Shown one piece after another: positions 1-64,000 of a stretch of DNA of 64,000 bases. Every line of letters starts with the position of its first letter. Within the stretch, counting starts at the first letter, position 1. Below the pieces are notes generated by a model that made no database searches, was not told where the DNA came from, and saw only the letters and a list, made by a program, of their open reading frames with translations. Position numbers and translations under genes: made by a program. Origin of the DNA: Cyclobacteriaceae bacterium (GTDB lineage: Bacteria > Bacteroidota > Bacteroidia > Cytophagales > Cyclobacteriaceae); the NCBI GenBank assembly GCA_028285445.1, contig JANQPQ010000044.1:1-64000 (forward strand), given 5' to 3'.

Positions 1-2634
1 CCCCTTGTAGTAACGCCCCACTCCGGTATTACAGGCGCTAAGTGCCACCAGGTTGGCCTGTAAGTTCAAATTATATAATTCATAAGTATGAAGTAAACCA
101 TCAGAGGTACTGTCTTGCGGATCAGCAAAAACAAGGGTCGAGTTTAGGGGATCCTCGTTATCAATGATAGTATGAGTGGCAATATGGATTATGCGATAGT
201 TATTGTCATTCCTGAAGTTGACTTCGCTTGCTTCATCCCCAATTTTGGATACACCACCAAATATATCTGCACCAGCCTTTACCTCATTCTGAGCTTCAGG
301 TAGCGCTTGCAGCTGATCTCTTAATACAGAATCCGCTGCCAACCTGGTTGCTAGTGCCACCTGCTGACTAAATTCAGGCGCGAACCCAATAAAGCGACTA
401 TCATTTGAAATCTGAGCTCGGTTGAGAGTTAGCAGCTGGGCCGAATAGTGATTCAGCACAGAGTAATCCTTAACCAGATACGCCAGACTGCTATAGTTTT
501 CTGAAGTCGGAGCTTCCTGCAAAAGGGCGTCAAATGCCACATAGTGGATTAGCCCATCAGGAACAATTATTAAGTTAGATTTACCTGGAACCTCAGTCAA
601 CACCGGCTCAAGAATCTCCGCAAAAACATTATTCGCGGCCAGCCCGTATTGTGAAAAATCCTTCAACCTCAGTCCATTGAGTAGCTTTGAAATTTCCTCT
701 TCAATTTCCGAAGTATTAGATAATGTGAGTAGTCGAGAATTGTCTCTGGTTGCAACAACAGCATAAACTTGCTCTGCGCCAACAAAGTATTCTACCAGCA
801 AATTGTTGTCATTTAGCACCTGTTTCTGGAGGTCAGACAAATTGATTGGGTTGAAACTATATCGCGCTTGATGATACTCGGGGTATTCCGCTGACATTTG
901 CAGCCTCAGTTTTTCCAGGTCAGTATTCAGGCGAATGGTCTCATTTTCGGCATTGGCCAATGCGGTAGAGTCTGTGCTGTTCTTGGTTAACTGATCGAAG
1001 TATTTCAACTCAGCAGCTAAGTAATCAAACCGTTCTACCAGGCTATCCGGAACAGAGGAATGGGTAGTCAAGCTTCCTGAGGCTATTACTGCTTGTAGCA
1101 GGTTATAAGCTTTGTAAGCTTCGATGATGGCAAAAACATCACCAACAACCGCTTCGTCTTCGGTAAGATCATACAGCAACTGACCATAACTGATAACCGT
1201 CTCAAAGATCTGGGAGGTATTACCGGCCAAGTCTATCTTGGAATCTTCCTGGGTCATAATCGACCGCCATTGGTTTATAATCTCAATGGAGCCAACCCCA
1301 GCGTCGAATGCAGCCCGCAGGTCAGCAATGTTTTCACCATCTTCATACTTCAATGCGAAAGTTTCGGCCTTGGCAAAGAAGGCCTCTACTGCACGCTGTG
1401 GATTCTGAGTAGCACTCTTTACTTCGGGATTGTCATAAATACTAGCTACCTCCTGCTCTGTGAATGACTCGATTGACTTATGCAGGTAAAAGAGCGCGGA
1501 GTCATAATCTTGCTTCTGAGATTTGATTTGGCCCAAGTACATTTCAACCTCTGCCGCGGCCACAGAATTTTCGCCAATTCTGGCCTTCATCAGGCCATAA
1601 GATTCTCTGAAGTAGTTATCAGCTTCCTGCAGTCGATTGTTCCCGTAATAGAACTTGGCCAAAAACATGGGTGGCCCTATACGACCACGCCAGCGTTCAC
1701 TACTCTGATAACCGTTATAAGACTTTAGATAAAACTCCTCTGCCTTCTCCATATCTCCTAATTTGTTATAGAGTTCACCAACTCCTTGAAAGAGAGCCCC
1801 ATGAATTGGAAAGAATCCTTGCCTGGTAATGTCTGTTAACTCCAGGCCTCTTTCAAATCTTTGCATCGCCAATTCATAGTCTCCCATTTTTGTTAGCAAA
1901 GACCCCAAGTTGAAGAAAATGGCGCCATGAAATTCGTTATGTACCGGGAGGCTATTTAGCACATCGTTATAATACTTCAATGCCAACTGCAGCTCTCCTA
2001 AATTGTTATATATAATGCCAAGATTGTTGTAACAGTTAAGGTCGAAGTTACGGTTTCCGCTACGCTCAGCCTGCTCCAATGTTTTTAGCATATAACGCTT
2101 GGCGGTTTGGTAGCTGCGCATTCTTTGATGAGACGTACCCAAAAAATAATAGGCTTTAGTCAAATACGGGGATTCTTCGCCACCTAGTTCTGTGACCAAG
2201 TCAGCCACCTTCTGATAACCAACAATGGCTTTCGGTAAGGCTCTCCCATTAAAATATGACCACGCCCAGTGGTCGTAATAATGGATCAGATTGTCATTCT
2301 TAACCTCAAGGAGATCTGGGTGATCGGTCTCTATTGACCTCAATACCTCTTGAGCCCCCTCAATGTTATTGTCAATAAAGTAACACCAGGTAATTCGGAG
2401 TTTGGCAATGAAGAATCCATCCTTTGCACCTTCGGCAAGATATGCATCGGCTGCCTGTCCATACAGTACGCGCAAGGTATCAGAGTCTACGCCCCTCTTT
2501 CGACTAGGGGCATCATATGCGACAAAACCAACCAAGGAATCGGCGGCTTGCAAGAAATAATCTCCTCCACGCTGATCCTGGAAGCACGACCCGCTGATAG
2601 ATATCAAGCACAATACGATGGTTGAGAATCGCAT
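1..2634 (-). CDS. Secreted TPR-CHAT protein, C-terminus cut by window edge
   Basis: The frame is open from the start codon to base 1, so 878 codons are visible and the C-terminus is missing. By translation the N-terminus is a lipoprotein-type signal (MRFSTIVLCLISISGSC), followed by TPR-like helical repeats over about residues 120-450, then a CHAT (caspase-HetF-associated with TPRs) peptidase domain. The two CHAT catalytic positions are visible: His821 in IHIATHT and Cys868 in LSACNTG. I prefer the start at 2634 over an in-frame ATG at 2646 because a promoter core (2653-2683) would leave almost no leader for the latter, and the paralogue at 17998-21375 also begins MRF. CHAT proteins are known as caspase-like peptidases or protein-binding modules; the substrate here is unknown. 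Export to the envelope is inferred from the signal. Confidence 0.85.
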   Translation of the reverse strand, partial: MRFSTIVLCLISISGSCFQDQRGGDYFLQAADSLVGFVAYDAPSRKRGVDSDTLRVLYGQAADAYLAEGAKDGFFIAKLRITWCYFIDNNIEGAQEVLRSIETDHPDLLEVKNDNLIHYYDHWAWSYFNGRALPKAIVGYQKVADLVTELGGEESPYLTKAYYFLGTSHQRMRSYQTAKRYMLKTLEQAERSGNRNFDLNCYNNLGIIYNNLGELQLALKYYNDVLNSLPVHNEFHGAIFFNLGSLLTKMGDYELAMQRFERGLELTDITRQGFFPIHGALFQGVGELYNKLGDMEKAEEFYLKSYNGYQSSERWRGRIGPPMFLAKFYYGNNRLQEADNYFRESYGLMKARIGENSVAAAEVEMYLGQIKSQKQDYDSALFYLHKSIESFTEQEVASIYDNPEVKSATQNPQRAVEAFFAKAETFALKYEDGENIADLRAAFDAGVGSIEIINQWRSIMTQEDSKIDLAGNTSQIFETVISYGQLLYDLTEDEAVVGDVFAIIEAYKAYNLLQAVIASGSLTTHSSVPDSLVERFDYLAAELKYFDQLTKNSTDSTALANAENETIRLNTDLEKLRLQMSAEYPEYHQARYSFNPINLSDLQKQVLNDNNLLVEYFVGAEQVYAVVATRDNSRLLTLSNTSEIEEEISKLLNGLRLKDFSQYGLAANNVFAEILEPVLTEVPGKSNLIIVPDGLIHYVAFDALLQEAPTSENYSSLAYLVKDYSVLNHYSAQLLTLNRAQISNDSRFIGFAPEFSQQVALATRLAADSVLRDQLQALPEAQNEVKAGADIFGGVSKIGDEASEVNFRNDNNYRIIHIATHTIIDNEDPLNSTLVFADPQDSTSDGLLHTYELYNLNLQANLVALSACNTGVGRYYKG

Positions 2635-2652
2635 CAGGTAACTCATAGCTTC

Positions 2653-2683
2653 CAAAAATACTGAAATACCGCCTGCCATTCAA
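2653..2683 (-). promoter_or_regulatory. Putative Bacteroidota-type promoter for the CHAT gene
   Basis: On the minus strand TTG (2683-2681) is followed by 20 bases and then TATTTTTG (2660-2653), an exact match to the TAnnTTTG -7 element. Transcription would begin near 2649, about 15 bases before the preferred ATG at 2634. Pattern match only. Confidence 0.45.
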
Positions 2684-2738
2684 TTAATTGTGGGCTTCGC
2701 GGATTATGCATAAATTCAGTGCTCTAAACCCAAAAACC

Positions 2739-4025
2739 ATGGGCAAAACCAGAAGAGATTTTCTTAGAAAAGTGGGTGGTATTTCGGCAGGATCAGGACT
2801 TCTTGCCTTAAACCCGGTTTTTATTGAAGAACTTAAGGCCCTCAGCCTGACGATTGACAAACCAGCCAAAGCTCTAGCCACAGACGAAGACTACTGGGAG
2901 CAAATCCAAAAGGCATTTAGTCCAAGTCCTGATTACATAAATCTAGAAAACGGGTATTTCAGCCCTCAGCCTAAAGAAACGCTTGATGCCCTTGTTGCCA
3001 ATATTAAGTACATCAATAGCAACACCAGCTACTATATGCGTAGAAAGCGCACTGAAGAGAAGGAGGCTATTCGAGAAAAATTAGCCAAACTGGCTGGTGT
3101 AAGCCCTGAAGAAATTGCTATCACTCGAAATACCACAGAATCACTTGATATTATTATCTCGGGCTTAGATTTGGCCGAAGGTGATGAGGCCGTCATGACC
3201 AATCAGGATTACTCTAGCATGATCCAGGCTTTTGACCAGCAATCGCGCCGTTTCAAGATCAAACAAACCCAAATCGAAATCCCCATTCTGCCTAAAAACA
3301 AAATGGAAATTGTGCGTGCTTATGAGAAAGCTATCACAGACAAGACTAAAGTATTCTTAATCTCTCACGTAGTAAATGCCACTGGAACGGTGTTGCCAGT
3401 AAAGGAAGTCGCGGAAATGGCCCATCAGAATGGAATAGAATTGATAAACGATGCTGCCCACTCGTTTGCCCATCTCAACTACAAAATTCCGGATCTTAAC
3501 AGTGATTATCTTGGTGCCAGCCTGCACAAATGGCTTTGCAATCCGTTGGGCGCTGGCCTTTTGTATATCAAAAAAGAGAAAATTGCCAAAGTTTGGCCAC
3601 TGATGGGAGATGCCAGTCGTGATGCTACTGACATTAGAAAGTTTGAACACAACGGCACCCAGCCGGTGTGGACATGGCAAACCATTTCCAATGCCATCGA
3701 TTTTCATGAAAGTATTGGGGCCGAAAGGAAACAAGAGCGCCTGAAATATCTGAAGCACTACTGGACTGACAAGGTGAAGGACATGCCCGAAATTGAATTT
3801 AATACGCCGCTGGCAGATGAGTTCACTTCGGCCATAGCCAACATAAAAGTGAAGGGCCATGAACCGAAAGATGTAGCTAAGTACTTACTGGAGGAGCACA
3901 ACATCTGGACTACCAGAAAACCATCGCCGGCACTAGACGGGGTGCGCATTACTCCGCACCTTTATACGAAATTATCCGACCTGGATACCTTGGTGTCGGC
4001 ATTGCACCAACTCGCCAAATCTTAG
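2739..4025 (+). CDS. Tat-exported class V aminotransferase-fold protein
   Basis: PLP-dependent aminotransferase class V fold, closest in type to isopenicillin-N epimerase or cysteine-desulfurase-like proteins. From the ATG at 2739 the product is 428 residues and starts MGKTRRDFLRKVGG, a twin-arginine signal, so the two upstream in-frame ATGs (2688, 2706) are less likely. Family signs include ITRNTTESL (phosphate-binding loop), NDAAHSF (Asp for the pyridine nitrogen) and Lys264 in SLHKW, the expected Schiff-base lysine. Tat export fits a protein that folds with cofactor before export. It sits 25 bases upstream of an amidohydrolase on the same strand, which suggests shared handling of a small metabolite or peptide. 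The reaction cannot be named from sequence. Confidence 0.85.
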   Translation: MGKTRRDFLRKVGGISAGSGLLALNPVFIEELKALSLTIDKPAKALATDEDYWEQIQKAFSPSPDYINLENGYFSPQPKETLDALVANIKYINSNTSYYMRRKRTEEKEAIREKLAKLAGVSPEEIAITRNTTESLDIIISGLDLAEGDEAVMTNQDYSSMIQAFDQQSRRFKIKQTQIEIPILPKNKMEIVRAYEKAITDKTKVFLISHVVNATGTVLPVKEVAEMAHQNGIELINDAAHSFAHLNYKIPDLNSDYLGASLHKWLCNPLGAGLLYIKKEKIAKVWPLMGDASRDATDIRKFEHNGTQPVWTWQTISNAIDFHESIGAERKQERLKYLKHYWTDKVKDMPEIEFNTPLADEFTSAIANIKVKGHEPKDVAKYLLEEHNIWTTRKPSPALDGVRITPHLYTKLSDLDTLVSALHQLAKS

Positions 4026-4050
4026 ACTGAAATTTCTTAGAATTCTTAAT

Positions 4051-5679
4051 ATGAACATTCGCAAGATTACTTTCCTGATACTCACTCTCACGCTTTTCAT
4101 CGTTTATGCAGAAGCACAGGTAAGCAAAGCACCCGACAGGCAACGAGGTGATGGCCCCTGGACCCAACTCATTATCCGTGGAGCAACAATGATTGACGGA
4201 ACCGGCTCACCTCCCATAGGCCCGGTAGATGTTGTGATTGAAAACAATAAGATAAAAGAGGTGAGAACCGTCGGTTATCCGGGGGTGGAAATTGATCCTA
4301 ACCGAAGACCCAAATTGAAAGAAGGTGGGCATGAAATTGATGCACACGGAATGTATCTGCTTCCTGGGTTCGTTGATATGCACGGGCATATTGGGGGAAG
4401 AGCCCAAGGAGCCGACGCCGAATATGTATTCAAACTCTGGATGGCACATGGTGTAACTACCGTCCGTGACCCTTCGGCTGGAAATGGCCTGGATTGGGTT
4501 TTGGATCAAAAGGAAAGAAGTAGTAAAAATGAGATTACAGCTCCCAGAATATTAGCCTACACTGGCTTTGGACAAGGTGCTAAAGAACCCATTGCAACTG
4601 CTGAGCAAGCCAGGCAGTGGGTAAGAGATAATGCCAACAAGGGAGCAGATGGAATCAAATTCTTTGGAGCATCTCCTGAAATAATGCAGGCTGCTTTGGA
4701 GGAAAATAAAAAACTGGGATTGAGATCGGCGTGCCACCATGCACAACTAAATGTAGCCTGGTGGAATGTGCTCAACAGCGCCCGTGCCGGCCTCACCAGC
4801 ATGGAGCATTGGTATGGCCTTCCCGAAGCACTATTTACAGATAAAGCCATTCAAGACTACCCCTTGGATTATAACTACATGAATGAGCAGGACCGCTTCG
4901 GCGAGGCTGGCAGGCTCTGGAAACAAGCGGCGAAGCCGTATTCAGAACATTGGAATAATGTAATGAACGAGCTTATTGAATTGGATTTTACGATCGATCC
5001 AACTTTAAATATTTATGAGGCAAGTCGTGACCTGATGCGGGCCCGCAGAGCTGAGTGGCACGAGGATTACACTATGCCTTCTCTTTGGCAATTCTATCAA
5101 CCAAGCAAGAAGTCGCATGGTTCTTATTGGCATTTCTGGGGAACCGAAGAGGAAGTTTCCTGGAAACAGAACTATCAGCTTTGGATGACATTTCTCAACG
5201 AGTACAAAAACAGGGGAGGCAGAGTAACTGTTGGTTCAGATTCAGGATTTATTTTCCAGCTTTACGGGTTTGCCTATATCCGCGAGTTAGAGTTGCTTCG
5301 GGAAGCCGGCTTCCACCCGTTGGAAGTGATTAGGGCAGCAACCTTGAAGGGCGCTGAAGCACTTGGTATGCAAGATCAAATCGGTACTATCCAGGTTGGT
5401 AAATTTGCTGACATGGTTCTCGTTGAAGCGAATCCACTACAAAATCTGAAAGTGCTTTACGGTACTGGCGCCATCAAACTCACGGAAGACAACGAGGTGG
5501 TGCGCGTTGGCGGAGTGAAATACACGATTAAGGATGGAGTTGTTTACGATGCCAAGCAGTTACTGGAGGATGTAAAAAATATGGTAACAGCTGAAAAAGA
5601 AAAGATTGGCTTTATTATTACACAGCCTGGTACACCTGAAGATATTGAGCTGAAAGGAAAGCTGAAGGGTAAAATGTAA
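4051..5679 (+). CDS. Secreted amidohydrolase (imidazolonepropionase-like)
   Basis: Metal-dependent hydrolase of the amidohydrolase superfamily, 542 residues. A Sec signal (to about residue 22, ending YAEAQ) is followed by the small beta-sandwich segment and the TIM barrel. Metal ligands appear in order: H111 and H113 in VDMHGHIGG, a His in SACHHAQ, a His in SMEHWYG, and the barrel-end Asp in VTVGSDSGF. The C-terminal piece returns to the beta-sandwich (GTIQVGKFADMVLVEANP). Proteins of this type act on cyclic amides or on X-Pro and other dipeptides; the substrate is not evident. It follows the Tat-exported aminotransferase-fold gene by 25 bases and precedes a TPR lipoprotein by 17, so the three look like one operon of exported proteins. 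Confidence 0.88.
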   Translation: MNIRKITFLILTLTLFIVYAEAQVSKAPDRQRGDGPWTQLIIRGATMIDGTGSPPIGPVDVVIENNKIKEVRTVGYPGVEIDPNRRPKLKEGGHEIDAHGMYLLPGFVDMHGHIGGRAQGADAEYVFKLWMAHGVTTVRDPSAGNGLDWVLDQKERSSKNEITAPRILAYTGFGQGAKEPIATAEQARQWVRDNANKGADGIKFFGASPEIMQAALEENKKLGLRSACHHAQLNVAWWNVLNSARAGLTSMEHWYGLPEALFTDKAIQDYPLDYNYMNEQDRFGEAGRLWKQAAKPYSEHWNNVMNELIELDFTIDPTLNIYEASRDLMRARRAEWHEDYTMPSLWQFYQPSKKSHGSYWHFWGTEEEVSWKQNYQLWMTFLNEYKNRGGRVTVGSDSGFIFQLYGFAYIRELELLREAGFHPLEVIRAATLKGAEALGMQDQIGTIQVGKFADMVLVEANPLQNLKVLYGTGAIKLTEDNEVVRVGGVKYTIKDGVVYDAKQLLEDVKNMVTAEKEKIGFIITQPGTPEDIELKGKLKGKM

Positions 5680-5696
5680 TAACGACCTAAAAAGAA

Positions 5697-6662
5697 ATGA
5701 TGATGAAATCTCTAACCTACCTAATACTAATCTCACTTTTATTTGCTTGTAGTCCCCAGCAACCGGCTGAAGAGGTGGCAAAGGAAGAAGCTGCTACTCC
5801 TGGCCCAGAAGCTGTTTCATTACTAGGCACAGAGTTATTTCCCCGCGCCCTGGATGAAGTAAGGCAGGCGAGGCTGGATAGCAACCTGAATGTAGCTAAG
5901 CAAAACTTCGATGCCGACCCGTCGGAAGACAACTACATTTGGCTTGGCCGGCGCCTGGGATATCTGATGAGATACAAGGACGCCATCGAGGTATTTAGCA
6001 GAGGACTTGAGGCCTTCCCGGAGTCTTCTAAGTTGCTACGCCATCGTGGGCATCGGTACATTTCCATCAGAGAATTTGAGAAGGCAATAGTTGACTACAC
6101 CAAAGCAGCAGAACTTATTGCTGGTACTGACGACGAGATTGAGCCTGATGGTCAGCCTAATCGGCTAAATCAGCCATTATCTACCCATCACTTCAACATT
6201 TGGTATCATTTTGCACTCGCCAATTATTTGCTAGGAAACTTTGAAGAGGCTGCTGTAGCTTACTCAGAATGCATGGAAGTTTCCACGAATAATGATCTCC
6301 TGGTAGCCACCAGCGATTGGTATTTTATGACTTTGCGCAGACTTGGCAGAGACGACGAAGCCCTCGCTCTACTTGAACCAATTACCGAAGACATGGAGAT
6401 CATTGAGAACAACTCGTATCATAAGCGGCTGCTTATGTATAAAGGAATTCTATCCACAGATGATCTCATGAATGTTGGCGACGATGTGGATGATCGCGCT
6501 TTGTCAATTGCGACCCAAGGCTATGGCGTGGCCAATTGGCAGTTAAGCGAAGGCGATACCACGGCGGCTACTGCCTTGCTTGGAGAGATAGTTGCCGGCG
6601 AGCACTGGTCAGCATTTGGTTACATCGCGGCAGAGGCTGACCTGGCCCGAATGCAGGACTAG
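5697..6662 (+). CDS. TPR-repeat lipoprotein
   Basis: A 321-residue lipoprotein with an N-terminal signal ending in the lipobox LLFAC, so Cys is expected to be lipidated. Tetratricopeptide repeats lie around residues 75-135 (YIWLGRRLGYLMRYKDAIEV and RHRGHRYISIREFEKAIVDY) and again near 160-230. TPRs mediate protein-protein contacts; no catalytic motif is visible. The first three codons are ATG ATG ATG/AAA-like, so the true start may be 5697, 5700 or 5703. It is the last gene of the apparent three-gene set with the aminotransferase-fold and amidohydrolase genes, and its stop overlaps by four bases the stop end of the convergent M56 gene. Confidence 0.85.
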   Translation: MMMKSLTYLILISLLFACSPQQPAEEVAKEEAATPGPEAVSLLGTELFPRALDEVRQARLDSNLNVAKQNFDADPSEDNYIWLGRRLGYLMRYKDAIEVFSRGLEAFPESSKLLRHRGHRYISIREFEKAIVDYTKAAELIAGTDDEIEPDGQPNRLNQPLSTHHFNIWYHFALANYLLGNFEEAAVAYSECMEVSTNNDLLVATSDWYFMTLRRLGRDDEALALLEPITEDMEIIENNSYHKRLLMYKGILSTDDLMNVGDDVDDRALSIATQGYGVANWQLSEGDTTAATALLGEIVAGEHWSAFGYIAAEADLARMQD

Positions 6663-8452
6663 TTCCGGCTTCTTTTCTCAAACCTTAAGGGTGCGGCAAT
6701 TATCAATATCTTGCTTAGATCTTGGTATTTTTGGTAGTGCTTCTTTTTTATTCTCTTGCCATCAACCCTTAAGTCTTCCCTAAATTGAAAAGTAAACTCA
6801 GCGTCCTCATTGGCTATGTAACCATCTTTATGCAACATTTTCCTGAGTTTTTCCTCCAAGAGCGCCATTTTGGACTCCATTCTGGCAGCGGATAGCTTTC
6901 CCGCTTTAATCGCGTTATCCGTTTTCATCCGCTTTTCATCAAGTCTGTTCTTCACCGCTTCCTCTAGTTCCATAAGGCGTTGTCTGAACACCATTTGCAT
7001 TTCCTCAAGCGTTTGCAGAGCGTTTTCGTCATTCTCTACCAAAACACTGTTCGTGATGTTAAAATTTTCCTGTAAGGCCGCAATTGCTTGAAGTTCCGCC
7101 TGCAATTCTTCCAGGGAGAGCCCAACCCGAAGTCTCTTCACTTCTTTAAACTGTAGCTCCAACATCTCAAGGTGCATATAGTTGATTTTTTGCAACGTAC
7201 TTAGCCGTTCTTTTCTTTCCCTCAGTTCAATTTCCTTGATAGCTTTTCTGAGCTCCGAGGCTGTGGTTACTCTCGGGGTATCCAATATGTTAGACTTCTC
7301 TTCAAATTCCTTCATAGGAATTCTAAGGGTTGGTAAAGCCTTAGGTTGCCTGACGCCGGGTAGAAATATACCGGAGTTCAAATTGGACAATTCACGCAAA
7401 TCTCCAGTCGGAATTTTTCTTGAATCCGAATAGAAGTAGAACGAGCTGGTCAAAACGACGAAAAAGCCGGCTACGATGAATTTAGGAGTACCACTATGGT
7501 TGGTGGCTTCCCCAAATAATCTCCTTACCCTGCTCTTTAGGTGGTGCTTTCCCCCTAATATTCCCAGTGCCACGTCCCCAGCTAGATTAGGCCTCCCACC
7601 TAGGTGCAGTAGGGCTTCTGCATATTCCTTTGAATCTTTGCTTACGGATACTGCTATATCATCGCAGCAGTTCTCCCTCTCTCTTTTGATTTCATATGAT
7701 ATCCACCACACGAAGGGGTTAAAGAACAATATCACCTCCATCACCGACTGAACAAGGTTTACTGCAAAATCATGTCTCTTTATATGTGCCAATTCATGTG
7801 CCAGCACAGCTTCGACCTGTTTAGAAGTTAAGCCAGAAAAGAAGCCAATGGGCACCAAGACAACCGGCCTGACAAGTCCCATCACCGCTGGTGATGCGAC
7901 GTCGGTAGAATAGTTGAGCAAGACCTTTCTAGAGATATTGAGCTTACTCTTTATATCAACTAATAACTTATTCCAGCAATCCTCAACTACAACAGCCCTC
8001 CTTTTCATCCTTTCTAACAAATAAAATCCGCCAAGTAAGCGAACGGCAAACAGGATAGCACCAATCAGCCAAATCAATACTATCTGTGGCATTTGCTGTT
8101 CAAAAACCAATAGTAGCTCCTGGAAGTTATTTTTTCCGAATGAGGAAGAAACAACCCCCTGTAAATTATCCGCTACTAGCAGTTGTCCTTTCTTCCTTAA
8201 TTCCCCTATCCCCGCTGTATTAATTTCAGGGTGCGAAACCAAGAAGTAAAAAGTGCTTGCTGCCCAAATGGATATCGCCGAGAAAGCGAAAACAGATAAG
8301 GCGTATTTTACTTGAGCTTTTTGATTACGTGCTAGCCAAGTAGCGGCGAAAAGGACGAAAGCAATTAACCCTGCCTGCCAAAGTGTATGGATCAATGTCC
8401 ATCCTAAAGCGTTGACCACATGCGGTGGTATCAATGTCATTATGCTATCCAT
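6659..8452 (-). CDS. BlaR1-type M56 membrane metallopeptidase with coiled-coil C-terminus
   Basis: A 597-residue integral membrane zinc peptidase of the M56 (BlaR1/MecR1) family. Transmembrane segments are visible near residues 15-38, 50-72, 123-145, 232-250 and 323-340. The HExxH motif is HELAH at 219-223, with Glu260 in ERENCCDD as the likely third ligand. Classical BlaR1 proteins have an extracellular penicillin-binding sensor after the last membrane segment. Here the region after about residue 345 has no SxxK-type sensor domain; instead about residues 395-535 are charged, Leu/Glu/Lys-rich and predicted coiled coil. It lies 3 bases downstream of the BlaI-type repressor gene, so the pair is probably a signal-induced proteolysis switch in which the peptidase leads to loss of the repressor. 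The signal is unknown. Confidence 0.9.
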   Translation of the reverse strand: MDSIMTLIPPHVVNALGWTLIHTLWQAGLIAFVLFAATWLARNQKAQVKYALSVFAFSAISIWAASTFYFLVSHPEINTAGIGELRKKGQLLVADNLQGVVSSSFGKNNFQELLLVFEQQMPQIVLIWLIGAILFAVRLLGGFYLLERMKRRAVVVEDCWNKLLVDIKSKLNISRKVLLNYSTDVASPAVMGLVRPVVLVPIGFFSGLTSKQVEAVLAHELAHIKRHDFAVNLVQSVMEVILFFNPFVWWISYEIKRERENCCDDIAVSVSKDSKEYAEALLHLGGRPNLAGDVALGILGGKHHLKSRVRRLFGEATNHSGTPKFIVAGFFVVLTSSFYFYSDSRKIPTGDLRELSNLNSGIFLPGVRQPKALPTLRIPMKEFEEKSNILDTPRVTTASELRKAIKEIELRERKERLSTLQKINYMHLEMLELQFKEVKRLRVGLSLEELQAELQAIAALQENFNITNSVLVENDENALQTLEEMQMVFRQRLMELEEAVKNRLDEKRMKTDNAIKAGKLSAARMESKMALLEEKLRKMLHKDGYIANEDAEFTFQFREDLRVDGKRIKKKHYQKYQDLSKILIIAAPLRFEKRSRN

Positions 8453-8455
8453 GAC

Positions 8456-8830
8456 CTACCTCTTTTTCTTATCCAATTCGTTCAAGAACTCCCTGATCTC
8501 ATCCAGCTCCTTTTTTGAAGATTTACTATTACCCAGTGCTTGAATCACCAAGGATGATGCTGAGCCATCGAAAGCCGAATGTAACAGCTTACTAAGTAGT
8601 TGCTGCTGGGTGCTGGACTTACTAACCGTTGGGCTGTAGATGTGCGTTTTCCCTTCTTTTCGTCTTGCAAGCAAACCCTTTTCTGTCATGATCTGCATGA
8701 GCTTTAGGGTCGTGGTATAGCCCACATGACGGCTTTCAGATAATTTTTCATTTACTGCTCTCACCGTTGATTCACCATCATCCCACAGTACCTGGAGAAT
8801 TTCTAACTCTGAATCTGTTGGTTTCTTCAT
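8456..8830 (-). CDS. BlaI/MecI/CopY-family transcriptional repressor
   Basis: A 124-residue winged-helix repressor of the BlaI/MecI family (Penicillinase_R). The N-terminal winged helix is typical: PTDSELEILQVLW, then STVRAVNEKL and the recognition region HVGYTTTLKLMQIMTEKGLL, followed by the wing RRKEGKTHIYSP. The C-terminal part (about 80-124) is the dimerisation and proteolysis-sensitive region. It is the first gene of a two-gene operon with the M56 sensor. Three TACGAA-N4-TTCGTA-type dyads upstream (8856-8928) overlap its own promoter, so autorepression is very likely. The controlled output may also include the divergent gene at 9014. Confidence 0.93.
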   Translation of the reverse strand: MKKPTDSELEILQVLWDDGESTVRAVNEKLSESRHVGYTTTLKLMQIMTEKGLLARRKEGKTHIYSPTVSKSSTQQQLLSKLLHSAFDGSASSLVIQALGNSKSSKKELDEIREFLNELDKKKR

Positions 8831-8855
8831 AATCTATATTTCTATCATTATTAAT

Positions 8856-8928
8856 TACGAACGAGTTCGTAAATACAAGAATATACGAAGGTTGTCGTAT
8901 ATGCAAATATTTTACGAAGATTTTCGTA
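8856..8928. promoter_or_regulatory. Three BlaI-type operator dyads overlapping the repressor promoter
   Basis: Three dyads share the form TACGAA-N4-TTCGTA: 8856-8871 (TACGAACGAGTTCGTA, part of a perfect 8-base palindrome with 2-base centre at 8855-8872), 8884-8899 (TACGAAGGTTGTCGTA, one arm mismatch) and 8913-8928 (TACGAAGATTTTCGTA). Their centres are 28 and 29 bases apart. On the minus strand a promoter core can be read as TTTG (8907-8904), 20 bases, then TATTCTTG (8883-8876, one mismatch to TAnnTTTG). The middle dyad lies within the 20-base spacer, the first covers the start site and the third lies upstream of -33. Binding by the BlaI-type protein is inferred from position. Confidence 0.8.
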
Positions 8929-9013
8929 GAAAGGCTATATGTGAGGGGAAATTGCCGGTTGTCACATGGTTAACATCAGTTTTATGTAAATTGATAATCA
9001 AAGCATAACAAAA

Positions 9014-9733
9014 ATGAGAATCCTACTGATACTGTTTAGCGTTGGCCTTTCCTCCCATCTTTTTGCTCAGAACTTAACTGCGACCGAGCTACTCAACAAG
9101 TCGATCTCCTATCACGACCCGGATAATAATTGGGTTAAGTTCCATGCTATGTTGAAATTCACCGATGAGCGGCCTGGCCAGAAATCCAGATATTCTGAGG
9201 TTGAGCTAGATAATACCAAAAGCTTCTTCCGACTAAAACAACAGCGAGGTGAAACCACGATTGAACGGGAAGCAATGGTAGAAAATTGCACAAATAAGTT
9301 AAATGGCAGCTTAGAAATAAGCGATGAAGACATGGAGACGCATCGACTTAGCTGTGATCGTACACTAACCTTGCGTAACTATTATTTATATCTCAATGGC
9401 CTTCCGATGAAATTAAAAGATGAAGGCACCATACTTGATCCCGAGGTGAAGAAAACAGAATTCATGGGTAAGTCTTATTTGCAGCTAAAAGTTACTTATG
9501 ATGCTGAGGTTGGCAGCGATACCTGGTACTTCTATATCCATCCTGAAACCTATGCTTTAGAAGGCTACAGATTTTATCATGACGAGTCTATTAACGACGG
9601 AGAGTACATCGTGCTCGAAGACGAAATGGAAGTGCAGGGAATTAAGCTTGCCAAGAAAAGGAAGTGGTATACCAACAAAGAGCAAAAGCATCTGGGCACT
9701 GATGTACTCTCCTCTGTGAAGGCTATGGAATAG
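9014..9733 (+). CDS. Secreted protein, DUF6503-like
   Basis: A 239-residue exported protein with a Sec signal ending SSHLFAQ. The mature part starts with an ATELLNKSISYHDPDNNW segment and continues as alternating beta strands with many Tyr, Glu and Lys residues, reminiscent of lipoprotein-carrier-like (LolA-type) folds and of the Bacteroidota family I recall as DUF6503; that family name is from memory. No catalytic motif is evident. Two cysteines in MVENCTNK and RLSCDRTL could pair. It is transcribed away from the BlaI/BlaR-type pair across a 183-base region holding three operator dyads, so it could belong to the same regulon, although I do not see a clear promoter on its own side. Confidence 0.75.
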   Translation: MRILLILFSVGLSSHLFAQNLTATELLNKSISYHDPDNNWVKFHAMLKFTDERPGQKSRYSEVELDNTKSFFRLKQQRGETTIEREAMVENCTNKLNGSLEISDEDMETHRLSCDRTLTLRNYYLYLNGLPMKLKDEGTILDPEVKKTEFMGKSYLQLKVTYDAEVGSDTWYFYIHPETYALEGYRFYHDESINDGEYIVLEDEMEVQGIKLAKKRKWYTNKEQKHLGTDVLSSVKAME

Positions 9734-9791
9734 AACCGCGATTTCCAGAATTTTGCTATATTCGGAATCAATTCTGCCGCAGCCTTAACCT

Positions 9792-10853
9792 ATGAAAAGT
9801 ATCAACTATTTGCGCATTATCTCCGTTACCGGCGGCGTGGTATTGGTCTATTCCATTTTACTGTTTTTCTTCTATAGAATTGAACAACCTCACCCGGAGG
9901 CACATATTGAGACTGTCGGAGATGTGATCTGGTGGTCAATAGTTACTATTACAACGGTGGGCTATGGAGACATTGTACCAGTCACTGAGGGTGGCCGGTT
10001 GATTGGCTATATCTTTCTCTTTCTAAGCCTTGGTACTTACGCTTTAATTATTGGACAAATTGCTACTATTATGGATACGCTAAAAGAAAACAGAAAACTT
10101 GGCCAGTTTGGCACCAAATTCAGCAGCCATGTGGTAATCATTGGGTGGACTGAATTTGGAAAAGCCGTTACAGACCAATTGGTAGGCGCTGGAAGAGAAG
10201 TAGCAATTGTTACCAAGGAAAGGAACAATGTCGATCTGATTAGGGAGTTTTACAATACCCGGCAAGTGTTCGTACTGTTCACAGACTATACCAACTTCGA
10301 TCAGTTAACGAAACTGAATATTGAAGACAGCTCCATCGTATTCGTCAATCTTTATGACGACACCGACAAGTTGGTATACATTCTTAATCTGAAGAAACAC
10401 TTTGGTGACTTGAAGTATGTAGTGACCTTGGAAAACGCCAACCTCAAGAGCACTTTTCAAAGTGCTGGAGTTACTTACGCAATCTCCAAGAATGAACTAG
10501 CATCAAAGCTATTGGCTAGCTACATCTTTGAACCCGACGTGGCGAGTTTCAATGAGGAGATTATAGCCTACGCAGATACCGACGAGAAATACGATATGAA
10601 GGAGTATCTCGTATTGGAAAATAACCCCTACGCCAACCAGGAATATGGCCAGGTTTTCTACGACCTGAAAAAGGAGTGCAACGTGATTTTGGTTGGGATG
10701 GTGAAAGTAGAAAATGGCAACCGTACGCTGTTAAAAAATCCTGAGGACTCTCTGGTTGTAGCCGCCGGTGACTATTTGCTAATGATTATGAATAGAAACG
10801 GTGAGAAGAACGTCCGCAAGCGCTTCAAGACCGAAGAAGGTTTAGAGGGTTAA
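9792..10853 (+). CDS. Potassium channel with RCK/TrkA-N domain
   Basis: A 353-residue two-transmembrane potassium channel. The first membrane helix spans about residues 8-28, the pore follows with the selectivity filter T55-V-G-Y-G-D60, and the second helix is about residues 68-92. A cytoplasmic RCK (TrkA-N, Rossmann) domain begins at about 112 (HVVIIGWTEFGKAV, glycine motif at 119-124), followed by a TrkA-C-like segment after about 260. This is the MthK-like layout: the RCK ring gates the pore in response to a ligand such as calcium or a nucleotide. It is separated by 58 bases from the preceding gene. It is distinct from the TrkA/TrkH uptake system at 60149-62940. Confidence 0.93.
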   Translation: MKSINYLRIISVTGGVVLVYSILLFFFYRIEQPHPEAHIETVGDVIWWSIVTITTVGYGDIVPVTEGGRLIGYIFLFLSLGTYALIIGQIATIMDTLKENRKLGQFGTKFSSHVVIIGWTEFGKAVTDQLVGAGREVAIVTKERNNVDLIREFYNTRQVFVLFTDYTNFDQLTKLNIEDSSIVFVNLYDDTDKLVYILNLKKHFGDLKYVVTLENANLKSTFQSAGVTYAISKNELASKLLASYIFEPDVASFNEEIIAYADTDEKYDMKEYLVLENNPYANQEYGQVFYDLKKECNVILVGMVKVENGNRTLLKNPEDSLVVAAGDYLLMIMNRNGEKNVRKRFKTEEGLEG

Positions 10854-10910
10854 TGTCGTATCTCACAGGTTGTCCTAAGCCCTATTTTACAATTGTCTAT
10901 CTTTAGTTCC

Positions 10911-12284
10911 ATGTTGGGAAGGTTAGTCCTGTGCATTTCATTTATGGTAACGAGCCTGCAAGCGCAAGATCTTGATAGCCTGAGGCAGGCCGTTAATCAG
11001 CAATCTGATGACAATAGAATCGCTCGTACCTGGCTAAACGCTGGGGTCAGCTTGCAATCAGACGGTAATCATTCCGAAGCAGCTGAAGCTTTTAAGGAGA
11101 GTATGCGGGTTGCTGAAATTCTAGGGAATGAGGACCTTATTCTGGAACTACACCTTCATTTAGCCAAATCTTACTACGAACTAAGTAATACCCAAAACGC
11201 CTTAATCCACTTCAGGCTCTATTCCATTCTAAGTGAGCAAAGAGGTGAGGAGAACTTTGAATCTGAAAAAGCCAGGCTAGAAAACCTCCATCAGTTGGAA
11301 GTTACAGCCCTTGAAGAGCAAATTAATGAAGCCTCAACCCAACTTGAATCATCGCAGTCTAAAGTAATTGGCCTACGCATATACCAGACTTTGTTCTTTT
11401 TACTTCTGGCCCTTAGCGTTGGAGGGGGATTTTTATACTACAGAAAGTATAAAGCTGAAAGCCAGGAAGAGGATACTGCCCCAGAACCGGAGGTTGGTCA
11501 GGATACTGCTGCAGACAGAAACAAGGAGCTGGAGTTGAAGCTAAATAGCAGCATTGACCTGGCAAATAAAGCACAAGCAGGCCTTTTGCCACTGGAGAAA
11601 GACTTTAAGAAACTGCTACCCGATTCCTTTGTTCTACATCGACCCAGGCAAAAAGCAGGGGCAGACTTTCTCTGGTTTGGTGAAGCCGATGGTAGAATTG
11701 TTTTGGCAATAGCCGACTGCTCGGCCAACGATGTGTCTGGTGTATTGATCAGTATGGTCATCAACAAGTTCTTGAATCAAATTGTGATTGAAGGCCAGAT
11801 TACCGCGCCGAACATGGCGCTCTCATTGGTAGACCAAAACATTAGACAAAAGATAAACCCTGATGCCGATTCTCATTTTTACGGGGTTAAGATTGCAATC
11901 TGTGCCATAGATCCCAACAAGGGTGAAGTAGAATACAGCGGAAGTAAAATGCCTGTCTACTACGCGGCTAATGGCGACTTGCAGCGGCTGGAGGGGAACC
12001 GCTTCCCGGCTGGCAGTCCGCATATACAGGAAAAGTTCTACCACACCGAAACCACATCCCTTACTAAAGATGGTATGCTGTACCTTGCCACCGATGGGTT
12101 TAGCAATCAATTTGGAGGTAAGCAGAACAAGAAATTCATGCGTCCGGCTTTTGAAAAACTACTTAATAGTGTTTGGAACCAAAAGGTATCGGAGCAGTAC
12201 TTCGTTTTACAAAAAGTCCTTGACGATTGGAAAGGTCGTAAGGATCAGACCGACGATATTCTTGTGGTTGGCATAAAGCTCTAA
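10911..12284 (+). CDS. Membrane PP2C/SpoIIE-type phosphatase with TPR-like sensor
   Basis: The ATG at 10911 gives a clean Sec signal (MLGRLVLCISFMVTSLQAQ); an in-frame TTG at 10893 is less likely. The 457-residue product has a periplasmic TPR-like region (about 35-125), a short coiled coil, one membrane helix (YQTLFFLLLALSVGGGFLYY), and a cytoplasmic SpoIIE/RsbU-like phosphatase domain. Metal-binding acidic residues are present in GADFLWF, LAIADCS and the terminal DDILVV, with the LATDG motif. The usual GGD and D-x-S-G-H-G signatures read GAD and DCSANDVSG here, so the site deviates from the family norm. Such proteins dephosphorylate anti-anti-sigma or similar partners; no partner-switching gene is adjacent, so the target is unknown. 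Confidence 0.85.
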   Translation: MLGRLVLCISFMVTSLQAQDLDSLRQAVNQQSDDNRIARTWLNAGVSLQSDGNHSEAAEAFKESMRVAEILGNEDLILELHLHLAKSYYELSNTQNALIHFRLYSILSEQRGEENFESEKARLENLHQLEVTALEEQINEASTQLESSQSKVIGLRIYQTLFFLLLALSVGGGFLYYRKYKAESQEEDTAPEPEVGQDTAADRNKELELKLNSSIDLANKAQAGLLPLEKDFKKLLPDSFVLHRPRQKAGADFLWFGEADGRIVLAIADCSANDVSGVLISMVINKFLNQIVIEGQITAPNMALSLVDQNIRQKINPDADSHFYGVKIAICAIDPNKGEVEYSGSKMPVYYAANGDLQRLEGNRFPAGSPHIQEKFYHTETTSLTKDGMLYLATDGFSNQFGGKQNKKFMRPAFEKLLNSVWNQKVSEQYFVLQKVLDDWKGRKDQTDDILVVGIKL

Positions 12285-12321
12285 CCATTGAAGTAATAAA
12301 GGCTACCCATCCTTGATCAGT

Positions 12322-12342
12322 GCTTTACAATACTTGTAGAGC
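12322..12342. repeat. Inverted repeat with TACA/TGTA core
   Basis: GCTTTACAA (12322-12330) and TTGTAGAGC (12334-12342) form a 9-base dyad with a 3-base loop and one G-T pair. There is no following T-run, so a terminator is unlikely. The TACAA/TTGTA core resembles classical BlaI/MecI half-sites, but this is a short pattern match. It lies 56 bases before the next start codon. Confidence 0.35.
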
Positions 12343-12397
12343 ATTTGTAGTATCCTGATTTGCGTCCGTTATCATTTACTCAGGATAGGTTTGGGGC

Positions 12398-12952
12398 ATG
12401 CTAATTCCAAAGAAAAACTCCCAAACTAGAATTGAGTTCCTGATCTCTGTCACTTTGTTGTTGTTTATCACTAATGCCTCATGGGGCCAAAAGTGCCTCA
12501 ACAGTATCGATGCCAGCACAGACCTTCACTCTGATTATGTAACGCTCAGTGGAAAGGCCAAAAGCAAGCACATGATGGGCATAAATGCTATCGTTAGCAG
12601 CGAAGTTAAGGTAGTAAAGAAGTCCAGCGAATACAGGCTTGTAGTCCGATGTCTTTTTGGTGCTACCAAGAATATTCTGGCCTCTCACGATTCAGACCTA
12701 ATAATTTACCACAGCGGCGGAAGCATAAGGCTTTTTGGCAAGTACCAGGAAAAGAAGTTTTCATTCAAAGGTATTAAAAGGCAAGTTGAATACTTCTACG
12801 ACCTCACTACTGAGCAAATCGATGAAATCCGTGCGGCAAACATCGATTTCATCCAAATTAAATCAGTCACTTCTGGAGATTTCCTTGATCTGAAAAAAGA
12901 TGTTGAATTGCAGAACCTGACGGAATCTCTACAGTGCCTTTCTGGCAACTAA
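12398..12952 (+). CDS. Hypothetical secreted protein
   Basis: A 184-residue protein with an N-terminal signal (hydrophobic FLISVTLLLFITNASWGQ) and a mature region of mixed beta strands and charged segments. It contains cysteines at KCLNS, VRCLFG and QCLSG that could form disulfides after export. I do not recognise the family. Its stop lies 27 bases before the start of the next exported protein, so the two may be co-transcribed. Confidence is mainly in its being a real exported protein. Confidence 0.7.
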   Translation: MLIPKKNSQTRIEFLISVTLLLFITNASWGQKCLNSIDASTDLHSDYVTLSGKAKSKHMMGINAIVSSEVKVVKKSSEYRLVVRCLFGATKNILASHDSDLIIYHSGGSIRLFGKYQEKKFSFKGIKRQVEYFYDLTTEQIDEIRAANIDFIQIKSVTSGDFLDLKKDVELQNLTESLQCLSGN

Positions 12953-12978
12953 ACGCTTCACGAAATAAACTTTTAATT

Positions 12979-14130
12979 ATGAATAAAAATTTAAAAATCA
13001 ACGCACTTGTGGCGCTGCTCTTTTGCGCCTCAAATTTAACCATAGCCCAGGTCGACAAGCCAGCTAGCTATAAGGGCAAATCACTAAAGTGGAATACATT
13101 TCATACTGAAAAGGGGAGTATGGAAATGCCCGGCAAGGCCGAGGTTACTTTTAATGATGGTGTTGCCATGATTAAGGGGAAGATGACTGTGGGAAAAACC
13201 AAAATGGGATTTAGCATTAATGAAGGCTACAAAGTTGAAGGTCAGTACGACCCAGAGCAAATTATAACTGCGTTTGGAACATTAACCGTGAACTCCAAAG
13301 ATTGCATTGGCGATAACGACTGCTTCTACAATCTTACCTCATCACAGGGCGAAAGCATGTTCGCCTACCACAAATTGTCTGATGACGGACTCCGTTATTT
13401 TACCATCATGGGTGGTACTGGGCCTAGCTTCTTTCTAAGCGCAAATCCATACGCTGCCCTAAAAACGATTAAGGGCAAAAAGCAAATGGATGATGAGCTA
13501 AAAGGAGTTTTGAAATACGCCTTTTGGTCACTAAAGCCAGGAGCGGAGAGTGCTGGCATTCAAGCTTATAAAAGCCAAGCTAAGGCGCAGAACGCCGCTA
13601 TTAACAAAATGGCAGGGGGCCGTAACCTGGAAAATCAGCAAGGAATTAGCGCTGATTCGAGGGAATTTGCCAATATGGTAACGGCCAAATACACTTACAA
13701 AAACTCCTTCGCTATGAATACCCAAAACACTTACTATGGTATAACCAACGACATGTTTGGAGAAGGAGCCGTGGAGAATGATCCCTTTGTGATTGACTAC
13801 ACTTATTTCCTAATAGGTAATGAAGGTAGAAAAAGCAAAGACGGAGGCATGATTGTAAGGGAGATAGTTATTAACAAGGACTATGATGGCTATACCCTTG
13901 AAACACCCGGAGCATATATTGTTAAGTTCCCTGCAGACTGGGTTTCCTCCAAGCAAGTGTTAATCGATGAAAAAAGCACCGAGAAGTGGCTAAAAATGCT
14001 TTACAAAGTTGAACACGATGACTATGGTATTGTCTATCAGCAGATTGTACACAAAGGCAAATCTGTGGCAGCCATCGTGCTAAAGCCAATAGCAATTGCA
14101 GACGCCGAAGGCGTCGTCGAATTCGAATAA
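12979..14130 (+). CDS. Hypothetical secreted protein
   Basis: Starting at the ATG at 12979 the product is 383 residues with a clear Sec signal (MNKNLKINALVALLFCASNLTIAQ); an in-frame GTG at 12934 would overlap the upstream gene and bury the signal. The mature part has Gly-rich beta segments and a central Ala/Gln/Lys-rich stretch (about residues 185-220). No catalytic motif or known domain is recognised. It is followed after 30 bases by a small lipoprotein gene; the trio 12398-14736 looks like one set of envelope proteins closed by the terminator at 14761. Confidence 0.75.
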   Translation: MNKNLKINALVALLFCASNLTIAQVDKPASYKGKSLKWNTFHTEKGSMEMPGKAEVTFNDGVAMIKGKMTVGKTKMGFSINEGYKVEGQYDPEQIITAFGTLTVNSKDCIGDNDCFYNLTSSQGESMFAYHKLSDDGLRYFTIMGGTGPSFFLSANPYAALKTIKGKKQMDDELKGVLKYAFWSLKPGAESAGIQAYKSQAKAQNAAINKMAGGRNLENQQGISADSREFANMVTAKYTYKNSFAMNTQNTYYGITNDMFGEGAVENDPFVIDYTYFLIGNEGRKSKDGGMIVREIVINKDYDGYTLETPGAYIVKFPADWVSSKQVLIDEKSTEKWLKMLYKVEHDDYGIVYQQIVHKGKSVAAIVLKPIAIADAEGVVEFE

Positions 14131-14160
14131 CCAATACCGTAATTTTAACCAATCTACCTT

Positions 14161-14736
14161 ATGAAATTTACATCTGTCTTACTTATCGCCGCTTTGCTGA
14201 TTGGAGGGTGCTCTGGTGGTAAAGAAGAAGTCAATACTGAAAATGCATCCGAGTCTTCGGGCGAAGTATCTACACCTTCTTTGGAAGAATCTATCACCGG
14301 TCAATGGACTTTCCTGGATTTCGGATTTGACTTTGCCATGGTCTCCTATAATGGCGTTGCAACAGCTAATCTCAGCGATGAGGCAAAGACTGCTGCTGAC
14401 AAATTAATGGAAGAAAACAAGGAAGCAGTAAGCACCGCGGCCGATGGCATGAGGGAAATGTTGGCCACCAGCTACATCACTATCAATGCGGACAAATCTT
14501 ACGAAGCAAACCTCGGAGGTGAAGTCGAAAAGGGAACCTGGGAGTTAACAGGTGACCTGATGGCTATAACTAATGAGGAGGGTAAGGTAAGCGAGTTTAA
14601 TGTTGAAGTTAACAAGGGTAATTTGGCTCTTTTCCGCAATGACCCCGCCGAAAGCAGGACTGTCACGGGCGAAGACGGTGTGGATATTTCCTACGAATTT
14701 ACCTCCACCACTAAGCTTGATTTTAAGAAACAGTAG
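14161..14736 (+). CDS. Small lipoprotein with lipocalin-like features
   Basis: A 191-residue lipoprotein: signal peptide with lipobox LLIGGC, then an acidic Ser/Glu-rich linker. The segment after residue 40 (ESITGQWTFLDF, later SYEANLGGEVEKGTWELTGD and TSTTKLDFKK) resembles the small Bacteroidota lipocalin-like lipoproteins that begin with G-x-W, but that is only a resemblance. Function unknown. It is the last gene before a bidirectional terminator shared with clpB. Confidence 0.75.
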   Translation: MKFTSVLLIAALLIGGCSGGKEEVNTENASESSGEVSTPSLEESITGQWTFLDFGFDFAMVSYNGVATANLSDEAKTAADKLMEENKEAVSTAADGMREMLATSYITINADKSYEANLGGEVEKGTWELTGDLMAITNEEGKVSEFNVEVNKGNLALFRNDPAESRTVTGEDGVDISYEFTSTTKLDFKKQ

Positions 14737-14758
14737 TTTTTTAATTGAGATATTTAAC

Positions 14759-14789
14759 AAAAGGAGGGCTCTTGAGAGCCCTCCTTTTT
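14759..14789. terminator. Bidirectional rho-independent terminator
   Basis: GGAGGGCTC (14763-14771), loop TTGA, GAGCCCTCC (14776-14784) followed by TTTTT; the opposite side is preceded by an A-run (14758-14762), so it can end transcription from both the lipoprotein gene and the convergent clpB. Confidence 0.92.
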
Positions 14790-14809
14790 ACTTCTGTAAG
14801 TACGCAATC

Positions 14810-17422
14810 TTAAATAGAGACCTCATCCAGATTTAGAAACTCCAATCCTCCGTCGTTATTGAGGCTAATCCCCACCAGGCTATCTTTACTCACTTCCCCT
14901 GATAAAATTTTCTTTGAAAGCTCGTTTAGTATAGATCTCTGCATCACACGCTTAAGTGGCCTCGCCCCAAATTGAGGATCAAATCCCAACTGTGCCAGCT
15001 TATCCAAAGCTTCTTTGGAAATTTCAACCCGAACTCCATTCTCCTCAAGCCTTCTCTGAATTATGCCAAATTGAATTTCGACAATCTGCTTAAGATTCTC
15101 CCTGGACAATGGCCTGAACATTATAACCTCATCCACCCTATTCAAGAATTCCGGTTTTACTGAGCGCTTTAGGATCTCAAGTGTGTGCTCCCTGGTGTCC
15201 TCAATAACTTCCTCGCTGTTCTCTTCGGTAAGATTCTTAAACTTCTCCTGAATTAGTTCTGAGCCGATATTGGTGGTCATTATAATGATGGTATTCTTAA
15301 AGTTTGCCACTCTTCCTTTGTTGTCAGTTAATCGCCCCTCATCTAAAACTTGCAGGAGAATATTGAAAGCATCAGGGTGGGCTTTTTCGATTTCATCCAA
15401 CAAAACAACGGAATATGGTTTGCGCCTAACAGCTTCTGTTAATTGTCCGCCTTCATCATAACCCACATAGCCCGGAGGAGCTCCAACCAGCCTACTGACT
15501 GCATGTCTTTCCTGGTACTCCGACATATCGATTCGCACCATTGCGCTATCATCATTAAACAGGTATTCTGCCAAAGCTTTTGAAAGTTCAGTCTTACCTA
15601 CCCCCGTTGTGCCCAGGAATATGAAAGACCCTATCGGTCTTCTTGGATCCTGCAACCCAGCCCTGCTTCGTCTCACAGCATCTGACAAGGCTATTATTGC
15701 TTCTTGCTGCCCGGCTACCCTCTTGCCAAGTTCCTCCTCAAGGTGTAATAGCTTGTCAATCTCACCTTGCAACATTCGAGTAACCGGAATACCCGTCCAT
15801 TTCGCTACCACCTCGGCAATATCTTCACTACTCACTTCTTCTTTTAGAAGGGGGCTATCAGTTTGAAGGGCCTTCATCTTTTTCTTCAGCTCTTCAAGCC
15901 TCTCCTCACTTTCCTGGACCTTCCCATACCTCAGCTCTGCCACTTTACCAAAGTCTCCTGACCGCTCCGCAGCCTCTGCCTGCTGCTTGTAGTTTTCTAT
16001 CTCCTCCTTTTGTTGCTGAATACCCTGAATAATCTCCTTTTCGTTTTGCCACTTCGCCTTTAGCTCATTCCTGGCAGTAGACAGTTCAGAGATAGTCTTG
16101 CTTAGTTGGCTTTCCTTTTCTTTATCCTTTTCCCTTCTAATTGCCTCTCGCTCAATTTCCAACTGCATGATCTTACGCTGAAGCTCATCAAGTTCTTCTG
16201 GCAAAGAATCAATCTCAATTCGCAGTTTAGAAGCGGCCTCATCCATAAGGTCAATTGCCTTGTCAGGCAAAAATCTGTCGCTGATATAACGATGTGATAG
16301 CTCAACGGCCGCAATAACAGCATCGTCTTTAACCCTTACACCATGGTGTAATTCGTATTTATCTTTGATGCCTCTAAGAATAGAAATTGAATCCTCAACA
16401 CTTGGCTCATTAACAGTAACAGCTTGAAACCGCCGTTCAAGTGCCTTATCTTTTTCAATATACTTTTGGTATTCCTTAAGCGTTGTGGCTCCAATGGCAT
16501 GCAACTCTCCACGAGCCAGGGCTGGTTTTAACAAATTGGCAGCATCCATTGCCCCCTCGCCACCACTTCCAGCGCCAATTAGGGTATGGATTTCATCTAT
16601 GAATAGAATGATCTCTCCATTGGAATCTGTCACTTCTTTTACAACCGCTTTCAGTCTCTCTTCGAATTCACCCTTATACTTGGCCCCAGCAACCAACAAT
16701 CCTAAATCCAAAGTTACCAACTGTTTAGTTTTGAGGTTTTCCGGTACGTCGCCGTCAACTATTCGTTGTGCCATCCCCTCTACAATTGCCGTTTTGCCAA
16801 CACCTGGTTCGCCCAAAAGCATTGGGTTGTTCTTTGTTCGGCGTGAAAGTATCTGCAACACGCGTCGTATCTCATCATCCCTTCCAATAACAGGGTCAAT
16901 CTTTCCCTCTTTAGCCAGGGCATTCAGGTTGTTAGAATACTTCTCCAATGACCGATACTTCGATTCTGCATTTTGATCCTTTACCGATTGTCCTCCTCTT
17001 AGCTCTTCAATAGCCTTCAATAGATCACCGGTATTGAAACCCTCTTGCTTGAGAAGGGTGGAGATCTCGTCTTTAGTGTCTAGTAACCCTAAAAGAATAT
17101 GTTCGATGGAGATATAATCGTCGCCAAGTTTTTTCAAATAACCTTCCCCAAGCTGCAATGCCTTGGCTGCACTGTTTGCCAGATAGTGCTGCTGTCCACT
17201 TACCTTTGGATATTTCGCTATAATGTCACTTAGCTTTTCCGTCAATTGACTGATATTCACATCGAGCTTCTGAGCCAAAAAGTTTATCACGTTCGCATCA
17301 GTTTCCAGAAGGGCTTGAAGTAAGTGCCCGGTTTCAATCGCCTGCTGGCCCGCACTTTGGGCTATCTCTGCCGCTTTTTGCAACAGCTCCTGGGCTTTGA
17401 TTGTATATTTATCTAATTGCAT
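14810..17422 (-). CDS. clpB: ClpB disaggregase (Hsp100)
   Basis: ATP-dependent protein disaggregase that works with DnaK to solubilise aggregated proteins. The 870-residue length and order are standard: N-terminal repeat domain (1-150), AAA-1 with Walker A GEPGVGKT, the long middle coiled-coil (about 400-530, [18 protein letters not shown]), AAA-2 with Walker A GTTGVGKT and the [10 protein letters not shown] pore-loop region, and the C-terminal small domain. The middle domain separates it from ClpA/ClpC. It stands alone, convergent with the lipoprotein gene and divergent from a thioesterase. In the 155-base upstream region I did not find a CIRCE element or a full promoter match, so its heat-shock control is not visible here. 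Confidence 0.98.
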
Positions 17423-17577
17423 TTCCTGATTTTTTTAAAAGAATTCTCAACCATCTCCTGATCCTCAAAATGCAAACCAAAGCACTTTTTCGATCCAAAT
17501 CGGAATTTTTGTCATATTTTTAGAATCGATATTTAAATTTCAAGACATATTGACAGAGCTAAGGCTCGTGCAATGCC

Positions 17578-18009
17578 ATGGCAAGACCAATCATAGAAAT
17601 TCCTTCGAAAACCACCTTTTCCACGGAGCTTAGTGTCCAAATCAGCCAGATCAACTATGGTGGCCACCTGGGAAACGATAGTGTTCTCTCCATTATGCAT
17701 GAAGCCCGGCTACAGTTGTTTAAGTCAATGGGCTATAAAAACGAAGTTGAAATTGACAATGAGATAGGTATTGCCATGACTCATGCTAACGTGCTCTACA
17801 AGGCAGAAGCATTCCATGAGGACAAACTAATAGTTAGTTTAGGAATTGGCCAGGTGCATAAGTACGGACTTGACCTAGTTTATCAACTGGTTCGTGTGAG
17901 TGATGGTAAAGAGATTGCACGGGGCGAGACAGGTATAGTTGGCTTCCATTATGGCCTTAGGAAAATCCATCAACTGCCAGCCGACTTTCTAAAGAAGCTA
18001 GGCTTGTGA
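17578..18009 (+). CDS. Acyl-CoA thioesterase, 4HBT hotdog fold
   Basis: A 143-residue single hotdog-domain protein of the YbgC/FcbC type, expected to hydrolyse acyl-CoA or acyl-ACP thioesters. The N-terminal region FSTELSVQISQINYGGHLGNDSVLSIMHEARLQLF carries the usual N-Y-G-G-H-L-x-N-D pattern, where family members often have D-x-x-G-H-x-N, and HEAR supplies the conserved Glu. The start at 17578 is the only in-frame ATG near the conserved region. Its last 12 bases overlap the 3' end of the convergent CHAT gene. Confidence 0.85.
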   Translation: MARPIIEIPSKTTFSTELSVQISQINYGGHLGNDSVLSIMHEARLQLFKSMGYKNEVEIDNEIGIAMTHANVLYKAEAFHEDKLIVSLGIGQVHKYGLDLVYQLVRVSDGKEIARGETGIVGFHYGLRKIHQLPADFLKKLGL

Positions 18010-21000
18010 ATTCTTCTGCCTGCCTACTAATAAGTAGTAACCTACAACAAGCAAAATCATGGCTATCACAATTGCTTGCCTGCCGTAACCTGCAGTTTGC
18101 AAGGGGCGATTATCGCCTATGAGAACGAATCCACCCCAATAGAATGGGTGCGACTTGAAAACGTCCGCCTTCTCAAGGTAATCCAGTTTCGCCTGTCTCA
18201 ACGCTTCATCTTTGCTCATACCATTCCCAATATTTTTGTAAAAAAGACTGATCAAATCCTTCGTTGCCTCATCATCGACATCCCAATGAGACATGACAAT
18301 GCTTGGACAGCCCCCGTATGCAAATGCCCTTGCCAGGCTAATAATCCCCTCGCCATTCACCAATTTCCCGTAGCCCGTATTGCACGCGCTTAGTACCGCC
18401 AATTGGGCGTTCAATTGCAAATTGTACAGTTCGTAAGTGTGTAAGTACCCATCTGTGGAGTCAGATCTGCTAAATACAAATTTCGAATTAAGAGGGTTTT
18501 CGTCATCAACTATTGCATGCATGGCTAGGTGAACGATTTGGTAATCGGAGACAATAGATTTGAATTCAGGTTCTGTGGCCTGGTTACCAGTTAGGGTGCG
18601 TCCTTCGAATATTTTCGCCGCCGCGGAAACTTCATCATCATTCCAAGCTAATTCAGAAACCTCGCTTCTGAAGGGGCCTAAAGCTTGGTCATCCTGGTAT
18701 TCCGTTGCTGTGTAACTGGGTGCGAAACCTACGTACTTTATATTCTCACTAGAAGCTATTTCTTGAGGGTTAAGGATCAAAGTGGAAGAAAATCCATACT
18801 GAATTATAAAATCTCTTACCAAATATTGGAGATCGCTAAAACCAGCATCTGCCGTAGCGGGAGCTGATAGAATGGCCTCGAAGGGCAAATAACCAATAGT
18901 CCCATCTGGTATTATCTTCAGCCTTTTTGGTTTTGCCATTGGGCCCCCTAGAGCCTTTTGTAAAAGAATTTGGTAGAGCCTGGAAGCTACATCCGAATAA
19001 GGAACTATTTTGGAGAATAAGTCTTTAGACCTGGGATTAATTAACTCTCTAAATTCCTCGATCAAAGATCGAAGCTCGGCACCGTCCTTCGATGTTACTA
19101 CTTTCGCTTCGGTATTAGATAAAACGAATGAGACTAATGACGTATCGCTTGTGGTGTATGAGATCAGCAGATCATCTTCCTGCAATTTTTCCTGATAGCT
19201 CGATATTTCTAAGTCAATGAGGTGATACTTCGCCTCGAAATAACTGGGATAGTCGCGTTCAAGTAGTGAGATCAGTTCATCGTACTGTTGTCTAATGCCT
19301 ATTAGTTTGTCGGTAACTGTTTGTAAAATGAGTTCATTGGGATCTTCCCTATTTCTGGCATTAGAGAGTTGAACAGAATAAAATGACTGATCTGCCTTCA
19401 ATCTTTCTTCTAGTCGCAATAGGGAGTCTGGTATTTGCAGAAATGCTAAAGCTGTGGATTCATACAAATGTTGGCTTAGCACCCTTGACTTACCTCGCTC
19501 TTGGAAATAAAAGGCCCAGTCTAAGAAATCAGCATTTTCTGTGCGATGATAAAGCTTCAGCGCTGATTGCATCCCACCCCTGTAAAGATCTACGGCTCCA
19601 CTGTTGATGGCGATTCGATCTTGCTGGCCAAATTGATAGCGCTGCATGTTTGTAAGTATGGTGTCTGCCTTTTGGTAAGACTCGAAAGCCAGATCAAGTT
19701 GCTGTTGGGAGTTTGAATTTGTGAATAATAGATCATGTGCCTGGGCCTTTCCAATCATTGAACTAAGCAATTGGAGCGGAGAAAGGTTATAATAATAGAA
19801 TTCTCCAGGATTAATACCCACCCTATCTCTAAGATTTAGGGAAATTGCCTGTGTAAAGGATGACAAGGCAGAGTCGGCTTCACCAAGTCTTAACAACAGT
19901 TTCCCCAATTCGTTAAGCCCTTCAAACCTGATTATATGCAGGCCTCCTAAGTGAGTCTTGTTTATCTCTAAGCTTCGATTGAGGATTCTTCGAGCTGATA
20001 TCAAATCGCCTTTTGCCTGCAATATTTTACTTTGAATAATTTGAATTTCACCCAAGCGGCTATGATTGGGATTTAAATCAGTTAAAACTTTCACCGCAAG
20101 CAGGCTATACCTCCAGGCGGAATCTAACTCACCCAGTTGAAGAAAAGCTGTCGACATGCCAATAGAATTGTATCCCAAATCATCGGGCACGAGTCCTGTC
20201 TTCTCCAAATAACTCATCCCTTTACGATAGTTCTCAACAGCCGATTCGTAATCTTCCTTTGCAACGAATAAGTCTCCTAAATGACCGTAGTGGTTTGCAG
20301 CATCGGGGTGCGGCTCATCCTTAAACAATTCCTCCCGAATTTGTTTAGATTTCTCGAAGTATATTTCTGCCTCTTGATATAACCCTTTTGACACCAAAGC
20401 TGCGCCAAGGTTGCCATAAGAATCCGCAGTGAACTTGCTTAACTCCCCAAAAGTTTCAAGTCTGGCCTGCAGCGCATTGGAGTGATAGTAAATGGCGGAA
20501 TCCAAATAACCTCTTTTTGAATACATGAAACCGATATTGTTATAAGACTCGGCTATATCTCGATGAGATTCTCCTAATATTTGCCGTCGAATTTCCAGTG
20601 CTCTCTTAAAATAGGCGACAGCCTTGTCTTCATCGCCCAGTGCTGAATAGGCATAACCTAAATTATTAATGCCCTGGGCGGTACCTGGGTCTATCTCGCC
20701 ATAATGCAACAAATCTATCTCTGTGGATTTGTTATAATACCATATGGTGGAATCGAACCGACCCTTATACCAATAGACATTGCCAATATTCCCAAGTGGA
20801 GCGCTCAACATCCTATGCGTACTATCGCCGGATGAGAACCAAAGAGCTACTGACTTTCTAAAGTGAAACAAGGCAGTATCAAATGAGGCCTTATGGTAAT
20901 AGGCCTGCCCAAAATTATTGTGTTGACGCGCAAGCTCCTCCGTGTTTTCCCCATCAAGGTTGAGAATGCTAATTGCCTTGGAATGGTGATAAAAAGCTGA

Positions 21001-21375
21001 ATCGAATTGGTTCTTATAACTGTAGACTGTTCCAGCTCGACCATGCGCCTGGGCCACTATCTTGTGATTCGGTGCAATCTTATCTTCACTCTCTTCGATA
21101 ACTCTCAATGCAAGGCTCTTACAACCATCTAAATCGCTGGCTAGCCACAGATTTCCCGATATCTCTATCTGCATTTCAAAGTACTTCTCCCAAACTTCAT
21201 GGGCCTCGTATATTGTGGCAGCACTTTGAAAGTAAAATGTGGCGCTATCGTAGTCAAATTTATCTAATTGCTCATAGGCCTTTCGAATCAACCCATTGGT
21301 TTTAGCCGTATCTAGTTGTTGTGAATTTGTGACCCCACACAGTAGGGTGAGGACCAAAACTGACAAAAATCTCAT
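17998..21375 (-). CDS. Secreted TPR-CHAT protein
   Basis: From the ATG at 21375 the protein is 1125 residues with a Sec signal (MRFLSVLVLTLLCGVTNSQ); the in-frame ATG at 21414 would add 13 residues ahead of it. About ten tetratricopeptide repeats fill residues 60-470 (for example YNNIGFMYSKRGYLDSAIYY), with a linker of helices, then a complete CHAT domain near the C-terminus with His in IVHLAMHA and Cys in LSACNTG. It ends with a membrane helix (AIVIAMILLVVGYYLLVG) and a short basic tail, so the peptidase would face the periplasm if the signal is cleaved. Substrate and trigger are unknown. It is a paralogue of the partial gene at the left edge, which has the same order of parts. Confidence 0.9.
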   Translation of the reverse strand: MRFLSVLVLTLLCGVTNSQQLDTAKTNGLIRKAYEQLDKFDYDSATFYFQSAATIYEAHEVWEKYFEMQIEISGNLWLASDLDGCKSLALRVIEESEDKIAPNHKIVAQAHGRAGTVYSYKNQFDSAFYHHSKAISILNLDGENTEELARQHNNFGQAYYHKASFDTALFHFRKSVALWFSSGDSTHRMLSAPLGNIGNVYWYKGRFDSTIWYYNKSTEIDLLHYGEIDPGTAQGINNLGYAYSALGDEDKAVAYFKRALEIRRQILGESHRDIAESYNNIGFMYSKRGYLDSAIYYHSNALQARLETFGELSKFTADSYGNLGAALVSKGLYQEAEIYFEKSKQIREELFKDEPHPDAANHYGHLGDLFVAKEDYESAVENYRKGMSYLEKTGLVPDDLGYNSIGMSTAFLQLGELDSAWRYSLLAVKVLTDLNPNHSRLGEIQIIQSKILQAKGDLISARRILNRSLEINKTHLGGLHIIRFEGLNELGKLLLRLGEADSALSSFTQAISLNLRDRVGINPGEFYYYNLSPLQLLSSMIGKAQAHDLLFTNSNSQQQLDLAFESYQKADTILTNMQRYQFGQQDRIAINSGAVDLYRGGMQSALKLYHRTENADFLDWAFYFQERGKSRVLSQHLYESTALAFLQIPDSLLRLEERLKADQSFYSVQLSNARNREDPNELILQTVTDKLIGIRQQYDELISLLERDYPSYFEAKYHLIDLEISSYQEKLQEDDLLISYTTSDTSLVSFVLSNTEAKVVTSKDGAELRSLIEEFRELINPRSKDLFSKIVPYSDVASRLYQILLQKALGGPMAKPKRLKIIPDGTIGYLPFEAILSAPATADAGFSDLQYLVRDFIIQYGFSSTLILNPQEIASSENIKYVGFAPSYTATEYQDDQALGPFRSEVSELAWNDDEVSAAAKIFEGRTLTGNQATEPEFKSIVSDYQIVHLAMHAIVDDENPLNSKFVFSRSDSTDGYLHTYELYNLQLNAQLAVLSACNTGYGKLVNGEGIISLARAFAYGGCPSIVMSHWDVDDEATKDLISLFYKNIGNGMSKDEALRQAKLDYLEKADVFKSHPFYWGGFVLIGDNRPLQTAGYGRQAIVIAMILLVVGYYLLVGRQKNSQA

Positions 21376-21438
21376 CCTTTGGAATATCTGTTTAAACCAA
21401 ATTAAATAAAACACCCTCTAATGTCTAATTTTGTATAA

Positions 21439-22488
21439 ATGTCAGAATCACAGCAAGACATCCGCAAACTCACTCTTGAGCAGCTCCAAGACTACTTCAC
21501 TAGCAATGGCCAAGCCCCCTTCCGCGCAAAGCAGGTTTACGAGTGGCTTTGGAAGAAATCTGCAAAGGATTTTGACGATATGACCAACCTCTCCCTCTCT
21601 GTGAGGGAAAAGCTTAAAGCCGATTTTATCATTAAGCAAATGGAGGTTGATACAATGCAACGAAGTACTGACGGCACCATCAAAAATGCGCTGCAACTGC
21701 ACGATGGTCTTCGGGTGGAATCAGTTTTGATACCTACCAAAAAACGGATAACTGCTTGCATCTCGTCTCAAGTGGGCTGCAGCCTCGATTGCCATTTCTG
21801 CGCCACGGCTCGCCTCAAGAAGATGCGCAATTTAGACCCGGATGAGATTTATGATCAGGTGGTTACTATCCATGAACAAAGTATGGAATACCATCACAGG
21901 CCGCTAACCAACATTGTCTACATGGGAATGGGTGAGCCCCTGTTGAATTACCACAATGTGTTAGCCTCAATTGAGAAAATTACTTCTCCGAAAGGACTGG
22001 GCATGTCGCCCAAGCGCATCACTTTGTCAACAGTTGGCTTGGCCAAAATGATCAGGAAACTTGCTGACGATACTGTGAAATTTAACCTGGCGGTTTCATT
22101 GCATTCGGCTATTGATCGTACCCGGTCAGAGATTATGCCCATCAACTTAAAAAATCCCATTGCCGACCTCCAGGCATCACTTGAGTATTGGTATAAGCTT
22201 ACAAAACGAAGAGTTACATTCGAGTATGTTATTTGGAAGGGCATTAACGACGATGAAGAGCACCTTTCGGCACTTGTAAAACTCTGTAAGCGAGTTCCCA
22301 CTAAAGTCAACCTTATTCAATACAACTCAATAGACGATCCAAGGTTTGAGCAAGCTAGTGCAGAGAAAGTAGATATGTATGTACAAGGATTAACGGATAG
22401 CCGCATTGTGGCAAAAGTAAGAAGAAGTCGTGGTCAGGATATTGATGCAGCCTGCGGTCAATTGGCTAATAAATCTGTTGTGAATTGA
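21439..22488 (+). CDS. rlmN: RlmN dual-specificity 23S rRNA/tRNA C2-methyltransferase
   Basis: Radical-SAM enzyme that methylates C2 of A2503 in 23S rRNA and of A37 in some tRNAs. The iron-sulfur cluster cysteines are C114, C118 and C121 (GCSLDCHFC). The methyl-carrying Cys of the C-terminal region is Cys339 in DAACGQL. GMGEPLLN is the SAM-contacting GGE-like motif. Length (349 residues) is normal. An exact -7 match (TAATTTTG, 21426-21433) lies directly before the ATG without a -33 partner, so a very short leader is possible but unproven. It diverges from the TPR-CHAT gene. Confidence 0.97.
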   Translation: MSESQQDIRKLTLEQLQDYFTSNGQAPFRAKQVYEWLWKKSAKDFDDMTNLSLSVREKLKADFIIKQMEVDTMQRSTDGTIKNALQLHDGLRVESVLIPTKKRITACISSQVGCSLDCHFCATARLKKMRNLDPDEIYDQVVTIHEQSMEYHHRPLTNIVYMGMGEPLLNYHNVLASIEKITSPKGLGMSPKRITLSTVGLAKMIRKLADDTVKFNLAVSLHSAIDRTRSEIMPINLKNPIADLQASLEYWYKLTKRRVTFEYVIWKGINDDEEHLSALVKLCKRVPTKVNLIQYNSIDDPRFEQASAEKVDMYVQGLTDSRIVAKVRRSRGQDIDAACGQLANKSVVN

Positions 22489-22530
22489 ATGTTACGAGCT
22501 CAACCCAAACTCGCAAAACTAAACCAGACA

Positions 22531-23427
22531 CTATTTCTTACTAGCATTAAAAAGCTTCTGCTTCTCTTCCTTGCTTAGGCTTTCATAGCCTGATTGCGAG
22601 ATCTTATCAAGAATAGCATCTATTTCCTCTTGCTCAACTTTCGAGGAATTAGCTGCCTTCGCTTTGGGCTTTGATCTGGTGGCAGAACCTCCCTTGCTGT
22701 AGCTCACCTTAATTTTCGATTGCCGTGTAAAGAAGCTTTTGAAGAAGCCGATAATACCCATTACCCAATTGCCAATATCAGTTCCTCTCTGTAGCTGCTT
22801 TATATACAAGTATCCGATTATGGCTCCGCCAAGATGGGCAATCTCACCGCCGGCATTAAATCCTTTCGAATTAATGAATGAGGTAAATACGAAGAAAATG
22901 GCGATGTACTTTATTCGTACCGGGCCTAAAAAGAGGAGAAAGAAAGTATAATTAGGCATGAAGGTGGCGGCTCCAACTACAACTCCAAAAACTCCCGCCG
23001 ATGCCCCAACAAGAGCGCTCTCCGCTACTCTCGCGGGAAAAAACAAGTTGTAGAGTATGATATACAGAACACCTCCGGCTATTCCTCCAAGTACGTATAG
23101 CTTAATTACCTTCTCACTACCCAAGAACTCGGCTACTATCCTTCCAAACCAATAAAGGAAAAGCATATTCATGAAGATGTGCCAAAAGTCCCAATGGAGG
23201 AACATGTAGGTAACCCAAGTCCAGGGCTTCACAATCATGTTGGAGAGATTTGACGGCAGGCCACCAAATTCATACATCAAAGTAGCCATTGAGTCGCCAG
23301 ACAAAAAGACGCCAAAAACCCTCACTGCAGCCCAAATAATTACGTTGATAAGGATCAACTGCACATGAGCATTATTTGGCTTATTGAATGCGTTCTTGAA
23401 ATCGTCTACTATACTTCCTCCGTTCAT
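22531..23427 (-). CDS. Rhomboid-family intramembrane serine protease
   Basis: A 298-residue polytopic membrane protein of the rhomboid family, which cleaves substrates within the membrane. The catalytic Ser is in GASAGVFG and the catalytic His in EIAHLGGAIIGY; HIFMNMLFLYWFG carries the His-Asn oxyanion region. A soluble C-terminal tail of about 90 residues (Ser/Lys/Ala-rich, then a helix EIDAILDKISQSGYESLSKEEKQKLF) follows the membrane core. This tail matches the small helical domain seen at the end of many Bacteroidota rhomboids. Its start overlaps the stop of the upstream rhomboid by one base (TAATG), so they are translationally coupled. Confidence 0.92.
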   Translation of the reverse strand: MNGGSIVDDFKNAFNKPNNAHVQLILINVIIWAAVRVFGVFLSGDSMATLMYEFGGLPSNLSNMIVKPWTWVTYMFLHWDFWHIFMNMLFLYWFGRIVAEFLGSEKVIKLYVLGGIAGGVLYIILYNLFFPARVAESALVGASAGVFGVVVGAATFMPNYTFFLLFLGPVRIKYIAIFFVFTSFINSKGFNAGGEIAHLGGAIIGYLYIKQLQRGTDIGNWVMGIIGFFKSFFTRQSKIKVSYSKGGSATRSKPKAKAANSSKVEQEEIDAILDKISQSGYESLSKEEKQKLFNASKK

Positions 23428-24233
23428 TATCTGTAATCCGTACCTGACTTCCGCCAGAACATAATCATAATATATGCGAATACCATTCCACCGAGGTGGG
23501 CAAGGTGAGCTACATTATCACCCGGGCTTCTTTCAAAGCTGGAATAAACTGCGATGCCCCCCAATATAAGCGCCAACCATTTCATTTTGACCGGAATCGG
23601 TGGAATTAACAGCATGATGGTCATATTAGGAAACAGCAACGCACAAGCCATCAGCAGCCCATAAATTGCGCCGGAGGCACCAACCATGGAGCTCCTCGAT
23701 TTTTGCATTGCCAGTGCCCTAAGCATTTCCTTGCTCTCAGCTATATACCTTGGATTGTTCGGATTCTCCTCGTAACTCTCAATGAACTCATACCATTGTC
23801 GATATGCTATCCTGGACTCGTCTAGTATAATCTTCGTAAAAGCCTCAGGGCTTGGGTTTAGTTGGTAGTCTGTTACTTTGCTTTCAAAACTTTGACTACC
23901 AATGAAATTAATGCTGGCGTATATAACGGCCGCTCCGATGCCGGTTCCCAGGTAAAAAACCAAAAATCTGTTTGAGCCCCAAAAATTTTCCAGAAATCCT
24001 CCGAAAACTATCAGGCCAATCATATTAAAAAGAATATGGCCCCAGCCGCGTAAGCTATGGCCAAACATGTAGGTAAAGAATTGATAAGGATAGAAGTACT
24101 CCGAATCTATGGGGTAAAGGGCAATAAGCGTATTGATATTAAAGCTGGAGCTTTGGGTAAACGTGCCTATTAAATAAACGCCAACGTTTACAATCAAAAG
24201 GCCCTTAACCATTGGTGTCAGTCGTCCAAACAT
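23427..24233 (-). CDS. Rhomboid-family intramembrane serine protease
   Basis: A 268-residue rhomboid with Ser in GASGAIYG and His in AHLAHLGGM, both expected for activity; HILFNMIGLIVFGG is the conserved helix-2 motif. Between the third and fourth membrane helices there is a charged insert of about 80 residues (residues 118-180), common in Bacteroidota rhomboids. It starts one base after the mutL stop and is coupled to a second rhomboid downstream. The link with mutL is probably only operon position, as no functional tie is known to me. Confidence 0.92.
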   Translation of the reverse strand: MFGRLTPMVKGLLIVNVGVYLIGTFTQSSSFNINTLIALYPIDSEYFYPYQFFTYMFGHSLRGWGHILFNMIGLIVFGGFLENFWGSNRFLVFYLGTGIGAAVIYASINFIGSQSFESKVTDYQLNPSPEAFTKIILDESRIAYRQWYEFIESYEENPNNPRYIAESKEMLRALAMQKSRSSMVGASGAIYGLLMACALLFPNMTIMLLIPPIPVKMKWLALILGGIAVYSSFERSPGDNVAHLAHLGGMVFAYIMIMFWRKSGTDYR

Positions 24234-24234
24234 C

Positions 24235-26064
24235 TTATTTTCCGAAAAAGCTAGCTATCTTATAAAGGTCCAATATATAATATATCAACTGGCCGCCGGG
24301 GCTATAATTCGGATTTTCGCAACCAAAGAGCTGATCTATCATTGTATTCATTTCTTCCACGCTTAAGGCGTTACCTGGCTTTATCGCCGAACGCTTGGCA
24401 ATTGACCTTGCCAGGTTCTCTTTCGTAGGAATTGATAGTTCTGATTTATTCTCTTTGAACTGCTCGAGAAGGCCATCAAATAGCTCTTTCTCATTACCAT
24501 GGGCAATATCAGCAGGAACACCATGAATAACAACACTGTTCTTGCCAAAAATCTCAAACACAAAACCCAACGACTCTATCTCTTCTTTCAGTTCCATAAC
24601 GAGGGCGAAGTCTGAAATGTTTAAATCTATGGTTTGCGGAAAAAGAGACTGTTGAGAGGCTCCATTACGGTTTTCAAGATGGGTTAAATATTTTTCGAAT
24701 AGTATCCTCTCGTGCGCCGCCTGCTGATCGATGAACATCATCCCAGACTTTACCTGCTTGCCTATATAAGTATTGTGGATCTGAAATGCTGCTTTGTATT
24801 TATCACCAGAAGAGAACTCCTTGCTACTTAGTTCTTTCGGGTCTATTTGGTTGGCTGCACTTTCAAATGTGAGGGAGAAATTGCCGACATCTGAATCCTT
24901 CGGTCCCTCCAAGCCCTCGAAGAGTTTTTCCCAGTTCTCCTTATTGGCCTTATCGGCAGGATTATTCTTGAACTGAGCATAGTCGCGATCTTGAAGATTG
25001 AGGCCCTCTCCTTTGCTTCTATCTGGCCCAAGATTAAAATTTACATCATGGTCGAAGTCGATACTAGGTGACAGGTTGTGTGTACCCAACGCCTGCTTTA
25101 CGGCAGCTCTCACAATACCATAAACTGTCCTTTCATCCTCAAACTTTATTTCTGTTTTGGTTGGATGCACATTAATGTCGATACTCTTTGGGTCGATTTC
25201 AATAAAGAGGACATAGAAGGGATAGCTCCCATCGGGAATCAAACCTTCATAGGCATTGTAAACTGCATGGTTCAGGTAGTTATTCTTAATGAACCGTTTA
25301 TTGACGAAGAAGTACTGCTCTCCTCTCGTTTTCTTCGCAAACTCTGGTTTGCCAATGTAGCCATGCACCTTGATGTGAGGAGTGTCTTCCTCACAGGCAG
25401 CCAACTGTTCTTTATAATTCTTACCAAAAATGCGAACGATGCGTTGACTAAGCTTTCCTTTAGGAAGATTAAATGTCTCAAGGTCATTTTGAAACAGAGA
25501 GAATTCAATCTCAGGATGAGATAATGCGACTCGTTGAAACTCCTCAATAATGTGCTTCATCTCCACCGGGTTCGACTTTAAGAAATTCCTTCTCGCTGGC
25601 ACATTAAAGAAAAGGTTCTTAACGCTAATGGAAGTACCCTCATTAGTAGCCTCAGGCTCTTGTTTCTTGAATTCTGAACCTTCAATAGCCACTGCAGTCC
25701 CCAGTTCACGCTCCTTCGTTTTTGTTACTAACTCTAATTGCGAAACTGCGGCTATGGAGGCTAAGGCCTCTCCTCGAAAGCCCATAGTGTTTATCTTGAA
25801 GAGGTCTTCACTGGCACGGATTTTAGAGGTGGCATGCCGTTCAAAACTCATACGGGCATCTGTCTCGGTCATGCCATGGCCATTGTCAATTACTTTGATC
25901 AGTGTTTTGCCTGCCTCTTTAATTATTACAGTAATAGATGTGCTGCCGGCATCGATGGAATTCTCCAATAGCTCCTTGACAACAGACGCTGGTCGTTGTA
26001 CTACCTCGCCGGCCGCTATTTGGTTGGCTAGCGAATCAGGCAGTAATCTTATGACGTCCGACAT
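24235..26064 (-). CDS. mutL: DNA mismatch repair protein MutL
   Basis: GHKL ATPase that couples MutS recognition to excision in mismatch repair. The N-terminal ATPase motifs are clear: ELLENSIDAG, DNGHGM, TMGFRGEALASI and GTSISVKNLFFNVPARRNFLKS. The C-terminal domain has DQQAAHERILFE, the DQHAx2Ex4E endonuclease motif with Gln for His, so this MutL is probably a nicking type as in organisms without MutH. Length 609 is usual. It is in an operon: a small membrane protein gene lies 6 bases upstream and two rhomboid genes follow. Confidence 0.98.
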   Translation of the reverse strand: MSDVIRLLPDSLANQIAAGEVVQRPASVVKELLENSIDAGSTSITVIIKEAGKTLIKVIDNGHGMTETDARMSFERHATSKIRASEDLFKINTMGFRGEALASIAAVSQLELVTKTKERELGTAVAIEGSEFKKQEPEATNEGTSISVKNLFFNVPARRNFLKSNPVEMKHIIEEFQRVALSHPEIEFSLFQNDLETFNLPKGKLSQRIVRIFGKNYKEQLAACEEDTPHIKVHGYIGKPEFAKKTRGEQYFFVNKRFIKNNYLNHAVYNAYEGLIPDGSYPFYVLFIEIDPKSIDINVHPTKTEIKFEDERTVYGIVRAAVKQALGTHNLSPSIDFDHDVNFNLGPDRSKGEGLNLQDRDYAQFKNNPADKANKENWEKLFEGLEGPKDSDVGNFSLTFESAANQIDPKELSSKEFSSGDKYKAAFQIHNTYIGKQVKSGMMFIDQQAAHERILFEKYLTHLENRNGASQQSLFPQTIDLNISDFALVMELKEEIESLGFVFEIFGKNSVVIHGVPADIAHGNEKELFDGLLEQFKENKSELSIPTKENLARSIAKRSAIKPGNALSVEEMNTMIDQLFGCENPNYSPGGQLIYYILDLYKIASFFGK

Positions 26065-26070
26065 CTACTA

Positions 26071-26436
26071 TTATAATGTTCTGCGAAATCTTAAATAAAC
26101 GTAAAACGCGACCGTCGCTAACAGCCCGTAGAGGGCGACGTTCCCATAGTAGATATATCCGAAAATACCACCGGTAAGAATTACTACTAATACAGCTTGC
26201 GGCATGCCGCTTTTGCTGGTCACTGGTTGCCGTTGTCTGCGGCGAGCGAAGGCGTCAGAAATTCGGGTTGTATGTTGGTCTGAAAGCTCTGCATCCATCT
26301 CCCTGCGTTCAGCAGCCAGCTCCTGTTTGGCCTTGGAAATCCTCTGCTCAATATCTTCTTTTACCGGGTCATAGTACCGCGGTTCAAATCGAAATCTTTG
26401 ATGCTTAGGAACTCGTAGAATGGACGGTAATTTCAT
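26071..26436 (-). CDS. Small membrane protein of unknown function
   Basis: A 121-residue protein: a basic N-terminal half (KLPSILRVPKHQRFRFEPRYYDPVKEDIEQRI, with a helical Glu/Arg-rich stretch through residue 65) and two closely spaced hydrophobic segments (VLVVILTGGIFGYIYYG and LYGLLATVAFYVYL) at the C-terminus. The conserved-looking RFRFEPRYYDP segment is found in a small Bacteroidota family often next to mutL as I recall, but its role is not known. It is the first gene of the mutL-rhomboid set. A -7 match (TATTTTTG on the minus strand, 26468-26461) sits 25 bases before the start. Confidence 0.8.
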   Translation of the reverse strand: MKLPSILRVPKHQRFRFEPRYYDPVKEDIEQRISKAKQELAAERREMDAELSDQHTTRISDAFARRRQRQPVTSKSGMPQAVLVVILTGGIFGYIYYGNVALYGLLATVAFYVYLRFRRTL

Positions 26437-26506
26437 AACTCAACCGAATTTCTTACCTAACAAAAATACGTTATTTTTACCCCAATAGTAAATCAGAAGC
26501 GGCCTT

Positions 26507-29449
26507 ATGCCATTATACGCGTTACGAGTTTTTCCGTTCTTGCTCCTGCTCATCTCAACGCTAAAAGCTCAATCAGTTCTGCAAGTTTCAGATGTTTCGA
26601 AACAGGAACAATGGGTAGATAGCGTCTTTAATACTATGAGTGATAAAGAGAAGATAGGGCAGCTTTTTATGGTAGCTGCCTACTCCAATCGGGACGAAGA
26701 GCATTTCAAAAGTCTGGAGTCACTTATTGTTGAATACGGCATCGGTGGCCTGATCTTTTTTCAAGGAGGGCCAGTGCGCCAGGTCATCCTCACCAATCGA
26801 TTTCAGCAGAAAAGTAAAGTGCCATTGCTCATCTCAATGGACCTTGAGTGGGGGCTTGCTATGCGGCTTGATAGTACCATGAAATTCCCCAAGCAAATGA
26901 CACTTGGAGCAATTGAGAACGACCACCTGATTTACGAAATGGGTAGGGAGATCGCTCAGCAAATGAGAACTATTGGGGTGCAAGTAAGTTTTTCACCGGT
27001 AGTCGATGTCAACAGTAATATTGAAAACCCAGTCATAAATTTTCGGTCGTTTGGTGAAAGTCGTGAAAAGGTAGCCCAAAAGGGGTTAGCATATATGAAG
27101 GGGTTGCAGGATCATGGCGTAATCGCCAACATAAAGCACTTCCCGGGACATGGAGATACTGACACTGATTCCCACTACACTATGCCGGTGATTAACCACA
27201 ATCGGCAGCGACTGGATTCCATTGAACTCTACCCTTTCAGGCAGCTGATAGATAGCGGTGCCATGAGTACCATGGTAGCACACATTAACATACCTGCGCT
27301 CGACGAAGCCGCCGACAAGCCCACAACGCTTTCTGAAAATGTTGTTACCAAATTGCTAAAGCAAGACCTTAATTTCCAGGGATTGGTCTTCACCGATGCT
27401 ATGAATATGAAAGGCATCGCCAACTACTACAAGCCCGGAGATGCAGACCTGCAAGCATTGCTGGCAGGTAATGACGCCATTCTTTTCCCCATGGATGTCC
27501 CTAAGGCTGTTGATAGAATTCGGCGCGCAATTAGAAGGAAGAAGTTAGAACAACAGGCCGTAGACCAACGCGTAAAAAAAATACTGAGAGCGAAGTACTG
27601 GACTGGTTTAAATCAGTGGGAAGCTCTTTCAACTGACAACCTTGTTACAAAGCTGAACAACCCTTCCGGAGAATCACTACGCCAAAGGCTCTTTGAAGAG
27701 TCTATCACTGTTGTACGTAATGAAAGTAATCTACTTCCTGTTGCTACAATTGATACTGCCACTTTCGCATCTCTAAGCCTAAATGCTACGGGGCTCACCC
27801 CTTTCCAGCAGGCTTTAGGCAAATACGCTTCATTTGCACATTATCAGGTAGGTCCCGAACCTGATGAAGATACCTACCTGGAATTGCTGAACAAAATTGC
27901 TCACTTCGAAACTGTAGTGGTGGGAATTCACGATATGAGCAATCGGCGAAGCTCAAACTATGGTTTGCGCGATTCAGATTTGGAGTTCCTGAGATTGTTA
28001 AGACAAGAAGTAAACCTTGTAGTTACAGTTTTTGGAAATGCCTACTGTTTGGAGAATTTCGAAGAGTTTGGTCATTTGCTATGTACTTACGAAGAACAAG
28101 ACTATGCGCAGCAAGTAGCAGCCCAGGTGATCTTTGGAGCACTTGGGGCAAATGGTAAACTACCGGTAAGTATCTCAGAATCATTCAAGGCAGGTGATGG
28201 AATTGCGCTGCAGCCCCTGCAAAGATTAGGCTACAGTATTCCTGAGTCAGTGGGTATGGACAGCCATGTTCTTTCAGGGATTGAGCAGATCATGGCGGAA
28301 GCCATCAATGACGAAGCCACACCAGGAGCACAAATTCTCATAGCAAGGAAGGGCAGAATTATCTATGAGAAGTCTTTCGGGCATTACACCTACGACTCCA
28401 CTCAAGTGGTAACCGACCAAACCATTTATGATTTGGCCTCAATCACAAAGGTAATGGCGTCGTTGCAAACGGTGATGTTCCTGGTTGACAATGGCCTTAT
28501 TGATCTGGATAAGAAAGCTTCGCATTATTTACCAGAGCTAAAGTCTTCCAATAAGAAGAACATGATTTTACGTGATATTCTTACTCACCAGGCGGGACTC
28601 TGGCCATTCATTCCCTATTACCAACAAACGCTTACCGAATCAGGCATGGACACGACCTTCTACAGCCTCGGCTACAAAGAGGGATTTGATGTTGAGGTAA
28701 TCCCAGGCATTTATGCCACCGAGTCGATTAGAGACTCCCTTTGGCATTGGACAACAACCGCGCGAGTAAGAGAAAAGGAAGCAAGAACACCCTACGATTA
28801 CCGCTATAGTGACATGGGCTACTATATTATGCAAAGGATTGCTGAAAGGCTGCTCAATCAGCCCATGGCTGATTTTCTTGACCAGAACTTCTACCAACCA
28901 ATCGGGGCGGCAACCATGGGGTACTTACCTCTTTGTCGTTTTCCCCAAGACCTAATCGCACCCACAGAGGCAGATTCAATTTTTAGGAACTACCTCATCC
29001 ATGGTACGGTGCATGATGAGGGCGCTGCACTTTCAGGGGGAGTAGCGGGGCACGCAGGTATCTTTGCTAATGCTATCGACCTGGCTAAAGTGATGCAAAT
29101 GAACCTACAAGGTGGATACTATGGAGGTACTCGCTATTTGCGAGAACATGTATTAGAGGAGTTTACTTCCAGGCAATATGCCAACAATCGCCGCGGAGTT
29201 GGCTGGGATAAACCTGCTGCTGTGTTCAATGGGCCTACCAGTGGCTATGCATCCAACAAAACTTTTGGCCATACGGGTTTTACCGGAACCGCTGCCTGGG
29301 CTGATCCAGAGTATGATTTGCTTTATATATTTCTATCAAATCGAGTTTTCCCTACACGGAACAATCGCAAACTAATCCAGAATAATATCCGTACAAGAAT
29401 TCAAGACCTTATCTATGAGTCTATCTGGAGCTATGAAAAATACAACTAG
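26507..29449 (+). CDS. Secreted GH3 glycosidase fused to a beta-lactamase-type serine hydrolase
   Basis: A 980-residue exported fusion. After a Sec signal (to about 23) comes a glycoside hydrolase family 3 domain of the NagZ/beta-N-acetylglucosaminidase type, with KHFPGHGDTDTDSHYTMPVI holding the Asp/His acid-base pair of NagZ-like enzymes and Asp in VFTDAMNMKGI as the likely nucleophile, then a GH3 C-terminal domain to about 570. From about 590 a class-C-beta-lactamase/DD-peptidase-like domain follows with SITK (SxxK), YSD (YxN-like) and HTG (KTG-like). Together they suggest hydrolysis of both the sugar and the peptide or ester part of a cell-wall or muropeptide substrate outside the cytoplasm. 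The precise reactions are unproven. The next gene is bshA, 65 bases on. Confidence 0.92.
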   Translation: MPLYALRVFPFLLLLISTLKAQSVLQVSDVSKQEQWVDSVFNTMSDKEKIGQLFMVAAYSNRDEEHFKSLESLIVEYGIGGLIFFQGGPVRQVILTNRFQQKSKVPLLISMDLEWGLAMRLDSTMKFPKQMTLGAIENDHLIYEMGREIAQQMRTIGVQVSFSPVVDVNSNIENPVINFRSFGESREKVAQKGLAYMKGLQDHGVIANIKHFPGHGDTDTDSHYTMPVINHNRQRLDSIELYPFRQLIDSGAMSTMVAHINIPALDEAADKPTTLSENVVTKLLKQDLNFQGLVFTDAMNMKGIANYYKPGDADLQALLAGNDAILFPMDVPKAVDRIRRAIRRKKLEQQAVDQRVKKILRAKYWTGLNQWEALSTDNLVTKLNNPSGESLRQRLFEESITVVRNESNLLPVATIDTATFASLSLNATGLTPFQQALGKYASFAHYQVGPEPDEDTYLELLNKIAHFETVVVGIHDMSNRRSSNYGLRDSDLEFLRLLRQEVNLVVTVFGNAYCLENFEEFGHLLCTYEEQDYAQQVAAQVIFGALGANGKLPVSISESFKAGDGIALQPLQRLGYSIPESVGMDSHVLSGIEQIMAEAINDEATPGAQILIARKGRIIYEKSFGHYTYDSTQVVTDQTIYDLASITKVMASLQTVMFLVDNGLIDLDKKASHYLPELKSSNKKNMILRDILTHQAGLWPFIPYYQQTLTESGMDTTFYSLGYKEGFDVEVIPGIYATESIRDSLWHWTTTARVREKEARTPYDYRYSDMGYYIMQRIAERLLNQPMADFLDQNFYQPIGAATMGYLPLCRFPQDLIAPTEADSIFRNYLIHGTVHDEGAALSGGVAGHAGIFANAIDLAKVMQMNLQGGYYGGTRYLREHVLEEFTSRQYANNRRGVGWDKPAAVFNGPTSGYASNKTFGHTGFTGTAAWADPEYDLLYIFLSNRVFPTRNNRKLIQNNIRTRIQDLIYESIWSYEKYN

Positions 29450-29514
29450 CTCCAAACCTATTATCCTTAATTATTGTTTAAGGAAAACTACCAAATTAAC
29501 CTGAAGTCAATTAT

Positions 29515-30651
29515 ATGAAAATAGGCATTGTTTGCTACCCTACTTTTGGGGGCAGTGGTGTTGTTGCCACAGAGCTGGGAATTGCCCTAGCTAAGGAAGG
29601 GCATCACGTGCATTTCATTACTTATTCGCAGCCTACCCGCTTAGATTTCTTTAATGAAAATCTCTTCTACCACGAAGTTGATATCAGAACCTACCCCTTA
29701 TTTAAATATCCTCCTTATGAGTTAGCATTGGCCAGTAAGATGTCCGATGTTGTCCGTTACGAAGGGTTGGATATACTCCACGTACACTATGCAATTCCGC
29801 ATGCCAGTGCAGCCTACCTTACCAAGCAAATTTTACAAACCGAGGGAATAGACATTCCTATTGCTACTACACTGCATGGAACAGATATTACCCTGGTAGG
29901 AAAAGATCCATCTTATGCGCCGGTGGTAACGTTCAGCATCAATCAATCTGATGGTGTTACGGCCGTATCTGACAGCCTTAAAGAGGATACCTACAGTCAT
30001 TTCAAGGTTACCAAAGACATTAAGGTTATCCCAAACTTCATTGATTTAGAGAGATTCAAAAAGCAAAAGAAGGATCATTTTAAAACTGCCATCTGCCCTA
30101 ATGGTGAAAAGCTGGTTGTTCACACCTCCAATTTTAGAAAGGTAAAAAGGGTAGATGATGCAGTAAGGATATTTAAGAAGATTAGAGAGGAGATTCCAGC
30201 CAAATGCCTTTTGGTTGGCGATGGCCCAGAAAGAGCCAATATTGAAAAGCTCTGCCGAGAAATTGGCAATTGTGATGATATCAGGTTCTTGGGCAAGTTA
30301 GATGCTGTAGAGGAAGTGCTTTCAGTTGCAGATCTATTTTTGATGCCCTCCGAGAGCGAAAGCTTTGGCTTGGCAGCTTTAGAAGCTATGGCTTGCGAGG
30401 TACCGGTAATTTCGTCAAATGTTGGCGGCTTGCCAGAATTGAATATTCACGGGGAAACTGGATTCTTATCTGATGTTGGGAATATTGATGAAATGACCAG
30501 TAATGCACTTCACATATTGAAGGATGAAAACCTCCCAAAATTTAAAGAAAATGCCCTGGCCAGAGCCAACCTGTTTGATGTGACCAAAATCCTTCCCGAA
30601 TACGAGTCCTTTTACAACCAGGTGATAGAGGAACGAAAAAGCTTGGCTTGA
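29515..30651 (+). CDS. bshA: N-acetyl-alpha-D-glucosaminyl L-malate synthase BshA
   Basis: GT4 glycosyltransferase catalysing the first step of bacillithiol synthesis: UDP-GlcNAc plus L-malate gives GlcNAc-malate. The N-terminal pattern MKIGIVCYPTFGGSGVVATE is diagnostic of BshA, followed by the acceptor domain (HVHYAIPHASAAYL, TLHGTDITLVG) and the donor domain with the E-x7-E motif in SESESFGLAALEAMACEVPV. Length 378 is right. BshB and BshC are not in the window; Bacteroidota generally use bacillithiol, which supports the call. Preceded by a small dyad (TCCTTAA/TTAAGGA, 29464-29484) of unknown role. Confidence 0.95.
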   Translation: MKIGIVCYPTFGGSGVVATELGIALAKEGHHVHFITYSQPTRLDFFNENLFYHEVDIRTYPLFKYPPYELALASKMSDVVRYEGLDILHVHYAIPHASAAYLTKQILQTEGIDIPIATTLHGTDITLVGKDPSYAPVVTFSINQSDGVTAVSDSLKEDTYSHFKVTKDIKVIPNFIDLERFKKQKKDHFKTAICPNGEKLVVHTSNFRKVKRVDDAVRIFKKIREEIPAKCLLVGDGPERANIEKLCREIGNCDDIRFLGKLDAVEEVLSVADLFLMPSESESFGLAALEAMACEVPVISSNVGGLPELNIHGETGFLSDVGNIDEMTSNALHILKDENLPKFKENALARANLFDVTKILPEYESFYNQVIEERKSLA

Positions 30652-30750
30652 GTCACATTGAGGGTAGATTCGCAGCTATGCAATTTTGCATGAACTATTT
30701 TATAATTCTTGAGGCTTAACTACATTTGTGGTGCTAAACGAGGATATGTA

Positions 30751-31371
30751 ATGGCTGACGAGTTGCACGCAAATATCAAACCCCAAAACAAGGGCACGAA
30801 AGTTTTCAAGAATCCCATTATTGAAAAACTCTCGAGAACGCATATTGCGGTTCCTCTGGTAATATTCTCTCTTTATTCCGCAGGACTATTGTACTGGAGC
30901 ATCGCAGAGGCAAGCATGCCTGTTGCCACCACCGTTGGCTTATTCTTCACTGGCCTTTTCGTCTTCACTTTTGTAGAATACCTGGCCCACCGTTACCTTT
31001 TTCATATTCATACTGATACCGAAAGAAAGCAGAGGTTTCAATACGCAGTGCACGGTGTGCATCACGAGTTTCCTAAAGACAAAACGCGTCTTGCCATGCC
31101 TCCGGTAATGAGTATCACAATTGCTACTATTCTTCTGTTTCTGTTGAAACTAGCCATGGGCGATTTTACATTCGGGTTTCTACCGGGTTTCCTTATGGGC
31201 TACGCATCATACCTATTTGTCCACTACATCGTTCATGCCTATCAGCCTCCAAAGAATTTCTTTAAAGTTCTTTGGGTACATCATGGGATTCACCACTACA
31301 AAATGCCTGATCGCGCTTTTGGAGTATCCTCTCCTTTCTGGGACTACGTGTTCCGCACCATGCCCAAGTAG
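30751..31371 (+). CDS. Fatty acid hydroxylase/sterol-desaturase superfamily membrane protein
   Basis: Starting at the ATG at 30751 the product is 206 residues; an in-frame TTG at 30709 would place the promoter-like TACATTTG (30721-30728) inside the gene. It is a di-iron membrane oxygenase-like protein with histidine clusters EYLAHRYLFHIH, HGVHHEFPKD, HYIVHAYQ and VHHGIHHYKMPDR, plus about four membrane helices. Family members hydroxylate fatty acyl chains, sphingoid bases or carotenoids. In Bacteroidota this could act on 2- or 3-hydroxy fatty acids of sphingolipids or sulfonolipids; this is inference. Stands alone. Confidence 0.88.
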   Translation: MADELHANIKPQNKGTKVFKNPIIEKLSRTHIAVPLVIFSLYSAGLLYWSIAEASMPVATTVGLFFTGLFVFTFVEYLAHRYLFHIHTDTERKQRFQYAVHGVHHEFPKDKTRLAMPPVMSITIATILLFLLKLAMGDFTFGFLPGFLMGYASYLFVHYIVHAYQPPKNFFKVLWVHHGIHHYKMPDRAFGVSSPFWDYVFRTMPK

Positions 31372-31467
31372 GCATAGCCACAACGCTTCCTTATTCGGAA
31401 ATTAACCTTAACTTAGTTAGTGTAACAAGTCAGCAACAATTTGGTCTGACTAAGTGTTTGTAATGTG

Positions 31468-32565
31468 ATGCGCGGATATAGATTTTCTAAGTTCATACCT
31501 AACCCCAACTCCTCTCAGTCTCCATTCGATAAGCTATTGCAAATGTTTAAGGAGTTATTGGTGATCACCTCAGGGGATGTTGCCGAAACCTTGCAATGGA
31601 TGAATGAACTGGATCGCCAATACAATATTACCCCTGGCGACTATGGTATGGGTGATTTTATAGAGGACCTAAAAGACAAGGGTTACATCACTGAGGATAA
31701 CCAAACCGGTGAATTTAAGATTACGGCTAAAGCTGAGCAGGATGTTCGCAAGAGCGCGCTGGAGGAGATCTTTGGCAAACTGCGCAAATCAAAGAAAGGG
31801 GATCACAATACCCACAATACCGGTCAGGGGGATGAGCCCGGAACTGATCGGAGAAATTATCAATTTGGAGATACCCTAGACCAGATCTCCATGACCGACT
31901 CCCTTCGAAATGCGCAGATCAACCACGGACTTGGAGATTTTTCTTTAACCGAAAGCGACCTGGAGATCGTAGAGAAGGAATACAAGACACAAACCTCCAC
32001 AGTCTTGATGATCGACATTTCTCACTCTATGATTCTGTACGGTGAGGATCGTATCACTCCGGCGAAAAAAGTAGCCATGGCACTGGCGGAGCTTATTACA
32101 AGAAAATACCCGAAAGACACTCTAGACATCCTGGTTTTTGGCAACGACGCGTGGCAAATTGAGATCAAAGATCTACCATATCTCAAAGTTGGCCCTTACC
32201 ACACCAACACAGTAGCTGGCTTGGAGCTGGGCCTTGATATTTTGCGGAGAAGGAAGAATAAGAACAAGCAGATCTTTATGATTACCGATGGGAAGCCGAC
32301 TTGTCTGAAACAAGGTATTAAGTATTACAAGAACAGTTTCGGCTTGGATAGCAAGATTCTGAATAAGACCCTAAACCTGGCACGGCAATGCAGGAAGTTG
32401 CGCATACCCATTACCACATTCATGATTGCTTCGGATCCCTACCTGAAAGCTTTTGTGCGAGAGTTTACAAAAGCAAACAACGGCAATGCCTACTATAGCA
32501 GTTTAGGAGGATTGGGACAATTGGTATTTGAAGATTATAAAAGAAATAGAAGAAAGAACCTTTAG
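31468..32565 (+). CDS. VWA-domain protein, Mg-chelatase ChlD-like
   Basis: A 365-residue cytoplasmic protein with a von Willebrand A domain in its C-terminal half. The MIDAS metal site is complete: DISHS, the Thr in YHTNT and the Asp in ITDGKPT. The N-terminal half is helical (residues 1-110), followed by a low-complexity linker GDHNTHNTGQGDEPG. The ATG at 31468 is taken; a GTG directly before it is also in frame. The next gene, 3 bases on, encodes the partner AAA+ protein, so the pair is an MoxR/ChlI-ChlD-type module in which the VWA protein presents a client to a hexameric ATPase. The client is unknown. An imperfect dyad lies before it (31411-31455). Confidence 0.88.
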   Translation: MRGYRFSKFIPNPNSSQSPFDKLLQMFKELLVITSGDVAETLQWMNELDRQYNITPGDYGMGDFIEDLKDKGYITEDNQTGEFKITAKAEQDVRKSALEEIFGKLRKSKKGDHNTHNTGQGDEPGTDRRNYQFGDTLDQISMTDSLRNAQINHGLGDFSLTESDLEIVEKEYKTQTSTVLMIDISHSMILYGEDRITPAKKVAMALAELITRKYPKDTLDILVFGNDAWQIEIKDLPYLKVGPYHTNTVAGLELGLDILRRRKNKNKQIFMITDGKPTCLKQGIKYYKNSFGLDSKILNKTLNLARQCRKLRIPITTFMIASDPYLKAFVREFTKANNGNAYYSSLGGLGQLVFEDYKRNRRKNL

Positions 32566-32568
32566 AAG

Positions 32569-34092
32569 ATGGCGAATAAAACAGAGGTTAAAAACCTGTT
32601 GAAGATTAAGACACTTGGCGATCTTAAAGCCTCCGGTTACGGGAGCAAATCCGTGAAGCAGGAGCTTCGAGATAATCTTATTGCAAAGCTGAAAAGGAAA
32701 CAGCCAGTTTTCGATGGAATTTGGGGGTTTGAAGAAACTGTAATTCCAGATTTGGAACGTGCCATTCTTTCTATGCACGACATTAACCTGCTGGGCCTTC
32801 GGGGGCAGGCAAAAACCAAATTGGCCAGGCTTATGACCAGTCTTTTGGATGATTATATCCCTGTAGTTGCAGGCTCAGAGTTGAATGATGATCCCCTGAA
32901 CCCCATTTCAAGATTTGCCCGGGATTTAGTAGCTGAGAAAGGCGATGATACTCCAATAGCATGGTGGAGCCGCGATGAGCGCTACACTGAGAAGCTAGCA
33001 ACCCCTGACGTTTCCATTGCCGATCTTGTTGGGGATGTTGACCCTATTAAGGCGGCCAGTCTTAAGCTGCCCTACTCAGATGAGAGAGTTATTCACTTTG
33101 GCCTCATTCCACGGTCTCATAGAGGTATATTCGTTTTCAACGAACTGCCGGATCTTCAGGCCCGGATCCAGGTAGCGCTTTTTAATATCTTACAGGAAGG
33201 AGATATCCAAATCCGTGGATTTAAGGTACGTCTGCCACTGGATATTCAATTTGTATTTACCGCCAACCCGGAAGATTATACCAACCGTGGCAGTATAGTT
33301 ACTCCTCTAAAGGACCGAATTGATAGCCAGATAATTACCCACTATCCGAAAGATATTGAGATCGGTAAAAAAATTACTGAGCAAGAAGCCAGGTTGTCAA
33401 CGGAACAACAGGAGACAATTGAAGCCTCGGATCTCATTCGTGATTTGCTGGAACAAATTGCCTTCGAGGCAAGAAGTAGCGAATTTGTGGATGAAAAGAG
33501 TGGAGTTTCTGCACGGCTCACTATTTCTGGCATGGAAAATCTTCACAGTGCCGCCGAAAGACGAGCTCTCATCAACGGCGAACCCAAAGCCTCCATACGC
33601 ATATCTGACTTCGTAGGTGTGCTTCCTTCAATAACCGGCAAAATTGAGTTGGTTTATGAAGGAGAACAGGAAGGACCTGGTATTGTGGCACAGAGCCTGG
33701 TAGGTAAGGCAATTCGCACGCAATTCCTAAACTATTTTCCCGATCCCGAAAGATCCAGGAAACAGAAAGATCACAACCCGTATGCTACCATTTCAGAATG
33801 GTTCAATGCTGGCAATACCCTGGATCTACTTCACGACGACGATACCATTACATTCAAAAACAAGCTTGAGAAGGTGCCTGGATTGGCTCAGTTAATAGAT
33901 AAATTCCGCAAAGACGCTGGACCAGATATGAGGCATTTGCTCATGGAGTTTGCGTTGCACGGCTTGGCAGAATTTAGCTTATTGAGCAAGAGTACCCTCT
34001 CATCCGGGCATACATTTAAAGACCTGGTGAGTAATTTGTTTTCTATGCCAGATGAAGATGATCTGGATGACCAAAACGAAGATTTCGGATAG
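32569..34092 (+). CDS. ChlI/MoxR-like AAA+ protein with atypical Walker motifs
   Basis: A 507-residue AAA+ protein of the magnesium-chelatase I-subunit/RavA-like helix-insert group. The P-loop reads GLRGQAKT, where the usual Gly before Lys is Ala, and the Walker B segment reads GIFVFNELPDL, with Asn in place of Asp before Glu. The sensor-1 region FTANPEDYTNRG and the arginine-finger-like PLKDRID are typical. The C-terminal 150 residues are helical and less conserved. Coupling to the VWA gene (3-base gap) implies a joint complex. The same substitutions may be normal in this Bacteroidota subfamily, which I cannot check here. A chaperone or cofactor-insertion role is inferred only from the family. 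Confidence 0.85.
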   Translation: MANKTEVKNLLKIKTLGDLKASGYGSKSVKQELRDNLIAKLKRKQPVFDGIWGFEETVIPDLERAILSMHDINLLGLRGQAKTKLARLMTSLLDDYIPVVAGSELNDDPLNPISRFARDLVAEKGDDTPIAWWSRDERYTEKLATPDVSIADLVGDVDPIKAASLKLPYSDERVIHFGLIPRSHRGIFVFNELPDLQARIQVALFNILQEGDIQIRGFKVRLPLDIQFVFTANPEDYTNRGSIVTPLKDRIDSQIITHYPKDIEIGKKITEQEARLSTEQQETIEASDLIRDLLEQIAFEARSSEFVDEKSGVSARLTISGMENLHSAAERRALINGEPKASIRISDFVGVLPSITGKIELVYEGEQEGPGIVAQSLVGKAIRTQFLNYFPDPERSRKQKDHNPYATISEWFNAGNTLDLLHDDDTITFKNKLEKVPGLAQLIDKFRKDAGPDMRHLLMEFALHGLAEFSLLSKSTLSSGHTFKDLVSNLFSMPDEDDLDDQNEDFG

Positions 34093-34109
34093 AAATAGAT
34101 CTCACGGCT

Positions 34110-34754
34110 ATGGCAACATTGCAAGAACTAAAAACGCTTGTGAGGCAGGGAGAACACCAGACCCTGGAGTTTAAGAGGAAGATCGATCATCCTGAAAAAG
34201 TAGTAAAAGAAGTGGTGGCTTTTGCTAATTCGCAGGGTGGAAGCTTGTTAGTCGGCGTATCAGATAATGGCGATATAAGCGGGTTGAGGAACCCTGAGGA
34301 AGAAGCTTTCGCGCTAAACACCGCCATCGACAAATTCTGCAAACCGACCATTAACTATCAATTAATACAAATTCCGATTTCCCAAAAGAAATATGTGTTG
34401 CATTACAAGATTACCAAAAGCGAAGTTGGACCCCATTTTGTTAATGCCACTAATTCCAATGAAGCCTTTATCAGAATAGAAGACAAAAGCGTAAAAGCTA
34501 GTAGGGAAATCACAGAAATTATCCGCCAAAGGCGAAAGGAAAACGGTGTAAACTTAAGGTTTGGTGTTCATGAAAAAGCACTTATGCAGCACCTCGAGGC
34601 AAAAGGATCCATTACCGTTTCGGCCTACATGAACATCTCCAAACTTCCGCGCAGCAGCGCATCTAAGAAACTAGTGCTGTTTGTGTTAGCGGGAATCCTA
34701 GAGATTATTCCGGGTGAAAAGGAAGATGTTTTTGTTGCCAACAATCTTCACTAA
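34110..34754 (+). CDS. AlbA_2 (Schlafen-like) DNA-binding domain protein
   Basis: A 214-residue protein with an AlbA_2/Schlafen-type domain (residues 15-140): GEHQTLEFKRKIDHPEKVVKEVVAFANSQGGSLLVGVSDNGDI, with ETFEFK-like Glu and Lys residues in place. A C-terminal winged-helix-like segment (150-210, with FVLAGILEI) follows. Proteins of this group are often transcriptional regulators or nucleic-acid-binding accessory factors. It starts 17 bases after the AAA+ gene and may belong to the same operon as the VWA/AAA+ pair. Confidence 0.85.
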   Translation: MATLQELKTLVRQGEHQTLEFKRKIDHPEKVVKEVVAFANSQGGSLLVGVSDNGDISGLRNPEEEAFALNTAIDKFCKPTINYQLIQIPISQKKYVLHYKITKSEVGPHFVNATNSNEAFIRIEDKSVKASREITEIIRQRRKENGVNLRFGVHEKALMQHLEAKGSITVSAYMNISKLPRSSASKKLVLFVLAGILEIIPGEKEDVFVANNLH

Positions 34755-34775
34755 ACAATTAATTTTTAGCTAACC

Positions 34776-34803
34776 TTGAATCGAGATATTTAGACTACTT
34801 TTG
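34776..34803 (+). promoter_or_regulatory. Putative promoter for the PIN-PhoH gene
   Basis: TTG (34776-34778), 17 bases, then TACTTTTG (34796-34803), an exact TAnnTTTG -7 element. The start site would be near 34808, leaving a leader of about 29 bases. Confidence 0.45.
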
Positions 34804-34836
34804 TTCCCAATTTTCCGGCAGACAGATCCCGCGTAA

Positions 34837-36174
34837 ATGGCAAAATCTAAAAAAATCCAAAAGATATTCGTTCTCGACACCTCTGTAATACTTTATGAAA
34901 GTAACTCTATAATGAACTTCGAGGAGCACGATGTGGCTATACCCATTACGGTGCTCGAAGAATTGGACAACTTCAAGAAAGGTAACGACATAAAGAATTT
35001 CGAAGCGCGGGAATTTATAAGGCTGCTTGACAGGTTAGCTGAAGGCCATACATTACAAGATTGGATTCCTCTAAATGGCCAAGGGAAGGGCAAATTCAAA
35101 GTATTGATGTCTGTTGAAAGCCCGGTTGATGCTACCAAGATATTTGCTGGCGAAAAAGCTGATCACCGCATATTAAATGCGGCCTTACAATTGCAAGAAG
35201 AAGTAAAAGACAAAAAGGTTATTCTTGTTACAAAAGATATCAACTTAAGGTTGAAAGCGAAGTCTTTGAGCCTGCCTGCTGAAGATTATACCACTGGTAA
35301 GGTTGAGAATGTCAATACGCTTTATTCCGGAAAAAGCATTCTTGACGATATCAATCCGGATAATATTAACTCGCTTTATGACGATGGCTTTACTCCCCCG
35401 GAAAGTATTCTCAATGGCGAAATGCCGCTAGCCAACAACTATTACATCCTTAGAAACGGCAAAAAATCCGTGCTGTCCTACTACAACTCGGAAGAAAAGC
35501 GCATTGAGAAAATTGATAAGCGATCGGTTTATGGCATTAAGCCGAAAAATGCCGAGCAGACCTTCGCCATCCACGCCATTCTGAATCCAACCGTTAAGCT
35601 GGTATCAGTTACTGGTGTGGCGGGTACCGGCAAAACTTTGCTAGCATTAGCAGCTGCTCTGGAGCAAAAGCGAGATTTTAAGCAAATCTACCTTGCCCGG
35701 CCAATTGTTCCCCTTAGCAACAAAGACATAGGGTACTTACCAGGGGATATTAAGTCCAAGCTTAATCCTTATATGGAGCCACTTTGGGACAACCTGAAGT
35801 TCATCCAAAACCAGTGGAAGGAAACTGACAAGGAATATATAAAGCTAACGGAGATGGTAAATCAGGAAAAGCTGGTAATTACTCCATTGGCATATATCAG
35901 GGGCCGCAGTTTATCCAACATCTGCTTTATTGTTGATGAAGCCCAAAACCTCACTCCGCACGAAGTGAAAACAATCATTACCCGAGCGGGTGAAAACACC
36001 AAACTGATCTTTACCGGTGACATCAACCAAATTGATACGCCTTACCTGGATGCCCAAAGCAACGGTTTATCGTTCATGATCGATCGTATCAAGAATCATC
36101 CACTCTATGCCCATGTAAACCTGGAGAAAGGAGAACGGTCTGAATTAGCGAATTTGGCAACCGAATTGCTTTAA
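34837..36174 (+). CDS. PIN-domain/PhoH fusion ATPase
   Basis: A 445-residue fusion of an N-terminal PIN-type RNase domain and a PhoH ATPase, the long PhoH2-like architecture. The PIN acidic residues are visible in FVLDTSVILYE, TVLEELDNF, GEKADHRIL and VTKDINLRLKA. The PhoH part begins about residue 230 with Walker A TGVAGTGKT and Walker B ICFIVDEAQNL; FTGDINQIDTPYLD follows. Related PhoH2 proteins are RNA helicase-RNases. It is monocistronic with its own predicted promoter. Confidence 0.93.
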   Translation: MAKSKKIQKIFVLDTSVILYESNSIMNFEEHDVAIPITVLEELDNFKKGNDIKNFEAREFIRLLDRLAEGHTLQDWIPLNGQGKGKFKVLMSVESPVDATKIFAGEKADHRILNAALQLQEEVKDKKVILVTKDINLRLKAKSLSLPAEDYTTGKVENVNTLYSGKSILDDINPDNINSLYDDGFTPPESILNGEMPLANNYYILRNGKKSVLSYYNSEEKRIEKIDKRSVYGIKPKNAEQTFAIHAILNPTVKLVSVTGVAGTGKTLLALAAALEQKRDFKQIYLARPIVPLSNKDIGYLPGDIKSKLNPYMEPLWDNLKFIQNQWKETDKEYIKLTEMVNQEKLVITPLAYIRGRSLSNICFIVDEAQNLTPHEVKTIITRAGENTKLIFTGDINQIDTPYLDAQSNGLSFMIDRIKNHPLYAHVNLEKGERSELANLATELL

Positions 36175-36274
36175 CTCAAGCAATGGAATTAGCCATTTAA
36201 ATCATTGTACCGGAATTTCCTGTAAAAACATATATCAGTTGATGCCGGTAATACTTTAATTTGAGGAAAATACT

Positions 36275-37741
36275 ATGGGCATGAAGACTTTAAATAGATA
36301 TATCTCAGCTGCATTGTTCTTGTTTGCAACATTAACTGTCGCGGGGCAAGAGGTGAAGTTACCCAATGATTATCTCAGTAATGAATTTCATAAGGGCAGA
36401 CGTGAGGCATTGAGGGCAAAAATGCCAGCCAATTCTGTAGCCGTATTTTTTGCCAATCCCGTAAGAAACAGGGCCAACGATGTCGACTACATCTATCACC
36501 AGGATCCTAACTTCTATTACCTTACGGGGTACAAGGAGCCTCATTCGGTTTTGCTCATTTTCAAAGAGAATCAAAAAGCTGACGAGGGTAAGGACTACAA
36601 CGAGATCATCTTTGTTCAGCCTCGCAACGCAAGAGCTGAGATGTGGACCGGGCGAAGACTTGGGGATAAGGGAGTGCAGGATAAGCTCGCATTTGCGCAG
36701 GCTTTTAACAACACAGAGTTTGCAGCCTATAATCTGGACTTCGCGTCATTTGACAAAGTCCTGTTCTATGATTTTCACAATGATGTGAGGGATACCAGAG
36801 TTGTTGGCGATCTCTACGACCTTATTGTCCAATTCAAACAAAAAGTTAACTACCCTGGAGAAGGGGTAGCCATTAATGTAGAACCCGAAAAACAGAACCT
36901 GGACACGGAAACCTTGAATACCTACATGGTTGAATTGAGGGGAATTAAGACACCTGAAGAATTAGCGCTTCTTAGGAAAGCCGTTGACATCTCTACCATT
37001 GGTCAAGTTGAGGTAATGAAAGCTATGCAACCGGGCTTGTCAGAAACGGAAATTCAAGGTATTCATGAATTTGTTTTCAAGAAATATCAATCTGAATACG
37101 AAGGTTACCCTTCTATTGTAGGTGCCGGGCACAATGGCTGCATTCTACATTACATAGAAAATAACAATCCGGCGATCTCCAATACGGAACTGGTTTTGAT
37201 GGACCTCGGAGCGGAATACCATGGCTATACAGCAGATGTAACCCGAACCATTCCTTCAAACGGAAAATTCTCCCCGGAACAGAAAAAAATCTACGATCTC
37301 GTTTATGAAGCCCAAGAGGCGGCTATCCAGGCAAGTAAGCCCGGGGTAACTTTCAGGGAAATCAGTAAGATAGCAAGAGACATTATTAACGAAGGACTTG
37401 TTGAACTGGGTGTTACCGATAGTGCCAGCCAGCGTCACCTCTATTACCCCCACGGATTATCACATCACATCGGTTTGGATGTACACGACAAGGGTAGCTA
37501 TGATGTGTTGGAAGAAAACATGGTCATTACCATAGAGCCAGGTATTTATATTCCATCCAATAGCGATTGCGACAAGAAATGGTGGAATATCGCCGTGCGC
37601 ATTGAGGATGACATCTTAATTACGGCTGACGGATTTGAATTGCTTTCACATCTGGCGCCGAGGACAAGCGACGAAATTGAAGAAGTTATGAAGCAGGAAA
37701 GTGTACTTAATCAGTTTATACTTCCTGACTTAAAAGACTAG
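36275..37741 (+). CDS. Secreted Xaa-Pro aminopeptidase (M24B)
   Basis: Exported aminopeptidase P that removes N-terminal residues before proline. A Sec signal (NRYISAALFLFATLTVAGQ) is followed by the AMP_N domain (residues 35-180, with YLTGYKEPHSVLLIF) and the pita-bread catalytic domain. Metal ligands: Asp pair in DLGAEYHGYTADVTRT, His in HGLSHHIGLDVHD, Glu in TIEPGIYI and Glu in RIEDDILIT. An in-frame ATG two codons later (36281) is an alternative start. The stop overlaps by four bases the stop of the convergent M1 peptidase gene, another exported aminopeptidase. Confidence 0.95.
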   Translation: MGMKTLNRYISAALFLFATLTVAGQEVKLPNDYLSNEFHKGRREALRAKMPANSVAVFFANPVRNRANDVDYIYHQDPNFYYLTGYKEPHSVLLIFKENQKADEGKDYNEIIFVQPRNARAEMWTGRRLGDKGVQDKLAFAQAFNNTEFAAYNLDFASFDKVLFYDFHNDVRDTRVVGDLYDLIVQFKQKVNYPGEGVAINVEPEKQNLDTETLNTYMVELRGIKTPEELALLRKAVDISTIGQVEVMKAMQPGLSETEIQGIHEFVFKKYQSEYEGYPSIVGAGHNGCILHYIENNNPAISNTELVLMDLGAEYHGYTADVTRTIPSNGKFSPEQKKIYDLVYEAQEAAIQASKPGVTFREISKIARDIINEGLVELGVTDSASQRHLYYPHGLSHHIGLDVHDKGSYDVLEENMVITIEPGIYIPSNSDCDKKWWNIAVRIEDDILITADGFELLSHLAPRTSDEIEEVMKQESVLNQFILPDLKD

Positions 37742-39333
37742 TTTTCAGAAATACTCCCCTCAAACAACAGTTTCACTTCAGGATCGAGCGTAAGGGTTGA
37801 TGGTTTATTCGGCGCCCTCACGCTAAAGGTCTCCTTTTGTTTGGTGACATTCAGCTTGTGGGTATTACCACCAAAAGCAATCTCCAATGGAAAGGCTAAG
37901 AGGTCTTCCTGCTTTTGCTCCACAGTAATTTCGACTTTCCTACCGCGATAATTCCAACTGACTTGTAGTTCTGGAATTGCCGCTTTAAAGATCCACTGAT
38001 CGAAGAAAGAATCCAGGTTTTGCCCCGATTGCTTTGCCATTATATTTTTGAAATCCTCTGTTAATGCATTGCTATCTCTGTAAGTACTGTAAAATGTTCT
38101 TATTCCGGCAGTAAAGTCGTCTTCACCAATCATTTGGTGCAACATATGCAATACCCAGGATCCCTTCTGGTAGGAATTGGCATTTAGTAACTGGTTGTAG
38201 TCCCTTATCTCAGGATTTACTATCGGAAGAGGAGTTTGTTTATAGAAGGTTAATATCTGCTCGCGCTGAATCTCCATGCGCTCCTTGAATTTCTCAGGGC
38301 CATGTACATGACCCATGTAACCATTGGCGAAATAGGTTGCAAAGCCTTCACTAAGCCAGATGTGATGCCAATTTTTTTCTGAAACGGAATTGCCAAACCA
38401 CTGATGCGCAACTTCATGAGCAATTAATCCCTGGGTACTCTCGGTGCGATTACCAGTAATTGAACTTTCATTGTAAAATATATTACTGGCATTTTCCATT
38501 CCCCCGTACTTAGTCTTAGACTGCACATTGGCTAATTTCTTATAAGGATACTGACCTATATATTCTGATAGAACTTTCAGGACATCCACGGCCATTTCGT
38601 AATCGTGGAAGCCCTTATCTCTATCCTGCGGGTAAACCCAACTTTCCACTGATATGCCTTCGTAGCTGTCGACGTACTCCACGGCAAACCGTGCGGCCCC
38701 TATCACCATTACCTTAGTAGGTATCTCAATATCTTCTTTCCAATGGGTAAGTTTCTTGTCACCATCCAGATTTGTTTCTTCCACCAGTAGACCATTGCCA
38801 ACCACCTGATAGTGCTCCGGGGCTGTTACTATAAATTCCACTGCGGCTTTATCTGATGGGTGGTCAACCGAGGGTAACCAGTTTCTTGCTCTATTCGGCC
38901 AGTTGTCTCCGAAGAAGGTTCTTTCTCCAAACTTGTTCTCCGCTATGATAAGCCCATCCCTTGGCATACCCGAATATTCAATTTGCACCATCAATTCGGT
39001 TCCATTGCGATTGCCCAGGGCAATACTCAGTTTGTCGCCTTCATGTGTAAACTCATACTTGCCATTAGGCCCACTAACACCTTCTACTGTCATCCCGGTA
39101 CTGCCATCATTAACCACAAGATCCAAAACCAAATGCTGCACTCCAGGCTTCGCCGAAAAATTAACAGTAGCGATGCCATTGATCACATTACTATTGTCTG
39201 CAAGTTCCAATTCGTAGAAATACCTGGTAATATCAACATCCCAGTTTCTTGGGTAGTAATCTTGAGCGTATAGAATGGGGCTTAGGATCAACCCCAGCAA
39301 TACCGCTGGAAATTTCTTAAGGCTAGTAGGCAT
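37738..39333 (-). CDS. Secreted M1-family aminopeptidase
   Basis: A 531-residue exported zinc aminopeptidase of the gluzincin M1 family. A Sec signal ends in LILSPILYAQD; the N-terminal beta-saddle follows to about residue 215, then the thermolysin-like domain with GGMENASNIFYNES (the GxMEN substrate motif), HEVAHQWFGN (HExxH) and LSEGFATYF (third Glu ligand 19 residues on). The C-terminal part ends in a beta domain, shorter than the long M1 type. Its start overlaps by 11 bases the end of the upstream transglutaminase-like gene, so the two are probably translated from one mRNA. Confidence 0.94.
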   Translation of the reverse strand: MPTSLKKFPAVLLGLILSPILYAQDYYPRNWDVDITRYFYELELADNSNVINGIATVNFSAKPGVQHLVLDLVVNDGSTGMTVEGVSGPNGKYEFTHEGDKLSIALGNRNGTELMVQIEYSGMPRDGLIIAENKFGERTFFGDNWPNRARNWLPSVDHPSDKAAVEFIVTAPEHYQVVGNGLLVEETNLDGDKKLTHWKEDIEIPTKVMVIGAARFAVEYVDSYEGISVESWVYPQDRDKGFHDYEMAVDVLKVLSEYIGQYPYKKLANVQSKTKYGGMENASNIFYNESSITGNRTESTQGLIAHEVAHQWFGNSVSEKNWHHIWLSEGFATYFANGYMGHVHGPEKFKERMEIQREQILTFYKQTPLPIVNPEIRDYNQLLNANSYQKGSWVLHMLHQMIGEDDFTAGIRTFYSTYRDSNALTEDFKNIMAKQSGQNLDSFFDQWIFKAAIPELQVSWNYRGRKVEITVEQKQEDLLAFPLEIAFGGNTHKLNVTKQKETFSVRAPNKPSTLTLDPEVKLLFEGSISEN

Positions 39334-40525
39334 AGGTTGTTCTTCTTTCTTTGTAACTATATTTTATCTCGCTCGCGTTTTCCATTAGTTTCAGGCCGTC
39401 CAAGGTAATATGAGCTTCCTTAAAACTCGCAACCTTAAGAAGCTGCTCTATTTGTTCGCCATTATTAAGTCGCTGCTGTACCTCTTTTAAGCTTAAGGGA
39501 GGGCCCAGGTTGGTTGTGAATATAACCCCATAAAAGAAATCTACCATTGCCCAAGAAGCTCGATGGGGATTCCAATATTCAAAAGTAGGGTGCACCTTGT
39601 CTGTTTCATAGGAGATACGAACCATCCTGCCGGGCACGTTGAACTCTGCCAGCACCTCCAAAACCACTTCACGCGCTCTTTGCAAGTAGAGATTATCCTC
39701 CTTTTCAATTGGAACCGATACGTAGTGGTAGAAGCTGCTGTTCGGAAAGTGTTGAAGAAGAGAGTCCCTGGCCTTTAGTCTTCTTTTCGTTAAAACTCCT
39801 AGCAGATTCTCATCGTTCCAGGTGCTGTCTTTTTTGGTGTAAAAGTCTAATTCCCTTTTGGGAGCAACCATTACACTGTAAACATACTCTGATATTTTAA
39901 GTACACTGTCATCAAAATCAACTTCACCGAAGTTTAGACCAAGCTTCTTCACAAGGTAATTAGCGAAGGCGCTTTCGAACTTTGTTGAACTTGCCGGCAC
40001 CTCAACCAAAGTAACCGTGTCAAATATTGCCTCTCCGTCATCTAACTTTCTAAACCCCATTCTAATCTCTACCTTATCACCTGGTGCTCTAAACCTAACG
40101 GCTAAGGTTCGTTTAGCATTGTATACGTAATCCTCCAGGTGGTGAAAGCCAATCTGCTTGCTTTCTGCAACAACACTGATTCCCACGTTTCTCAGTTCGC
40201 CATAGTAAAATAATAGGTCTGTACTGAGATGATAGTACTTGCCAGGAGTAGTAGCTACTGTTTGCGATACATAGCTTATACCATACTCTGAATTTGCTAT
40301 TTTGATGCCATGATTGTTGAATGTCGGAACCTTACGCACTTTTGGCATTAGGGGCCTTCCTATCCACCCTTCTGGGTAAGAATTGTTCCAATTATCAAAA
40401 GAACCGTTCACAACCAGGTTTTCACCAGTTTCTATTGAATTCTGTAATTCCTTGCCGGCAATTATGGATCCCTCTCCACTGAATAAGAGTAAAACGACGA
40501 TTTGACAAACTCGAAACGATAGCAT
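39323..40525 (-). CDS. Secreted transglutaminase-fold protein lacking the catalytic Cys
   Basis: The ATG at 40525 gives 400 residues with a Sec signal (MLSFRVCQIVVLLLFSGEGS); the longer frame to 40564 runs into the tRNA and is rejected. Residues about 40-165 form a carbohydrate-binding-like beta sandwich (VVNGSFDNWNNSYPEGW opening). Residues about 200-345 align without gaps in the motif region to the neighbour at 40730: the element LQRAREVVLEVLAEFNVPGR has Leu281 where the transglutaminase Cys is expected, while His312 (HPTFEYW) and Asp329 (MVDFFYGV) are kept. It is therefore probably a non-catalytic paralogue. It starts 12 bases after the 3' end of tRNA-Arg and overlaps the M1 peptidase gene. 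Confidence 0.8.
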   Translation of the reverse strand: MLSFRVCQIVVLLLFSGEGSIIAGKELQNSIETGENLVVNGSFDNWNNSYPEGWIGRPLMPKVRKVPTFNNHGIKIANSEYGISYVSQTVATTPGKYYHLSTDLLFYYGELRNVGISVVAESKQIGFHHLEDYVYNAKRTLAVRFRAPGDKVEIRMGFRKLDDGEAIFDTVTLVEVPASSTKFESAFANYLVKKLGLNFGEVDFDDSVLKISEYVYSVMVAPKRELDFYTKKDSTWNDENLLGVLTKRRLKARDSLLQHFPNSSFYHYVSVPIEKEDNLYLQRAREVVLEVLAEFNVPGRMVRISYETDKVHPTFEYWNPHRASWAMVDFFYGVIFTTNLGPPLSLKEVQQRLNNGEQIEQLLKVASFKEAHITLDGLKLMENASEIKYSYKERRTTYAY

Positions 40526-40537
40526 AAGGTGGGAATG

Positions 40538-40609
40538 TAGCCCCGGCAGGAATCGAACCTGCATCTAGAGTTTAGGAAACTCCTATTCTATCCATTGAAC
40601 TACGGGGCC
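40538..40609 (-). tRNA. tRNA-Arg (anticodon CCU)
   Basis: A 72-base minus-strand tRNA. The acceptor GGCCCCG pairs with CGGGGCT (one G-U), the anticodon arm GGAGT-TTCCTAA-ACTCT gives anticodon CCT (reads AGG), and the T arm GCAGG-TTCGATT-CCTGC is perfect. Discriminator A; CCA is not encoded. An exact -7 element (TATCTTTG on the minus strand, 40629-40622) lies 12 bases upstream without a clear -33. The next gene starts 12 bases after the tRNA end. Confidence 0.96.
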
Positions 40610-40621
40610 AATTGTAAAGGT

Positions 40622-40629
40622 CAAAGATA
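40622..40629 (-). promoter_or_regulatory. Putative -7 element for the tRNA-Arg transcript
   Basis: TATCTTTG on the minus strand matches TAnnTTTG exactly and would start transcription near 40617, eight bases before the mature tRNA. No -33 TTTG is seen at the usual distance. Confidence 0.35.
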
Positions 40630-40729
40630 ACACTTGATGAAGATATTTGTTTAGTCCTGGTGTCCGAATGCATTATTGGCGTTTGCAGATCATGAAATAC
40701 TGGGATGAAATGTGCATCAAGAATGGATA

Positions 40730-41875
40730 CTAGTGCGGGAATGTCATTCTTAGGTCATGGTAGGCCTGATTCAATATGGTTGCTTCCCAACCTTTGCTAA
40801 GCTCTTGCAGGTTAAAATAAAATTTCTCTACGTCTTCATGGACCAGGCTTTGAGGTGAAATACTTTGGTTGGTAATATGCTCAACAAACTCGGCATACCC
40901 CATCAGCGTCCCATGCTGGTCTTGGTAGGTTACCCCGTAGAATGGGTCAACAATTATCCACTTCTCCAGATAAGGGTGCCAGTACTCAAAGAATTGGTGA
41001 AAGCCCTGGCCGTCTTCTACCATATGCACTTGATTGGCAGGAATATTAAATTCATGCAAAACGTCATGAGTGGAAAGGCTGGCACTTTGACAATAGGCTT
41101 GATGGCTCTCTTCAATAGGGACCTTGGCGTATGAAGCAAACCGCGAATTAGGGATAAATGTATCTAACTGATCTGAGAAGGAAGCCCGTTTCTTTTCTTC
41201 CTGTATTAAAAAGTTCTGTTTCTCTGTCTCAGTGCCGGGGTGATTGAAATACTGGTTTAGGGAGGTAATTAGATTGTGGTTAACATATTTGGCCAGAGCA
41301 AGTACGTTCGAATGGTAGTTAACACTGTCGAAGGCAGGAAGCTTAAGCTCAGTGGCCAGATAATTGGCAAAAGGCGATAAGTAGCTATTAATTTCATCCA
41401 ATTCAACCAAACTTATAGACGATAACTCTGCCGTCCCGGAGTACATATCAAAACCAATGGCCACCTTCACCAAATCAGTATTTGGTTGAAATTTCGCACT
41501 CAACAAAACAGGATTGTTGTACTCTGCTTCCTGCAATATATGATAACCCACCTCCTTCGATTCGCTGCTTACTCTAATTCCGAAATCTGACGTACTCCCT
41601 TTATAGTGATTGACCAGCACAGAGAACAAATAGGATTTCCCTGGTTGTACTGAAACCTGTTGCCAAAGAGTATTATTTAGCTTATTCGTTGAGAGCTCCA
41701 GTATGGAATCAACGGCTCTAATTGTAGGGGGCTTGGATTGAAATGAGTGCTCCCAGCTGGCAGCTAGCAGATTCCCCTCCTCAGTTGAATGGACAACAGC
41801 AAGCTCCAGGTTCTTTTTATTAGAACAGGAGATAATGATCAGGCCGATTACTAATACCACGAAATTCCTTTCCAT
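40730..41875 (-). CDS. Transglutaminase-like lipoprotein with intact Cys-His-Asp
   Basis: A 381-residue lipoprotein (MERNFVVLVIGLIIISC lipobox). An N-terminal beta sandwich (about 35-160) like carbohydrate-binding modules is followed by a helical stretch (175-250) and a transglutaminase-like core. The motif from Cys262 runs CQSASLSTHDVLHEFNIPA, with exactly the Cys-to-I-P-A spacing of the transglutaminase signature; His293 (HQFFEYW) and Asp310 (IVDPFYGV) complete the triad. Such secreted proteins act as peptidases, amidases or cross-linking enzymes on peptides, often in the cell envelope. It is a paralogue of the gene at 39323, from which it is separated by tRNA-Arg. Confidence 0.78.
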   Translation of the reverse strand: MERNFVVLVIGLIIISCSNKKNLELAVVHSTEEGNLLAASWEHSFQSKPPTIRAVDSILELSTNKLNNTLWQQVSVQPGKSYLFSVLVNHYKGSTSDFGIRVSSESKEVGYHILQEAEYNNPVLLSAKFQPNTDLVKVAIGFDMYSGTAELSSISLVELDEINSYLSPFANYLATELKLPAFDSVNYHSNVLALAKYVNHNLITSLNQYFNHPGTETEKQNFLIQEEKKRASFSDQLDTFIPNSRFASYAKVPIEESHQAYCQSASLSTHDVLHEFNIPANQVHMVEDGQGFHQFFEYWHPYLEKWIIVDPFYGVTYQDQHGTLMGYAEFVEHITNQSISPQSLVHEDVEKFYFNLQELSKGWEATILNQAYHDLRMTFPH

Positions 41876-41969
41876 AGCACAATATAGAAGTATAATGCTG
41901 CCTTTGTTGGTTTAGTCTGGTAGTAAGTTGAAAATGTCTAGAAATGAGCCGATTGATTTCTAATTTCAA

Positions 41970-43094
41970 TCACTTGTAACTGGCCTGCAATGAGTTAGGG
42001 TAGATTCTTTCATATTTCTTCCTGACTTTCTTAATCAGCTTTTGCTTCAAGTTGGCCATGTTCATCTGCTTCAAGGCTGAAATTGCCACCGAATTTGAAT
42101 TAAATCCATTGCTTCCGTTTTGCGGCAAAAGATCTACCTTATTCAAAACCAAAATTGTAGACTTGTTAGCTGATCCTATATCTGCCAGAGTGCTATTGAC
42201 CACAGCAATTTGATCTTCATAATTAGGATGTGAAACGTCTACCACGTGCAAGAGTATATCCGCTTCCCTGATCTCATCCAAAGTAGACTTGAATGATTCA
42301 ATTAGGTGTGTCGGCAATTTCCGTATAAATCCGACGGTGTCAGAAAGCAAGAAAGGGATTTGATCGATCACCACCTTTCTGACGGTTGAGTCAACCGTAG
42401 CGAAGAGTTTATCTTCTGCCTTAACATCAGATTTTGCGAGCAACTGCATCAAGGTGCTTTTCCCCACATTGGTATAACCCACCAAGGCCACTCGAATCAT
42501 ATTGCCTCTTGCCTTGCGGCGGGTTTGGCTTTGCCGGTCAATCTTCTCCAGCTTCTTCTTCAAAACCGTTATTTGATTTCTGATATTTCTTCTATCCGTT
42601 TCTATCTCTTTCTCACCGGCACCACCCCGGGTTCCCGTGCCCCCACGTTGCCTTTCCAGGTGTGTCCACATTCTGGTTAATCGAGGCATTAAGTACTCGT
42701 ACCTGGCAAGTTCAACTTGCGTTTTTGCCTGCGCAGTTTGTGCCCTTTTTAAAAAGATATCTAAGATGAGAAGGCTTCTGTCATATATTTTACAGTTAAG
42801 CTCTTTCTCAAGATTACGCAGTTGGGATGGACTCAAATCATCATCAAAAATGATTGTTTGAATTCCCGCGGCCTTAGCATATGATTTTATTTCCGCAAGC
42901 TTACCAGTACCCACAAATGTTCTGCTATTCGGTACTCTCAACCTTTGGATAAAGTGCTTCTGCGATTCCAGGCCCAGGGTGAATGCCAGAAAATCTAATT
43001 CACTTAAGTACTCCTTTGTTTTCCGGATTGAAATGTTGTCAGAGGCAACCCCAACCAGGATGGCATATTTTTCCTTGTTCTTCTGCTTTTCCAA
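41970..43094 (-). CDS. hflX: HflX ribosome-associated GTPase
   Basis: GTPase that binds the ribosome and splits stalled ribosomes under stress. An N-terminal HflX-specific domain (1-190) contains FVGTGKLAEIKSYAK and the RQRGGTGTRGGAGEKEIETDRR linker motif. The G domain has G1 GYTNVGKST, G3 DTVGFIRKLP and G4 NKVD. Length 374 is slightly short but complete. A good promoter match lies upstream: TTTG (43148-43145), 22 bases, TAACTTTG (43122-43115) on the minus strand. Confidence 0.96.
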   Translation of the reverse strand: MEKQKNKEKYAILVGVASDNISIRKTKEYLSELDFLAFTLGLESQKHFIQRLRVPNSRTFVGTGKLAEIKSYAKAAGIQTIIFDDDLSPSQLRNLEKELNCKIYDRSLLILDIFLKRAQTAQAKTQVELARYEYLMPRLTRMWTHLERQRGGTGTRGGAGEKEIETDRRNIRNQITVLKKKLEKIDRQSQTRRKARGNMIRVALVGYTNVGKSTLMQLLAKSDVKAEDKLFATVDSTVRKVVIDQIPFLLSDTVGFIRKLPTHLIESFKSTLDEIREADILLHVVDVSHPNYEDQIAVVNSTLADIGSANKSTILVLNKVDLLPQNGSNGFNSNSVAISALKQMNMANLKQKLIKKVRKKYERIYPNSLQASYK

Positions 43095-43114
43095 GTTGTA
43101 TCTTCAACGGCTCG

Positions 43115-43148
43115 CAAAGTTATGGGTTTTAAGCCTGACTTACTCAAA
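43115..43148 (-). promoter_or_regulatory. Putative promoter for hflX
   Basis: Minus-strand TTTG, 22 bases, then exact -7 element TAACTTTG. Expected start near 43110, 16 bases before the ATG. Confidence 0.5.
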
Positions 43149-43331
43149 AGTGTCAATTTTAAGGCGTTGATCTTGAAAAAGTTACATTAGAAAGATTGCA
43201 TCAATTTTTCCACAGCCAGATTTTTAATAAACGGAGATTCCTATAACTTCGCAATTGAAAGCAGGTTACTAGTTGATCATAAATAGGATAAAACGAAGAA
43301 ACCTGTTGCAATTTGATCTTGACCGAAGAAG

Positions 43332-44450
43332 ATGAAGGTAGCCATAGTATTAAATACCTCTTGGAATATTTACAATTTTAGATTGGGATTGATTCAAGCC
43401 TTGCAGGACCAGGGTCATGAGGTTTTTGCCATTGCTCCAATCGATGAATACAGCCCAAAACTGGAAGCGATTGGGTGTAAGTACTACGAGGTGAAGATGG
43501 ATAGTCGGGGGGCCAACCCGATCAAAGATTTGGCTCTTATTTTCGAGCTTTTCAATATTTATAGGAAAGTGAAGCCAGATGTTGTACTCCACTACACAAT
43601 CAAGCCAAACATTTATGGTACACTGGCCGCAACATTATTGAACATACCAGTGGTGAATAATGTGTGTGGATTGGGAACAGCCTTTCTGCAAAAGAATTTC
43701 CTCTCGCGAATTGTGGTTAATCTCTACAGATTCGCATTCAGGTTTCCGCGAAAGATTTTCTTTCAGAATGAATACGACAAGGAATTTTTCATCTCCAGGA
43801 AACTAATCCGCCCCAATGTGGCGGACATTGTACCCGGTTCGGGTATCAATGTAAATGATTTTAAGCCTTCCAATCCGCCAAAGAAAACCAAATTTACATT
43901 CCTGCTTATTTCCAGGTTAATTCATGACAAGGGCATTTTGGAGTATATAGATGCCGTAAGAGAACTTCGCCAAAACGGTTTGGAGGCAGATTTTCAACTA
44001 TTGGGGCCAAAAGACCCAAAACACAAACGTGGAATCTCTGTAGATATCATCGACGGATGGGAGAAGCAAGGTATAGTGGACTATCTGGGAACCGCAGACG
44101 ACGTTCGCCAGCATATTGCACATGCCGATTGCGTTGTATTGCCATCTTATAGAGAAGGTACACCACGTACGTTGCTGGAAGCAGCCAGCTCAGGAAAGCC
44201 CATTGTTGCAACTAACGTTCCAGGGTGTAATAATGTGGTTGTAGATGGAGTAAACGGATTTCTTTGCAAACGAAAAGACAGCCAGGATTTAGCTGAGAAA
44301 ATGAAAAAAGTCTATGGCCTTAGTGAAGAATCTCTAGCCGAACTTGGCCAAAACAGCCGAAAAATTGCAGTTGAGCAATTCGATGAAAAACTGGTTATTG
44401 ACAAGTACCTAAGCACCCTCTCCGAGGTAGACGCACAAAAAGCCTCCTAG
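43332..44450 (+). CDS. GT4-family glycosyltransferase, PglA-like
   Basis: A 372-residue GT-B glycosyltransferase of family 4, similar in outline to those adding a sugar to undecaprenyl-diphosphate-linked acceptors (PglA/WbnH-type). Motifs: acceptor domain HYTIKPNIYGTLAA and VNNVCGLGTAF; donor domain LLISRLIHDKGILEY and the E-x7-E element EGTPRTLLEAASSGKPIVATNVPG. It precedes the export gene wza by 63 bases, which places it in surface polysaccharide assembly. A 6-base dyad (44450-44464) overlaps its stop codon. No undecaprenyl-phosphate sugar transferase is nearby. Confidence 0.9.
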   Translation: MKVAIVLNTSWNIYNFRLGLIQALQDQGHEVFAIAPIDEYSPKLEAIGCKYYEVKMDSRGANPIKDLALIFELFNIYRKVKPDVVLHYTIKPNIYGTLAATLLNIPVVNNVCGLGTAFLQKNFLSRIVVNLYRFAFRFPRKIFFQNEYDKEFFISRKLIRPNVADIVPGSGINVNDFKPSNPPKKTKFTFLLISRLIHDKGILEYIDAVRELRQNGLEADFQLLGPKDPKHKRGISVDIIDGWEKQGIVDYLGTADDVRQHIAHADCVVLPSYREGTPRTLLEAASSGKPIVATNVPGCNNVVVDGVNGFLCKRKDSQDLAEKMKKVYGLSEESLAELGQNSRKIAVEQFDEKLVIDKYLSTLSEVDAQKAS

Positions 44451-44513
44451 CCAAACTATTTGGCCGTTATTGCCTATTTTTGACGGGATTTGAACAGAGT
44501 TCTTGCGAATAAA

Positions 44514-45257
44514 ATGAGATTGATTTACATGATGATGTTTGCTATGCTGGTAGCTTGTAAGAGCTACAAGCAAGATGTCATGTTCAAATCTGATGAAGAA
44601 TATGAATTTGCTGACATCAGTTTGGCCGCGCAGAATGTTGAAACCAACTATAAGATTTCTCCCAACGACCGACTACAAGTTGAAGTATATACGCAGGGCG
44701 GCGAGCGCATTATAGATCCAGATTTTGAGCTATACAAAGACTTACCTGGCAACACGTCACTACGGCCCGTTCCGGAGTACCTTGTCAACTCAAACGGAGG
44801 CGTAGTACTACCAAAAGTTGGTGAGGTTGAACTAGCAGGCTTGACTTTGTCGCAAGCCAATGACCTTCTCGAACAGAAGTACGCTGTTTACTATACCCAA
44901 CCCTACGTTCTTTGCAAATACACCAACAAGCGTGTAGTAATACTTGGGGGCGTCTCGGGCCAGGTAATACCACTACTCAATGAGAACACCACAATATTAG
45001 AAGTGCTTGCTTTGGCTGGTGGATTAACTGAAGATGCCAAGGCTGATAACATCAAGGTATTTAGGAAAGATCAGGCATTTCAGCTAAATTTTGGAAATAT
45101 AACCGGGTGGCGGCAATCCAATATAGTTATGCAACCAGGAGACATCATATATGTTGAGCCTATTAAAAAGCCACTCCCTGAATCAATAAGTCAACTCACT
45201 CCTATTCTTGGATTTTTAACCAGTATTGCCACCTTACTAGTAGTTATCCTTAGATGA
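44514..45257 (+). CDS. Polysaccharide export lipoprotein, Wza-type
   Basis: Outer-membrane polysaccharide export protein. The ATG at 44514 gives a 247-residue lipoprotein (MRLIYMMMFAMLVAC lipobox); an in-frame TTG at 44490 would spoil the signal. The Poly_export domain starts at about 45 (YKISPNDRLQVEVYT) and an SLBB repeat follows (VVILGGVSGQVIPLLNENTTILEVLALAGG). It ends with a membrane helix (ISQLTPILGFLTSIATLLVVIL), which is common in the shorter Bacteroidota proteins. A possible -7 element (TATTTTTG, 44475-44482) lies upstream. The next gene, 7 bases on, is the cognate co-polymerase kinase. Confidence 0.93.
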   Translation: MRLIYMMMFAMLVACKSYKQDVMFKSDEEYEFADISLAAQNVETNYKISPNDRLQVEVYTQGGERIIDPDFELYKDLPGNTSLRPVPEYLVNSNGGVVLPKVGEVELAGLTLSQANDLLEQKYAVYYTQPYVLCKYTNKRVVILGGVSGQVIPLLNENTTILEVLALAGGLTEDAKADNIKVFRKDQAFQLNFGNITGWRQSNIVMQPGDIIYVEPIKKPLPESISQLTPILGFLTSIATLLVVILR

Positions 45258-45264
45258 TGTAGCT

Positions 45265-47592
45265 ATGGCAACAGATACAGATCATAAGCCAGTCAACCAA
45301 GGCCCAATCTCTGAAATTGATTTAGATAAACTCTGGACAGTATTTAGAAGCAGCCTGGTTTGGATACTCGCTATTATTCTTATCTCCAATTCGGGATCAT
45401 ATCTATTCCTGAGATGGACTAAGCCTCTGTATGAATCTCAATCAGAATTAAAATTAGACGTCAAAAGCGAAGCGAGCATTCTAAATCTCAACACCTACAG
45501 TGAAGCTCAAAACTTGAATAACATCTCGGGCGAGATTGAACTAATTCAATCAAGGTTATTCTTCAACCAGGTTATCGAATCATTCGATATCAAGGTGGGC
45601 TACTATGTTCAGGGAAATATTCTTATAGATGAGCGTTATAAACAATCGCCATTCATAGTTGATTACGAAATAAAGAACCCCCAAGCTTTTGACCAAAAGT
45701 TCTTTGTGGAGTTCGTTGATGAATTCAGCTTTCAGCTGTCATATACACTTGGCGGTTTTGAGGTAAACGAGCGCTACAATTTTGGCGAGACCATCGAAAC
45801 TGAAGACTTCGTTTTCCTGGTTAGGAAAAGACGGGGAATTGAGGATAGTTCCGACGGCATCAATTATTACTTTATTGTTCATAGTGATGAAGCTCTTTTG
45901 GATTATCTAGGTAGCAACTTAAGGGTGGAACCCCTGAACTTGCCGGCAAATATCATTCGAATCAGCTTCACAGATTACAATCCGTTTAAAGCCCGCGACC
46001 TGGTTAACGTAATTGATTCTCTTTACCTCGATTACACCCGGCAGGAAAAGAACAAGGCAAATAAGCAGAAAATAGATTTCCTCGATGAACAGCTGAGTGT
46101 TACCGAAGATAAGCTTAAGGAATACGAAAGCTACTTTGAGAATTTCACCATCGAGAACAAAACCGCCAACCTCGATAACGACCTTAAGGAGACAATCCGG
46201 CAAATCAACCTCCTGGATTCTCAGCGGTTCCAATTGCGTAACCGGAAGCTACTGCTTTCTGAGTTGGTGAAAGATATTGTGAATGAAGAAATTACATTTG
46301 TTCCACTGGCCTTTCGGTCAACCATATCAACCCAACTATCTGCCGAACTTGACAAGCTAAACCAGATGCTTGCCGAAAAAGAGATACTCCTTGCCACTCA
46401 AAAAGAAAACACTTTTGCCGTACAGCGTAAACTACAGGAAATAGACAGACTTCGTTCGACCGTAGCAGCCCAACTGACGGCGGTTGTAAATCAGATTGAC
46501 GCTGACCTGAGCGGCCTGGCTGCCAGAAAAAGCACGCTTGAGCAGAGTTTTGTTCAGCTTCCAAGCAAATCAAACGATTTTACAAAAACCAAAAGATATT
46601 ACGATCTCTATGAGGAGTTCTACTTGTCTTTAATGCAAAATAAAGCAGAATTCCAGATTGCTCAGGCCGGCACCACTACCGACTTCAAAATTCTTTCTGC
46701 TGCCACCCTGCCCAAGAGTCCAATCTATCCGCAGCAGGCATTGATCTATGGCATCGGAGCCACTTTTGGTCTACTAATCAGCCTCCTTTTCGTAACCGGG
46801 CGCTACGTGTTGCACAACAAAGTGACCAGCTCGAAAGAAATTGAGCGCTACAGCAAAATCTCCCTAATGGGGTCCATCCCCTTTTACAGCGGTGAGAAAA
46901 TGCCCATCACGAAATTGTTGGTTGATAGAAAGCCCAAGTCTGCCGTTAGTGAGGCAATGAGAGCAATCCGGACCAATATTGAGTTTTTGGTAATTGGCCA
47001 GAAAAACAAGGTTATCTCCGTTACCAGCACGGTGAGTGGAGAAGGAAAAACATTTGTTTCGGTGAATCTGGGTGGTATTATCGCCATGTCAAACTCAAAG
47101 GTGGTTATACTTGACCTTGACATGCGTAAACCTCGAATTCACGTCGCTTTTTCCGGGGAGGAGCAAAACAAAGGGGTTAGTACAATCTTAATAAAGAAGA
47201 ACAATATTCAAGAGTGTATTCAGAAGACTTCAATTCCAAACCTTGATTACATCCCTGCCGGACCCACACCACCCAACCCCTCGGAATTATTGTTAGAGCC
47301 GGCATTCGACGAACTGCTTGAAGAACTAAAAACTAAGTACGATATAGTTTTGCTTGATACGCCACCAGTCGGTCTGGTTACTGACGCTATCCTGGCAATG
47401 AAAAAAGCCGATCTGGCCATTTACGTGCTTCGTTCTGACTACTCGCGCATTTCGTACCTTGAGACCGCGAATCGACTTGCCTCAGTTAATAAATTCAGTA
47501 ACCTCGCGCTGGTACTTAACTCTTTGCGTTCTGCCAATGCTGGCTACGGATACGGATATGGCTACGGATATTACGAGGAAGACAAAGGCTAA
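45265..47592 (+). CDS. Wzc-type polysaccharide co-polymerase/tyrosine autokinase
   Basis: A 775-residue inner membrane protein controlling polysaccharide length and export. Wzz domain with a first membrane helix (about 28-50), large periplasmic coiled-coil region (about 260-430), second membrane helix (about 495-515) and a BY-kinase domain with Walker A TVSGEGKT, Walker A' VVILDLDMRKPR and Walker B IVLLDTPPVG. The C-terminus carries the tyrosine cluster GYGYGYGYGYYEE, the autophosphorylation site of this family. It is coupled with wza upstream and with a CpsB-type phosphatase 8 bases downstream, which would reverse the phosphorylation. Confidence 0.95.
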   Translation: MATDTDHKPVNQGPISEIDLDKLWTVFRSSLVWILAIILISNSGSYLFLRWTKPLYESQSELKLDVKSEASILNLNTYSEAQNLNNISGEIELIQSRLFFNQVIESFDIKVGYYVQGNILIDERYKQSPFIVDYEIKNPQAFDQKFFVEFVDEFSFQLSYTLGGFEVNERYNFGETIETEDFVFLVRKRRGIEDSSDGINYYFIVHSDEALLDYLGSNLRVEPLNLPANIIRISFTDYNPFKARDLVNVIDSLYLDYTRQEKNKANKQKIDFLDEQLSVTEDKLKEYESYFENFTIENKTANLDNDLKETIRQINLLDSQRFQLRNRKLLLSELVKDIVNEEITFVPLAFRSTISTQLSAELDKLNQMLAEKEILLATQKENTFAVQRKLQEIDRLRSTVAAQLTAVVNQIDADLSGLAARKSTLEQSFVQLPSKSNDFTKTKRYYDLYEEFYLSLMQNKAEFQIAQAGTTTDFKILSAATLPKSPIYPQQALIYGIGATFGLLISLLFVTGRYVLHNKVTSSKEIERYSKISLMGSIPFYSGEKMPITKLLVDRKPKSAVSEAMRAIRTNIEFLVIGQKNKVISVTSTVSGEGKTFVSVNLGGIIAMSNSKVVILDLDMRKPRIHVAFSGEEQNKGVSTILIKKNNIQECIQKTSIPNLDYIPAGPTPPNPSELLLEPAFDELLEELKTKYDIVLLDTPPVGLVTDAILAMKKADLAIYVLRSDYSRISYLETANRLASVNKFSNLALVLNSLRSANAGYGYGYGYGYYEEDKG
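47542..47571 (+). repeat. GGNTAY hexanucleotide repeat coding for (Gly-Tyr)5
   Basis: Five near-identical six-base units (GGCTAC GGATAC GGATAT GGCTAC GGATAT) encode the Tyr cluster of the kinase tail. Repeat-length change by slippage would alter the number of phosphorylatable Tyr residues without a frameshift. Confidence 0.85.
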
Positions 47593-47600
47593 TACTCGAA

Positions 47601-48323
47601 GTGTTTGATTTTCTAAAAAGAAGAACTGCTCCCTCTGCCTATGTGGAAGTTGATATTCATTCACATTTGCTGCCGGGGATAGACGACGGAGCCAAAGATA
47701 TTGATGACTCTGTCGCCATGATTAGCCGGTTTGAGGCATTCGGATTTAGAAAGCTTATTACCACACCTCATATAATGCCGGAGTTCTATCCCAACACTCC
47801 GGAAATTATCACTAGCAAACTTGCTGAGTTGCAGCAGGTACTACGAGAGAAAGAACTCTCCATCGAACTAGACGCCGCAGCTGAGTACTACCTCGATGAT
47901 TACCTGATGGATACACTTTCTGAAGGTAAACCCTTACTGGTATTTGGTGAGAATTACCTACTTTTTGAAACGTCTTTCTTAAATGAACCAGCTACCCTCA
48001 GGGAATTCGTTTTCAGAGCACAATCCTCAGGATACCAACCGGTAATGGCACATCCCGAACGCTATGCCTATCTTTTTGGAAATGATGAGATGATTGAAGA
48101 ACTCCGCGATAGAGGTGTACTTTTCCAACTAAATACTAACTCTCTGCTGGGCTTTTACCCAAAACCGGTTCAAAGTTTAGCACACAAACTTGTTAAAAAG
48201 AAGTTTGTAGACTTCCTTGGGTCTGATTGCCACAACATGGTCCAACTGGAGTACCTTATGAGAAATCAAGGAAAGCAATTAAGAAGAGTTCTGGAACTAG
48301 ACCTGGCAAATAATCAACTATGA
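47601..48323 (+). CDS. CpsB/YwqE-type PHP-fold tyrosine phosphatase
   Basis: A 240-residue PHP-domain metallophosphatase of the CpsB/CapC family, which dephosphorylates the BY-kinase. The metal motif DIHSHLLPGIDDGAKD is near the N-terminus; other ligands are in TTPHIMPEF, HPERY and GSDCHN. It begins with GTG, the first start in frame after the kinase stop. It overlaps the next gene by 4 bases (ATGA), so translation is coupled. Manganese dependence is known for the family. Confidence 0.93.
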   Translation: MFDFLKRRTAPSAYVEVDIHSHLLPGIDDGAKDIDDSVAMISRFEAFGFRKLITTPHIMPEFYPNTPEIITSKLAELQQVLREKELSIELDAAAEYYLDDYLMDTLSEGKPLLVFGENYLLFETSFLNEPATLREFVFRAQSSGYQPVMAHPERYAYLFGNDEMIEELRDRGVLFQLNTNSLLGFYPKPVQSLAHKLVKKKFVDFLGSDCHNMVQLEYLMRNQGKQLRRVLELDLANNQL

Positions 48324-49339
48324 TTCTTGTAACTGGAGCGAACGGTTTAGTCGGTAACTTTGTCTGCCAGGAGTTTGCCAATAAGGGCATGAGCGTCAGG
48401 GCTATGATAAGAGAATCTAGCGACCTTAGTTGGATGATTAATGGCCATAACAATCTCAGCACGGTAACTGGAGATATTTTGGACATAGCCTCATTGGAGG
48501 CTGCATTGGCTGGTGTTGAAACCGTTGTGCATTGCGCAGCCATTGTCTCCTTCAACCCCAGGGATAGAAAAAAAGTGTATAAGGTTAACGTTGAGGGGAC
48601 ACAAAACATAGTAAACGCCTGCCTTAAGAAAGGGGTTAAGAAGCTCATTCACCTTAGTTCAGTTGCTGCGCTGGGTAAACCCAAAGAGACCGCAGTGCTC
48701 GATGAAAAAGCTGAATGGGTGAAGAACGATCTTACCTCTGCTTACGCTGAGAGTAAGTACCTGGCAGAATTGGAGGTTTGGCGTGGTGAATCTGAAGGGT
48801 TAGAAGTATTGATATTGAATCCTTCCATTATCCTCGGGCCAAGTGATTGGGAAAAAAGCAGTACGCGAATTTTCAAGTACGTATACGATAGTAACTCTTT
48901 CTATACTGCCGGCAACGTCAATTATGTAGACGTGAGAGACCTGTCTCAGGTAATAGCAGACCTACATTCGAAGGGAATTAGTGGCGAGCGATTTATAGTA
49001 AACGGAGACACGACTAGCTTCAAAAATCTCTTTGACATCATCGGCAAATTCTTCGATCGCAAACCCCCAAGTATAAAAATCAATATCTTCTGGCTTCGTG
49101 TAGCGCTGGTTCTGGAGAAAATCAGGATGCTTTTTACAAGTGCCGAACCTTACATTACCAAAGAATCAATTCAATTGGCCAAACAAGATCTGTTCTATGA
49201 CAATGCCAAGGTAAAATCCGCGTTGAATTATCAATTTCGCGACTTAGATGAAACATTACGCTGGGCATGTCAGTCTATTCTTAATAAGGAGAGGCCAGTG
49301 CAAAAGGGTGAAACTATCGTCGTAGAATCTTCGGATTAA
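48320..49339 (+). CDS. NAD(P)-dependent sugar epimerase/dehydratase-family protein
   Basis: Extended short-chain dehydrogenase fold, 339 residues. Rossmann motif TGANGLVGNFV, then VVHCAAIVSF, catalytic Ser in LIHLSSVAALG and the Y-x3-K pair in YAESKYLAE. The similarity is to dihydroflavonol-reductase/3-beta-HSD-like members as much as to sugar epimerases, so the substrate is uncertain. Coupled to the phosphatase gene of the polysaccharide module by an ATGA overlap, which favours a nucleotide-sugar role. Confidence 0.85.
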   Translation: MILVTGANGLVGNFVCQEFANKGMSVRAMIRESSDLSWMINGHNNLSTVTGDILDIASLEAALAGVETVVHCAAIVSFNPRDRKKVYKVNVEGTQNIVNACLKKGVKKLIHLSSVAALGKPKETAVLDEKAEWVKNDLTSAYAESKYLAELEVWRGESEGLEVLILNPSIILGPSDWEKSSTRIFKYVYDSNSFYTAGNVNYVDVRDLSQVIADLHSKGISGERFIVNGDTTSFKNLFDIIGKFFDRKPPSIKINIFWLRVALVLEKIRMLFTSAEPYITKESIQLAKQDLFYDNAKVKSALNYQFRDLDETLRWACQSILNKERPVQKGETIVVESSD

Positions 49340-49373
49340 TTATTATATTAACAATACCAGCAACATCTAATCC

Positions 49374-50780
49374 ATGGAGGAGCAGTTTAAGAAAAGAAGG
49401 GACGGGGACGATTTGATATCGCGTTTCGAGGATCACTTGAAACATGGCGGGCAATACTTCGAAGAAGAAGCCTACGAGCACATAATTAGCCACTACCTCG
49501 ATCGGGGTAAATACGAAAAGGCCTTAAAGGCCTGCAATCTGGCGTCTGACCAATATCCGTTTTCGCTGGAAATACTATTAAGTAAAGCTGAAATACTCTC
49601 CAATCTGGAAAACTATAGGGAGGCACTGGAGATACTTGAGCGAGCCCAGACCTTTCATCCCAATAACTCAGAAATTTCTATGCTGCGAGGAGTTATCTTC
49701 TTACAATCCGAACGGTTTGAGGAAGCAATCGCAGAATTTGAAAATATGCTAGCCTGGTCAGAAGAACTAGATGAACTTCATTACAATATGGGGCTGGCCT
49801 TCCAAAATTTGGGAAAGTATCATGAAGCTATTGATCATTACAAAAAAGTTATAGAGCTAAACATCAATCACGAAAGTGCCTTATACGAACTCGCATTTTG
49901 TTTGGATGTTACCGGAGAGTTAGATAGCAGCGTTTCATACTACAAGCAGTTCATTGAAAAAGAGCCCTACTCACATTTTGCCTGGTTCAATCTTGGAATA
50001 CTTTACGATAAGTTAGATAATTCAGAAGAGGCGATTAAGGCCTACGAATATGCTACACTAATTGATGAGAGTTTTGCTTCTGCCTTTTACAATATGGGTA
50101 ACACCTATATGAACCTAGGCAAATACACGCAAGCTCTTGATGCTTATAAGAAGACATTTGATAAAGAGGGAGCAAGCCCCGAGATATATTATAGTATCGG
50201 TAGCGCCTACCATCATCTGGATCAGTACCCATTGGCCCTAAAATACTACAGAAAAGCAATTAAGCTCGATATCTTTTATGATGAAGCCTGGTATGGGGCA
50301 GGCGTTTGCCTGGCAAAGCAAGAAAAATGGTATGAAGCCATTCATTTCTTCAAAAAGGCCTTAAAGCTAGATGAAAAAAACAGCAGCTATTGGAAAGCAT
50401 CAGCCGAAGCTGAGCATAAAGTTGGTAATATAGTGTCAAGCCTGGAAGCATACCAGGAGGCCAGTTTGCTGGATCCTGATAACGTGGAAATCTGGCTCAA
50501 CTGGTCTTACATCTATTATGAACAAGGTGACTACGGCAAGGCGGCGACCCTCATTGAACATGGCATTGAGGCCAACCCTGAAGAAGCGAAACTCTACTAC
50601 CATTTAACGGCCTATCTGATCTCATGGGGTAAATACAAGGAAGCCTTTACATATCTGGAAAATGCCTTAATTTTGAACTTCGATAACCACACCGTGCTTT
50701 TTGAGTTTTTCCCAAAGATCGAAATGCAAAGAGCACTATTTAAGATTATAGATCAGTTTAGAAAAGACCATCTTGAATGA
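49374..50780 (+). CDS. Cytoplasmic TPR-repeat protein
   Basis: A 468-residue protein made almost entirely of tetratricopeptide repeats (about 12 units from residue 35 to 450, such as YNMGLAFQNLGKYHEAIDHY and YNMGNTYMNLGKYTQALDAY). No signal peptide or membrane segment. Such proteins act as scaffolds; its partner may be a gene in the same run, as its stop overlaps the following ComA-type gene by 4 bases. A conserved Bacteroidota gene of unknown function as I recall. Confidence 0.88.
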   Translation: MEEQFKKRRDGDDLISRFEDHLKHGGQYFEEEAYEHIISHYLDRGKYEKALKACNLASDQYPFSLEILLSKAEILSNLENYREALEILERAQTFHPNNSEISMLRGVIFLQSERFEEAIAEFENMLAWSEELDELHYNMGLAFQNLGKYHEAIDHYKKVIELNINHESALYELAFCLDVTGELDSSVSYYKQFIEKEPYSHFAWFNLGILYDKLDNSEEAIKAYEYATLIDESFASAFYNMGNTYMNLGKYTQALDAYKKTFDKEGASPEIYYSIGSAYHHLDQYPLALKYYRKAIKLDIFYDEAWYGAGVCLAKQEKWYEAIHFFKKALKLDEKNSSYWKASAEAEHKVGNIVSSLEAYQEASLLDPDNVEIWLNWSYIYYEQGDYGKAATLIEHGIEANPEEAKLYYHLTAYLISWGKYKEAFTYLENALILNFDNHTVLFEFFPKIEMQRALFKIIDQFRKDHLE

Positions 50781-51550
50781 ATTACACCCTCAAGAATCTT
50801 CCTGAAAGGACGAAAAAGCCCAGACAGTACGGATTTACGATGGCAATGGACAAGGGGCTAAGTGTTAGAGAAGTTGAAGATTTTATCAGTGTTTGTGGCG
50901 ACTATGTTGACATAGTAAAGTTTGGCTGGGGCACCACCTACGTAACTCCCAACATAAAGGAGAAAATAAAAATCTACAAAGACGCGGGCATTCCTACTTA
51001 CTTCGGGGGAACGCTTTTTGAAGCCTTCGTTATTCGTGGCCAATTTGATGACTACCGTAAAGTGCTTGATAAGTATGATATGTCCTTTGCTGAAGTCTCC
51101 GACGGATCAATTGAATTGGATCATGACCTCAAGTGTGAGTATGTACGCAAGCTTACGGAGCAAGTAACTGTGTTATCTGAGGTAGGCTCTAAAGACGCAG
51201 AGAAGATAATTCCTCCATATAAGTGGATAAAGCTGATGCAAGATGAACTTGACGCCGGAGCCTGGAAGGTTATTGGTGAAGCAAGGGAAAGTGGAAATGT
51301 TGGGCTTTTTCGATCAACCGGGGAAGTAAGATCTGGCTTGGTAGAGGAAATTCTAACTAAAATTCCGTTTGAAAAAATACTTTGGGAAGCACCGCAGAAG
51401 GCGCAACAAGTATGGTTTATAAAGCTCCTTGGCGCAAATGTTAATCTAGGTAACATTGCTCCAAACGAAGTAATACCATTGGAAACAATACGTCTGGGCC
51501 TTCGAGGTGATACCTTTGCCCATTTCCTGGAAAAACAATCCGACTCCTGA
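50777..51550 (+). CDS. Phosphosulfolactate synthase-like protein (ComA family)
   Basis: A 257-residue TIM-barrel protein of the ComA family, which in methanogens adds sulfite to phosphoenolpyruvate to give phosphosulfolactate for coenzyme M. Family motifs are present: VDIVKFGWGTTYV, GIPTYFGGTLFE, FAEVSDGSIEL, SEVGSKDA and GAWKVIGEARESGNVG. Coenzyme M is not expected here; in Bacteroidota the product could lead to sulfolactate, cysteate-type compounds or sulfonolipid heads. This is inference. No ComB/ComC homologue is adjacent. It overlaps the TPR gene and lies 20 bases before a DUF368 gene. Confidence 0.9.
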   Translation: MNYTLKNLPERTKKPRQYGFTMAMDKGLSVREVEDFISVCGDYVDIVKFGWGTTYVTPNIKEKIKIYKDAGIPTYFGGTLFEAFVIRGQFDDYRKVLDKYDMSFAEVSDGSIELDHDLKCEYVRKLTEQVTVLSEVGSKDAEKIIPPYKWIKLMQDELDAGAWKVIGEARESGNVGLFRSTGEVRSGLVEEILTKIPFEKILWEAPQKAQQVWFIKLLGANVNLGNIAPNEVIPLETIRLGLRGDTFAHFLEKQSDS

Positions 51551-51570
51551 GAAAACCTTAGTGTGATTTA

Positions 51571-52503
51571 ATGAGCAATTTCAAGAGCACACTTATACTC
51601 TTTGTAAAAGGCCTTGTCATGGGAGCTGCCGATTCGGTGCCAGGAGTTTCAGGGGGAACCGTAGCCTTAATTACCGGCATCTACGAAAGACTTATTGGAG
51701 CACTTAAATCTGTTGATCTTAGTGCTATTGAGAAAATCCGCAAAGGGAAATTATCCGAGTTCTGGTCTCATATTGACGGCAATTTTCTGGTAATATTGCT
51801 AGCAGGAGTAATTGCCAGTCTGCTTTCTCTGGCCAGAGTAATCACCTACTTGATGGCTAACCACCCCATTCAGCTTTGGTCTTTCTTTTTCGGTCTAATC
51901 ATCATCTCTTCAATCTTGGTCCTCAGGGAAATTAATCGCTGGAGCGTTGGCACTGTGGCAATGCTTTTCATAGGCATTGCAATTGCCTACTCTATAACAG
52001 TGGTCACGCCTGCCTCTACTCCAAATGCACTGTGGTTCATATTCCTTTCAGGCGCAATTGCCATCTGTGCCATGATACTACCAGGCATTTCCGGCGCCTT
52101 CCTCTTACTTCTCATGGGCAAATATGAATATGTATATACTGCGCTGAAGGAATTCGATCTAGCCGTAATCTCAGTTTTTGCTTTGGGTGCCATTACCGGC
52201 GTTCTTTCGTTTTCCAGGTTCATAAATTGGCTGCTCAAGAAATATCATAACCTCGCTATTGCAACCCTATCGGGATTTATGATAGGATCACTTAACAAGA
52301 TTTGGCCGTGGAAAATAGGCGTTTTGTTTCGGCAAAACTCGCATGGTGAGCAGGTGCCGTTCGTAGAAAGAAACATATTACCAGGCCAGTATTTTAATGA
52401 AACCGGGGCCGAACCATTTCTGCTACAGGGGCTCCTATTCATGGCGACAGGAGTTATTCTTGTTTATGTAATTGACAGACTGTCCCGGTCAATACCCAAA
52501 TGA
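51571..52503 (+). CDS. DUF368 membrane protein
   Basis: A 310-residue polytopic membrane protein with about eight helices and the family motifs GAADSVPGVSGGTVALITGIYERL near the N-terminus and ILPGISGAFLLLLMGKYEYV midway, typical of DUF368. Some members have been linked to undecaprenyl phosphate recycling across the membrane (PopT, DUF368), which would suit a neighbour of polysaccharide assembly genes. Its stop overlaps the start of aroE (ATGA). Confidence 0.93.
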   Translation: MSNFKSTLILFVKGLVMGAADSVPGVSGGTVALITGIYERLIGALKSVDLSAIEKIRKGKLSEFWSHIDGNFLVILLAGVIASLLSLARVITYLMANHPIQLWSFFFGLIIISSILVLREINRWSVGTVAMLFIGIAIAYSITVVTPASTPNALWFIFLSGAIAICAMILPGISGAFLLLLMGKYEYVYTALKEFDLAVISVFALGAITGVLSFSRFINWLLKKYHNLAIATLSGFMIGSLNKIWPWKIGVLFRQNSHGEQVPFVERNILPGQYFNETGAEPFLLQGLLFMATGVILVYVIDRLSRSIPK

Positions 52504-53234
52504 AGATATACGGGCTCATCGGCCAATCGCTGGGGCACTCTTTCTCAAGGGAGTACTTTACCAATAAATTCAAGGAACTGGGATTACCAGATCATCGCTA
52601 TGAAAACTTCGAGTTAGAAAATATAGCGCAATTACCCAATCTGATAAAAAGTGAACCTCAGCTCCTAGGCCTTAATGTTACAATCCCCTACAAGCGAGAC
52701 GTTATGCCCCTCTTAGATAACCTTAGTCCGCAGGCGAAAGCTATTGGTGCTGTAAATACAATAAAAATCGATAACGAAAAATTGGATGGCTACAATACCG
52801 ATTGCTTTGGATTCGAAGCAGCGCTCAGAGAACTTCTTGGCTCTAGAAAAATTACCAAAGCCCTGATCCTTGGAACTGGGGGATCAGCACAAACAGTGCA
52901 GTATGTGCTCCATTCACTATCTGTGGAAACAAATAGCGTCTCCAGCTCCGGGTCCGGAGATCTCAACTATGAAGAGCTTAGGTCAACTCAACTCATCAGG
53001 GAGTCCGAGCTCATCGTTAATACCACACCACTTGGTATGTATCCTAAAACATCAGCGGCACCTGACATTGACTTCGAGCAAATCTCTAGCGATCATATAC
53101 TGTTCGACCTTATTTACAATCCAGGTAAGACAGCCTTCCTTGCCAAAGCAGAAGAACGTGGTGCCCGAACTAGCAACGGGCTAAAAATGCTTCATCTGCA
53201 AGCAGAAAAATCCTGGGAAATTTGGAACACTTAG
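52500..53234 (+). CDS. aroE: Shikimate dehydrogenase AroE
   Basis: NADPH-dependent reduction of 3-dehydroshikimate in aromatic amino acid synthesis. 244 residues, the short Bacteroidota form. Substrate-binding and catalytic motifs: GQSLGHSFSREYF, NVTIPYK (catalytic Lys), AIGAVNT, DGYNTDCFGF (catalytic Asp), then the cofactor loop LGTGGSAQTV and the NTTPLGM element. It overlaps the DUF368 gene and lies 36 bases before uvrB. Confidence 0.96.
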   Translation: MKIYGLIGQSLGHSFSREYFTNKFKELGLPDHRYENFELENIAQLPNLIKSEPQLLGLNVTIPYKRDVMPLLDNLSPQAKAIGAVNTIKIDNEKLDGYNTDCFGFEAALRELLGSRKITKALILGTGGSAQTVQYVLHSLSVETNSVSSSGSGDLNYEELRSTQLIRESELIVNTTPLGMYPKTSAAPDIDFEQISSDHILFDLIYNPGKTAFLAKAEERGARTSNGLKMLHLQAEKSWEIWNT

Positions 53235-53270
53235 CCGAGATATTGAATTTAGGCACAACTCCTTTTTCTT

Positions 53271-55295
53271 GTGGATTTTAAACTCACCAGCGAATATCAG
53301 CCCACCGGCGATCAACCAAAAGCTATAAAACAGTTGGTTGGTGGCATCAACTCCAATGAGGGTTTCCAGACGTTACTGGGCGTAACCGGTTCTGGCAAAA
53401 CTTATACAATCGCCAATGTAATTGAGCAAACGCAAAAACCAACATTGGTACTTAGTCATAACAAAACGCTGGCGGCCCAGCTATATGGAGAATTTAAACA
53501 GTTCTTCCCAGACAACGCGGTAGAATATTTTATCTCCTACTACGATTACTATCAGCCAGAGGCTTATATGCCAAGTTCCAATCTTTACATAGAAAAAGAT
53601 CTTTCTATAAACGAGGAGATCGAGAAACTTAGGCTTAGTGCCACATCCTCTTTACTTACCGGCAGAAGAGATGTAATTGTAGTTGCTTCCGTATCGTGTA
53701 TTTACGGAATCGGCAATCCGGAGGAGTTTGGGAAAAATGTTATTGATCTGCAGGTTGGAGCCACCATTCCACGAAATCAATTCCTATTTGCTTTGGTGGA
53801 GATACTTTACAGCCGCACTGAAGGGGAATTTAAGCGAGGAAATTTTAGGGTGAAGGGAGATGTGGTGGATGTGTTTGTAGCCTATGCTGATTTTGCTTTT
53901 CGTATCTACTTCTGGGGTGATGAAATTGAAAAAATCCAGGTGATTGAGCCCAATAGCGGCAAGAAGATAGCTGAGGAAGAAAAAATTACCATATTCCCGG
54001 CTAACCTTTTTGTAACCGGCAAAGATGTTCTTCAGGAGGCGATAGTCAACATCCAGGATGATTTGGTAATGCAAATCGACCTCTTTGAATCGGAAGGCAA
54101 GACCGCCGAAGCTCAACGTTTAAAGGAGCGAACTGAATTTGACCTGGAAATGATTCGCGAATTGGGTTATTGCTCTGGTGTTGAGAATTACTCTCGTTAT
54201 TTCGACCGAAGGAAAGCTGGAGCCAGGCCTTTTTGTCTTATTGATTACTTCCCTGACGACTTTTTGCTTGTTATTGATGAAAGCCATGTTACTTTACCTC
54301 AGGTGCATGCCATGTGGGGTGGCGATAGATCCCGAAAAGTCAACCTGGTTGACTACGGATTTCGGCTTCCTGCCGCTCTTGATAACAGGCCATTAACTTT
54401 CAACGAGTTCGAAGATATGCTCAACCAGGTCATCTTCGTATCTGCTACCCCGGCCGAGTATGAATTGAGGCAATCAGAAGGAATTGTAGTGGAGCAGATT
54501 ATTAGGCCTACCGGTTTGCTTGATCCGGAAATCGATGTCAGGCCCAGTATCAATCAAATAGATGACCTGCTAGAGGAAATTGACGAAAGAACAAAACGTG
54601 GAGAAAGGGTGCTTGTTACCACACTTACTAAGCGAATGGCAGAAGAGCTTACAAAATTTTTGAGCAGAGCCAACGTTAAGTGTAAGTATATCCATGCTGA
54701 GGTCTCACCGCTTGACCGTGTAGAGATTCTTAGGGAATTGCGCCTGGGTGTTTTTGATGTGTTAGTTGGAGTTAATTTGTTAAGAGAAGGGCTTGACTTA
54801 CCGGAGGTATCGCTGGTTGCTGTTTTGGATGCGGATAAGGAAGGGTTTCTGAGAAATGTGAAAAGTCTAATCCAGACTATAGGCAGGGCAGCAAGGAATG
54901 TCAATGGCAAGGTGGTAATGTATGCTGACACGATTACGGATTCAATGCGAATTGCTATTGATGAAACAAAGCGCAGAAGGAAGCTGCAGATGGATTACAA
55001 TACTGAGCACAATATTACCCCGCAAACTGTTACTAAGTCTAAGCAGGCAATTTTAGAGCAGACTAAAGTGGCCGATTCAAAGAAGACCAAGAAATACTAT
55101 GCCGATGCCGAAGGTAGTTCTGTAGCTGCGGACCCGGTGGTGGCTTACATGCAGCCGGATCAGCTGGAGAAACTAATAAAAGAAACGCAGCGCAAAATGG
55201 AATTAGCAGCCAAAGACCTTGATTTTATCAATGCAGCCAGATTGAGAGATGAACTTTTTGATTTACAGAAACTTTTGAAGGAGAAAAATGATTAA
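53271..55295 (+). CDS. uvrB: UvrABC system protein B
   Basis: Damage-verifying helicase-like subunit of nucleotide excision repair. 674 residues with Walker A LGVTGSGKT, the beta-hairpin YYDYYQPEAYMPSSNLYIEKD, Walker B LVIDESHVT, the helicase motif QTIGRAARN and the C-terminal UVR domain (LEKLIKETQRKMELAAKDLDF). Starts with GTG, and no ATG lies near the conserved N-terminus. Overlaps the next gene by 8 bases. Confidence 0.98.
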   Translation: MDFKLTSEYQPTGDQPKAIKQLVGGINSNEGFQTLLGVTGSGKTYTIANVIEQTQKPTLVLSHNKTLAAQLYGEFKQFFPDNAVEYFISYYDYYQPEAYMPSSNLYIEKDLSINEEIEKLRLSATSSLLTGRRDVIVVASVSCIYGIGNPEEFGKNVIDLQVGATIPRNQFLFALVEILYSRTEGEFKRGNFRVKGDVVDVFVAYADFAFRIYFWGDEIEKIQVIEPNSGKKIAEEEKITIFPANLFVTGKDVLQEAIVNIQDDLVMQIDLFESEGKTAEAQRLKERTEFDLEMIRELGYCSGVENYSRYFDRRKAGARPFCLIDYFPDDFLLVIDESHVTLPQVHAMWGGDRSRKVNLVDYGFRLPAALDNRPLTFNEFEDMLNQVIFVSATPAEYELRQSEGIVVEQIIRPTGLLDPEIDVRPSINQIDDLLEEIDERTKRGERVLVTTLTKRMAEELTKFLSRANVKCKYIHAEVSPLDRVEILRELRLGVFDVLVGVNLLREGLDLPEVSLVAVLDADKEGFLRNVKSLIQTIGRAARNVNGKVVMYADTITDSMRIAIDETKRRRKLQMDYNTEHNITPQTVTKSKQAILEQTKVADSKKTKKYYADAEGSSVAADPVVAYMQPDQLEKLIKETQRKMELAAKDLDFINAARLRDELFDLQKLLKEKND

Positions 55296-55734
55296 GGTGT
55301 TAACCAAATTTAGAGAGGTGATTATTGTCTCGATGCTGTTGTTTACCATTGCCGTTGGATCAAACGCTCAAAGCACAAAGAGTTTTTTGATAGGTGCTGG
55401 TTTGGATGTAGTAAAGTCAGATATTGATCAATTTGCAGACAAGGCACAGATCGGGGTAGAACTGAATTACTTCCTCACTCGCAATTTTAGCGTTAGTGGC
55501 GGTTTCGAGATATGGAGTCAAGGCGACGATAGCTTTGCCATCGGAATGAGATGGTATCCAATCAAAAATGTGTTCACCAGATTCCGTGGCCTGCTGGGAG
55601 CAAATGATGTTTCCTTCGGAATTGGCTTTTCCAAGCCTCTCAGAAATAACTTTAGCATTGAAGGTATTGGCGATTTCTATGCTGATCCCGGAGACGTGGC
55701 TGCTAGGATAGGAATTACTTACATTATAAGATAA
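55288..55734 (+). CDS. Small outer-membrane beta-barrel-like protein
   Basis: A 148-residue exported protein with a Sec signal (VIIVSMLLFTIAVGSNAQ) and alternating strands ending in an aromatic/hydrophobic strand (VAARIGITYIIR), as in small eight-strand barrels. Function unknown. It starts inside the uvrB end and is the last gene of the long run that began at 44514. Confidence 0.7.
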   Translation: MIKVLTKFREVIIVSMLLFTIAVGSNAQSTKSFLIGAGLDVVKSDIDQFADKAQIGVELNYFLTRNFSVSGGFEIWSQGDDSFAIGMRWYPIKNVFTRFRGLLGANDVSFGIGFSKPLRNNFSIEGIGDFYADPGDVAARIGITYIIR

Positions 55735-55757
55735 AAAAAGGCACCTAAAGGTGCCTT
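55732..55757. terminator. Terminator between the uvrB run and sodA
   Basis: GGCACC (55740-55745), loop TAAA, GGTGCC (55750-55755). The A-run at 55733-55739 makes the U-tract for minus-strand transcripts, so it mainly ends the superoxide dismutase mRNA; on the plus strand only TT follows. Confidence 0.85.
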
Positions 55758-55782
55758 CAATTCATTAGCTTGGCCGCTGAAA

Positions 55783-56385
55783 TCAGCCATTGTATCTTCT
55801 TTCTACTTCTTCCCAATTCACAACATCCCAGAAAGCCGAAATATAATCTGGTCTGCGATTTTGGTAGTTTAGGTAGTAGGCGTGCTCCCAAACATCTAAT
55901 CCAAGAATTGGGCGACATGATTCTTCGGCAACATCCATCAATGGATTATCTTGATTTGGAGTTGAGCAGACACAAAGGCCGCCATCTTCTTCAACCCCGA
56001 GCCACGCCCAACCGGAACCAAACCGAGTGGCGCCTGCTTTGGCAAAGGCTTCCTTGAACTGGTCAAATGATCCAAATGCTGAATCAATTGCTCCGGCTAA
56101 CTCCCCTGAAGGACCGCCTCCTCCATTTGGAGACATTACTGTCCAGAACAGGGAGTGGTTATAGTGGCCGCCACCATTGTTTCTGATAGCTCCGGGAAGG
56201 CCGCTAATTGATGACATCAGCTCTTCCAGGCTTTTGCCTTCATGCTCTGTTCCAGCAATGGCGTTGTTAAGGTTAGTTACGTATGCGTTATGATGCTTGC
56301 CATGATGTATCTCCATCGTTCGTGCATCGATATGAGGCTCCAATGCATCATGAGCATATGGTAGTGGTGGTAATTCAAAAGCCAT
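55783..56385 (-). CDS. Superoxide dismutase, Fe/Mn family
   Basis: Converts superoxide to oxygen and peroxide in the cytoplasm. 200 residues with all metal ligands: His in [12 protein letters not shown], His in HYNHSLFW, and Asp and His in [16 protein letters not shown]. The [10 protein letters not shown] segment and AFGSFDQFK are typical. Mn versus Fe use cannot be decided by sequence with certainty, so no symbol is given. No signal peptide. Monocistronic. Confidence 0.96.
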
Positions 56386-56431
56386 AATTCCTAAGTTATT
56401 TTCACGTTTAAATTCAACTCAACCAAATATA

Positions 56432-56881
56432 CTAATTTCTTATCTCCCTGAAAAAGTCGTCAACAATGGTCTTGCAGTCTTCAGCGAGTATTCCGGATAC
56501 CACCTTAGTTCGAGGGTGCAACACTTTTTTACCCAAGTTGCTATAACCTTTCTGCTGGTCGCTGGCACCATAAACAAGTGTACCCAATTGGGACCAATAA
56601 ATGGCACCACCACACATCACGCATGGCTCCAGTGTAACATAAAGAGTACAATCCTTAATATACTTAGCTCCTAAATGATTAAACGCGGCAGTTATTGCCA
56701 ACATTTCAGCGTGTGCTGTGGAATCCCTTAACACTTCAGTTTGATTAAATGCTTTGGCTATTATTTGGTTATTTGCAACCACCAAGGCTCCTACCGGTAC
56801 TTCCCCTTGTTCTTTCGCCTTGACTGCGAGCTTCAAAGCTTCCTTCATAAAGTGCTCATGATCGCGCTTGATAATGGTCAT
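56432..56881 (-). CDS. tadA: tRNA adenosine deaminase TadA
   Basis: Deaminates adenosine 34 to inosine in tRNA-Arg(ACG). From the ATG at 56881 the product is 149 residues; a longer frame to 56938 would lie in the upstream gene. Zinc motifs: HAE in STAHAEML and PCxxC in LEPCVMCGG; the nearby GASDQQKG segment replaces the usual GAxDxKxG. The ATG overlaps the upstream stop (ATGA), so translation is coupled. Confidence 0.95.
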   Translation of the reverse strand: MTIIKRDHEHFMKEALKLAVKAKEQGEVPVGALVVANNQIIAKAFNQTEVLRDSTAHAEMLAITAAFNHLGAKYIKDCTLYVTLEPCVMCGGAIYWSQLGTLVYGASDQQKGYSNLGKKVLHPRTKVVSGILAEDCKTIVDDFFREIRN

Positions 56882-57426
56882 CGCCCGGTGCCCTTGATCT
56901 TGGCCGTAGCCATCATGTCCTTTACTTTGTCCTCCCACATGAGTTGCTGGCTTTCAGGCGCACTAAAATTGAACAATACGGTTTGGCCATCGTAAATGGT
57001 GTACGCCAAATATGTGTATTTACGAATAGGCCTCAAGACGTCAGCATCTTCTGCAGCCGAAACACTAACAAACTCCAGGACGGCAAACTCCTTGTTGTTA
57101 AACCGCTTAATACCTTCATCTATAATTTCTACCGTGGTAAAAACGCTGTAGAGGCTTGATTTGTAGAATTTCATAAGTAACTCCAAATCACTCGGACGCC
57201 AACGACTATATGAGTAGTTCACGGCGAAACTGACTAGCCGGCTAGGGTCTGTATAGAGGGCTAAGGGCTTACGGTAAGAGGCCGCCCGCTGTTGCATGTC
57301 CTGGGGAGTCATCGGTGTAAATTCGGCTGGGATACTTATTTTGATATCATCGCCAATTTGTACCGGCTGTAACTTGTCATTTTGCGGTGAAAACGAAAGG
57401 AAAAGAGATATCAAGATGGTGTGCAT
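56878..57426 (-). CDS. Hypothetical secreted protein
   Basis: A 182-residue protein with a short signal (MHTILISLFLSFSP) and a mature domain of mixed alpha/beta resembling DUF-type stress-response lipoproteins, with IKISIPAEFTPMTPQDMQQR and a C-terminal DKVKDMMATAKIKG helix. I do not recognise the family. Conserved pattern of a small surface protein; its stop overlaps the tadA start. Confidence 0.75.
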   Translation of the reverse strand: MHTILISLFLSFSPQNDKLQPVQIGDDIKISIPAEFTPMTPQDMQQRAASYRKPLALYTDPSRLVSFAVNYSYSRWRPSDLELLMKFYKSSLYSVFTTVEIIDEGIKRFNNKEFAVLEFVSVSAAEDADVLRPIRKYTYLAYTIYDGQTVLFNFSAPESQQLMWEDKVKDMMATAKIKGTGR

Positions 57427-57500
57427 AGTATATATAACTGTGTTATAAAGATAGCCCTGCCCTTTTCAATCCCCAATATGGAACATAACTTAATCTATTT

Positions 57501-57508
57501 TAACTTTG
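57501..57508 (+). promoter_or_regulatory. Putative -7 element of aspS
   Basis: TAACTTTG is an exact TAnnTTTG match 19 bases before the aspS start codon. No -33 TTTG at the usual distance. Confidence 0.35.
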
Positions 57509-57527
57509 GCCCTCTGAAAATAAGCTT

Positions 57528-59285
57528 ATGATACGAACTCATAATTGTGGAGAGTTACGCCTGTCTGAGAAGGGGGCAAAAGTCTGTTTAGAAGGCTGGG
57601 TACAAAAGATACGTGATAAGGGCGGAATGCTATGGATTGACTTGCGTGACCGCTACGGAATCACGCAGCTAATTATGGAAGAGGGTAAAACCCAGGATGA
57701 TATTTTGGCTAAAGCCCGAGGTATCGGTAGAGAATATGTAATTAGAACTACAGGCGTTGTTGTAGAAAGGGTTTCTAAAAACGACAAAATACCCACTGGC
57801 GATATTGAGATTGCCGTTGAGGGACTTTCAATACTTAACGAGGCGAAAGTCCCCCCGTTTTTAATAGAAGGTGAAACGGACGGGGGGGAAGAGCTACGGA
57901 TGAAATATCGCTATCTCGACTTGCGAAGGGAACCTGTTCGGAAAAACCTGGAATTGCGACACAAGCTTATGAATGCTACGCGGAATTATTTGTCGGGCAA
58001 GGACTTTATTGAAATCGAAACACCGGTGCTGATAAAATCAACTCCGGAAGGAGCCCGGGATTTCGTTGTGCCATCAAGAATCAACAAAGGCGAATTCTAT
58101 GCATTGCCCCAGTCGCCTCAAACATTTAAGCAGCTACTTATGGTAGCTGGCTTCGATAGATACTTTCAGATTGTTAAGTGCTTTCGCGATGAGGACCTTA
58201 GAGCTGACCGCCAGCCAGAGTTTACCCAAATAGACTGTGAAATGTCTTTCGTGGAAAGGGAGGATGTACTACAAATGTTCGAAGGTCTTGTTAGATATTT
58301 GTTTAAGGAAATTAAGCAAATCGACTTACAGCCTTTTCAAAGAATGGAGTATGAGGATGCAATAAAATTGTATGGATCTGATAAACCAGATCTAAGGTTT
58401 GGAATGCAATTCCTTGAGCTCAACGAAGTTGTAAAAGGTAAAGGGTTTAATGTATTTGATAGTGCAGAATTAGTAGTTGGCATTGCAGTTCCCGGTGCTG
58501 CCGAATATAGTCGTAAGCAGTTAGACGAATTGACTGAATTTGTTCGCAGGCCACAAATTGGAGCTCAAGGCCTGGTGTATGTCAAGCTAAATAATGATGG
58601 AACTATCAAATCGTCGGTAGACAAGTTTTACAACCAGGATGATCTAAGGTCCTGGGCAAGCGAATTCGGCGCCAATGATGGTGATCTATTGCTGATTTTG
58701 GCTGGTGAACAAAAAAGAACGCGTTTTGCCCTTTCAGAGTTGCGACTAGAACTGGGAAGCAGGCTTGGATTAAGGCCAAATGATAAGTTTGTGCCTTTGT
58801 GGGTGTTAGACTTTCCACTACTGGAATGGGATGAAGAGACTGAACGTTACCATGCCATGCATCACCCCTTTACATCACCTAAATCGGAAGACCTTAATCA
58901 GCTGGCAAGTTCTCCAGGCGAGGTTCGAGCTAATGCATATGATATGGTGGTTAATGGAGTTGAGCTTGGTGGAGGGTCTATTAGAATTCATGAACGCCGC
59001 ATTCAGCAACAAATGTTCGATGCACTGGGCATGTCTGATAGTGAAGCAGAGGATCAATTTGGGTTTCTTTTGAATGCCTTTGAGTATGGAGCACCCCCTC
59101 ATGGTGGCATAGCCTTCGGATTTGACCGAATCTGCGCGATGTTCGGGGGTAGTGAATCCATCAGGGACTATATAGCCTTTCCCAAAAACAATGCTGGTAG
59201 GGATATCATGATCAACACCCCCTCTCAAATTTCAGATGAACAGTTAGATGATCTTGATCTAACATTAAAAAGTGATGAAAAGTGA
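57528..59285 (+). CDS. aspS: Aspartate-tRNA ligase
   Basis: Class II aminoacyl-tRNA synthetase of the bacterial type, 585 residues, with the OB-fold anticodon domain (1-105, [21 protein letters not shown]), the catalytic core with motif 2 [18 protein letters not shown], the bacterial GAD insertion (about 285-415) and motif 3 [13 protein letters not shown]. The insertion marks the bacterial rather than archaeal type. Whether it also charges tRNA-Asn cannot be told. It is monocistronic and followed by two hairpins. Confidence 0.98.
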
Positions 59286-59454
59286 TACTAAAAGTTAATA
59301 TATCTATATAAATATGCTTTAATGTGCAATTTTTTATAAGAATGTTACATAATTATTATCATTTGGGACAGGGCTACCACAATTTCGACACTTTCAGGCC
59401 CACCTTTGTAACAAGGGTTTAGTTTAAATCTATAGTTAGATTATGGGTCTTTAA

Positions 59455-59482
59455 GTTAGAGATTGTTCATTCAATCTCTAAC
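59455..59482 (+). repeat. Perfect 11-base stem-loop
   Basis: GTTAGAGATTG, loop TTCATT, CAATCTCTAAC. It is followed by only TTT, so it is a poor terminator and may instead be part of a structured RNA or a processing site. Confidence 0.75.
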
Positions 59483-59524
59483 TTTCCCATCCTACCTAAT
59501 TAACAAACCTTTTAACCTGCTATC

Positions 59525-59557
59525 AAGAATTATCTCCACGGGGGATAATTCTTTTTT
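59525..59557 (+). terminator. Rho-independent terminator
   Basis: AAGAATTATCTCC pairs with GGGGATAATTCTT (59525-59537 with 59541-59553) around a three-base loop; a run of T follows (59552-59557). Serves aspS or a separate small RNA starting in the preceding 200 bases. Confidence 0.85.
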
Positions 59558-59714
59558 AATTCCCAACCTACCTCAAAGCCTATTCCCATTTATCCTGTCA
59601 GAACTGATTATGGTATCTAGTTATATTATATATATACCATTAATTATTTTTTATTTCATATTTAATATATATTATATTATAATATCTTAATTCCATCATA
59701 TAAATACACATTCA

Positions 59715-60059
59715 ATGGAGAAACTATTACTCACCCACTTAATGATTGGCCCCCTGATACTAATCCTTGCAATTGTGTATAAGTCGTTTCCGGAATTGGC
59801 TGATTTTCTTAGTTCAAAAAAGGCCAAACATGAGGGCAAAGAAATTTGGAGGGAAGCAAATCGATATAGCGCCAAGGCCATGATTTTTGCCGCTATTATT
59901 ACCATAGTTTTTCAAACCATATCCTTACTTACCATGCAAGATCGCATTTCTGTCACGGCAAGCACACTATTTCTGGTGGCTACGCTCCTATCGATTTTGC
60001 CGCTTACGGAAATCCACCTCCGCAAAAAATTTTGGTATAAAGGCCGTAAGAGCCACTAG
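59715..60059 (+). CDS. Small membrane protein, SdpI-like
   Basis: A 114-residue protein with three hydrophobic segments (LMIGPLILILAIVYKSF, AMIFAAIITIVFQTISLLTM, ASTLFLVATLLSILPLTEIHL). The layout, with GPLILILAIVYKSFPE and the terminal PLTEIHLRKKFW, resembles the SdpI/YhfL-type immunity-like membrane family, but the match is weak. It stands 89 bases before trkA. Confidence 0.7.
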   Translation: MEKLLLTHLMIGPLILILAIVYKSFPELADFLSSKKAKHEGKEIWREANRYSAKAMIFAAIITIVFQTISLLTMQDRISVTASTLFLVATLLSILPLTEIHLRKKFWYKGRKSH

Positions 60060-60111
60060 TTACCCTCCCTCCCGTTTTAGGCATCCCAGGTAACAATAGT
60101 CATATTTAGAT

Positions 60112-60119
60112 TATATTTG
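60112..60119 (+). promoter_or_regulatory. Putative -7 element of trkA
   Basis: TATATTTG, exact TAnnTTTG, 29 bases before the trkA start. No -33 element is evident. Confidence 0.35.
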
Positions 60120-60148
60120 CTTGTCATAAAGATTCTTTTGAACTCTCA

Positions 60149-61486
60149 ATGAAGGTAATAATTGCAGGCGCAGGAGACGTAGGATTTCACCTTGCAAAAC
60201 TGCTAGCCTACGAGGACCATGAAATCGTTCTAATCGATAAGGATCAATCTAAGTTAAAGTCTGCGTCAAACCACTTGGATGTTGCCACTATCAGGGGCAA
60301 CGCTACTTCCTTTACCGTATTAGAAGAGGCTTCTATCTCTGAGGCAGCATTGTTTATCGCTGTAACCCAATCGGAAGAAACCAACTTATCTACGTCCATC
60401 ATTGCAAAACACCTGGGTGCGAAACGTACGGTGGCCAGAATTCAGAATACAGAGTTCCTTTTCAATAAGGAAAAGCTGAATTTAAACGATTTGGGCATTG
60501 ATGAGCTAATCTCGCCAGAATCTCTAGCGGCGAGAGAAATCAAGAGGTTGCTGCGAGATTCCGCCCTGACCGACTCATTCGATTTTGAGCAAGGGCTACT
60601 GTCGTTGATTGGTGTGATTATCGAAGAAAATAGCATCCTGGCACATAAGACACTTAGTGAAGTCGGAGACCTGAATATAGACCGTAATTTCACCAACGTG
60701 GCAATATTGAGAGATAATAAGACAATCATTCCTTACGGTGAGAATAAGTTCCTTCCTCATGACCACGCCTATTTTATCGCCTTGCCTGACGGCATCGATA
60801 CTGTGATAAATCTGTCGGGCAAGAAGAAAGTGGATATTAAGAATGTTATGATTCTTGGCGGCAGCAAAGCAGGTTTCCACGCATCGAAAAAGCTCAGCAA
60901 AAAATTCAAGGTAAAAATGATAGAGCAAGATGAGAAGAAGTGCTTTGAACTTGCCGATCAGCTACCGAATGTAATGGTAATTAATGGCGATGGCCGAGAC
61001 GTTGATCTATTGCTGGAGGAAGGAATTGCTGAGATGGATGCATTTATAGCCCTTACCGGTAACTCTGAAACCAATATCATTTCTACCCTTGTTGCTAAGA
61101 CCAATGGTGTAAAAAAGACCATCGCTTTGGTTGAAAATATAGATTACATACACCTTTCTCAAAATGTAGGTGTGGACACTATGATCAACAAGAAACTAAT
61201 TGCTGCAAACTTCATCTTCAGGCATATCAGAAAGGGTAATGTATTGTCATTGGCTTCAATCCACGGAGTTGACGCGGAAGTTCTGGAATTTCTTGTCAGT
61301 GAAGACTCGAAAATTGCTAACACCGCTATTCGTGACTTAGACTTTCCGAAATCCGCTATTATTGGAGGGCTGATTAGAAAGGGGGTGGGCTATGTAACTC
61401 ATGGTGACACCGTGCTCCAGGCCAACGATAGGGTTGTGGTATTATCAAAGCCCGATTGTATTCATCAAGTTGAGAAGCTCTTCTAA
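60149..61486 (+). CDS. trkA: Trk potassium uptake regulator TrkA
   Basis: Peripheral NAD-binding regulator of the Trk potassium transporter. 445 residues, with two RCK units: first Rossmann domain (MKVIIAGAGDVGFHLA, GxGxxG motif), TrkA-C at about 140-220, second Rossmann (VMILGGSKAGFHASKKL) and second TrkA-C to the end. The double arrangement is the standard bacterial TrkA. It overlaps trkH by one base (TAATG). Confidence 0.96.
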   Translation: MKVIIAGAGDVGFHLAKLLAYEDHEIVLIDKDQSKLKSASNHLDVATIRGNATSFTVLEEASISEAALFIAVTQSEETNLSTSIIAKHLGAKRTVARIQNTEFLFNKEKLNLNDLGIDELISPESLAAREIKRLLRDSALTDSFDFEQGLLSLIGVIIEENSILAHKTLSEVGDLNIDRNFTNVAILRDNKTIIPYGENKFLPHDHAYFIALPDGIDTVINLSGKKKVDIKNVMILGGSKAGFHASKKLSKKFKVKMIEQDEKKCFELADQLPNVMVINGDGRDVDLLLEEGIAEMDAFIALTGNSETNIISTLVAKTNGVKKTIALVENIDYIHLSQNVGVDTMINKKLIAANFIFRHIRKGNVLSLASIHGVDAEVLEFLVSEDSKIANTAIRDLDFPKSAIIGGLIRKGVGYVTHGDTVLQANDRVVVLSKPDCIHQVEKLF

Positions 61487-62940
61487 TGCGACTCAATCTA
61501 CGGCAAATTGCCAGCCTCCTTGGCCTGCTGTTATCCTTCAATGCCGCCTTCATGCTGCTTTGCCTGCCCTTCTCTTTCTATTATGGTGAAGACCCCATGC
61601 CTTTTATTCTGGCTGCCGGTGCCATTGCTGCAATTGGCGTCCCTACCTGGATAATAGCGGGCAAGACCGAAAACAGGGCACTTACTAAACGTGACGGGTA
61701 TCTAATCGTAACCGGTGGTTATTTGGTAATGTCGTTTTCAGGAACAATACCCTACGTACTAAGTGGGGCTATTCCGCAGTACTCTTTTGCCATTTTTGAA
61801 ACTATCTCGGGTTATACCGCCACTGGGGCCACCATCCTGGACAATATTGAGTCGCTACCGCATGGAATTCTCTTCTGGAGAAGTCTTACACAATGGATCG
61901 GCGGGATGGGCATAGTGGTTTTAACCATTGCGGTATTGCCTACCTTCGGCATCGGGGGATTGCAATTGTTTATCGCTGAGGCTCCCGGAATTTCGGCAGA
62001 CAAATTAAAGCCAAGGATAAAAGACACCGCCAAGCGATTGTGGCTCCTATACCTGGGGTTTACAGTAGCTGAACTGCTATTGCTCATGGTGGGAGGCATG
62101 GGTTTTTTCGATGCTATCAACCATTCTCTTACCACCATGGCTTCAGGGGGATTCTCTACAAAGCAAGACAGTATCGCTTATTTCCAATCACCATTTATCC
62201 AGTACGTGATTATTGGTTTCATGATAGTGGCGGGTTCTAATTTCACCATTCTCTACTTTCTGCTAAAGGGGCAATTCCGAAAACTCATTTCTAATGAAGA
62301 ATATCGCTACTATTTACTATTCTTAATGTTCTTTGCGTTGGTGGTTTTTATTCCACTTCTCTCTGTTCTCCCAAACTCTGTTGAAGAAATTTTTCGCACA
62401 TCACTATTCCAGGTGGTATCAATCATTACAACTACGGGCTATGCCACAGCCGATTATACTACCTGGGGGCCTTTTCTTTTGTTGGTGTTCTTTGCTATGA
62501 TGTTCATTGGGGGCTCGGCCGGTAGCACCTCGGGAGGGGTAAAAATTGTTAGGCACATCATACTATTCAAAAACAGTTTCCTGGAGATGAATAGATTACT
62601 ACACCCGTCGGCAGTGATTCCTGTGCGGCTGAATAAGAAAGCAGTGGAAAGGACGGTCACTTACAACATTTTGGCCTTCATAATGATTTACATATTGACC
62701 TTTGCGGTGGGCACTTTGGTTATGGCCTGGCTAGGCACCGACTTTAAGACAGCTTTTGGTTCGGTAGCCGCCACCTTGGGCAACGTGGGGCCTGGAATTG
62801 GTGACGTTGGCCCGGCACAATCTTATGCAAGTATCCCCAGCTCTGGCAAATGGTTTCTTTCCTTCTTAATGTTAATTGGTCGATTGGAGCTTTTCACGGT
62901 ACTGATACTATTCTCCATTTATTTCTGGAGAAAGCAATAA
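61486..62940 (+). CDS. trkH: Trk potassium transporter membrane subunit TrkH
   Basis: Potassium-translocating subunit, 484 residues with about ten membrane helices in four pore repeats. Filter-like segments: YTATGATILDN, TMASGGFSTK, ITTTGYATADYT and LGNVGPGIGDVG; the GGSAGSTSGGVKIVR loop is the conserved element before the last repeats. It functions with TrkA, translated from the same mRNA. A terminator directly follows. Confidence 0.96.
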   Translation: MRLNLRQIASLLGLLLSFNAAFMLLCLPFSFYYGEDPMPFILAAGAIAAIGVPTWIIAGKTENRALTKRDGYLIVTGGYLVMSFSGTIPYVLSGAIPQYSFAIFETISGYTATGATILDNIESLPHGILFWRSLTQWIGGMGIVVLTIAVLPTFGIGGLQLFIAEAPGISADKLKPRIKDTAKRLWLLYLGFTVAELLLLMVGGMGFFDAINHSLTTMASGGFSTKQDSIAYFQSPFIQYVIIGFMIVAGSNFTILYFLLKGQFRKLISNEEYRYYLLFLMFFALVVFIPLLSVLPNSVEEIFRTSLFQVVSIITTTGYATADYTTWGPFLLLVFFAMMFIGGSAGSTSGGVKIVRHIILFKNSFLEMNRLLHPSAVIPVRLNKKAVERTVTYNILAFIMIYILTFAVGTLVMAWLGTDFKTAFGSVAATLGNVGPGIGDVGPAQSYASIPSSGKWFLSFLMLIGRLELFTVLILFSIYFWRKQ

Positions 62941-62971
62941 AAAAAAGCTCCATAAAATGGAGCTCTTTTTT
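62941..62971. terminator. Bidirectional terminator between trkH and secF
   Basis: AGCTCCAT (62946-62953), loop AAA, ATGGAGCT (62957-62964), then CTTTTTT; the A-run on the other side serves the minus-strand gene. Confidence 0.9.
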
Positions 62972-62987
62972 AGATGGTATCCTTCTG

Positions 62988-64000
62988 CTAGCTCGCGGAT
63001 TGCTTCGCTAGTTGTTTCTTATTTAGGTCTACCACTACTGGAGATGCTATGAATACTGAAGAGTAGGTTCCTACTAGCACTCCAATCAACAGTGCAAATG
63101 AGAACCCTCTTAGTACTTCTCCTCCAAATATGAGTAGAACCAGCACAACAATTAGGGTTGTTACTGAAGTGATTAGGGTCCTATTTAACGTTCCATTGAT
63201 GGATAAATTAAACGTCTTCACCAAATCAGTGCTTGTTTTCAAATTCAGGTTCTCACGAATTCTATCAAAAACAATTACCGTGTCATTAATTGAATAACCG
63301 ATAATGGTAAGCATGGCGGCAATGAACACCTGATCGACCTCATACATAATACCCATGGCTCCCATGAGTGCATATGCTGAAAGCACTACCATAGAGTCGT
63401 GAAACAACGCGACTATCGCTCCCAGGCCAAATTGCCACCTCCTGAACCTTATCAAAATGTAGAGGAATATTACTATTAGAGACAACACTATTGATTGCTG
63501 TGAAGCATTCTTAATATCATCGGCGATGGTTGGGCTAACTTTATTGGAGCTTGAAATGGTAAAGTGGGAACCATCAACTTTGGAATCATCAGCGATATAC
63601 TGCTTACCACTAAACCTCTCCAATCCGCCAATTAAAACTCTTTCCACAGCCGCATCAACTGAGTCAGAGTCTTCATCAACCCTATAGCTTGTTGTAATTT
63701 TTACCACACTACTAGCCCCATAAGTTTTCACTTCGGTGCCAGCTCCTTCAAAGTCTTGTGATAAGCTAGTCTTTATGTCTGAAGCAATTACCGGTTCATC
63801 AAACGTTACAACGTACGATCGTCCTCCTCGGAAATCAACACCAAAGTTCAATCCGTTAGTTGCAATCAATGCCACGCCAACTGTAATAAATATTGCCGAG
63901 CATACATAGGCGATCTTTCTTTTCCCCAAGAAATCAATACCCAGGTTTGACAAAACTCCTTTAGAAAATGGCGTCGTAAAAGACATCTTACTTTGGTCTC
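62988..64000 (-). CDS. SecF part of the SecD/SecF translocase, cut by window edge
   Basis: Accessory subunit of protein export that uses the proton gradient to pull preproteins outward. Visible are the first membrane helix (IAYVCSAIFITVGVALIA), FGVDFRGG, the periplasmic P4 domain and the five-helix core with SLIVIFLYILIRFR and DSMVVLSAYALMG; the ligand helix ends in IIGYSINDTVIVFDRIREN. The ATG at 63986 is possible, but the frame is open through the window edge and many Bacteroidota have SecD and SecF fused (SecDF), so this may be the C-terminal third of a longer protein. A SecD half would lie beyond 64000. Confidence 0.93.
   Translation of the reverse strand, partial: DQSKMSFTTPFSKGVLSNLGIDFLGKRKIAYVCSAIFITVGVALIATNGLNFGVDFRGGRSYVVTFDEPVIASDIKTSLSQDFEGAGTEVKTYGASSVVKITTSYRVDEDSDSVDAAVERVLIGGLERFSGKQYIADDSKVDGSHFTISSSNKVSPTIADDIKNASQQSIVLSLIVIFLYILIRFRRWQFGLGAIVALFHDSMVVLSAYALMGAMGIMYEVDQVFIAAMLTIIGYSINDTVIVFDRIRENLNLKTSTDLVKTFNLSINGTLNRTLITSVTTLIVVLVLLIFGGEVLRGFSFALLIGVLVGTYSSVFIASPVVVDLNKKQLAKQSAS

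Follow-up and report, generated by a model that had tools for sequence, protein, structure and literature searches.

Knowledge of BlaI/MecI-type repressors comes mostly from Firmicutes, where they govern resistance to beta-lactams and copper, and from mycobacteria. The closest described systems are compared here on the basis of the available parts of the cited texts. The bla divergon of B. licheniformis combines a BlaI dimer, the operators OP1-OP3 and a co-transcribed blaI-blaR1 pair (PMC3305447), and in S. aureus BlaR1 cuts BlaI at Asn101-Phe102 (PMC9834060). CopY and CopR, which belong to the same family, use two operators per promoter with the 16-base consensus RNYKACANNYGTMRNY (PMC7253601). 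The C. thermocellum repressors BlaI_0696 and BlaI_1845, studied by DAP-seq and EMSA, have regulons of three and one operons (PMC8457756), and a motif is mentioned for mycobacterial BlaI (PMC12565901). For repressors of this type, ordered sets of several dyads and very small regulons centred on the repressor's own operon have been described before. The available parts of PMC12596196 (gut-Bacteroides regulatory network), PMC12578637 (Bacteroidota BAM), PMC12204202 and PMC5613140 contain nothing on the repressor treated here, and no description of TACGAA-N4-TTCGTA as a BlaI-family operator was found in the literature, mostly outside subscription papers.

The locus described here lies in a stretch of 64,000 nucleotides (the window; Table 1). 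Judged from its sequence, it is very probably an autoregulated BlaI-M56 operon with a triple operator-promoter, in which one repressor dimer would bind each dyad and the M56 protease would drive derepression. To judge by the literature searched, three things are new: the TACGA code, its link with a single clade that crosses phyla, and its position within promoters of two types.

Table 1. Coordinates of the features at the locus (window positions) and of dyad sites elsewhere
Feature	Position	Strand	Basis or remark
M56/BlaR1-like membrane metalloprotease, 597 aa	6659..8452	(-)	PF05569, E 1.7e-39; model compared with BlaR1 8exq
BlaI/MecI-family repressor, 124 aa, putative dyad binder	8456..8830	(-)	PF03965 and AlphaFold2 model
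Operator dyad 1 (TACGAACGAGTTCGTA)	8856..8871	.	0 mismatches; over predicted transcription start
Predicted -7 element TATTCTTG	8876..8883	(-)	TAnnTTTG with one mismatch; consensus per available part of PMC7366714
Operator dyad 2 (TACGAAGGTTGTCGTA)	8884..8899	.	1 mismatch; inside -33/-7 spacer
Predicted -33 element TTTG	8904..8907	(-)	Read from sequence; consensus per available part of PMC7366714
Operator dyad 3 (TACGAAGATTTTCGTA)	8913..8928	.	0 mismatches; just 5' of -33 box
DUF6503 protein	9014..9733	(+)	Signal-peptide-like start; divergent from repressor gene
Potassium-channel-like protein	9792..10853	(+)	Ion-channel domain and TrkA-N (PF07885, PF02254)
Permease sites, exact TACGAA-N4-TTCGTA	L228 2036, L229 1992, L260 1989, L261 2035, L267 2078, L269 2032		
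Second multi-dyad site in the own genome	G000:C24:186967-186996 (L001 1487-1516; L232 3968-3997)		Two overlapping dyads
Tandem dyads before PF00144 gene, genome G067	L223 2129-2166		

The repressor and its M56 partner

The repressor was matched to Penicillinase_R (PF03965) with an E-value of 1.2e-27 and 96.9 bits (cut-off 22.6), while its scores with the named CopY, BlaI and MecI models were far below their cut-offs (57.2 against 121.95 for CopY_TcrY and 49.3 against 180 for BlaI_of_BCL), so it is regarded as a family member and not as a named BlaI, MecI or CopY protein. Its AlphaFold2 model has a mean pLDDT of 80.9, lower in the C-terminal helices (52-66), and contains a winged-helix DNA-binding domain and a C-terminal helical dimer domain. 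When the PDB was searched with this model, MecI and BlaI chains took ranks 1-12; the closest match is MecI 1okr (TMq 0.77), and the DNA complexes 1sax, 1xsd and 2d45 are among the top matches (TMq 0.74-0.76). At the level of the model, S. aureus MecI and BlaI (1okr, 1sax, 2d45 and 1xsd; TMq 0.71-0.78) are the best structural matches, with the same winged-helix and dimer layout and the same M56 partner family. No cysteine is present in the translated window repressor, which therefore has no CXC metal site, unlike CopY and CopR with their C-terminal Cys-X-Cys metal motif.

The M56 gene starts 3 bases past the repressor stop, and its product carries a HELAH motif. A sequence-only reading of the locus had called the regulator "BlaI-type", and the name holds because of the PF03965 match and the M56 protease gene that follows. 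The best structural matches of the M56 model are BlaR1 cryo-EM chains (8exq, E 4.3e-7), weak overall (TMq 0.31) because the C-terminal parts of the two proteins differ; in the model, the C-terminal 250 residues of the window protein form an extended coiled coil and a small cap.

Among the relatives of the repressor (see below), the next ORF contains HExxH at 96 of 103 loci; the seven without it are truncated or mis-called frames, and two further loci end at a contig edge. Pfam Peptidase_M56 was matched in all 61 partners scanned. A penicillin-binding (transpeptidase or class D-like) Pfam domain was absent from the window protein and from all of these 61 partners, in contrast to the penicillin-binding sensor of B. 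licheniformis BlaR1 (available part of PMC3305447). A TonB-receptor-like Plug domain was found in 10 of the 61. The C-termini of the partners vary widely (for example at L070, L075 and L078), with Plug domains, long coiled coils and proline-rich tails, and by eye many of them end in 'NGKKQP..h.KY'.

The S. aureus cleavage site (available part of PMC9834060) is aligned to Q97-A98 of the window repressor, and phenylalanine stands at column 98 in none of the 105 repressors compared. Since the Asn-Phe dipeptide is not conserved, M56 cleavage at that place is doubtful. In layout the system looks like the BlaI-BlaR1 switch, although the signal and the cleavage details may well differ here.

Three dyads within a predicted promoter

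With up to two mismatches allowed, TACGAA-N4-TTCGTA has exactly three matches in the 64-kb window. The sequence-only reading had taken these 12 letters as common to all three dyads, which is true of two; the middle dyad has one mismatch, so the core common to all three is TACGA-N6-TCGTA. The motif search reproduced the centre distances of 28 and 29 bases. "Evenly spaced" describes the window locus roughly and fails as a rule, for the centre-to-centre distance ranges from 21 to 57 among relatives, where it seems to follow the promoter elements. At least three matches with up to two mismatches in 64 kb were reached in 23 of 100 shuffles, so it is the clustering of the dyads that is rare and not such matches themselves. 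For the AT-rich intergenic region (8831-9013, 183 nt, 30% G+C), Markov resamples (n=20,000; dyads counted at up to one mismatch) gave no dyad in 19,962 cases, one in 38 and two in none.

The consensus for the Bacteroidota primary sigma factor is TTTG near -33 and TAnnTTTG near -7 (available part of PMC7366714), and the window locus agrees with it except for the single mismatch in the -7 box, with a TTG-to-TA spacing of 20 bases. On the minus strand the order is dyad 3, 5 bases, TTTG, 4 bases, dyad 2, the -7 box, 4 bases, dyad 1 and the repressor gene. The middle dyad had been placed within the 20-base spacer; it indeed fills 16 of the 20 bases and ends exactly where the -7 box starts. The third dyad, 5 bases before TTTG, is upstream as described, and the first, which had been said to cover the start, begins about 4-5 bases past the -7 box and should therefore cover the predicted start site.

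Such an arrangement resembles that of B. licheniformis bla, with three operators between promoter elements and genes and a repressor-protease operon. In our own reading, OP1 with its TTACATATGTAA core even fits the 5-6-5 frame as TATTA-N6-TAAGA. The difference is that the B. licheniformis core is TTACATATGTAA and not TACGAA-N4-TTCGTA, and that the operators serve a divergent beta-lactamase gene (available part of PMC3305447). The dyads of the window might likewise mainly serve the divergent DUF6503 gene or, like the operators of the bla and mec divergons, both genes: the intergenic region is common to both, and 85 bases separate the nearest dyad from the start codon at 9014. We consider this unlikely, because the -33 and -7 elements framed by the dyads point towards the repressor gene, and DUF6503 adjoins none of the other 104 clade members (tblastn), where the dyads persist. 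DUF6503 was rejected as a conserved neighbour on the same count. A promoter of the DUF6503 gene itself seems to lie nearer to that gene.

The operator-in-spacer design recurs in relatives. A dyad with TTG 0-6 bases upstream and TAnnTTTG (up to one mismatch) at its downstream edge was found in 62 of 100 dyad-bearing promoters, whereas shuffled flanks gave 5.1 on average and 11 at most; these flanks were not found in the other 38. The TTG-to-TA spacing of relatives is mostly 18-20. Of the 390 genomes of the order, 86 contain the pattern dyad-TAnnTTTG-dyad, in nearly every case a single time, and none contains the control pattern. Several flavobacterial, Dyadobacter and Pedobacter-like loci have a compressed form, TTCGTACGAA-N4-TTCCTACCTTTG, in which the -7 box takes over part of the half-site. 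Outside Bacteroidota, a TTGAC-like -35 element, a dyad and a -10-like sequence at 17-18 bases were recognized by eye at 13 of 14 loci, L122 being the one where the arrangement is missing, which indicates that the design persists across differing promoter types. A third operator embedded in the spacer is not described for C. thermocellum in the available part of PMC8457756.

Conservation of the dyad in the repressor clade

The clade sample (n=105) consists of the window, 24 loci of related genomes and 80 named loci from genome contigs, whose titles name Bacteroidota, Planctomycetota, Verrucomicrobiales (Verrucomicrobia), Lentisphaerae and Acidobacteria. The 105 repressors group into a single clade with a support of 0.95; they were picked by similarity to the window protein and include near relatives (several Labilibaculum), so the 105 counts are not independent events. 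In an unbiased count of inverted repeats in the 150 nt upstream, TACGA-N6-TCGTA is the top 5-letter dyad (87 of 105), whereas in 10 shuffles the most frequent dyad, whatever its letters, was present in only 3-5 promoters. The dyad lies within 250 nt at 100 of 105 loci and within 400 nt at 103. Three of the five misses at 250 nt are explained by longer leaders (L049, L053 and L083); at two flavobacterial loci (L102 and L118) no dyad was found within 400 nt. The 100 promoters contain one dyad in 15 cases, two in 55 and three in 30. Tandem dyads were counted in 46 of 146 cases (control 0).

These promoters hold 215 sites, selected as TACGA-N6-TCGTA within one mismatch, of which the outer half-sites are fixed and the central bases vary: position 4 is G in all 215 and position 6 is A in 185. 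A TACA/TGTA operator core was not found among them. The sequence-only reading had set the motif apart from the TACA/TGTA type; the letters do differ, and the 16-base frame looks the same as that of characterised BlaI and CopY operators. For example, the centred CopY/CopR consensus has positions Y3-K4-A5 in common with TACGA and differs in the inner positions, KACA versus GAAN (available part of PMC7253601).

The same sites bear on a reading of the dyads as RNA or DNA hairpins (terminator, attenuator) or as a chance repeat, to which we give almost no weight. That reading has in its favour that the dyads are inverted repeats and that the intergenic region is AT-rich. Fixed outer half-sites around a variable centre, however, are the pattern expected of protein contact; dyad 3 lies upstream of the promoter and thus outside its transcript, and none of the 20,000 resamples produced even two dyads.

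Paralogs and the recognition helix

The comparison set consisted of 43 BlaI-family genes that are less closely related and come for the most part from the same genomes (L016, L018, L044-L048, L151-L186). The TACGA dyad was found upstream of none of these 43. AACTA-N6-TAGTT, which has the same 5-6-5 geometry, precedes 24 of the 43 and none of the 105 clade members. That the TACGA dyad precedes 103 of the 105 clade members and no paralog supports its reading as an operator. The paralog AACTA dyads are often paired 20 bases apart, and the motif resembles the GACTAT half-site of C. thermocellum BlaI_1845. Both C. thermocellum half-sites, GTCTAT and GACTAT, are nearer to the paralog AACTA than to TACGA; the likeness to the window lies in the ordered inverted-repeat pairs 5' of the repressor's own operon and in the very small regulons (available part of PMC8457756).

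In the recognition helix, L42, K43, Q46 and M48 (window numbering) are invariant in all 105 repressors, and the paralogs mostly have S42, T43, R46 and L48. The helix of S. aureus BlaI and MecI has R42, T43, T46 and R47, as against L42, K43, Q46 and I47 in the window protein. From the sequences, K43 and Q46 are likely the readers of the changed bases. The "distinct specificity" proposed for this repressor, for which a helix comparison with BlaI had been suggested, is thus supported by both the different paralog motif and the distinct invariant helix.

As autoregulation is inferred from position, a regulator other than the adjacent BlaI-type protein might bind the dyads. This is highly unlikely, since the motif tracks one repressor clade across phyla and the paralogs carry another motif. 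Besides, the repressor is carried by 102 of the 196 genomes in the family (E up to 1e-25), and at least two exact dyads occur in 46 of these 102 carriers and in none of the 94 non-carriers.

A model of the switch

In the autoregulated operon that we favour, a dimer of the 124-residue repressor would occupy each 16-bp dyad (half-site TACGA, 6-bp centre). Given dyads between the -33 and -7 elements, over the start and beside the -33 element, sigma factor and RNA polymerase would be kept off by the bound repressor: occupied spacer and start-site dyads would exclude the polymerase, and dyad 3 upstream would increase cooperativity or prevent contact at -33. An envelope signal is probably perceived by the variable C-terminal part of the co-transcribed M56 protein, which, in analogy to BlaR1, would cleave the repressor so that expression of the operon rises. 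The signal is probably not beta-lactam acylation of a penicillin-binding domain.

A broader reading, which we offer only tentatively and hold to be possible rather than probable, starts from the own operon as the only evident target in most genomes. In it, a BlaI subfamily of at least five phyla would keep one code (TACGA-N6-TCGTA, read by the L42/K43/Q46 helix) and one promoter design, with the operator in the sigma-factor spacer, across promoter types. The M56 protease, with its variable coiled-coil, plug-like or other periplasmic part, would then serve as output as well as sensor, and the whole would be a self-contained, beta-lactam-independent envelope-stress module from which a MacB/FtsX permease borrows the operator in some genera.

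Sequence now suffices to predict a large clade whose operator is different and strongly conserved and whose partners have no penicillin-binding domain. Single genomes can be screened for the operator, the two motifs tell apart paralogous BlaI systems of the same cell, and three helix positions are candidates for a recognition code. With a reporter promoter defined, the role of many M56 proteins of Bacteroidota and Planctomycetota is open to direct experiment.

Extent of the regulon

Most of the sites in carriers are located at the repressor gene itself. Motif searches across genomes, which had been proposed to define the regulon, point mostly to the own operon and in a few genera also to a MacB/FtsX permease; a wide regulon was mostly rejected. 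In the own genome, 15 matches with one mismatch on the forward strand compare with 19 of a control pattern, so single imperfect sites are background. In the first sample, exact sites away from the repressor gene were no commoner in carriers (5 sites in 25 genomes) than in non-carriers (7 in 34), and it is their location that stands out.

Among the matches listed, 15 distant exact sites in carriers and 10 of 26 in non-carriers were examined. Six of the 15 carrier sites are followed after 21-35 bases by the start of a MacB_PCD/FtsX permease, compared with none of the 10 in non-carriers, of which 9 are inside ORFs; the remaining nine carrier sites have no common target. The six genomes (G027, G157, G015, G096, G064 and G097) represent five genera, G027 and G157 being of one genus. 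MacB_PCD genes are abundant, with between 18 and at least 116 matches in a genome; if they are generously put at 4% of genes, the binomial probability of 6 in 15 is 1.5e-5, calculated post hoc. A joint pattern of the dyad and the permease N-terminal motif was found in 6 of 390 genomes, all six being the same carriers (control 0); as it was built from those cases, it confirms specificity and not frequency. On the whole, the circuit acts mainly on itself and has a few further targets in some genera (the MacB/FtsX permeases of six genomes).

A further case is G067, where tandem dyads stand directly 5' of a gene of the PF00144 beta-lactamase family, which may point back to the bla theme. This serine-hydrolase gene was found in that genome and in none of the other four of its genus, so the target is not conserved. 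In G116 and G131, tandem dyads precede an outer-membrane beta-barrel gene.

Apart from the operon promoter, the second site in Table 1 is the one place in the own genome where more than one dyad was seen. A connection of this site with the serine-hydrolase target of G067 was rejected, as BLASTP gave no similarity. The secreted 148-aa protein next to it had no Pfam match (tested as a longer 198-aa frame). The two dyads are 14 bases apart and share TTCGTACGAA; they stand 9 bases before the apparent start of this protein and 164 bases before a divergent MacB/FtsX gene.
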